In this document: positions 1-35,948 of the stretch, one piece after another
Position numbering within the stretch: the first letter of the stretch is position 1
Layout: each line of letters opens with the position of its first letter
Assembly (NCBI GenBank): GCA_902797085.1
Contig: CADBRM010000029.1
Location: 1-35,948, forward strand
Direction: 5' to 3'
DNA: 35,948 nt
From: an uncultured Methanobacteriaceae archaeon
Lineage (GTDB): Archaea > Methanobacteriota > Methanobacteria > Methanobacteriales > Methanobacteriaceae
Notes under the pieces: generated by a model
Told to the model about the DNA's origin: nothing
The model's input: only the letters and a program-made list of their open reading frames with translations
Database searches by the model: none
Program-made: the position numbers and the translations under genes

Positions 1-621
1 AACACAGACATACCAGAACCACAACCACAAGAGAACAACACAGACATACCAGATAACAACCATAATTCTACCGATGATAAAGATTCACATGCCGGTGATG
101 AAAAGGAAGAAAAACCTAATCCATCTGATTCAACAGAAATCCCTGACATAGTTATAGAAAATCAAACAAATACTGAAAAGACAAATCAAACAATTACACC
201 AAAAGAGGGTGAAATCGTAAATAATACTGAAATTATTAAAGATACACCTAAACCAACCACTAATCAAACATCCACCGCAGGTGAAAAACCGGATAGTAAA
301 TCCGATGGAGAAGACACACCTCAACCAGCAGAACCAACAACAAACAATGATCCAACAGATAGTCAGGAACAGGAAACATCCGAATCTACGGCAAGCAAAG
401 ATATTTCGGCGGCAGGTGACCATCCTGATACGGCAGATAATAGTCAAAGTGATTCCACTGTTCAAGCAACTGCGGCATTAGCGAGTTCAAAAACAAAAAT
501 TTATGAGATTACCAGCAAGGACTTGAATTTAACTAATCCAGAAGATTCCTTTAAAATATTATTATTGTTACTAATTGTGGGTATTGCATTTACCTACGGT
601 TTTACTAAAAATAAAAAATAA
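1..621 (+). CDS. C-terminal part of a membrane-anchored adhesin-like surface protein (5' truncated)
   Basis: The frame is open from base 1 to the TAA at 619-621 and gives 206 residues with no start in the window. Nearly the whole fragment is low-complexity sequence rich in Asn, Thr, Asp, Glu, Pro and Gln, as expected for an extended cell-wall-spanning stalk. The first bases repeat: NTDIP occurs at residues 1-5 and 13-17, so the window opens inside a tandem repeat of about 36 bp. Residues about 187-201 form one hydrophobic segment (LLLLLIVGIAFTYGF), followed by a short basic end KNKK. That is the usual C-terminal anchor of methanogen surface proteins, with the stalk outside. The ligand-binding part lies upstream and cannot be seen. 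The anchor is clear; the adhesin role is inferred from composition. Confidence 0.75.
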   Translation, partial: NTDIPEPQPQENNTDIPDNNHNSTDDKDSHAGDEKEEKPNPSDSTEIPDIVIENQTNTEKTNQTITPKEGEIVNNTEIIKDTPKPTTNQTSTAGEKPDSKSDGEDTPQPAEPTTNNDPTDSQEQETSESTASKDISAAGDHPDTADNSQSDSTVQATAALASSKTKIYEITSKDLNLTNPEDSFKILLLLLIVGIAFTYGFTKNKK

Positions 622-623
622 TT

Positions 624-664
624 AATATCTAACGGATATTTTATCCTATTTTTTCTTTTTTTTA
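624..664 (+). terminator. Probable terminator of the surface protein gene
   Basis: A 6-bp stem (AATATC and GATATT, 624-629 with 635-640) lies just after the stop codon and is followed by a T-rich tract at about 649-664. The T tract is the more relevant signal in archaea; the hairpin is short. Confidence 0.45.
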
Positions 665-689
665 ATTTACTACTTACTACCAAATAATC

Positions 690-707
690 TAGCATATATT
701 ATAACTA
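690..707 (+). promoter_or_regulatory. Extended TATA promoter element of the IMPase-nadK operon
   Basis: TAGCATATATTATAACTA lies about 95 nt before the GTG start of the next gene and includes a TATA-box-like core. The same 18 bases occur upstream of the aIF5A gene at 23572-23589, which argues for a real promoter element rather than random AT-rich sequence. The transcription start is not known. Confidence 0.5.
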
Positions 708-801
708 TTTTTATTCTTACTCCTGATTTTTTAATACTTCATACAACAAAGTTTCTAAATACTTTGAGAAAGATAATATTATCATAAATAGAAGTTGACG
801 T

Positions 802-1635
802 GTGAAAATGAATTATGAAAAAATTAGTTATTGGTTAGATTTATGTCCCCAAATTTCAGATAAAGTTGAAAAAGCTATTGAAATTGCCAGACAGGATCCC
901 CATGTAACCAGCATAACCAAGATTGGTGCTGACGGTACTCCCACACACAAAATAGACGAATATGCAGAAAATGCTGCTATCGAAGTATTAGAAAGTACTG
1001 GAAAATCTTTGATTTTGATAAGCGAAGAAATTGGTACCATTAAAATAGGTTCTGATGAATCAGAAATTGTACTTATTATGGATCCACTTGATGGTACTAC
1101 CAATGCTATGAAGAATATCCCATGTTATGGAATTTCTATTGCAATAGCACCTTTGAAGAATGATACTGATCTTGAAAATATTACTTTAGACGATATTACC
1201 ATTGCATTTGTGAAAAATTTTCCTATGAATGACACATATATGGCTGTTAAAGGGGAATATGCTACTAAGAATGGTAAAGCAATATCTGTTTCCAATACAG
1301 AAAGGGCAAAAGATTCTACCTTGAGTACTTATCTTTACAGGTCTAAACGTAATATGGATAAGATATATTCTACTGTCAGACGCATGCGAATTATGGGTGC
1401 AATAGCTATAGAAATGTGTTATGTTGCTGAGGGAATTTATGATGTGTTCCTAGATACCGAAGCAGTCAGAGTATTGGACATTGTTGCTTCCCAATTAATT
1501 ATCAAAGAAGCCGGAGGATATATTGCAGATATTTATTCAAATGAATTATCTAGCCAAATTGATTTATTAGAAAAAACTACCATTGTAGCTACTCCAAATA
1601 AAAAGTTACAAGAAGATGTTATTAAATTATTATAA
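802..1635 (+). CDS. suhB: Inositol monophosphatase/fructose-1,6-bisphosphatase family phosphatase (archaeal IMPase, possible NADP phosphatase)
   Basis: This 277-residue protein has the full IMPase signature: an acidic pair in SEE (residues 74-76), the metal-binding DPLDGTT motif (94-100), and a late metal-ligand Asp at 226 in VLDIVAS, in place of the usual WDxA. A Gly-Gly pair follows at 238-239. Members of this archaeal family dephosphorylate inositol-1-phosphate and fructose-1,6-bisphosphate in the cytoplasm with Mg2+. The next gene, 18 nt downstream, is NAD kinase. In Methanocaldococcus the two activities are fused in MJ0917, which acts as NADP phosphatase and NAD kinase, so this enzyme may also act on NADP. 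The start is GTG 802; ATG 808 is an alternative and no strong ribosome binding site decides between them. The family is certain, the physiological substrate is not. Confidence 0.88.
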   Translation: MKMNYEKISYWLDLCPQISDKVEKAIEIARQDPHVTSITKIGADGTPTHKIDEYAENAAIEVLESTGKSLILISEEIGTIKIGSDESEIVLIMDPLDGTTNAMKNIPCYGISIAIAPLKNDTDLENITLDDITIAFVKNFPMNDTYMAVKGEYATKNGKAISVSNTERAKDSTLSTYLYRSKRNMDKIYSTVRRMRIMGAIAIEMCYVAEGIYDVFLDTEAVRVLDIVASQLIIKEAGGYIADIYSNELSSQIDLLEKTTIVATPNKKLQEDVIKLL

Positions 1636-1653
1636 TTAAGAGGTGACTGTACA

Positions 1654-2481
1654 TTGAAAATTGGAATTGTTTCACGTACAGATAGGGAAGATGCTCTTGA
1701 ACTTAACCGGAGCATTATTAAGTACTTGCTAGAAAACAAAGTGGAAGTAGAAATAGACACAAGTCTTGCAGAAAAGCTTAGTGAATATGAAGAGTATACA
1801 TGTGACATTACCCAAATGACTTCCGATTTTGTTATTTGTGTTGGGGGAGATGGTACTGTTCTTAAGGCCCAACATGTTTTATCTCCAAAGAAAATCCCTA
1901 TTCTAAGTGTAAATATGGGTACTGTAGGATTTTTAACCGAAGTCGAACCTGAGGATATCTTTGAATGTCTTGATGCTTTACTTAGCTATGATTTTTTTAT
2001 TGAAGAACGTTTACAATTAGATGTGCTGTGTGATGACGAATGGATTACTGTACTAAATGAACTTGTTATTATGAATAGTCAACCGGGAAAAATGTTAGAT
2101 TTAACCATTAACGTTGATGAGGAAATTGTTGACAATGTTCGTGCCGACGGTTTAATTATATCCACACCCAGCGGTTCTACGGCTTATGCCATGAGTGCAG
2201 GAGGTCCTATTGTAGATCCTAGAGTGGATGCTGCCGTTATTATACCAATATGTCCATTCAAACTAAATACAAGACCAAAAATCGTACCTGCAGATAGTAA
2301 AATTAGTGTCAAATTTACCAAAGAGGATAAAAAGGGCCTTGCAGTATTAGATGGTGTGAATAATAAAGAGTATGGTTACATGGATGAACTAAAATTAAGA
2401 AAATCGGAGGATGTAGCTTACTTTGTTAGATTTAGGAAAAACTTCTATGATAGCGTTAACAAAAAATTAACAATAGGATAA
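1654..2481 (+). CDS. nadK: NAD kinase
   Basis: NAD kinase phosphorylates NAD to NADP using ATP or polyphosphate in the cytoplasm. The 275-residue protein shows GGDGT (residues 64-68), the NMGTVGFLTE block (87-96), LNELVI (134-139), and the substrate loop RADGLIISTPSGSTAY with SAGGP (163-185), all in family order and spacing. The start is TTG at 1654, with a clear GAGGTGA ribosome binding site at about 1640-1646. It lies 18 nt after the IMPase gene and 22 nt before the Mur-ligase-like gene, so the three form an operon. Length is normal for a single-domain archaeal enzyme; the IMPase domain fused to it in MJ0917 is a separate gene here. Confidence 0.93.
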   Translation: MKIGIVSRTDREDALELNRSIIKYLLENKVEVEIDTSLAEKLSEYEEYTCDITQMTSDFVICVGGDGTVLKAQHVLSPKKIPILSVNMGTVGFLTEVEPEDIFECLDALLSYDFFIEERLQLDVLCDDEWITVLNELVIMNSQPGKMLDLTINVDEEIVDNVRADGLIISTPSGSTAYAMSAGGPIVDPRVDAAVIIPICPFKLNTRPKIVPADSKISVKFTKEDKKGLAVLDGVNNKEYGYMDELKLRKSEDVAYFVRFRKNFYDSVNKKLTIG

Positions 2482-2503
2482 TTATACAGGGAGTGTACTT
2501 TTA

Positions 2504-3862
2504 ATGACAAAAAATGTTTTAATCAGTGATGCCAACCATGGTGGCCTTATTTTATTAGAGGAATATTATAAGTACACACAAAACAACTTATTTTTTTATG
2601 ACATTTACAATAAATTAACTGAAAATGAAAAGGAATATTATCATGAAAGATACAGTGTAACCTTCTTATCATTGGATGAAATTAAAGAGGATGAGGACAA
2701 TTATGTCAAAATAAATCCTATCCATATGCCCCCAGTCATCAAAACGGATTATACCCATCATGAATTCGTATCATACCTGCTAAATAAGAAGGGGTATAAA
2801 TTTAAATTAATCCAAGTCACAGGCGTTAAGGGTAAAACCACAGTTGTAAACTTGTTAAGAAGTCTTTTAAGTGATTTTAATATTTTAACATTGGATAGTA
2901 ACAGTTTAACATATAATGATAACATTTTAATGAAAAATCTCAGCATTACACCGGCTAGCATAATAACTGCCATTAATAAGGTAAAGGAAAAGGGAGTTTT
3001 GAATGAAATTGATTATTGCATATTTGAAGTTTCTTTAGGTGTTATTCCCAACGGTTTTATTAGTGTCCTTACAAATATCATAGAGGATTATAAGATAGCA
3101 AAAAATTCCAGTAGTGCATCTATTGCCAAAAAAAGTGTATTTACATCTGATTTCATTTTATGTGATTACGATAGCTTTAACAAGTATTATAAAGATGAAA
3201 AAAATGTTTATACGGTTAGTTTAGATAATGAAAATTCAGACATATACTCAAAAGACATTAAGTATAATATTGACCATACTACATTTAAGCTAAATTATTT
3301 TGACAATAATTATGACATACAACATTTTGCTCTTAGTGATTTCTATATTAATAATCTTCTCTTTGCAATTAGTGTAGCGTTACTAGTTGGTATACATATT
3401 GAGAATGTAAATTCACATTTAAAAAATAGCATCAATATCAAGGGAAGAAATTCATATCAGTACATAAATGACACGTTAATTATTGAAGACATCAATCCCG
3501 GACTAAACACCACTTCCATAAAAAAATGCATAGACAATCTTAAAAGATTCAATGAAAAATATGTCATTATTCTTGGAGGAGATTATGGAATAACTTGTGA
3601 AGAAATAGATGAAACAAAGTTATCCAATTATCTTAAGAGTATCAATTACGAAAAAATCGTTTTTACAGGAGAATTAGGAAACAATATTAGAAAAACATTA
3701 AACAAAGATTATCTATTCTTTGATACATTAAATGATGCACTCACATACACTTTAGAAAATTACAATGAAAAATTGATTCAGATAATATACCGAAGTGAAT
3801 ATCATAGAAATAATGAAAACATCATAAATTTAATCCCAATCAACCAATCCAAAGAAGATTAA
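2504..3862 (+). CDS. cfbE: Mur ligase family protein, probable coenzyme F430 synthetase CfbE
   Basis: This 452-residue protein has the ATP-binding loop VTGVKGKTT (residues 105-113), a catalytic-region EVSLG (175-179) and the LTNIIEDYKIA block (189-199), the core of ATP-dependent Mur ligases. The N-terminal segment with DANHGG and the EDY-IA variation differ from murein-type ligases and match, as I remember them, the methanogen CfbE family. CfbE activates a side-chain carboxylate of seco-F430 and closes the carbocyclic ring of coenzyme F430, the methyl-coenzyme M reductase cofactor. The next gene but for a promoter gap is hemC, an early step of the same tetrapyrrole route, which supports this. 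The alternative is a pseudomurein peptide ligase, also Mur-like in this order. Start is ATG 2504 behind GGGAGTG. It is the third gene of the IMPase-nadK operon. Confidence 0.68.
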   Translation: MTKNVLISDANHGGLILLEEYYKYTQNNLFFYDIYNKLTENEKEYYHERYSVTFLSLDEIKEDEDNYVKINPIHMPPVIKTDYTHHEFVSYLLNKKGYKFKLIQVTGVKGKTTVVNLLRSLLSDFNILTLDSNSLTYNDNILMKNLSITPASIITAINKVKEKGVLNEIDYCIFEVSLGVIPNGFISVLTNIIEDYKIAKNSSSASIAKKSVFTSDFILCDYDSFNKYYKDEKNVYTVSLDNENSDIYSKDIKYNIDHTTFKLNYFDNNYDIQHFALSDFYINNLLFAISVALLVGIHIENVNSHLKNSINIKGRNSYQYINDTLIIEDINPGLNTTSIKKCIDNLKRFNEKYVIILGGDYGITCEEIDETKLSNYLKSINYEKIVFTGELGNNIRKTLNKDYLFFDTLNDALTYTLENYNEKLIQIIYRSEYHRNNENIINLIPINQSKED

Positions 3863-4086
3863 GAATTAATATACAATTTAATAATATTTTTTAGAATAAT
3901 TTATAACTAATTTATGATTAAAGTGTACAAACTATATTAATAATTTTAAACATATATAAATAAAGAGTATAAAAATAATTAATTAAATTCACAGATAAAA
4001 CAGTAGATTAATTATTAATAATTGACTAAAAAACATTAACTAATATCATTATACATTGAAAATGACAAAATAAGGAGGTAGGTTAG
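3863..4086 (+). promoter_or_regulatory. Promoter region of hemC
   Basis: This 224-bp AT-rich gap separates the upstream operon from hemC. A TATA-like CATATATAAATAAA lies at 3951-3964, and a strong AAGGAGGT ribosome binding site lies at 4073-4080, six bases before the TTG start. The long leader that this TATA box would imply is not otherwise supported, so another TATA nearer the gene is possible. Confidence 0.4.
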
Positions 4087-4959
4087 TTGATAGTTGGTAC
4101 TAGAGGTAGTAAATTAGCTACTACTCAAACTCAAACTGTTGTTGATTCTCTGGAAGAAATAACCGGAGAAAAAATAGATACTAAAATCATCAAAACAACT
4201 GGAGATAAAATTAAAGACTCACAATTATATAATATTGATGCAAAAGGAATTTTCACAAAAGAATTAGATACTGCATTAATTGAAGGTGAAATAGACTTTG
4301 CAGTACATAGTTTTAAAGATCTCCCAAGTGAACTAAATGACCAACTAACAATAACTGCAATTCCTAAAAGAGAAGCCGTTAATGAAGTATTGATTTCCAA
4401 CTATTCCTGGGATGAATTACCTGATGGTGCAACATTAGGAACAAGTAGTGTGAGAAGAGAGGCTTTCTGTAAATTACATGAAAAGAACATTGTTACAAAA
4501 CCAATCAGAGGAAACATTGATACCCGAATTAAAAAGGTAGAAGAAGGAGAATATGATGCTACAATAATGGCTTTAGCAGGTATTAATAGACTTGGTTTAC
4601 AGGAACATATTAAAGAAATCTTTGATGAAACGTACATCGTACCACCTGCAGGACAGGGAGCCCTGGCAGTGATGACACATAAAGACTCAGAATACAACGA
4701 TGTAATCAGTAAACTAAACCACGAAGACACTAGAATTGAAGCTTTATGTGAAAAAGCCATCCTTGAAACATTAGAAGTCGGATGTCAATGGCCTGTCGGT
4801 ATAGTGTCTAAAGTTAATGGAAATGATATTAAAATCCACTGTGAATTATTAAGTCCTGAAGGACAAATTTTAGCAGACATTAACGAAACTGCTAAAAAGG
4901 ATAATGCTATTGAAACTGCAAAATCCATTGGGCAAAGATTAAGAGAGGATGCACTATGA
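4087..4959 (+). CDS. hemC: Hydroxymethylbilane synthase (porphobilinogen deaminase)
   Basis: HemC joins four porphobilinogen molecules into hydroxymethylbilane, the precursor of siroheme, cobalamin and F430 in methanogens. The 290-residue protein opens with GTRGSKLA (residues 4-11), has the catalytic-Asp region HSFKD (74-78), the cofactor-phosphate/substrate Arg motifs GTSSVRR (118-124) and RGNIDTR (141-147), and Cys233 in GCQWPVG, the attachment point of the dipyrromethane cofactor. Start is TTG 4087 with an excellent ribosome binding site (AAGGAGGT, 4073-4080). The stop codon overlaps the ATG of the following dehydrogenase gene by four bases (ATGA), so the two are translationally coupled. 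Confidence 0.95.
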   Translation: MIVGTRGSKLATTQTQTVVDSLEEITGEKIDTKIIKTTGDKIKDSQLYNIDAKGIFTKELDTALIEGEIDFAVHSFKDLPSELNDQLTITAIPKREAVNEVLISNYSWDELPDGATLGTSSVRREAFCKLHEKNIVTKPIRGNIDTRIKKVEEGEYDATIMALAGINRLGLQEHIKEIFDETYIVPPAGQGALAVMTHKDSEYNDVISKLNHEDTRIEALCEKAILETLEVGCQWPVGIVSKVNGNDIKIHCELLSPEGQILADINETAKKDNAIETAKSIGQRLREDAL

Positions 4960-5912
4960 AAAAAACTAATGTCGGAGTGATTGGAGTAGGAGCAATGGGA
5001 TACAACCACGTGCGAATATATTCCGAACTAGAAAATGCAAACCTATTAGCAATATCTGATATGGTAAGAGGTACACTTGATTCAGTATCTAAAGAGTTCA
5101 ATACTGTAGGATATGTTGATTTTGACAATATCCTCCAGTTAGAAGATATTGAAGCAGTGAATATTTGTGTACCAACAGTATTCCACCATGACGTTGTAAT
5201 GAGTGCAATTGAAGCAGGTAAAAATGTTTTAGTGGAAAAACCAATAGCATCTAAATTAGATGAAGCTCAAGAAATGATTGACGCTGCAAATGACGCAGGA
5301 GTTACCTTAGCAACAGGACACGTTGAAAGGTTTAATCCGGCAGTGCGAGTAGCTAAAGAATTAATTGATGCTGGTGAAATTGGTGATATTGTAACAGCAC
5401 ATGCCAGACGTTTAGGTCCATACCCACCTCGTATAAGAGATGTTGGTGTAGCAATAGACCTTGCTATACACGATATTGACATATTTAATTACTTGTTTGA
5501 AGGTAATGCACATACAGTATTTGCTAACATGAGCAGTAACCTAAAAAATTGTGAATTTGAAGATCACGCAGAAATCATGACCAAATATGACAATGATGTT
5601 CTAACAATTCTTGAAACAAATTGGTTAACACCATACAAGAAAAGAAAGTTAAATATTACGGGAGTAGAAGGGATTATCTCTGTAGACTATGGAAATCAAA
5701 CAGTAACTGTTTACAAAGAAAACAATAAAGTTGAAAACATTGCTGTTGAAAATAAAGAGCCATTAAAAGAAGAGTTAAGATCTTTTGTCAATGCCGTTCA
5801 AAACAATACCACACCAGAAGTGTCAGGACAGGACGGATTCGAAGCATTGAAAATTGTTGATGCTGCAATGAAATCAGCTAAAAAGCATGAATTAATTTAT
5901 CTTGATGAATAA
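4956..5912 (+). CDS. Gfo/Idh/MocA family NAD(P)-dependent oxidoreductase, possibly UDP-GlcNAc 3-dehydrogenase
   Basis: The 318-residue protein has an N-terminal Rossmann fold with the dinucleotide loop GVIGVGAMG (residues 7-15), the family EKP lysine motif (94-96), and a C-terminal substrate domain with GHVERFNP (121-128) and an Asp-His pair in IDLAIHDID (168-172). These define the Gfo/Idh/MocA family, which oxidises sugar hydroxyls or related groups. The GHVERFNP and RRLGPYPPRIRDVG blocks resemble archaeal nucleotide-sugar dehydrogenases of the MMP0352 type, which make 3-keto-UDP-GlcNAc for acetamido sugars. That is a similarity from memory, not a proven assignment. The gene overlaps hemC by four bases and precedes gfcR by 14 nt; nothing in these neighbours demands a sugar substrate, so its partner pathway is open. 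Confidence 0.8.
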   Translation: MKKTNVGVIGVGAMGYNHVRIYSELENANLLAISDMVRGTLDSVSKEFNTVGYVDFDNILQLEDIEAVNICVPTVFHHDVVMSAIEAGKNVLVEKPIASKLDEAQEMIDAANDAGVTLATGHVERFNPAVRVAKELIDAGEIGDIVTAHARRLGPYPPRIRDVGVAIDLAIHDIDIFNYLFEGNAHTVFANMSSNLKNCEFEDHAEIMTKYDNDVLTILETNWLTPYKKRKLNITGVEGIISVDYGNQTVTVYKENNKVENIAVENKEPLKEELRSFVNAVQNNTTPEVSGQDGFEALKIVDAAMKSAKKHELIYLDE

Positions 5913-5926
5913 AAGGGGAAAAGGAT

Positions 5927-6523
5927 ATGAATAACAAATTAATTGAAAAAGCAACAGAATTAAGAAGCAAAGGATTGACCACAGGTGAAATAGCTGATGA
6001 ATTAAACATTTCTAAAGACACCACCCAATGGTTAATTATGCAAATGACCAGTGTTTCTAAAAGCAAACAAAAAGCCAAACCGGATGATTTTGCAATCAAT
6101 TGGAGAACAATTGGTTCAAGTTCTGCCCGTATGCAATACATTTCTAGTGCATTAGCTGATTTAGCTGTAGAAGACCAGGAAATTGATGTTGTTGTAGGTA
6201 TTAGTGTAAGTGGTGTTCCATTTGCAACCATAATGGCAGAACTATTGGATGCTGAATTATCCGTTTTCCACCCAATTAAACACATGAAAAATGAATCAGC
6301 ACAGGGAGCTATAAGTAACAACTTTGCTAACATCAAGAATAAGAAAGTTGTAATAGTTGACGATGTTATCACCAGCGGTTCTACAGTGACTGATGCCATT
6401 AACGTTTGCAAGACCCATGGTGCAAACCCTGTTGCCGTAACCGTTTTAGTCGATAAAAAAGGTATTAACGATTTAAATAATGTACCTATTAAATCATTAA
6501 TAAAAATTAATAAAGTAGGATAA
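5927..6523 (+). CDS. gfcR: PRTase-like transcriptional regulator of the GfcR family
   Basis: The 198-residue protein joins an N-terminal helix-turn-helix (residues about 13-38, with the EIADELNIS recognition segment) to a type I phosphoribosyltransferase domain. The PRPP-binding motif VVIVDDVITSGST is at 141-153. It was once annotated as orotate phosphoribosyltransferase-like; in Haloferax the GfcR protein is a transcription activator of sugar-degradation and glycolysis genes, probably sensing a phosphorylated ligand. Start is ATG 5927 after AAAAGGGGAAAAGG. It follows the dehydrogenase gene by 14 nt. A true pyrE is unlikely because of the DNA-binding domain. Its targets here are unknown; the gap gene in this same window is a possible candidate. 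Confidence 0.85.
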   Translation: MNNKLIEKATELRSKGLTTGEIADELNISKDTTQWLIMQMTSVSKSKQKAKPDDFAINWRTIGSSSARMQYISSALADLAVEDQEIDVVVGISVSGVPFATIMAELLDAELSVFHPIKHMKNESAQGAISNNFANIKNKKVVIVDDVITSGSTVTDAINVCKTHGANPVAVTVLVDKKGINDLNNVPIKSLIKINKVG

Positions 6524-6697
6524 ATCTTACTCTTAAACTCCCTCTATTTCACTAATTTTTTGAAAATAAATATATAGTTTATTTAACATATATAGTATTA
6601 TTATAAAGCATCATAATTTATAAAGAATAAATTCATACCCATTTTGATAATAGGATTACTTTTTTATAATAGGAAAAAATGCCGGAGGAAATGCAGT
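6524..6697 (+). promoter_or_regulatory. Promoter and leader of the aIF1A gene
   Basis: The gap holds a T-rich terminator-like stretch after gfcR (about 6545-6562), TATA-like ATAAATATATA at 6567-6577, further AT-rich alternatives at 6586-6600, and the GGAGG ribosome binding site at 6684-6688 that fixes the downstream TTG start. Confidence 0.4.
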
Positions 6698-7036
6698 TTG
6701 AAGAAAGCAAATAACAACAATAAGAACAGAAGCAATAACAACAACCAGCAAGGTGGAGAACAAAACATTCGTGTAAGAAGTCCACGTAAAGGAGAAATTC
6801 CAGGGGTTGTTGAACAAATCCTAGGTCATGGCAAGCTTAAAGTACGTTGCAATGATAAAAATATTAGGTTATGCCGTATACCAGGTAAAATGAAAAAACG
6901 TATATGGATACGTGAAGGTGATGTTGTTTTAGTAAAACCATGGGACTTCCAAAGTGATGAAAAAGCCGATGTAATTTGGAGATACACACGTACCGAAGCC
7001 AATTACCTTGAAAGAAGAGGATTCTTAAAAATATAA
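6698..7036 (+). CDS. eif1A: Translation initiation factor aIF-1A
   Basis: aIF1A binds the A site of the small ribosomal subunit and helps start-codon selection. The 112-residue protein has an Asn/Lys-rich disordered N-terminal tail (residues 2-22), the OB-fold core with [14 protein letters not shown] and [13 protein letters not shown], and the family motif [11 protein letters not shown]. The start is TTG 6698, nine bases after GGAGG (6684-6688). The longer frame from 6644 would add a hydrophobic and Cys-rich stretch that is not part of the family, and the ATG at 6691 is in another frame. In many euryarchaea aIF1A stands directly before the RIO1 kinase and KH genes; here a membrane transporter lies between. 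Confidence 0.95.
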
Positions 7037-7069
7037 TTATAATTAATACAATAGCAGGGAAAGAGAGGT

Positions 7070-8020
7070 ATGGACTTATTAGAAAAACTAGAGCCAATTT
7101 TAATATTTAGTGCTATTATATTAGGTTTATTATTTAATAATGCAACATTACTACAACAAATAAGTCCCTCACTCATCACTATTTTTTTATCATTAATGCT
7201 ATTTGCCCTATTTCTAGACATTCCCTTATCAGATATCAGAAATAGTTTCTCAAATATTAGTTTTACAACAACAAGCCTATTGATTAACTTTCTGTGGACA
7301 CCACTATTCGGTTACTTCTTAGGAAACCTGTTTTTAAATGCCCACATTGACCTGTTCATAGGATTTGTAATGCTAATATTGACACCGTGTACAGATTGGT
7401 ACTTAATATTTACAAAGATGAGCAGGGGGAATGTTCCACTAAGCTTATCCATACTGCCAATAAATTTAGTACTGCAATTGATCTTATTACCCGTGTACCT
7501 GCTACTATTCTTTTCAAGTTCAAACACTATCGAATTAGTCAATCTTGCAAACAGCATCCTTACTTTCATAATAATTCCCTTTGTAGCATCATTAGCAGTA
7601 AAATATATATTCAATAATAAACCTATTAAAGATAAGATAACATCATTCTTTAGTAACTTACAAACAATATTTCTATGTATTGCGATATTCGGATTATTCA
7701 ATACTGAATCCCATAGTCTATTAAACAATTTAGATTCCATAGGAATATTATTTATTCCTCTGATACTGTTCTTTGCAATAAACTTTGTATTAGATTACTT
7801 TGTTGCAAAAAATATGAAGTTCAACTACGAGGATTATGCTAGTCTTACTCTGACAACACTGGCCCGCAACTCACCATTGGCATTAGCCATAGCAGTAAGT
7901 TCCTTTCCACATAACGAGCTGATTGCAATAGCACTTGTTATTGGACCACTTATCGAGTTACCGGTGCTGTATATTATATCTAAATTATTACTAAAAATTA
8001 GAAAAAAATATGACGGGTGA
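7070..8020 (+). CDS. BASS-superfamily transporter, arsenic-resistance (ACR3-like) or bile-acid:sodium-symporter type
   Basis: The 316-residue protein is almost entirely hydrophobic, with about ten predicted membrane helices. The segment LTPCTDWYLIFT (residues about 104-115) with the following GN-P-S run, and NSPLALAI near the end, match the motifs of the ACR3/BASS fold, where a conserved Cys-containing discontinuous helix lies in the middle of the protein. ACR3 proteins export arsenite; BASS relatives import organic anions with sodium. The sequence does not decide between these. Start is ATG 7070 with AGAGAGGT just before. The stop overlaps the ribosome binding site of the RIO1 gene, so the transporter is co-transcribed with the translation cluster although its function seems unrelated. 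Confidence 0.72.
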   Translation: MDLLEKLEPILIFSAIILGLLFNNATLLQQISPSLITIFLSLMLFALFLDIPLSDIRNSFSNISFTTTSLLINFLWTPLFGYFLGNLFLNAHIDLFIGFVMLILTPCTDWYLIFTKMSRGNVPLSLSILPINLVLQLILLPVYLLLFFSSSNTIELVNLANSILTFIIIPFVASLAVKYIFNNKPIKDKITSFFSNLQTIFLCIAIFGLFNTESHSLLNNLDSIGILFIPLILFFAINFVLDYFVAKNMKFNYEDYASLTLTTLARNSPLALAIAVSSFPHNELIAIALVIGPLIELPVLYIISKLLLKIRKKYDG

Positions 8021-8025
8021 ACTCC

Positions 8026-8805
8026 ATGAAAGATAAACATTATAAAGATGCAGACAACCAGATGCGAAAACTAGAAGAAACGAAACGCTTAAAAAGTGTT
8101 GAAGACAAACAGGTTTCTAGTGAAGTATTTGACAACCGAACATTACAGGTATTATATAAACTTGCCAAACAAGGATATCTACAAAGTTTAAATGGAGTAA
8201 TAAGTACTGGAAAAGAGGCAAACGTGTTTCTGGGAAGAGATGATGACGGTAAAGAAGTTGCCGTAAAAATCTATAGAGTAGTGACATTGGACTTTAAAAA
8301 AATTAAAGAATACATTGCCGGTGATCCACGCTTCAAAAGTCATGGAAACAATACCAGACAGATAATTACTGCATGGACACAAAAGGAATTTAAAAACCTC
8401 AGCAGACTACATAAACTAGGATTAAAAGTACCTGAACCTTACACAGCTAATGAAAATGTTCTGGTAATGGAATATCTGGAACATTCACAGGATGATGCCA
8501 GTGCTGCACCTCCGTTAAGTAAGATAAAACTTGATAATGCAGAGGAAGTATTCGAGGAAATAATTGATTTTATGGATGTGTCCTATAATAAAGCACAGCT
8601 AGTTCATGGGGACCTGTCACGTTACAACATACTGTATTCTCACGGCCATCCATATGTAATTGACGTGTCCCAAGCAACACTTACAAGTCATCCGTCAAGC
8701 AGACAATTACTGGACAGGGATATTGAAAATATTGTTTATGATAGCAAAAAGTTTAATTTGGATTTAACATTTGATTATATTAAAAATAGAATTATTAAAG
8801 ATTAG
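8026..8805 (+). CDS. rio1: RIO1 family serine protein kinase/ATPase
   Basis: RIO1 is an atypical kinase acting in the last steps of small ribosomal subunit maturation. The 259-residue protein has the ATP-binding STGKEANV (residues 60-67), an ATP-contacting Lys81 in AVKIYR, catalytic HGDLSRYN (194-201, Asp196 and Asn201), and the metal-binding Asp213 in VIDVSQATLTSHP, the RIO1 rather than RIO2 signature. The start chosen is ATG 8026, six nt after GGGTGA (8015-8020); a GTG at 8017 would lie inside that ribosome binding site. The gene is followed 14 nt later by a small zinc protein and then by the KH protein, its likely partner in 30S maturation. Confidence 0.95.
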   Translation: MKDKHYKDADNQMRKLEETKRLKSVEDKQVSSEVFDNRTLQVLYKLAKQGYLQSLNGVISTGKEANVFLGRDDDGKEVAVKIYRVVTLDFKKIKEYIAGDPRFKSHGNNTRQIITAWTQKEFKNLSRLHKLGLKVPEPYTANENVLVMEYLEHSQDDASAAPPLSKIKLDNAEEVFEEIIDFMDVSYNKAQLVHGDLSRYNILYSHGHPYVIDVSQATLTSHPSSRQLLDRDIENIVYDSKKFNLDLTFDYIKNRIIKD

Positions 8806-8819
8806 AAAGGTGAAAAATT

Positions 8820-9029
8820 ATGTTAATTAAATGTGATATTTGTGGTCATGAATTTGATCATATGAATGCTGGTTGTTGTGACTGTGGATATGATTGTGGT
8901 GGAGCCAACATCAAATGCCCCAACTGTATGTTTGACATCCCAGCACCAGAAGAGATAAGAGGAGAAATATTGAAACAAAAAGAAGAACGTTCCATATTCG
9001 TAAGATTAGAAAAAGAACTTAATTTATAA
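8820..9029 (+). CDS. Small Cys-rich zinc-binding protein of unknown function
   Basis: This 69-residue protein has eight cysteines: 5 and 8 (CDIC), 19, 20, 22 and 26 (CCDCGYDC), and 33 and 36 (CPNC). The outer CxxC pairs form a classical four-Cys zinc site, and the middle cluster could hold a second metal. The C-terminal third (residues 44-69) is a charged helix. The start ATG 8820 follows AAAGGTGA closely. Its position 14 nt behind rio1 points to a role near the ribosome, RNA or the kinase, but this is inference from context only. I do not recognise a named family. Confidence 0.8.
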   Translation: MLIKCDICGHEFDHMNAGCCDCGYDCGGANIKCPNCMFDIPAPEEIRGEILKQKEERSIFVRLEKELNL

Positions 9030-9429
9030 TCATTAACATCCCCCACTTTTTTCTACCAACACCCTCTTTTTATAGACAAATTTTATAAAAAATATATCAT
9101 TAAAAAATTAAAAAATAACAAGTAAACTTTATTACTAAGTATAATTTTAATTAAATTTAAAAATTGACTATAATTGATAAATGATATTAAAAAACAATAT
9201 TAAAGGATATCTTATAATAAATTTTAAATATTATTTAAACAATATATTATAGTATAAAGTGAAGATACAAATAATGTATTATCATCACCAAAGAAATAAT
9301 CTTATTATTACTTTTTAATTAAAGATTTGACGTTATAAAACATAGAACATTATAATTAAAGAAAAGAAATTAAATTATTTTAAACTATATCTTTAAACAA
9401 ATAAACACCACATTTAAGGAGCTTTTATT
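9030..9429. other. 400-bp AT-rich intergenic region before the KH gene
   Basis: The first 40 bases are C/T-rich (CCCCCACTTTTTTCT and CCCTCTTTTT) and look like a poly-T terminator for the rio1 unit. The rest is very AT-rich without an open frame; TATA-like stretches occur at about 9240-9257 (AATATATTATAGTATAAA). An AAGGAG ribosome binding site sits just before ATG 9430. No RNA gene was recognised. Confidence 0.5.
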
Positions 9430-10131
9430 ATGGTTAATACTGAATATCTAAAAATACCTAAAGACCGTGTAGGCGTAACCATTGGAAAAAACGGTAAAAT
9501 CAAACACCAATTAGAAATTATAACAAAAACAGAACTTAAAATTGATAGTGAAACAGGAAACATCTCCATCAGTTCAACAGAAGAAACAGATGATCCTTTG
9601 GCAATATGGAAAGCAAGATACATGATAAAAGCTATCGGAAGAGGATTTAACCCAGATATTGCACTACGATTACAAGATGATGACCTTATCCTAGAAATCA
9701 TTAACCTACAAGATTATGTGGGAAAATCCAAAAAAGCTTTAGTAAGACAAAAAGGTAGAATAATCGGTAAAGGTGGAAGAACCAGACAAATTATGCATGA
9801 TATGCTAGATGTTGAAATAAGTATCTACGGAAAAACAGTATCATTAATAGGTAAAATAGAAAACATACAAATGGCAAGAGAAGCTATTGAAATGATACTC
9901 GAAGGTTCAAGACAAAAAACCGTCTATGCTTATCTAGAGAAAATGCATGACAAACTCAAAAGAAAAGAATTTGATGAGATGGTTAACGGAGCACCTGATG
10001 AAAGAGAATTCTTACGTGAAGATCTGGACACGGATGAAGATTTCACTGATGCTGAAGAAGACTACAATCAGGCAGCAATAGATGAAGAAGAAACAGAAGA
10101 AGATGAAGAAGAAGTTCCTGAAATAATATAA
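9430..10131 (+). CDS. KH-domain RNA-binding protein, archaeal Dim2/Pno1 (Krr1-like)
   Basis: The protein has two KH domains: a degenerate first one with GVTIGKNG (residues 15-22) and a second with the canonical IIGKGG loop (111-116), followed by a helical segment to about 185. This is the layout of archaeal Dim2p/Pno1, which binds the 3' end of pre-16S rRNA and takes part in 30S maturation and, in archaea, interacts with aIF2alpha. Its neighbourhood with RIO1 and aIF1A agrees. Residues about 191-233 form an unusual, strongly acidic Glu/Asp tail. The start is ATG 9430 after AAGGAG. Total length is 233 residues; the core without the tail is the usual family length of about 180-190. Confidence 0.9.
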   Translation: MVNTEYLKIPKDRVGVTIGKNGKIKHQLEIITKTELKIDSETGNISISSTEETDDPLAIWKARYMIKAIGRGFNPDIALRLQDDDLILEIINLQDYVGKSKKALVRQKGRIIGKGGRTRQIMHDMLDVEISIYGKTVSLIGKIENIQMAREAIEMILEGSRQKTVYAYLEKMHDKLKRKEFDEMVNGAPDEREFLREDLDTDEDFTDAEEDYNQAAIDEEETEEDEEEVPEII

Positions 10132-10543
10132 TCTCCCTCCCACTATTTTTTATTTCAACAACATAATTTTTACCGGAAATATTTTCAATAAGAATTTTTT
10201 TCTCAGAATATTTCTTAAAAAAAAACACTTATCCTGTTTACATAAACATTACTATTCACCACCCTCTAGATTACTTATCAAGACCCCCCAAAACTACTGC
10301 TTTTTCATAACGTAGGGTATACCCAATGCTTTTATATTATATGTTTTACATATATTATATTAAGTAGAAAATATAACTTTTATTCTATAACATATGTACT
10401 AAGTAGTAAATTATTAGTAAAAAAAATACAATTTGCTAATAAATTTAATGAAATAGTGGATTTTATTATAGATTAAAAACATATAATGAATATTACAAAT
10501 GCTATAGGATAGTAATAAAATATAATTTGGAGGTTTGAAATCC
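10132..10543. other. 412-bp intergenic region with the promoter of the topoisomerase VI operon
   Basis: After a C/T-rich stretch ending the KH gene (TCTCCCTCCCACTATTTTTT), the region contains a perfect GGGTATACCC palindrome at 10315-10324 and TATA-like TTTTATATTATATG at about 10330-10343. It ends with a strong GGAGGT ribosome binding site at 10529-10534. No open frame or RNA gene was recognised. Confidence 0.5.
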
Positions 10544-12232
10544 TTGGAACGAGACACTACTGAATTATTTGAAGAATTTAAAGAATTAACAGCATCAGAG
10601 TTTTTCAAGAGAAACAAGCAAATGTTAGGTTTTTCAGGAAAAATCAGATCATTAACAATAGTATTCCACGAACTAATAACAAACAGTCTCGATGCATGTG
10701 AAGAAGCAGGAATACTCCCGGACATAACAATCGAACTTACAAGACTAGGAAAAGACCATTACCTATTAAAACACGCTGACAATGGACCAGGTATCCCAGA
10801 AGACTACATAACAAAAGTATACTGTCAAATGTTTGCCGGAAGTAAATTCCGTAACATCCAATCAAGAGGGCAACAAGGTTTAGGATGTAGTGGATGTGTA
10901 CTCCTATCACAAATGACAACAGGACAACCAGTAAAAATCAGGTCAAGATACAAAGATGGAGAAACACTCAAAGGAGTAGAAATGAGTGTAAAACTAGATG
11001 TTAAAAAGAACACCGGTATCATCTTAGACAGAAAAGAATTTGAAACAGACCGTACAGGTTCAGGAATCGAAATAGAATTCAAAGACGTATCCTATTCCAT
11101 GAGTGAACAAGGTGCATATGAATACATAAGACGTACAGTAATAGGAAACCCTCATGCAAAAATAGTCTTCAAAGACCCGACCGGACGTAAATACACATTC
11201 GACAGAGCAACAGAACAGATACCACCTCTGCCAAAAGAAGTTCTCCCACACCCTAAAGGTGTAACAGCAGACGACATCATAGACCTCTGCAAAACAACCA
11301 ACAAGAAAAGATTTAAAAACCTGTTGATGGATTCATTAAGTCGTGTATCCTCAAAGAAAATTCAGGAACTGGAAGAAGCCACCGGTATCGACATGAACAA
11401 ACGTCCAAAAAGCATAACCTGGAAGGAAGCTGAACAGGTAGTGCAGCAATTCGACCAAATGAAATTCATGGCACCACCAACCAGTGGACTAAAGCCAATA
11501 GGTAACGAACAAATAGAAAAAGGAATAAATGAAATTCTTTTACCGGAATTTTCAACAGCAATAACAAGAAAACCTCAAGCATACCGTGGAGGTGTATCCT
11601 TCATTGTAGAAGCAGGTATAGCTTATGGAGGAAATGCCGGAAGATTGGTGGGACAACAAAAAAAAGCAGAAATCATGAGATTTGCCAACAGAGTACCATT
11701 GACATTCGACCAGGGTAGCTGTGCAATAACAGAAGCTCTTAAAAGTATCGACTGGAGAAGATATGGTGTAAGAAACCTAGATGATGCACCAATATCCGTA
11801 TTTGTAAACATCATTTCAACAAACGTTCCATACCTATCAACAGGTAAACAAAGTGTAGCTCCGGAAGAAGAAATTGTAAGAGAAATCAGACAGGCAACAA
11901 TGAAAATAGCAAGAAAGCTAGAAAAATACATAAGAACCAAAAAAGCTGCTAAAAATGAAGAAATGAGAGCAAAAATCTTTGAAGACCTTGTACCTGTTGT
12001 AATAAAACAATCAGCACTTCTAGCAGAAAGAGACGTTCCAGAATACGAAAAAATCATGGATGAAGTAACACACAAAGCTAAAATCATGGACATGAAAACT
12101 CGTCTTAAACAACCAGAAATAGAACCTATGCAAGTAAAAGTGGAAGAGCAAAGAATGAGAGTTAAGACCGAAATGGAAGAACTTGCCGAAGAAGAATTAT
12201 ATATGCCTGAAGAAATAGATGAAGAGGAATAA
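10544..12232 (+). CDS. top6B: Type II DNA topoisomerase VI subunit B
   Basis: Top6B is the ATPase subunit of the archaeal A2B2 type IIB topoisomerase that relaxes and decatenates DNA by double-strand passage. The 562-residue protein has the GHKL motifs: [11 protein letters not shown] (residues 41-51, Glu43 and Asn47), DNGPGIP (79-85), and the lid loop [10 protein letters not shown] (108-117). These are followed by the H2TH region, the transducer domain and a charged C-terminal extension. The start is set at TTG 10544, nine bases after GGAGGT (10529-10534); the TTG at 10535 directly touches that site and cannot use it. The C-terminal ~60 residues are Glu/Lys-rich. Top6A follows after 16 nt, so the two subunits are made from one transcript. 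Confidence 0.95.
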
Positions 12233-12248
12233 GACAGAAGTGATATTT

Positions 12249-13321
<1,073 letters not shown>

Positions 13322-13322
<1 letters not shown>

Positions 13323-13357
13323 ATGTAAAAACACCCCTTTTTACATCCAAACTTTTT
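13322..13357 (+). terminator. Hairpin terminator after top6A
   Basis: A perfect 10-bp stem (GATGTAAAAA at 13322-13331 and TTTTTACATC at 13338-13347) with a six-base loop begins at the last base of the top6A stop codon. It is followed by a run of T at 13352-13358. It separates the topoisomerase operon from the membrane-protein pair, whose first ATG lies only 17 nt beyond. Confidence 0.7.
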
Positions 13358-13363
13358 TTAGGG

Positions 13364-13756
13364 ATGAATGATACTATAAACTACAAAAATATAATTAAAG
13401 GAAAAACAATACCTTTAATAATATTAATGATATTGGCTTGTTCACTACTAACAGGTGATACAACAATAATCCTACCCTCACTATTGTTCATAGGAATACT
13501 GACAGGAATAATGAAAAAAGCTACAATGAATGAGCTGTTACTAACCACAGTACTGGCTTTTCTAATTGGTTCCATTATAGCATTCATAGTGTCCTTAATT
13601 ACAGTATACTATGCTGAAGGAGGATTATATGCCATTGCCGTAATACAATATGCATGGCTAAGTGTATTACTATATACATTCGTGGGTTGTATTGGTAGTG
13701 CATTAGGTTACTATGTTAAAGAAGAAATAAATCAAGAGGACAAAAAATGGAATTGA
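13364..13756 (+). CDS. Small four-helix membrane protein, paralogue 1 (DUF5518-like)
   Basis: This 130-residue protein has about four hydrophobic segments (residues about 15-33, 35-50, 57-83 and 96-118), a positively charged N-terminus and a charged end, VKEEINQEDKK. It resembles its downstream neighbour closely in pattern: a start NI-KGK--PL, a Pro in ILPS/ILPF, GI-TGI, a repeated FIGS motif and a Gly-rich last helix with GY-VKEE or GHYIYKE. I recall such proteins as DUF5518-type membrane proteins common in Methanobacteriales; the function is unknown. The start ATG 13364 has only a weak AGGG before it. Its last 10 bases overlap the start of the second copy. Confidence 0.75.
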   Translation: MNDTINYKNIIKGKTIPLIILMILACSLLTGDTTIILPSLLFIGILTGIMKKATMNELLLTTVLAFLIGSIIAFIVSLITVYYAEGGLYAIAVIQYAWLSVLLYTFVGCIGSALGYYVKEEINQEDKKWN

Positions 13757-14112
13757 ATAACATAACGAAAGGTAAAGCTGTACCTCTCGGAGTTCTAATA
13801 ATTGTAATTACTTACCTTGTAAGTGGTGCTAGTTCCAGCATACTGCCATTCATATTCTTCACCGGAATAATAATGGGAATAATAAAAAACAGCGAAGTCC
13901 TGGAAGGATGCGCAGCAGGATTATTGGCAGCATTCATTGGTTCAGTAATTGCAACAATAATATCAATTGGATTAATGTATGTTTCATATGGAATGACATA
14001 CGTAAACTACGTATTAATGTCAACGATATATATGATCATATTCTACATTATTGTGGGTGGAATTGGAGGAGCAATAGGCCACTACATTTACAAAGAAATA
14101 GAAAACAATTAA
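13747..14112 (+). CDS. Small four-helix membrane protein, paralogue 2 (DUF5518-like)
   Basis: This 121-residue protein is a diverged tandem copy of the preceding gene: same length class, same four hydrophobic segments, same N-terminal NITKGKAVPL, the same FIGSVIATI versus FLIGSIIAF third helix and a Gly-rich final helix GGIGGAIGHY. The start ATG 13747 lies inside the end of the first copy (10-bp overlap), with AGAGG at about 13736, so translation is coupled. The copies may form a heteromeric membrane complex. No transport or catalytic motif was seen. Confidence 0.75.
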   Translation: MELNNITKGKAVPLGVLIIVITYLVSGASSSILPFIFFTGIIMGIIKNSEVLEGCAAGLLAAFIGSVIATIISIGLMYVSYGMTYVNYVLMSTIYMIIFYIIVGGIGGAIGHYIYKEIENN

Positions 14113-14707
14113 ACATCCCCCCCTTAACTTTTTTAACAAAAAATCTCTCTTTTTATCGAAAATCAGGATATTTTCAACACAGCTCTCATCAATCCATCAG
14201 AACAATCAAACTACATACCCCTTATTCTGGTTGGTGATAAATTCATATACCAAAAACATGCACCGGATTTTAATTATTAGACCCTGCAATCACGTATATT
14301 TTAACCGGCAAAAACCTTTGCTGCTTTTTAAGAAATCGTAAAGAACCATAAACTGCTTCTCAAATTTACCTATTCACACCCATTTATGCCGCCCCCATGA
14401 ATCTGCATTATTTTACTGCCTTTGATGACAATTAGTTTATAGAAAACAGTCGTTTCAACAGGTATTTTTCCACACCACGACCTATCCAATATAAACAATT
14501 TATTTCAGCTATTAAAATAAAGCATGACAAGCATATTTATTCATGTGAATATAAAAAGCAAAACTAATTTAATTCATCATAAATTATCATGATTTTTACA
14601 ATAATTATAAATAAAAATTGATATCTTATATATAAATATATAATAAAATTAATTAGATTATTTAATTAATCTATTCCTTAAAATTTTTTTTAATAGGACG
14701 TATTATT
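14113..14707. other. 595-bp intergenic region before gap, with a less AT-rich central part
   Basis: The first 50 bases are C/T-rich and terminator-like. From about 14160 to 14480 the sequence is noticeably richer in G and C than other gaps in the window, yet no frame stays open. It could be a decayed gene or an unrecognised non-coding RNA. The last 130 bases are very AT-rich and hold the gap promoter. No tRNA or rRNA was seen. Confidence 0.5.
14626..14672 (+). promoter_or_regulatory. gap promoter: TATA box plus a downstream palindrome
   Basis: A TATA box (TTATATATAAATAT) lies at 14626-14639. Beginning 15 bases after it is an inverted repeat TAGATTA-N6-TAATCTA (14654-14660 and 14667-14673), which would overlap the expected transcription start. 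Such a site could be a repressor operator or a leader hairpin. The gap start codon is at 14708. Confidence 0.5.
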
Positions 14708-15721
14708 ATGAAAAGTATCGGAATTAACGGATATGGAACTATAGGTAAAAGAGTAGCAGATGCTGTTACTGCACAAGATGATATGAAAATTGTTGGAGTT
14801 ACCAAAAGAACTCCTGACTACGAAGCAAAAGCTGCTGTTGAAAAAGGATATGACCTATACATTAGCGTACCTGAAAGAGAAGCACAATTTGAAGAAGCAG
14901 GTATTAAAGTATCTGGAACTGCTGATGAATTATTCGAAAAATTAGACCTCGTTGTAGACTGTACTCCTGGTGGAGTGGGTATCAGCAATATGGAAGAAAC
15001 CTACAAACCATTAGGATTAAAAGCAATATTTGAAGGTGGAGAAGACCATGACCCGGTTGGAACTTCATTTAACGCTGAATCAAACTATGAAGAAAGTTTA
15101 GGAAAAGATTACGTACGTGTAGTATCCTGTAACACTACCGGATTATGTCGTACTTTAAAACCTGTAAACGATCTTGCAGGAGTTAAAAAAGTTAGGGCTG
15201 TAATGGTAAGACGTTCAGCAGACCCTAATGATTCTAAAAAAGGTCCAATTAACGCAATTAAACCAGTTACTACTGTTCCTTCCCACCATGGTCCTGATGT
15301 ACAAACCATCATAAAAGACATGGACGTAATGACTATGGCATTAGCTGTACCTACAACTCTCATGCACACACACAACATTATGGTAGAACTCGAAAATGAT
15401 GTTGCCACTGATGATGTTCTGGATGCATTTGAAAAAGCTTACCGTGTAATGCCTGTGGATGCCAGCCTTAAATTAGGTTCCACTGCTGAACTCATGGAAT
15501 ATGCTAAAGACCTGGGCAGATCCAGAGGAGACTTCTACGAAATACCTGTATGGAAAGAATCAGTTAACGTAGTAGACGGAGAATTATTCTATATGCAAGC
15601 TGTTCACCAGGAATCAGACGTTGTACCAGAAAACGTTGATGCTATCAGAGCAATGCTTGAACTGGAAGAAGATGGAGAAAAATCTATTTTAAAAACCAAC
15701 AAAGCAATGGGTATATTATAA
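14708..15721 (+). CDS. gap: Archaeal glyceraldehyde-3-phosphate dehydrogenase, phosphorylating (class II)
   Basis: The enzyme interconverts glyceraldehyde-3-phosphate and 1,3-bisphosphoglycerate with NADP or NAD; in methanogens it mainly serves gluconeogenesis. The 337-residue protein starts with the Rossmann loop [11 protein letters not shown] (residues 6-16), has the catalytic Cys141 in SCNTTGLCR (140-148), and the archaeal-type blocks VDCTPGGVG (83-91), PSHHGPDV and MHTHN. It lacks bacterial GAPDH motifs, as expected of the archaeal class. Start is ATG 14708. Codon use is clean and highly regular, suggesting strong expression, and a long promoter region with a palindrome lies upstream. Confidence 0.95.
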
Positions 15722-15865
15722 GAATAAACCCTTCCTTCTCCCCCTATTACTTAGCTAATTTTAAAAATTTTACTAAAAAATAGTTATACTATAATTTAGA
15801 GAGATAATAGTATAAACGAATTTCACGATTTTAATTCATAATAAAAATATAAGGATGTTGAATAA
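15722..15865 (+). promoter_or_regulatory. Promoter of the ornithine cyclodeaminase gene
   Basis: A C/T-rich stretch with short T runs (15727-15745) could end the gap transcript. It is followed by AT-rich sequence with TATA-like candidates (TAGTTATACTATAAT, 15781-15795). AAGGATG precedes ATG 15866. Confidence 0.35.
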
Positions 15866-17095
15866 ATGTATGTTCAAAAAATTAAATTAAGCGGACACAT
15901 CATTGATTCTTTAACAATACAAAAGGTAATGGACACCATCATAGATCAGGGTGGAGATTACGAAATTGAAGAATTGAATGTTGGAAAACATAACACCGAC
16001 ATAAGTACCGCAAGAATACGTATAGAAACCAAAGAAGAGAAAACATTAGACAAAATATTAGACATGGTAACAGACCTTGGTGCACATCTTATCGAAGAGG
16101 ATGAAGTAGAACTTGTTGCATCAGAAAAAGACAAAACCGTGCCAAAAAATTTTTATTCAACAACTAATTACACGACAGAGATTCGATACGATGACCGGTG
16201 GATAAATATTGACAATATAGAAATGGATTGTATGCTGATAGTTGACACTGAAGCAAAAACTGCAACATGCAAACCATTGAACACCATCAAAAAAGGAGAA
16301 ATGGTAGTTGTTGGACACAAAGGTGTTAGGGTTGCACCTCCAGAAAAATCCCGTGGAAAAAACACTTTCGAATTCATGAACAGTGAAGCTTCTGCAGAAA
16401 AACCAACACGTAGCATAATCCAAAAAGTAGCCAGGGAAATGAAGAAGATTAAGGACAAGGGAGGAAAGGTCTGTGTTGTTGGTGGTCCGGCAGTTATTCA
16501 CACAGGCTGTGCCCCTGTCCTTGCACAGTTAATTAAGGAAGGATATGTCAACAAGTTGTTTGCAGGTAATGCTCTTGCAACCCACGACATCGAAAATGCA
16601 TTATACGGAACCAGTCTGGGTGTCAAAACCAGAACAGGTGAACTTGTTGCACACGGACACAAACACCACATTTGTGCCATTAACACCATAAACAAGGCAG
16701 GCAGTATTAAAGATGCCGTAGAGCAGGGAATTCTTACAAGCGGAGTCATGTATGAATGTATCAAAAATGATGCACCATACGTACTTGCAGGAAGTATCCG
16801 TGACGACGGACCTTTACCTGATGTAATAACAGATTCACAGGAAGCCCAGCAAAGAATGCGCGAAGAAGTTCAGGATGTGGATATGGTTATTATGATTGCA
16901 ACTCTTCTCCACAGTGTTGCTACAGGTAACCTTATCCCTGCAAGAATTAAAAGTGTATGTGTAGACATCAGTAACGCATCCGTAACCAAACTGGCAGACA
17001 GAGGCAGTGCCCAGGTTATCAGCATAGTTACGGACATCGGTTCATTCCTACCAATTTTATTAGATGAGATTCACTTACTCGAAGAACAGGATTAA
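15866..17095 (+). CDS. Archaeal ornithine cyclodeaminase (LOR/SDH-like, TIGR00300 family)
   Basis: This 409-residue protein has an N-terminal regulatory-like domain (residues 1-105, a ferredoxin-like pattern), a beta-rich middle part, and a C-terminal dinucleotide-binding domain with the glycine-rich [11 protein letters not shown] (204-214), [10 protein letters not shown] (232-241), a metal/catalytic-looking HGHKHH and a [10 protein letters not shown] loop. This is the layout of the TIGR00300 family. The Methanococcus maripaludis member (MMP1218) converts L-ornithine to L-proline with release of ammonia, and the same domain is fused to arginine dihydrolase in cyanobacterial AgrE. No arginine dihydrolase is seen next to it here. 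The gene ends six bases before the exchanger gene. The family call is firm; the substrate rests on family knowledge. Confidence 0.8.
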
Positions 17096-17101
17096 GATAA
17101 A

Positions 17102-18037
17102 ATGTCTATATTAACGATTATCCTATTGTTGGTTGGATTTTTCTTCCTGATTAAGGGTGCGGATTTGTTTGTTGAAGGAGCTAGTGATCTGGCCACTAAG
17201 CTAAAGATTCCGTCAATGATTATTGGATTAACGATAGTTGCTTTCGGTACCAGTGCCCCTGAAGCGGCCGTTTCCATATCTTCCGCCCTTAGCGGAAGTA
17301 ATGCTATTGCCGTCAGCAATGTTGTTGGTAGTAACATATTCAATCTTTTAGCCGTTATAGGTATTACTGCCGTAATGTATAAAATTGACATTACTTCAGA
17401 GTCCTTAAAACAGGACTTTCCCATATTGCTGGGCAGCAGCCTATTACTATTATTGTTCATATTTACAGGTAATGAAATTAGCAGAGTTGAAGGTATCATA
17501 CTGTTAATTTTAATTATTGCTTATGTTACATTCCTTATATTTAAAGCTAGAAAGCAAAGCAGCAAAATGCCTGTAGGTACAACTCATTTAACGCCTGCCA
17601 GAATTGGAATTTATATCATAATAGGTATAATAGGTATAGTGCTTGGTGGAAATCTTGTAGTGGAATCTGCAAAGAATATAGCACTAAGCTTAGGAATGAG
17701 TGAAACATTAGTAGGATTAACAATAGTGTCCATAGGAACCAGTTTGCCAGAACTGATAACCAGTGTAACAGCAGCATTAAACAAGAAAACTGACATAGCC
17801 ATAGGTAACGCTATTGGAAGCAACATATTTAACGTACTGCTGATTCTTGGATTGACAGACTCAATATGCCCGATTGCAACAACAAATGTCATGATAATCG
17901 ATACGATAATAATGATTGTCATAACAATAATCACATACATCCTAGCATACGACAAACATGACTTCAATAGAAAAGACGGATGCATACTTGTAGGACTATT
18001 CATAGCATACATGATTTACATCATATTAAGAAACTAA
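17102..18037 (+). CDS. Calcium/sodium antiporter, CaCA superfamily (YrbG-like)
   Basis: This 311-residue membrane protein has about ten helices and the two inverted alpha repeats of cation/Ca2+ exchangers: GLTIVAFGTSAPE (residues 42-54) with GSNIFN (76-81), and a second copy with GLTIVSIGTSLPE and GSNIFN in the C-terminal half (about 199-245). The acidic residues in the PE motifs bind the cations. Archaeal members swap Ca2+ for Na+ (or H+), like the structurally known NCX_Mj. The start ATG 17102 is six bases after the ornithine cyclodeaminase stop, so both share a transcript. A T tract (18051-18057) after the stop is a likely terminator. Confidence 0.9.
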   Translation: MSILTIILLLVGFFFLIKGADLFVEGASDLATKLKIPSMIIGLTIVAFGTSAPEAAVSISSALSGSNAIAVSNVVGSNIFNLLAVIGITAVMYKIDITSESLKQDFPILLGSSLLLLLFIFTGNEISRVEGIILLILIIAYVTFLIFKARKQSSKMPVGTTHLTPARIGIYIIIGIIGIVLGGNLVVESAKNIALSLGMSETLVGLTIVSIGTSLPELITSVTAALNKKTDIAIGNAIGSNIFNVLLILGLTDSICPIATTNVMIIDTIIMIVITIITYILAYDKHDFNRKDGCILVGLFIAYMIYIILRN

Positions 18038-18151
18038 CCTCCCACAACTCTTTTTTTAAATACAACGCAAACTGCCATACTAAACAAAATTTTTATTAAA
18101 GATTAAACAAATAACTATATTCTTAAGAAAAAAAAGAAGAGGTGACCCCAT

Positions 18152-20881
18152 ATTCATAATCAAATAAATATAAAAAAGATTATCCTCCTGCTTGTAATAT
18201 TTTTATTACTACTATGTATCTCCAGCGTATCTGCTTCAGACAATTCCACAAACGGCATATACGATACCCCCAACAATACAACAACAGATTGCATGAATAG
18301 GGAAATAGGCGACAATATCCATGAAATTACAAAAAATACCGACACAAGCATACCTACAAAAAGCAGCACTGAAAACAGCAAAAATACCGTTTACGTCAGC
18401 ACCAATGGAAAAGACACCAACAGCGGAACCCTAAGCAATCCAAAGGCAACAATAAAAAATGCATTTGAAAATGTTGCCAACGGAGGTACCATCTATCTTG
18501 GCAGTGGAACTTACACGGAATACGGAATTAATTTAAATAAGAATGTAAACATTATAGGTAACGGTACAAAAACAACAATAATAAACAGCAAAAAGAAACA
18601 TACATTCACAGTCAATGCCAACGTATTATTAAAAGCATTTACAATAACGGATGCCCATGAAAAGAACAATGGTGGCGCAATATACAATAAAGGCACATTA
18701 ACCATGGAAGGAATTAAAATCCAATCATCTTCAGCATCAAATAGCGGAGGGGCAATTTATAACAAAGGAACACTTAAAGCAACAAAAAGTGCATTCTGCA
18801 GCAATAACGCACAAACGGGCGGAGCAATATACAACAGAGGAAGTTTATCCCTTAATCGATGCACATTTGATAAAAACACCGCAGCCATGGGAAGCTCCCT
18901 CTATTCTACCGGAAAAATAACTGTCAACGGATGTAACTATACAAATAACATTAATTCAGCAATATACATACAGAACAAAAATTCAAATACCATAAGGGTA
19001 TCATCTTTCATTTCAAATACCGGAAACAATGGAGGAGCAATCAACAGCATTAATTCAACGCTCACCCTAGAAAAGACATACTTCGAAAACAACATTGCAA
19101 AAAATAATGGAGGTGCCCTATACTCCACCGGAAACACCATACTAAACATTTGTACATTTACCAAGAACTCTGCAAACAACGGAGGAGCAGTAGTCTCCAG
19201 CAGCGGATTAACAGTCACCAATTCATCAATAAAATACAATAAAGCAAACAACCATGGTGGAGCAATATACAATAAAAACAGCAAAATTACAATAGCCAAT
19301 ACAAAATTCAACAGCAATTCGGCCAACAATGGTGGAGCAATAAGCACTACCAGTAACTCCATTGTAAAATTATCAATTGAAAATTCAGAATTCAACAACA
19401 ACAATGCTACTGCAGGAGGAGCAATATTTGCTTACAATAAAACACAGCTAGACATAAAAAACAGCTTCTTTAACAACAACAAAGGCAGTGCAGTATACGT
19501 TAAAACTTCTGCACAGAACAACCTAATTTACAGCAGCAGATTCACTAAAAACTCCGGAACATACGGAGGAGCAGTAAGAAATTATTATTCAACACTGATA
19601 ATGAACAGGAACTATATATCAGCAAACAGTGCAACATACGGAGGAGCCATATTCAGTTCAAAAGCCCTTTCAACATTAACCTACAACATCATAATCAACA
19701 ATGGAGGAAACGACATATACAACAATCCAGGAACTGTAACTGCAAATTACAACTGGTGGGGATCAAATGATAAAGTAGCATCAAACAGAATACACAAAAC
19801 CACGGTAAATAATTGGCTATACATGACATTGTCCACAGATAACAATGCAAAAGTAAATGAAAGGGTCAATGCAGTAGTATCATTATACAACGTATATAAC
19901 GGAAGTACCCTAACAAGCATAACAAACAAAAACCTGCTGTGTGACATCAATATGAATATAAAAGTAAACGGATGTGGAATAACAAACACCCGTGATACCA
20001 CCAACCAGGGATATTACTCATTCACAACAAACTTTACAAAAGAGGGAACGGCAAGCATAACTGCCAAAATCTCATCGCAACTGCTGACGAAAAACATAAA
20101 AATCAGCAACGAATTACTGCCGGGCAAAATTACTTCAGTATTTGTTAGAATAGGATATGCCGTTACATCATATGATGTACAAAAATGGATAAGATCCGAT
20201 ATAATTGACGTTTACATTGAAACAAGTGCCGCACACAATAAGACTGAAAACCTGAGAAATGTAATCAAATTATGTAAAAATACAAAAATACGGGTTCATG
20301 CTTGGGTAATCTGTCTAAAAAATGAGAACGGATTTGATATCAGTGCAACCAGACAGAATTTAGTAAAAAATTTCGTAAATTATACCATGAGAATTAATGG
20401 AATCAGTGGAATTTGTCTGGATTACATACGCTATAGTGGAACAAAAGCCAATGTTGACTCAACAAAGATTACAAACTTTGTTAAATCAGTCCACAACATC
20501 ATAAAAAGTTATAACAAAAATCTGATAGTTTCAGGAACAGTATTTCCAGAAAAAGAGGGGACTCTAACATATTATGGTCAAGATTATGCTGCCTTAAGCC
20601 CATATCTTGATGTGATGATGCCTATGGCATATAAATATGATTATAAAGAAGGTACTGCCTGGCTAAAAAGTGTTACTTCATATGTAGTCAAAAGAGCAGT
20701 TTACAGTAAAGTTGTAACTGTTCTTCAAACATATAAAACTTCAGGCGGAACCAGCACGGAACTATCAAAATCAGAACTTGAAAATGATGCCAGAGCCGTA
20801 ATGTCAGTCGGATCATATGGTTATTCATTATTCCGTTACGGATTAATAAGTTCCTATCCTACAGCATCACCCAAATTATAA
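18152..20881 (+). CDS. Secreted beta-helix surface protein with a C-terminal glycoside-hydrolase-like TIM barrel (ATT start)
   Basis: About 909 residues. The frame upstream of the first ATG (18293) encodes a perfect signal peptide: a short basic start ending INIKK, then a run of about 16 hydrophobic residues and VSAS as the cleavage site. A GAGGTGA ribosome binding site at 18139-18145 lies six bases before an ATT codon at 18152, the only initiation-like codon there. Residues about 79-130 are a DUF1565-type start (YVSTNGKDTNSG). Up to about 530 follow many GGAIYN/GGALYS repeats of a right-handed beta-helix, closed by NWWG. An Ig-like stretch (about 545-650) precedes a domain at about 653-909 with GICLDYIRYSG, DVMMPMAYKYD and YGYSLFRYG, resembling GHL10/DUF4015-type putative glycosidase barrels. 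No C-terminal membrane anchor is present. The ligand and substrate are unknown. Confidence 0.75.
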   Translation: MHNQINIKKIILLLVIFLLLLCISSVSASDNSTNGIYDTPNNTTTDCMNREIGDNIHEITKNTDTSIPTKSSTENSKNTVYVSTNGKDTNSGTLSNPKATIKNAFENVANGGTIYLGSGTYTEYGINLNKNVNIIGNGTKTTIINSKKKHTFTVNANVLLKAFTITDAHEKNNGGAIYNKGTLTMEGIKIQSSSASNSGGAIYNKGTLKATKSAFCSNNAQTGGAIYNRGSLSLNRCTFDKNTAAMGSSLYSTGKITVNGCNYTNNINSAIYIQNKNSNTIRVSSFISNTGNNGGAINSINSTLTLEKTYFENNIAKNNGGALYSTGNTILNICTFTKNSANNGGAVVSSSGLTVTNSSIKYNKANNHGGAIYNKNSKITIANTKFNSNSANNGGAISTTSNSIVKLSIENSEFNNNNATAGGAIFAYNKTQLDIKNSFFNNNKGSAVYVKTSAQNNLIYSSRFTKNSGTYGGAVRNYYSTLIMNRNYISANSATYGGAIFSSKALSTLTYNIIINNGGNDIYNNPGTVTANYNWWGSNDKVASNRIHKTTVNNWLYMTLSTDNNAKVNERVNAVVSLYNVYNGSTLTSITNKNLLCDINMNIKVNGCGITNTRDTTNQGYYSFTTNFTKEGTASITAKISSQLLTKNIKISNELLPGKITSVFVRIGYAVTSYDVQKWIRSDIIDVYIETSAAHNKTENLRNVIKLCKNTKIRVHAWVICLKNENGFDISATRQNLVKNFVNYTMRINGISGICLDYIRYSGTKANVDSTKITNFVKSVHNIIKSYNKNLIVSGTVFPEKEGTLTYYGQDYAALSPYLDVMMPMAYKYDYKEGTAWLKSVTSYVVKRAVYSKVVTVLQTYKTSGGTSTELSKSELENDARAVMSVGSYGYSLFRYGLISSYPTASPKL

Positions 20882-20889
20882 AAAGAAGG

Positions 20890-20934
20890 AGACTACACAG
20901 TAGTCTTCAACAATTCTATTTTTTAAAAAAAAAA
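20890..20934 (+). terminator. Hairpin terminator after the beta-helix protein gene
   Basis: AGACTAC (20890-20896) and GTAGTCT (20900-20906) form a perfect 7-bp stem with a three-base loop, followed by a T-rich stretch at 20919-20924. The A-rich run beyond it would serve as a T tract for the converging xerA transcript. Confidence 0.65.
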
Positions 20935-20951
20935 ATTTTTAATTATTACCA

Positions 20952-21905
20952 TTAATCCATCATACTTTCTAATTCCTGATTTTTACGTACATTGTGTTCT
21001 CTGTTTAACCATGCATCATCATAGGCATGTTTAAGCGTGTCCATATCCACACTAGTATAAATCTGAGTAGTACTAAGGTTACTGTGTCCCAATAATTGTT
21101 GGATAGCCCTTATATCCACCCCATTTTTAAGCAGGTGTGTAGCGAATGAATGTCTAAGTACGTGAGGAGTGACTTTTTTCTTAATGTTTGCTTTACTGGC
21201 ATATTCCTTAATCATTAACTGAATATACCTGGAAGTTAACATGTTGTTTCTCTGATTGACAAACAACAACTCGTTTTCGACACCCCTTTTTTCAAGGTAT
21301 TCCTGTATCAGATCCAGTGTTGCCTCATCAAAGAGCACTATTCTATCCTTTTCCCCCTTACCACGCACACGTATAGTACGTTCAGTATAATCAATAGTCC
21401 TGATTTGTAATTTTATCAATTCAGATACCCTTAAACCGGTGGAATATAACAGGGTCAGGATTAATTTATTTCTAAGACGTGAGATGTTTTGAGGATTACT
21501 CTTCTCCGGATCATATTCATCATCCCTGGCATGAATCAAATCATAAACTTCCTGCTCATTCAATGCCTTAGGCAATGATTTGGTTCTTTTAGGTGCCTTG
21601 ATTTCAGTATATATGTCCAGTTGGGCAAATTGGAAGAACTTCTTAATAACCACGGTAACCAGATACAGATAGTTTTGAGATACTCCCTTATCCCTTTTCA
21701 AATGTTGTAAGTATTTTTTAAATGAACGTAATAATCCCTGTTCATCCTTAAGTCTTTTTTCTGTTAATAAAAAGTTATAAAAACTGTGTAATATAGAGGT
21801 ATATGTCTTCAATGTATTTTCAGAATAACTTTGTATATCCATTTCTAGAATGTAATCTTCTATTATATCTTCAAAATCCATTTCTTCCAAAAAAGTGTTT
21901 GACAT
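20952..21905 (-). CDS. xerA: Tyrosine recombinase XerA (XerC/D-like)
   Basis: This 317-residue protein has a SAM-like N-terminal core-binding domain (residues about 10-100) and a C-terminal catalytic domain. The catalytic residues are Arg159 (STGLRVSEL), a beta-hairpin Lys near 183 (RGKGEKDR), His248 and Arg251 ([11 protein letters not shown]), His274 (LLGHSN) and the nucleophile Tyr283 (TTQIYTSVD). Archaeal XerA resolves chromosome dimers at a dif site without FtsK. The start is ATG 21905 preceded by AGGAGG; the longer frame from 21920 would begin inside that ribosome binding site. It lies downstream of dnaG on the same strand, about 56 nt away. No element ends or cargo genes are nearby, so a housekeeping Xer is more likely than a phage integrase. 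No dif-like site was recognised. Confidence 0.9.
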
Positions 21906-21961
21906 ATGTTTCCTCCTCATTAATGGGTGGTTAAAAAAAGTAAAGAATGTTGTTTCTTTAC

Positions 21962-23383
21962 TTATTTAGTAATAATTTTAATGGTTTCAGGTTTCTTTAC
22001 AACTTCACTCATTTTAACTGCTACCAAACATTCAATATTCTTTTCTTTTGATAAATCAACCAATCTCTGACTGATAATCCCATCAAAGATAACCGTATTA
22101 ATATCCTCTTTGGCACCTTTAATTTCATTATATAAATCTTCAACTTTAACTTCAGAAATCACTTCAAATTTTTCATTAAAGAATCGGCCTTTACCGGTAC
22201 CCTTGATTTCATCCAAAGAAGTCAAATATTTGTTCTGTTTTTTAACTGGTTTTTCTTCAGCAGTCTGTTCCGCATCCACAGGAATGTCATCTTTTACTTC
22301 TTCTTTCTCAACATCCACTTTCTTTGTGTCCTGTTCTGTCTGTTTAATTTCTTTTTCAAGCTGATCTTTGAGTTGCTGTGTTAAGTCATCGTAGTTGTCG
22401 TCGTCCCTATCATCCTTTAAATCCTGATTATAATTCAGAGAATTATCTTCCCTGTAATCTTTTCTTTTGGATTTGCTGTGATAATTATGTTGGCTGTGAT
22501 TAAAGTTTGCATGTTGTGTTATCTTGTCTACAGATGTTTTGTTTTTCAAAGCATAGATAACCTGGTCTTTATTTAAGTATTCTACCTCTTGACCTCGTGG
22601 TGCCCTTGTAACATAGTCTATGTCACCGATTTGGAGTAATTCCTTAAGAATTAAATCTCCTCCTCTGTCACCATCAAGGAATGCGGTTACTGTTCTTTCT
22701 TTTGTCAAGTCTGCAACAGTCTTCGGTACATTTACTCCTTCAACGGCTATGGTGTTTTTGATTCCATATTTGAGTAAGTTCAATACGTCTGATCTGCCTT
22801 CCACAATTAGAATTGCATCAGAAGTTGGAGTATTCGGACCTGCCGGTAAATTATCTTCACCGAACTCTATTATTTCAGGTACCTTGATTGATTCCTTTAC
22901 CTCATCAATCATTCTGGAACTTTCAGGCGTGAATTCCTCCATCATGTTTTTGTACAATTCCTTTGCTCTTTCAACAATGGTTCGTCTTTTTACTGCACGA
23001 ACATCTTCAATTGAAGTAACCCTTAAGCTGGCCTCACATGGTCCTACCCTATTAATAGTTTCCAGTGATGCTGCCAGAATTGTAGTTTCTATTCTGTCAA
23101 GACTGGATGGAATAATGACTTCACCTTTGGTTTTACCTGACTTGTTAGTCATGTCTACCTTTATTCTTCCTATCCTACCAGTTTTCTGCAATTCCCGTAA
23201 GTCAAGGCTGTCACTAAGTAAACCTTCGGTCTGTCCGAATATTGCACCCACCACATCAGGTTTTTCTACAAAACCCTTTGCATTAATTTGTGAGTGTATT
23301 AAATATTTTGTTGTTGTAACTTCATCCTTAAACACATAATAATATTCTTCATCATCGTGATATTTTGCATTTTTATGAGTCAT
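21962..23383 (-). CDS. dnaG: Archaeal DnaG-type primase/exosome subunit
   Basis: Archaeal DnaG has a Toprim catalytic core, makes RNA primers in vitro, and is a component of the archaeal RNA exosome. The 473-residue protein has the Toprim motifs VEGRSD (residues 194-199, Glu195) and LDGDRGG (236-242, Asp237 and Asp239), with RGQEVE shortly after. The N-terminal ~170 residues are the archaeal DnaG-specific region. Residues about 290-390 form a long charged, low-complexity linker with His/Asn/Tyr-rich and then Asp/Glu/Lys-rich parts. The last 85 residues are a conserved small domain ([15 protein letters not shown] onward). ATG 23383 has AGGCGAT six bases before. Bacterial DnaG zinc-binding and helicase-binding domains are absent, as expected. 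Confidence 0.93.
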
Positions 23384-23843
23384 GTTATCGCCTTTTTAGA
23401 TATAATCTATCATTAAGCGAAGAGATGAAAAAAACTTTAATACCTTTTTTTTGAGTTTAATTATTGATTAAATACAATTAACCAATACATGAGACTGTTA
23501 AAGCATAAATTAAAATCTATAATTAATTTAAAAAGCCCAACAGTAAATTTATTAATTTTATTATTATTTAATAGCATATATTATAACTACTTCGTTATAT
23601 CATATACATTTATTATTTATTCATGTTATGTTATATAATATTGACTAAAATTCAAAGATTCATAAAAAGAAAGATATATTAATTAGGTTATACATAAATT
23701 ACATCATAGCTAATTGTATGTTAATATACAATATTTTTTTAAATATGATTTTTACTTATTAATCACTATTAAGTAAAATTGTTCTATGTAATTTTTTAGA
23801 ACAACTTATTTTACAAATCATAATAATTATTTGAGGGAAATTA
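23384..23843. other. 460-bp divergent promoter region between dnaG and the aIF5A gene
   Basis: The region is AT-rich without open frames. It contains the 18-base element TAGCATATATTATAACTA (23572-23589), identical to one before the IMPase operon. That copy is about 255 nt before aIF5A, so either the aIF5A leader is long or a closer TATA is used (for example around 23720-23745). No RNA gene was recognised. Confidence 0.5.
23572..23589 (+). promoter_or_regulatory. Extended TATA element upstream of aIF5A, identical to the one at 690-707
   Basis: The 18 bases TAGCATATATTATAACTA recur exactly in the same orientation upstream of another gene in the window. This supports a promoter or BRE/TATA role, but the distance to the aIF5A start is large. 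Confidence 0.4.
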
Positions 23844-24242
23844 ATGGCAACTAAAGTAGTAGAAATTAAAACTTTAAAACAAGGAAAATACTTAGTATTA
23901 GGTGGAGAAGCTTCAAAAATTACCAGTATCTCAACATCATCTCCTGGTAAACACGGTGCAGCAAAAGCACGTATCGAAGCAGTAGGTATCTTTGACAACC
24001 AAAAAAGAAGTCTTGTAAAACCTGTAAACGCAAAAGTTGACGTACCTATCATCGATAAGAGAGTAGGACAGGTTATTGCTTTAATGGGAACTGAAGTACA
24101 ACTCATGGACTTAGAAACCTACGAAACAATCGATTTACCAATCCCTGATGATTTAAAAGATGAAATCGTTGAAGGTAGAGAAGTAGAATACATCGAAGCT
24201 ATGGGTAACATGAAAATTATGAGAACAAAAGGTGGAAACTAA
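23844..24242 (+). CDS. eif5A: Translation factor aIF5A (hypusine-containing)
   Basis: aIF5A binds the ribosomal E site and relieves stalling, for example at proline runs. The 132-residue protein has the hypusination loop [14 protein letters not shown] with Lys36 as the residue to be modified to (deoxy)hypusine, followed by an OB-fold domain (residues about 70-130). The usual archaeal KPGKHG is SPGKHG here. The start ATG 23844 follows GAGGG. Length and composition are normal; codon use is that of a highly expressed gene. Two T tracts just after the stop (24252-24258 and 24264-24271) are the probable terminator. Confidence 0.96.
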
Positions 24243-24740
24243 GTTTAAACCTTTTTTTCCAAATTTTTTTTATATTTTATTTTAAACTCCTGAAAACAAG
24301 CTATTTTTAATGATATTTTCACTTTAAACTTATTCTTACCCATAAATCATCATATGTATCAGCAGTAAAAAAAATTGTAATGATTATATATAATGAATAA
24401 TAAATATAATGATTAGTTAATTAGCTATATAAGAATGATATGGTATTTAAAATTTAATTAAGAAAAGCTCTACAAATATTGAAATAAGTAATATAGTATA
24501 ATTTTTCAAAATTTTTTTATTAAAAAAGATTTTGAACCTTTTCATAATATTTTAAATACTAACATTATTCTTCTCAAGGGAAAAATAGATCTACACAATT
24601 TAAAAATCCTGAGTCAAAATATAGCATTAGCTAATTATAATAGGATTTAATTAATAAAAATAAGTTCTATTTATACTACATAACTTTTTTTATTACTTTT
24701 TATAATATTTTAAAAAAAAAATAGTTTGGGAAGGGAGAGT
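24243..24740. other. 498-bp intergenic region between converging aIF5A and GyrI-like genes
   Basis: The aIF5A terminator T tracts lie at the left end. The right end (about 24685-24722) has T and A runs that could end the minus-strand gene. The middle is over 75 percent A+T by eye, with no frame and no recognised RNA. A gap this long between converging genes is unusual in this window, and it may hold a small RNA that cannot be recognised by eye. Confidence 0.4.
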
Positions 24741-25232
24741 TCAGTCTCTTTTTGGACCCATATAAATTACAGGCAACTGAATTTCTGTCATAGTCTCTTC
24801 TACAGGAGTATCCGGACTTGCCGGAATGTAAATTTCTGTAATTGGACCTACAATATCATACTGATTTTCTATAGCGTAATTAACCATTTCCCTTATTGAC
24901 TCATTGAAGTCCTTGTGAGAACCCCTATGTATTGCAGACAATACCGTGTGTTCAGTTACTTCCTTAAGACCAAGAATACCTAAACGTCCTGCCGGTTTTC
25001 CACCCATATCAAATGACTTGATAGGCATCCCAACCTCAAACATCTGAATATTCTCTGCACGTTCCTCCAAATCGTTTTCATAAGATCCGTAAGGATAACC
25101 CACGGCTTCCAAATTATTTTCCGAAATTAACTCTCCAACTTCTTCAATAAACTGTGGTAACTTACTGAAACTGTCAGTATGAGGTACATATGCTACTTTT
25201 TGTTCGGGAACTCTTTTTTCTTTAATTTCCAT
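24741..25232 (-). CDS. GyrI-like/AraC effector-binding domain protein
   Basis: This 163-residue protein matches the GyrI-like small-molecule-binding domain, a duplicated SH2-like fold found alone or at the end of AraC and MerR regulators. It shows the alternating pattern of two repeats: a first one ending around MFEVGMPI and a second with HTVLSAIHRGSH-DFNESIREMVNYA and GPITEIYI. It has no DNA-binding domain, so it would bind a hydrophobic or cyclic ligand or a protein partner by itself. The start chosen is ATG 25232, nine bases after AAGGA; the TTG at 25241 lies too close to that site. It is a single gene with no obvious partners, divergent from the Ig-like surface protein gene. Confidence 0.78.
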   Translation of the reverse strand: MEIKEKRVPEQKVAYVPHTDSFSKLPQFIEEVGELISENNLEAVGYPYGSYENDLEERAENIQMFEVGMPIKSFDMGGKPAGRLGILGLKEVTEHTVLSAIHRGSHKDFNESIREMVNYAIENQYDIVGPITEIYIPASPDTPVEETMTEIQLPVIYMGPKRD

Positions 25233-25447
25233 CAATATCAATCCTTGTTCTACTTCCTTTTATTTCATTTTCACTTTCTATATATTACACTTATATCCTT
25301 TATCATATTAAAAATTATAATTTTAAGCCAATTTGTAAGCCTCCAACATAAGTTAATGTTGAGGTTAAAGAAATAATATTCTCCATGAAAAATATTAAAA
25401 TCTCCCTTATTAACCTCATTCAAAAATTAACCGGAAAGGAGGAAAAT

Positions 25448-28400
25448 ATGTTAAATTCAAAACAAAGCATGTATTGTCTGTTGTTGCTGGCAATCATAGT
25501 GCTGATAATAGGGACAGGCTATTCCAACGCTGCCAGCATAAGTGAAGACAACCTGACAGACAATGACCTTGCGAAAATAGACATGACCAACGAAAAAAAT
25601 CCTGAAACATGTATCAAAGAAGACAAAACAATCAGAACCCTGGAAAAGACAGATACGAATAATGTTAAGGGCGAAAACGAATTACAACCCATATCAATAT
25701 ACACGGAGGACATCGAATGCAACTACGGCGATGTTGTAAGCATGGATGTCACAACAGACCCCGAAGTAGATGAAGGACTGTTAACATGGTACGTCAACGA
25801 GAAACTTGTGGGAGTAAAGAACCTGTCCACTTCAGCCGCATCATACGAGCTTAGAACAGGCAACTACAGACCCGGAACCTACGAGATAATGGTCAGCTAC
25901 AGCAACAGCATCAGCTACCAGAACAATCACACGACAGCAAACCTGACCATACGTCCACTGAACACACAGGTAAAGAACATAGTCTACGACTTTGACCCGG
26001 AAAACAACATTGAAGTAACCCTGAACGTAGTGGGAAGCGATGATGAAATACTGGACTACGGAACACTGAACATTTACAGAGAAGAAAATCTGATAGACAC
26101 CCTCGAAATAGAAGACTATGACGTGTCATTCACGCTAGACAAAAGCTGCAACATGGAAATAGTGACATTCGAATACATCGGCGACTCATTCTACAGCACG
26201 TCACGAACGGAACACCTAGTATACGTTGAAAAGCTTGACTGCGACATTTACCTGCCGTACATGACAGGCTACCATTCATCAACAATCAGCCAGTCAGTAA
26301 CCTTCTACACGAACAAGGCGGTGAATGACGGAAAGCTGCACGTCTACATCAATGGGGTGCTGACAGATGAAATAACCGTTAACAGTTCAGACATGGAACT
26401 TGAAGTTGACTTAAGCGAATACCCCGAAGGAACATACCCCGTTTACATTGAATACGTTGACAGTGATGTCTACAACGATGCGGCATACCATACAACATTG
26501 AAGGTAAACCGGATTCCGACAACACTCTACACATCAAACATAACGGCACACAAAAACGATATGGTAAACCTCAGGGCAAGCATATACAATTTCGTTGACC
26601 AGACTGATGAGGGAATGCTGGAATTTCTCATAGATGACGAAAGCATAAAGACAACTCTGGTAAACAACACCACAACAACAGAAGGTTATCTGATACCGGA
26701 AAACCTTGCATATGGACAGCACACCCTGATGGTAAAGTACCACGGTACACAAAAATATGCTCCAAGCCAAGTGAGTGCACAGCTGAACATCATAAAATAC
26801 CCAAATTCATTGTCGATAAAAAATTACACGATAAACAGTCAGGGATCAATAGAAATAAACGTTCGTGAATATTCCTATGAAAATACTGTTGATGATGGAG
26901 TCATTGAATACTATGTGAACGGAACACCGGCCGGTAGCGTGAATGTCGAATCAAACGTCACGACAATAACACTGCCTGAGGAATATACCGGAGACAACGA
27001 ATATGAAATCATGCTGAAGTACACCGGCTCGGAAAAATTTGAGGATGCAAACATGACTGCAAATATTCGTCCGGAGAAATACAACACAACCACAAGAATC
27101 TACGATTTCATCAACAATAAAAACATACTTAACATAACAAGTTATGTTTATTCAACAAAGTATGATGATATAAATGAAGGTGCAATAAAATTTTACCTTG
27201 ATGACAATGCAATAGGTATAGTTGATGTTGAAAATAACCGGGCAAACATAGTTTACGATATGGACAACATGACCGAAAAAATGTACACCATCAAAACGGA
27301 ATACACGGGAACGAACCTGTACAGAAATTCAACCAACCAAACAAGCATAAACTACACGATAAACAGAAAAACAATATACATAAGAACAGACACAAGCATA
27401 ACCGCAGCACCATCTGAAGACATAGACATAAAAGCCAACATCACAGACTACGAAGGAAACACAATAAACCTTACAACGACAGCCAAAATCACTATAGGCA
27501 CAGAAGAGATAACAGTACCGGTAACAGAGGGACATATCACATACACACACCACATAGCATCCTATGCCGATGAGGAAACGACAAACATAACAATAGACAT
27601 AGCAAGAACAAAATATTACAAGGAAGCTACAAGAAGCATCAGACTTAACATACAAAAAAATTCGCCATATATAACAAGCCAAAACACCATCAGAACAAAC
27701 AAAGGAGAAAACGTACTGATAAACGCAACATTAAACCTAAACCATGACATATTGAACGAAAACATAAGCGCAATACTAAAGATAAACAACAGAACAGTTT
27801 ATCAGGGCATCTTCACAAACGGGCAATTCCAATACAAACTAGCGCTAGGCAGCAGATACACATCAAACACATACAACATAACAATAAAAACAAAGGAAAC
27901 ACCGCTATACCACACAGCACAAAAGGACATCACACTAAACCTGAACCCAAGAAACACATACATAACCTCCAAAAACATAGTGGCAAAAAACGGGGAAAGA
28001 ATCTACATAAATGCAACAGTATACGACACAATCACACGCACAACAGTAAACGGAACATCCAGAGTAAACATTAAAATCAACGAGAAGACACTGGAAAACA
28101 TAAACGCAACAAACGGAAAAATACTCTACTCATACATAAACGACTACTCTGCAAAAGACTACAACATAACAATAATATACGGAGAAAACGGAATATACAA
28201 CGAATCAAGATGGAACGGAACACTAAACATAACATCAGCACCACTAAAAATAAGGGCAAACAACATAAACACAAATGCATACAAAACAATAAACATCAAA
28301 GCAGACATATTGGATGACAACAAACCGGCAACAGGAACAATAAAAACAGCAATAAAAATAAGCAACAAAACAATAATGGAATTGAACGTTACAGACGGAA

Positions 28401-28816
28401 AAATAGATGTGAACTACACACTGCCTGACACAATAGGAGCAGGAAACTACAACCTGACAATAATTGCAGGAAACACCCGCAAATACACAATGGCCACAAC
28501 GGACGTGCAACTGATAGTCAACAGAAACTACCAGCACATAGAAACATCAGACATCACGGCAGCCAAGGCAAGCCCAATCAAAATAAGAGCACAGCTGCTG
28601 GACCAGGACAACAACCAGGTAAACAGAACCACAAAGGTCAACATAAAAATTGCAGGACATACAATAACCGACATGAACGTAAGCAACGGAACAGTAGAAT
28701 ATGACTACACAATAGAAGACTCATTGGAATTGAAAAACTATGACATATTAATACAGGCGGGTGAAAACAGCGGTTACCACCATGCAACAACACATGCAAC
28801 ATTAAAAGTAGAATGA
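25448..28816 (+). CDS. Large secreted adhesin-like protein with Ig-like repeats
   Basis: About 1122 residues. The start is ATG 25448, five bases after AAAGGAGG (25434-25441); it gives a good signal peptide (a basic start, hydrophobic residues 10-22, cleavage near NAAS at about 29). An in-frame ATG at 25385 has no ribosome binding site and would bury the signal. After a charged spacer the protein is a chain of repeated beta-rich Ig-like units of about 90-100 residues (about ten). Recurrent features are a unit start I-T-(N)I or TSNITAHKNDMVNLRA, a middle G-L-F-I(D/N), and an end Y-AT--LNV. Such Big_3-like proteins are typical methanogen adhesins that span or stick out of the pseudomurein wall. 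No C-terminal membrane anchor or wall-binding motif was seen. The 3' two thirds are much richer in A than the 5' third. Confidence 0.8.
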   Translation: MLNSKQSMYCLLLLAIIVLIIGTGYSNAASISEDNLTDNDLAKIDMTNEKNPETCIKEDKTIRTLEKTDTNNVKGENELQPISIYTEDIECNYGDVVSMDVTTDPEVDEGLLTWYVNEKLVGVKNLSTSAASYELRTGNYRPGTYEIMVSYSNSISYQNNHTTANLTIRPLNTQVKNIVYDFDPENNIEVTLNVVGSDDEILDYGTLNIYREENLIDTLEIEDYDVSFTLDKSCNMEIVTFEYIGDSFYSTSRTEHLVYVEKLDCDIYLPYMTGYHSSTISQSVTFYTNKAVNDGKLHVYINGVLTDEITVNSSDMELEVDLSEYPEGTYPVYIEYVDSDVYNDAAYHTTLKVNRIPTTLYTSNITAHKNDMVNLRASIYNFVDQTDEGMLEFLIDDESIKTTLVNNTTTTEGYLIPENLAYGQHTLMVKYHGTQKYAPSQVSAQLNIIKYPNSLSIKNYTINSQGSIEINVREYSYENTVDDGVIEYYVNGTPAGSVNVESNVTTITLPEEYTGDNEYEIMLKYTGSEKFEDANMTANIRPEKYNTTTRIYDFINNKNILNITSYVYSTKYDDINEGAIKFYLDDNAIGIVDVENNRANIVYDMDNMTEKMYTIKTEYTGTNLYRNSTNQTSINYTINRKTIYIRTDTSITAAPSEDIDIKANITDYEGNTINLTTTAKITIGTEEITVPVTEGHITYTHHIASYADEETTNITIDIARTKYYKEATRSIRLNIQKNSPYITSQNTIRTNKGENVLINATLNLNHDILNENISAILKINNRTVYQGIFTNGQFQYKLALGSRYTSNTYNITIKTKETPLYHTAQKDITLNLNPRNTYITSKNIVAKNGERIYINATVYDTITRTTVNGTSRVNIKINEKTLENINATNGKILYSYINDYSAKDYNITIIYGENGIYNESRWNGTLNITSAPLKIRANNINTNAYKTINIKADILDDNKPATGTIKTAIKISNKTIMELNVTDGKIDVNYTLPDTIGAGNYNLTIIAGNTRKYTMATTDVQLIVNRNYQHIETSDITAAKASPIKIRAQLLDQDNNQVNRTTKVNIKIAGHTITDMNVSNGTVEYDYTIEDSLELKNYDILIQAGENSGYHHATTHATLKVE

Positions 28817-28842
28817 CATCCATTCTACACCACTATTTTTTT
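28808..28842 (+). terminator. Hairpin terminator at the end of the Ig-like surface protein gene
   Basis: GTAGAATG (28808-28815) and CATTCTAC (28821-28828) form an 8-bp stem with a five-base loop that includes the stop codon. A run of T (28835-28842) follows. Confidence 0.65.
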
Positions 28843-28910
28843 TAAATAAATAATATGAAAAATCAACAGCAAAAAAAAGACAATACGAAAATAAAACAAA
28901 AAAAATAAAG

Positions 28911-28958
28911 AAACAGTAAAAAAAAAGAAAAGTAAAAGAAGAATGTTTATTCTTCTTT
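28911..28958 (-). terminator. Hairpin terminator at the end of bioY
   Basis: A perfect 10-bp inverted repeat (AAAGAAGAAT at 28935-28944 and ATTCTTCTTT at 28949-28958, four-base loop) straddles the bioY stop codon. On the minus strand a T-rich tract follows (plus-strand A-rich 28911-28930), as in an intrinsic terminator. Confidence 0.65.
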
Positions 28959-29567
28959 AGGCAATACGGATGTTGTGATACCTGATGCCAAAGCTATTTT
29001 TATTAAGTCCCCTACTATAAATGGAACAAGTCCCATGAACAACAATTCGGGAATGCTTAAAGCCGTACCTGTTTTTGTTAACATTGCATTGTACAATCCG
29101 ATTAAACCTGGTATGTATATACATACGAAGTTTGCGATTAACATTAATGCAACGGTCTGTGCAGGTTTTCTAGCGTTGACATAGTGATCAAACATGTAAC
29201 CTATAAATGCAGCTGCCACGATAAATCCAATAATATATCCTCCACTAGCTGCAAATAAAAATGCCAGTCCATGGTTCATATTTGTAAACCAAGGCATTCC
29301 AAGAACGCCCAAAAGTGTGTACAAAAAGATACTGAAACCACCATATTTACCTCCTAGGAAAACACCTGCAAGCAATACCGCAAATGTCTGGAAGGTAATC
29401 AGCACAGGACTCCATGGAACTGCAATAGAAACTTGTGCCATCAAACCGGTGAAACATGCAAATACGAATGATAAAAGTACCATAGTGAGCGTACTGGCAT
29501 TGTTTCTCCAATTATACCATGACAATTGCATTTCATGAAGTTTGTCAATATTTGATGTAATAGGCAT
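28947..29567 (-). CDS. bioY: Biotin transporter substrate-binding subunit BioY
   Basis: BioY is the membrane S component that binds biotin; in most organisms it works with an energy-coupling ATPase (EcfA) and the EcfT protein, though some BioY act alone. The 206-residue protein has about six membrane helices and the family blocks ALLAQVSI-like (here GLMAQVSIAVPWSPV), ITFQTFAVLLAG, GGKYGGFSIFLYTLLGVLGMP and ASGGYIIGF. ATG 29567 follows GAGGT. No EcfA, EcfT, biotin protein ligase or bio biosynthesis gene is adjacent, so energising subunits must be elsewhere. The host probably imports biotin from its surroundings, in agreement with a gut habitat (inference). A palindrome sits at its promoter. 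Confidence 0.92.
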   Translation of the reverse strand: MPITSNIDKLHEMQLSWYNWRNNASTLTMVLLSFVFACFTGLMAQVSIAVPWSPVLITFQTFAVLLAGVFLGGKYGGFSIFLYTLLGVLGMPWFTNMNHGLAFLFAASGGYIIGFIVAAAFIGYMFDHYVNARKPAQTVALMLIANFVCIYIPGLIGLYNAMLTKTGTALSIPELLFMGLVPFIVGDLIKIALASGITTSVLPKEE

Positions 29568-29924
29568 AATAAAACCTCATAAATTTTATTTGTAATTTTA
29601 ATCCTTGTAAACTCTTAATTTATTCTTATTTTTTGATAATTATTAATACAAGATTAAATTTATAAAAATGATTTACTGTATAGTCAGTAAATACCATTAT
29701 ACTATTTGTTTTCAAGATATATTAACTTTTAGTCTCCAAACAGACCGTAAATAATCATCAGCAACTTTTAATTATATTAAAAAAAGAATTGATTAAAGTA
29801 CAATATAACAGTGAAACAAGCAATATAATAGAATAAATCCAATAATATATTGTTTGCCATAAACAAAACATAAGACTAAAAAATGAACAGATACATCACA
29901 AATAAAAAAAAAGTATGGAATTAA
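29568..29924. other. 357-bp region upstream of bioY, between bioY and the TFB gene
   Basis: Read on the minus strand, the region contains the bioY promoter with a TATA-like box and a strong palindrome. The right part (29760-29924) lies after the TFB stop codon, is A-rich on the plus strand and probably holds the TFB terminator. No open frame or RNA gene was recognised. Confidence 0.5.
29656..29692 (-). promoter_or_regulatory. bioY promoter: TATA box with an adjacent 22-bp palindrome (candidate operator)
   Basis: On the minus strand a perfect inverted repeat ATTTACTG-N6-CAGTAAAT (29671-29692) directly precedes a TATA-like TTTTATAAATTT (plus 29656-29668), about 90-105 nt before the bioY start. 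It sits where the TFB-recognition element would be, so a bound regulator could block TFB and TBP. The half-site TTGTAAAC at plus 29604-29611, similar to half a BirA box, may be a coincidence. Confidence 0.5.
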
Positions 29925-31676
29925 CTATAGGTTAACTCCCATATCCAATTGTTCGGTTAGTTCCTTATACCTGTTTCGTATGGTAACTTCAGTTACTCCG
30001 GCAATATCTGCCACGTCACGTTGGGTCTTGCGTTCTCCAAGCAATACGCTGGCTATGTATAATGCAGCTGCAGCAACTCCTGTTGGTCCACGCCCACTGG
30101 TTAAACCGTTATCCATTGCCTGATTGATGATTTCTATGGCTTTAGACTGTACTACACCGGATAGGTTCAATTCACTTGCAAATCTAGGAACATAGTCTAT
30201 TGGTGAAGTAGGCGGTAGTCTTATATGCAATTCCCTTGTAAGGAATCTGTATGTTCTTCCCACTTCTTTTTTGCTTACGCGTGAAACATCGGCGATTTCA
30301 TCGAGTGTCCTTGGAACCTTACATCTGCGGCAGGCGGCATATAATGATGCTGCCACTACCCCTTCAATACTACGTCCACGGATGAGTTTGTTTTCCACAG
30401 CGTTTCTGTAAACTACGGAAGCGGATTCACGTACACTTCTTGGAAGCCCCAGTCTTGAGGAGTCACGGTCGAGTTCACTCAAAGCAAATGCGAGATTCCT
30501 TTCAGTTGCACCGCTGATTCTGATTTTACGCTGCCATTTTCTTAATCTGTACCATTGGGCTCTGTTTCTTGCAGGAATATCCCTACCATAAATATCCTTG
30601 TTTCTCCAGTCAATCATGGTGGACAATCCCTTATCGTGTATTGTGTAGGTGATTGGAGCTCCTACACGGGTACGTTTATCCCTTTGTTCATGGTCGAATG
30701 CTCTCCATTCAGGACCCATATCGACAATGTTATCATCAATAACAAGTCCGCATGAACCACACACCACTTCTCCACGTTCGTGATCGTTGATAAGTTTGGT
30801 TGAACCACATTCAGGACAGATTGTTTCCTTTTTCTCCATCTCGGCAACGTCTTCCTTCATCTGCTCTTTTTCGGAGATTCCTGAAAGATTTTCCAGTTCA
30901 CGTTCTATCTCTTCAGAATCGGTTGTGTCGATTTTTATTATTTCCTCAACATCCAAATCGGAGTTGGACATTAATTCTATGTCGGAATCTTCCTGCAGGA
31001 TAACATCTGCATCACCCATTGCATCTGACATGAAGTCACCCAGGTCATCTCCTGAGCTATCTTCCTCGTCATCATCATTGTCATCACGGAAGTTATCCAT
31101 GATTTCAAGTAATGGGTTAGGCTGTTTTTTGGATTCCTTTTTACTTTCCTCTTTTTCCTCTTTTTTGGAATCGTCTTTTTTCTTTCTTGGTCTTCCAGGA
31201 CCACGTTTCTTAGGAGCTTCTTCAGTGTTTTTTTCTGTTTTAGTGGTTTTGGAAGCTGCATTTTTCCTTGGTCTTCCAGGTCCACGTTTCTTAGGAGCTT
31301 CTTCGGTAGTTTTATTTTTGCTTTTTGGTGGCCTTCCAGGTCCACGTTTTTTAGGAGGTTCTTGTTTTTCCAAGATTGTTGTTTTATGTTTATCGTCTTG
31401 TTCTATGTCTTCAGCAGTGGTCTTCTTATTCTTACGTGGTCTACCAGGACCTCTTTTTGATTTGGTTACTTTTTTGGTTGGTTTTGGTGTTTCTGTTTTT
31501 TTAGTGGTTTCTTTTTTGTTTTCTGTTTTTGTTGTGTCGGCTGTTTTTGTTGTTTTTGCTTTGGTTGTTTTAGGTTTTGGTGCTTTTGGTTTCGTGTCTA
31601 TTTTCTTTGTTCGTGTATCCTTAACACTTTTCCTTGGTCTACCTAGACGTTTTTTTCGTTTTAGAATTCCTGCCAT
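29925..31676 (-). CDS. tfb: Transcription initiation factor TFB with an AT-hook/acidic N-terminal extension
   Basis: TFB bridges TBP-bound promoters and RNA polymerase. Residues about 280-583 are a normal TFB: a zinc ribbon (Cys287, 290, 306, 309), a B-reader/linker region with [11 protein letters not shown] and RTRVGAP, a first cyclin fold (about 388-470) and a second (about 482-570), with the BRE-contacting helix-turn-helix at 551-571. Residues 1-280 are extra: a Lys-rich tract with AT-hook cores GRPRK at 12-16, 78-82, 134-138 and 161-165 and GRPPK at 114-118, then a very acidic tract (about 187-285). ATG 31676 follows AAGGAGGAAACGTC, a strong ribosome binding site, while no good site precedes the zinc ribbon. 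The extension would bind the minor groove of AT-rich DNA. The gene overlaps gar1 by 38 nt. Confidence 0.93.
31186..31358. repeat. Coding direct repeats inside the TFB extension
   Basis: Two 38-bp copies (31186-31223 and 31267-31304) differ at one base by my count, and a third, diverged copy runs from about 31325 to 31358. They encode the [10 protein letters not shown] units with the preceding EEAP. The near-identity at DNA level suggests recent duplication, so copy number may vary between strains. Confidence 0.8.
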
Positions 31677-31944
31677 GACGTTTCCTCCTTTTTTTATTTT
31701 GGGGTGAAAGATATACTACTTCTCCAGGTTTTGCCTTTTTAAATTTATCGTTAGTCTTTATAGAGATATATGGCTTTTTAGTGCTTCCAAATATGTCACT
31801 AATCTTGCCTATTGCCCTATTTTTTGAATTGACTATAAGCGAACCTATTCTTGGAGTTTTATTTGACGGTACAATAATTTTATTTGTACTTGTAATATGA
31901 CTTATTGTACCTATTTCATTCAGTTTAGGTTTATTTGTTGTCAT
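31639..31944 (-). CDS. gar1: H/ACA ribonucleoprotein protein Gar1
   Basis: Gar1 is one of four proteins of the H/ACA complex that converts uridine to pseudouridine in rRNA. The 101-residue protein shows the Gar1 beta-barrel: [15 protein letters not shown] (residues 11-25), a G-L-V segment, and [18 protein letters not shown] (46-63), which binds Cbf5. The C-terminal 20 residues are a basic RNA-binding tail, as usual in archaea. ATG 31944 has no visible ribosome binding site, so the mRNA may be nearly leaderless. The end overlaps the TFB gene by 38 nt, with the TFB ribosome binding site inside this frame. A gar1-tfb pair is a recurrent archaeal gene order. Confidence 0.9.
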
Positions 31945-32303
31945 TTTATTAATTTAAATTATTTGATAATATAATTAAAATAAACACGATATTATAGGAA
32001 TTAATGTAATTATTGAATCTAAAATTAGCACATTTATGAGTTATTGGAGTTCATTGTTCTATTTTTTGGTGATTATCTTAATAAATATTATTTAATCATC
32101 TATCGTTTCAATAGTGATTTATGCTTTTATATATATTTAACTATAATTTATAATAAATACTATGATTGTCTTAATATAAATACTTTTGGATATCTTTAAA
32201 TACTATATACAATTAGTATATAAATATTATTTAAAAAAATAAGATAAAAATTATTTAAAAACAAAAAATAATGAAAAATAGAAAATCATTTAAAAATCAA
32301 GGG
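31945..32303. other. 359-bp AT-rich intergenic region upstream of gar1
   Basis: Minus-strand AT-rich stretches close to 31965-31985 are candidates for the gar1 promoter. An imperfect inverted repeat, GGTGATTA with TAATCATC (32068-32075 and 32093-32100, one G-T pair, 17-base loop), is of unclear role. The right end lies after the RraA stop codon. No frame or RNA gene was recognised. Confidence 0.45.
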
Positions 32304-32996
32304 TTATAAACCTACCAATACATCCATCCGAATATTTTCATCACGAATTTTTTTTACACAATCCTCTTCGAATTTTTTAATGCGGTTTAATTCCAAAAGA
32401 ACCTCATCAATCTTGTCTTTAGGGATAATAACAACACCATCCATATCACAAATAGCAAAATCACCTGTTTCAATTACAAGATCATCAGAAACTAATTTTT
32501 CACCAATAGATCCGTTATTCAAAGGAAATCCTGCCCTGGATTGAATTTCCTGAGAAAATACAGGATACCCCAATTCAAGAATATCCTCGGAATCCCGGGA
32601 AGAACCAATTATAACGGTAGCTTTCAGACCATGAGTAAGCGCAGCCAGACTAGCCAAACCGCCCCAGATAGCATAATCATTATTGGAACATTTGATAAGC
32701 AAAATTTCATCCTCATCACAGGAATAAATAGCTTTAACACCAGTACCCCAATCATTGGAATTAGTTTCAGCAGTCCGGATAAAACCTGCAACCTTAAAAT
32801 CATTGCTTAACGGCTTGACATATTTGAGCAAACCGCTTTTGCCATACAAATTTTTCAAAGCGTCAGAAACATTGTCACTGCTGGCCCTTTCCAGGATATT
32901 GTCAAGAGTAATACCGTCACAATCCCTATCTTCTTCAACTTTAGACTTCTTATTAAAATGTAAAATATTATTTGGTGTAATTTTTCCTTTAGACAT
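32304..32996 (-). CDS. RraA family protein (dimethylmenaquinone methyltransferase-like/aldolase-type fold)
   Basis: This 230-residue protein has the RraA core: a Gly-rich WGGLASLAALTHGLKATVIIGSSRD (residues 111-135) whose last Arg134 and Asp135 are the substrate- and metal-binding pair of HMG/CHA aldolases, GYPVFSQ (143-149), and a final DMDGVVIIPKDK block. Relatives act as 4-hydroxy-4-methyl-2-oxoglutarate aldolase, as oxaloacetate decarboxylase, or, in E. coli, as an RNase E inhibitor; archaea lack RNase E control of that type, so an enzyme of small keto-acids is more likely. The start is taken as ATG 32996; ATG 33011 is possible and has no ribosome binding site. It lies 59 nt downstream of the DUF211 gene on the same strand. 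Confidence 0.78.
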   Translation of the reverse strand: MSKGKITPNNILHFNKKSKVEEDRDCDGITLDNILERASSDNVSDALKNLYGKSGLLKYVKPLSNDFKVAGFIRTAETNSNDWGTGVKAIYSCDEDEILLIKCSNNDYAIWGGLASLAALTHGLKATVIIGSSRDSEDILELGYPVFSQEIQSRAGFPLNNGSIGEKLVSDDLVIETGDFAICDMDGVVIIPKDKIDEVLLELNRIKKFEEDCVKKIRDENIRMDVLVGL

Positions 32997-33055
32997 GACA
33001 ATCAAACCCATAAAAAAATTCTTATAAAAAAAATAAAATAAAAAAAAGGTGGTTA

Positions 33056-33346
33056 CTAATCTTGAGGAGTTGTTACTTCTTCAACCAACTTTCTACCGGC
33101 AACAACCTCATCAACACTATGGATGGATGCACCGTAATGTTCTACTGCTTCCCTAATTTTATCATAGTTAAGATCCTGTCCTTCCATAGTAATTTTGACA
33201 TTCTCTGTATCCTTATCGATTTCCATTAAAGTTATGTTGACACCGTCCACACCATCAAGACTACTCAAATACAAAGCAAAAGATGGTAATGAAGGTGAAT
33301 GAGGTTTTAGAATATCTAAAACTACCCTAATTAATGCATTTTTCAT
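33056..33346 (-). CDS. DUF211 family protein (conserved archaeal, ferredoxin-like fold)
   Basis: This 96-residue protein matches the archaeal DUF211 family from start (IRVVLDILKPHSPSLP) to end (IHSVDEVVAGRKLVEE), with the typical middle blocks VDGVNITL-EID and TENVKITMEG. The known Methanothermobacter member (MTH889) is an oligomer of small alpha/beta units. The molecular role is not established; regulatory or metal-binding functions have been suggested. ATG 33346 has GGAGGAAT nearby. It is probably co-transcribed with the RraA gene. The family assignment is from memory of motifs, without a search. Confidence 0.8.
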   Translation of the reverse strand: MKNALIRVVLDILKPHSPSLPSFALYLSSLDGVDGVNITLMEIDKDTENVKITMEGQDLNYDKIREAVEHYGASIHSVDEVVAGRKLVEEVTTPQD

Positions 33347-33474
33347 TTGTATATTATTCCTCCGATTAACATTTAATCGATTGTATAATACTATGTAATT
33401 AATATAACATATAGTTTTTAAGAAAAAGAAAAAAAATATTTAAAAATAATTTAAAGGGGATTAAAAAAGGTTAA

Positions 33475-33666
33475 CTATCTCAAATACATAAAAGCTAACC
33501 AGACAATAACAAATATAGCAATGACAACATACAACATGTTGCGCTGTTTTTTAACCTGTTTTTGTCTTAACTGGAACTGTTCCTGACATTGATCGGAACA
33601 GAAAGATTCAGACATTGGAATAGGTTTACCGCATATAGCACAATGTCTGTGGGCTTCAACAACCAT
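33475..33666 (-). CDS. Small zinc-ribbon membrane protein (DUF2116-like)
   Basis: This 63-residue protein has CAICGKPIP (CxxC, residues about 9-12) and CSDQC (about 23-27) as a four-Cys zinc ribbon, a charged linker QKQVKKQRN, and one C-terminal membrane helix (about 45-61). A cytoplasmic zinc finger tethered to the membrane is the DUF2116 pattern, found next to PyrH in several methanogens as I recall. ATG 33666 is preceded by GGAGGT six bases before; the TTG at 33681 would begin in that site. It follows pyrH by 17 nt, so it is in the same operon. Function unknown. Confidence 0.8.
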   Translation of the reverse strand: MVVEAHRHCAICGKPIPMSESFCSDQCQEQFQLRQKQVKKQRNMLYVVIAIFVIVWLAFMYLR

Positions 33667-33683
33667 AAACTTAACCTCCAAAC

Positions 33684-34358
33684 TTACTCACTAGTTATTA
33701 ACGTACCAATAGGCTCAGTAATTGCAATTTTAACATTTTCCGGATTATTACCGTTCACGATAACCGTCTTAATGGCGGAACGTTTAATAATTTCAATAGC
33801 GGTCTTATCGATGAACTCATAAGTACCGGCCTTTGTATCATTTTGTGAAACAATTTCCATCAGTTTTGCAGTGGTGACCTCGCTAAACATCACGGCATCA
33901 TCAAATTTATTAGGATCCTTGTCATACAATCCGTCGACACTGGTAGCATTGATAACCAGATCTGCACCGACATACTCCGCAAGAATACTGCCCACAGCAT
34001 CAGTACTATGAGCAGGTTCAGTACCGCCCATAATAACAATTTTACCAGTAGCAGAAAACTCAAGTGCCTGATGGAAATTTTCAGGAATTGCAGGATAAGA
34101 ACAGTTCTTAAGGGCTAACTGCAGTAAACGAGCATTAATTCTGGTAACCTGAATACCAATCTCATCACAAATGGATTCACTTTCACCCATATCCCTTACA
34201 ACACCAATATAATCACGTGCCGGTCTGCCGCCACCAACGACAATGAAAATTTCATGTTCCTCATTAATTTCCTTGATAATTTTCGCATACTCTTCAAACT
34301 TCTTATTATCATACTCTTTAAGTAAGATAGATCCACCTATTGTAATTACTATTCGCAT
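33684..34358 (-). CDS. pyrH: Uridylate kinase (archaeal UMP kinase)
   Basis: UMP kinase makes UDP from UMP and ATP in pyrimidine nucleotide synthesis. The 224-residue protein belongs to the amino acid kinase family, with GGS (residues 8-10), [11 protein letters not shown] (41-51) for substrate binding, [12 protein letters not shown] (111-122) and [12 protein letters not shown] (138-149) of the nucleotide site. The start ATG 34358 is preceded nine bases earlier by GGAG; ATG 34373 has none and would add five residues foreign to the family. The Zn-ribbon membrane protein follows in the operon. Confidence 0.95.
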
Positions 34359-34703
34359 CAAAAGCTTCTCCATAAATTCGGTTAATAATCACTAGTTAAA
34401 TAACTAAAAAATTATTCATTAATAATAATTTATCTTTAAATTTATTCTTATAATTAACTATAAAATAGGATAAAAAAAGATATAAAAAAACAAAAAATAC
34501 TAAAATACTAATAAACAAATATAATAACATACTATTTTAAAGAATTTTAAAAATATTGGATAAGATTAATATGAACTATTAACACACCCTAAGAATACAC
34601 CAAAAAAGAACAAACAACAAATAAGCCCCATAAACATGTATTCAACAAAGAAATCCAATAATTACTATAACATATTCATAACAAATTCCAGGAGAAAAAT
34701 ATT
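34359..34703. other. 345-bp divergent promoter region between pyrH and the aRF1 gene
   Basis: The region is AT-rich. On the plus strand an AGGAG ribosome binding site (about 34690-34694) precedes ATG 34704 by nine bases, and TATA-like stretches lie at about 34665-34672. For pyrH, TATA-like stretches on the minus strand lie near 34420-34445. No frame or RNA gene was recognised. Confidence 0.5.
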
Positions 34704-35939
34704 ATGAGTGAAGTATCATCAAAAGAGATGTACGAAGTAAAGAAAACCCTCAAAGAATTAGAAAACAAAAAAGGAAGAGGTACAGAACTTGTAAGCGTAT
34801 ACATACCACCTGACAAACAAATAAGTGACGTGAGAAAACAGATGGTGGATGAAATCGGACAAAGTTCAAACATCAAAAGTAAAACCACAAAGAAAAACGT
34901 GCAATCAGCAATAGAAGTAATCATCCAAAGACTAAAACTGTTTCCGACAGCACCACCAAAAGGACTGGTAATGTTCGTAGGAATGATTCCTAGAGGCGGA
35001 CCGGGAACTGAAAAAATGGAAACATACGTATTCGAACCACCGGAAACTGTACAAACATACATATACCACTGCGACAGCCAATTCTTCATAGAACCGCTAA
35101 AGCAAATCATAGAATACAAGGAAGTATACGGAGCAGTGGTTCTAGACAGAAAAGAGGCAACAATAGCAACAGTAAGAGGAAAAAGGATAGATGTAGTGAA
35201 AACACTTACCAGTGGAGTGCCGGGAAAACACAAAGCAGGAGGACAATCACAGAGAAGGTTCGACAGAGTAATTGAACTTGCAGCACACGAATTCCTAAAA
35301 CGTATAGGAAGATATGTGGATGAAGCTTACCTCCCTCTGAAAGACGAACTCAAAGGAGTGCTCATCGGTGGACCCGGACATACAAAAAACGACTTCGTTG
35401 AAGGAGACTACCTCCACTATGAAATCAAGGACAAAATAATCAACATCGTAGACACATCATACACAGGAGACTTCGGAATCAGAGAAGTACTGGATGAATC
35501 GGCTGACACCCTCGAAGAAATGGACATCATGAAAGAAAAGAAATTCATGAGAAAATTCCTGACAGGACTGATATCAGAAAGCGGACTGTCAACATACGGT
35601 GAAAACGAAGTAAGACAAAACCTACAAATGGGAGCGGTAGAAACACTGCTCATATCAGAAAACCTGAAAACAAACAGACAGACATACGAATGCCCTGCAT
35701 GCGGAACAATAGAAGTTATAACAACAAAACAGCACCAAAAAGCTCCGGAAAAACAATGCCAAAAATGTGGAGAACAGATGAAAATAACACAGACACAGGA
35801 AACTGCAGAAGAACTCATTGAACTGGCAGAAGAAGTGAACACAGCAGTAGAAGTAATCTCAATAGAAACAGAGGAAGGAACACAACTGGACAAAGCATTC
35901 GGTGGAATCGCAGGACTACTCAGATACAAAGTAAACTAA
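34704..35939 (+). CDS. prf1: Peptide chain release factor aRF1
   Basis: aRF1 recognises all three stop codons and triggers release of the finished protein. The 411-residue protein has the stop-codon motifs NIKS (residues 56-59) and YxCxxxF (Tyr121, Cys123, Phe127), the catalytic GGQ (179-181) in [12 protein letters not shown] that positions water for ester hydrolysis, and a C-terminal domain with a zinc-binding CPAC...CQKC insertion (about 331-357). Length and order are standard for archaeal aRF1. It has its own promoter and lies divergent from pyrH. It is complete, ending at the TAA at 35937-35939. Confidence 0.96.
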
Positions 35940-35948
35940 ATTAACCCC

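Follow-up and report, generated by a model that had tools for sequence, protein, structure and literature searches.

Sequence evidence for AUU, AUC and AUA start codons behind strong Shine-Dalgarno sequences in Methanosphaera

Is a large surface protein of a gut-dwelling archaeal methanogen translated from an AUU codon, or does the ATT at the head of its reading frame mark a gene that has been switched off? In bacteria, a few genes are known to have non-NTG start codons. The question arises from the window analysed here, a 35,948-nucleotide stretch of DNA from an uncultured Methanobacteriaceae archaeon, in which an earlier note had pointed to an ATT as the apparent start codon of such a protein and had offered both readings.

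An adhesin-like gene with ATT at its head

The gene lies on the forward strand and opens with a Shine-Dalgarno (SD) sequence, a six-base spacer (CCCCAT, 18146-18151) and ATT at 18152, from which the frame stays open up to the TAA at 20879-20881 and spells 909 residues. The features of the locus are:

17102..18037, + strand: Ca2+/cation-exchanger-like (CaCA) upstream neighbour, in the conserved GAPDH-LOR-CaCA block by which the locus is recognized
18139..18145, + strand: SD sequence GAGGTGA, read directly; 7 nt complementary to the 16S 3' end
18143..18145, + strand: in-frame stop TGA inside the SD, shutting the frame on its upstream side
18152..18154, + strand: putative AUU start codon; ATT or ATC in orthologues, at optimal SD spacing
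18152..18235, + strand: predicted signal peptide IHNQINIKKIILLLVIFLLLLCISSVSA; Met presumably comes first, cleavage site placed by eye
18152..20881, + strand: coding sequence of an adhesin-like surface protein, 909 residues if counted from the AUU; syntenic orthologues
18293..18295, + strand: first in-frame NTG, an ATG at codon 48; not the start, as the signal peptide would go, and not conserved
18359..19741, + strand: beta-helix / PMP-like repeat stalk, bounds approximate (PF13229, PF02415; TIGR01376)
20120..20878, + strand: C-terminal (beta/alpha) barrel, glycoside-hydrolase-like; 57-64% identity among orthologues

Direct reading thus bore out what the earlier note had described, namely the GAGGTGA, the six bases, the ATT and the open frame behind it, the lack of any NTG between the SD and 18293, and the loss of the signal peptide that a start at 18293 would entail, since that ATG sits behind it. 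The reference for the SD match was AGGAGGTGATCC, a general consensus and not this genome's own 16S sequence; matches of at least 7 nt are uncommon (21 of 477 frames). Because the TGA at 18143-18145 lies upstream in the same frame, initiation must fall no earlier than 18146 and before the signal peptide ends. The whole metagenome-assembled genome (MAG, G000) contains 25 instances of the pattern AGGTGA-N6-ATT, against 22 of the reversed control pattern, and only the site with ATT 18152 opens a long frame. RNA structure around the start was unremarkable (z -0.3). Elsewhere in the window, the NAD kinase gene reads AGGTGACTGTACATTG at 1641-1656, where a TTG overlaps an ATT; this is an ordinary TTG start.

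The product carries a signal peptide and beta-helix/PMP-type repeats, the combination that defines an adhesin-like protein (ALP). It shares these features and its character as a large secreted protein with the ALPs of Methanobacteriales, and differs from them in its C-terminal glycoside-hydrolase-like barrel and its apparent AUU start. AlphaFold2 predicts a (beta/alpha) barrel for the C-terminal domain (pLDDT 89.9), GH18 profiles match it (E 9e-5), and Cwp19 gives the best TMq among the listed fold matches (0.78), placing the model with Cwp19/GH18-type barrels. Membership of GH18 itself was considered and rejected: the motif DxxDxDxE is absent and the conserved stretch reads LDYxRYSG, so that the predicted barrel is classed as glycoside-hydrolase-like and no further. 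Among 120 Methanobacteriaceae genomes, no full-length relative was found outside Methanosphaera, and a search of genome contigs returned a single locus, apparently the G002 copy again. The genus name Methanosphaera draws in part on gene content.

Conservation of the start among Methanosphaera orthologues

In most Methanosphaera genomes examined the gene adjoins the 3' side of GAPDH-LOR-CaCA (G016 showed no CaCA frame), and this shared neighbourhood identifies the copies as positional orthologues. At the position of the window's SD they carry GAGGTGAT, and a few nucleotides after an SD stands ATT in 11 genomes and ATC in three further copies (G015, G010b, and G011c). The layout is GAGGTGA-N6-ATT in G000, G017, G003, G002, and G013, GAGGTGA-N4-ATT in G001 and G016, GGAGATGA-N6-ATT in G004, GGTG-N6-ATT in G005 and G008, and GGAGG-N8-ATT in G006. 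A GAGGTG-type SD is present in nine of the 13 aligned copies with an AUH start (AUU, AUC or AUA), the other or weaker SDs being those of G005, G008, G004, and G006. Comparison with other strains, proposed in the earlier note as a search for ATG, thus found ATT or ATC across the genus and ATG at the site in G007 only, behind a weaker SD (GATGTGA) at unchanged spacing. Since the arrangement SD-N4..6-ATT/ATC is kept in syntenic orthologues whose proteins share only 44-54% identity, its retention goes far beyond chance.

The adhesin-like gene is tandemly duplicated in G011 (L044:5735-14314) and G010 (L045:5069-10896). In both, the copy adjoining CaCA retains the SD and ATC; the others (G010a, G011a, and G011b) have no SD and each has its own ATG.

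The alignment of the orthologous signal peptides begins at the ATT/ATC codon itself. Differences between orthologues are distributed as 478/266/618 over codon positions 1/2/3, a coding-sequence pattern which argues that the signal-peptide region is translated. Many orthologues have no NTG for dozens of codons after the ATT or ATC, so that a non-AUG AUN start without an NTG alternative is conserved in the family; in G004, G006, and G016 an additional ATG lies 5-7 codons downstream, and AUU is therefore not forced in those three.

These downstream ATGs lend some colour to the idea that translation starts elsewhere, be it at ATG 18293, at another near-cognate codon nearby (for example ATA 18164 or ATT 18185), or, by way of a frameshift, at a codon in another frame such as the GTG within the SD. 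We consider this unlikely. ATG 18293 is rejected because its use would remove the conserved signal peptide and because the codon itself is not conserved; the other near-cognate codons fall outside the 6-8 nt spacing peak described below, and the short out-of-frame ORFs from the GTG showed no sequence conservation on inspection.

AUH starts in other genes

A blind screen of 750 kb brought to light a second gene, queE. Of the queE genes in 20 Methanosphaera genomes, 18 have ATT or ATC behind an SD (two of these 18 are one codon shorter), one has ACG and one has ATG, whereas all 20 genomes examined from other genera have ATG at the aligned codon. The ACG, in G012 (L127), stands 8 nt after GGAGG at the start position and may itself serve as a start. 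Further sampling and orthologue searches added rnz, nucS, and cbiD. In all six Methanosphaera examined, rnz reads ATT-ATA-GAA where other genomes read ATG-GAA; the ATT is at optimal SD spacing and the ATA is aligned with the relatives' ATG, which places the ATT one codon earlier. For nucS, ATT or (in G003) ATA is found where other Methanobacteriaceae carry ATG, and in cbiD four Methanosphaera species have ATA at a codon that is ATG in G008. As read from these alignments, at least five gene families (the adhesin-like protein, queE, nucS, rnz, and cbiD) use AUU, AUC or AUA in Methanosphaera. The first reading of the earlier note, a true AUU start, thus gains strong support both from conservation across the genus and from independent gene families with the same type of start.

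Additional candidates came up in the same material. A hydrogenase maturation protease has no NTG start in G044 (L250:3844-4410) or in G003 (L200:7620-8120), and so in both genera; an HMGL/homocitrate-synthase-type enzyme of G016 (L233:6834-8018) shows GGGGG-N7-ATC, its first NTG being codon 116, within the catalytic domain; and G016 contributes further adhesin-like proteins.

When AUH candidates were simply counted per gene, Methanosphaera did not stand out from the controls, because weak SD-like matches within coding sequence add noise. The two were separated by a spacing-resolved test together with the orthologue alignments. In a sample of 1.27 Mb of sequence, 20 of the 969 frames from Methanosphaera stretches carried a strong SD core for which there was no usable NTG within 14 nt. 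The in-frame codon 6-8 nt after such SDs was ATT, ATC or ATA in 15/19 cases against a background of 11.7% (p=2.5e-11, a value that overstates independence because the gene families found are partly orthologous), and the enrichment persisted when known orthologues were collapsed (p about 8e-9). At greater distances it vanished, with 2/20 at 9-11 nt and 1/24 at 12-15 nt, and no enrichment beyond 9 nt. The adhesin-like family, with its mostly GAGGTG-type SDs, accordingly combines a strong SD with optimal spacing. In the controls G038 and G044, a small sample of 400 kb, the count at 6-8 nt was 2/4, cases too few for a verdict; a reciprocal-best-hit comparison with control stretches covered too few genes. 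G038 has two candidate ATT starts behind GAGGTG or GGGGG, one in the gene of an adhesin-like protein and the other in a gene of dihydrouridine-synthase type (L242:5599-9006 and L243:14404-15129), and these two suggest that the habit may reach beyond Methanosphaera.

Could a special tRNA or an altered initiation factor have re-assigned AUU and AUC as start codons in this genus? The window's gene family and queE use ATT or ATC and never ATA, though ATA is the commonest Ile codon, as such a re-assignment might predict. "Never AUA" fails as a general rule, however, being broken by cbiD and by nucS of G003. Moreover, G016 has an ordinary complement of tRNAs (three with anticodon CAU, a single Ile-GAU, and an initiator of canonical type), the initiator tRNA of G003 is canonical as well, and aIF1 is single-copy, bears no sign of an indel and has ATG as its own start; in the window's own MAG, which is incomplete, aIF1 was not found. 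Re-assignment therefore strikes us as quite improbable.

The second reading of the earlier note, that a phase-variation-like change from ATG to ATT silences the gene in one strain or leaves it a pseudogene, fared worse. The ATG of G007 would fit it, as would the G001 orthologue (L054:6804-9702), which is interrupted by one in-frame TAG and a frame break and may reflect decay, variability of this copy or misassembly. Across the genus, however, ATT or ATC is the rule, frames of about 840-950 residues are intact, and the signal peptide is under protein-level constraint. AUH starts occur in both deep clades of a GAPDH+LOR tree (outgroup, GAPDH only); from the sequences, AUH is ancestral in the genus and the ATG of G007, the sister of G000, is derived. 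The start has neither a repeat tract prone to slippage nor an inverted repeat or invertible element, and on/off alleles were not found among the orthologues. With no repeats at the start and the allele kept across the genus, we reject phase variation and hold silencing in general to be very improbable. A sequencing or assembly error at 18152 is hardly credible even for a fragmented MAG (143 contigs, 86.8% complete), as the same start recurs in many separate genomes, including the single-contig G008 and G016 and the two-contig G003.

Mechanism, known systems and meaning

We conclude that ATT 18152 is very probably the real start codon and that AUH starts are very probably a stable habit of Methanosphaera. 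This conclusion draws on what the sequences themselves contain: the position of the start, its conservation, its match to the AUG of relatives, and the enrichment at one particular spacing. The strong, optimally spaced GAGGTGA would position the 30S subunit, and the ordinary initiator Met-tRNA (anticodon CAU) would be accepted on AUU through a third-position mismatch that strong SD pairing permits. The protein would then begin with Met and the signal peptide, followed by the beta-helix stalk and the C-terminal barrel. Output is probably low, as the earlier note supposed, for non-AUG codons make weak starts and are selected against by aIF1 in vitro (PMC6237735); initiation at the AUU may depend on this fidelity factor and be under its control.

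Among known systems, infC of bacteria starts with AUU in E. coli and with AUC in Streptomyces, where these codons serve IF3 autoregulation (PMC5472188). As in Methanosphaera, the start is retained over long evolution. Unlike infC, which encodes a fidelity factor that regulates itself, the Methanosphaera genes code for a surface protein and for enzymes of metabolism or of RNA, and their archaeal host has no IF3; autoregulation of the infC kind is not what we see, the product being adhesin-like and aIF1 starting with ATG. The nearest working analogy is the arrangement of Streptomyces sigR, a non-infC gene with a GTC/GTT start, a conserved AGGAGGTG and repression by IF3 (PMC5472188). Its layout appears to be the same, a very strong conserved SD with a conserved non-canonical start, although its GUC is not an AUH codon and it is a bacterial gene whose function was shown experimentally, whereas the Methanosphaera case is known from sequence.

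Other than in infC, AUG-to-AUU switches are almost absent from comparative data. Belinky et al. (2017) found that non-AUG starts accompany stronger SDs and that 1 of 61,358 ancestral AUG starts had changed to AUU (PMC5622118), in a type of survey that depends on annotation which seldom calls AUU. By contrast, sampling roughly one third of a genome was enough to reveal several such switches that hold across Methanosphaera. Non-AUG initiation in archaea has been described as not demonstrated, a 2021 review of archaeal recoding finding non-canonical events demonstrated in elongation and termination only (PMC8211752), and in the open-access literature that we searched we met with no description of archaeal AUH starts that are conserved.

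More broadly, we think it likely that ~1% or more of the genes of Methanosphaera, and perhaps of more Methanobacteriaceae, a figure projected from roughly one third of the sequence of two genomes, have AUU, AUC or AUA starts behind strong SDs, genus-wide where relatives use AUG, that these hold low-abundance proteins low, and that every one of them is misplaced or truncated by standard gene callers. Such starts would point to a start rule overlooked by gene-finding programs, and recognizing them would correct a systematic mis-annotation of N-termini, with its lost signal peptides and truncated queE, nucS, rnz, and cbiD. If the reading holds, this multi-gene AUH set would also provide natural substrates with which to test the part played by aIF1 in start-codon choice in living archaea.
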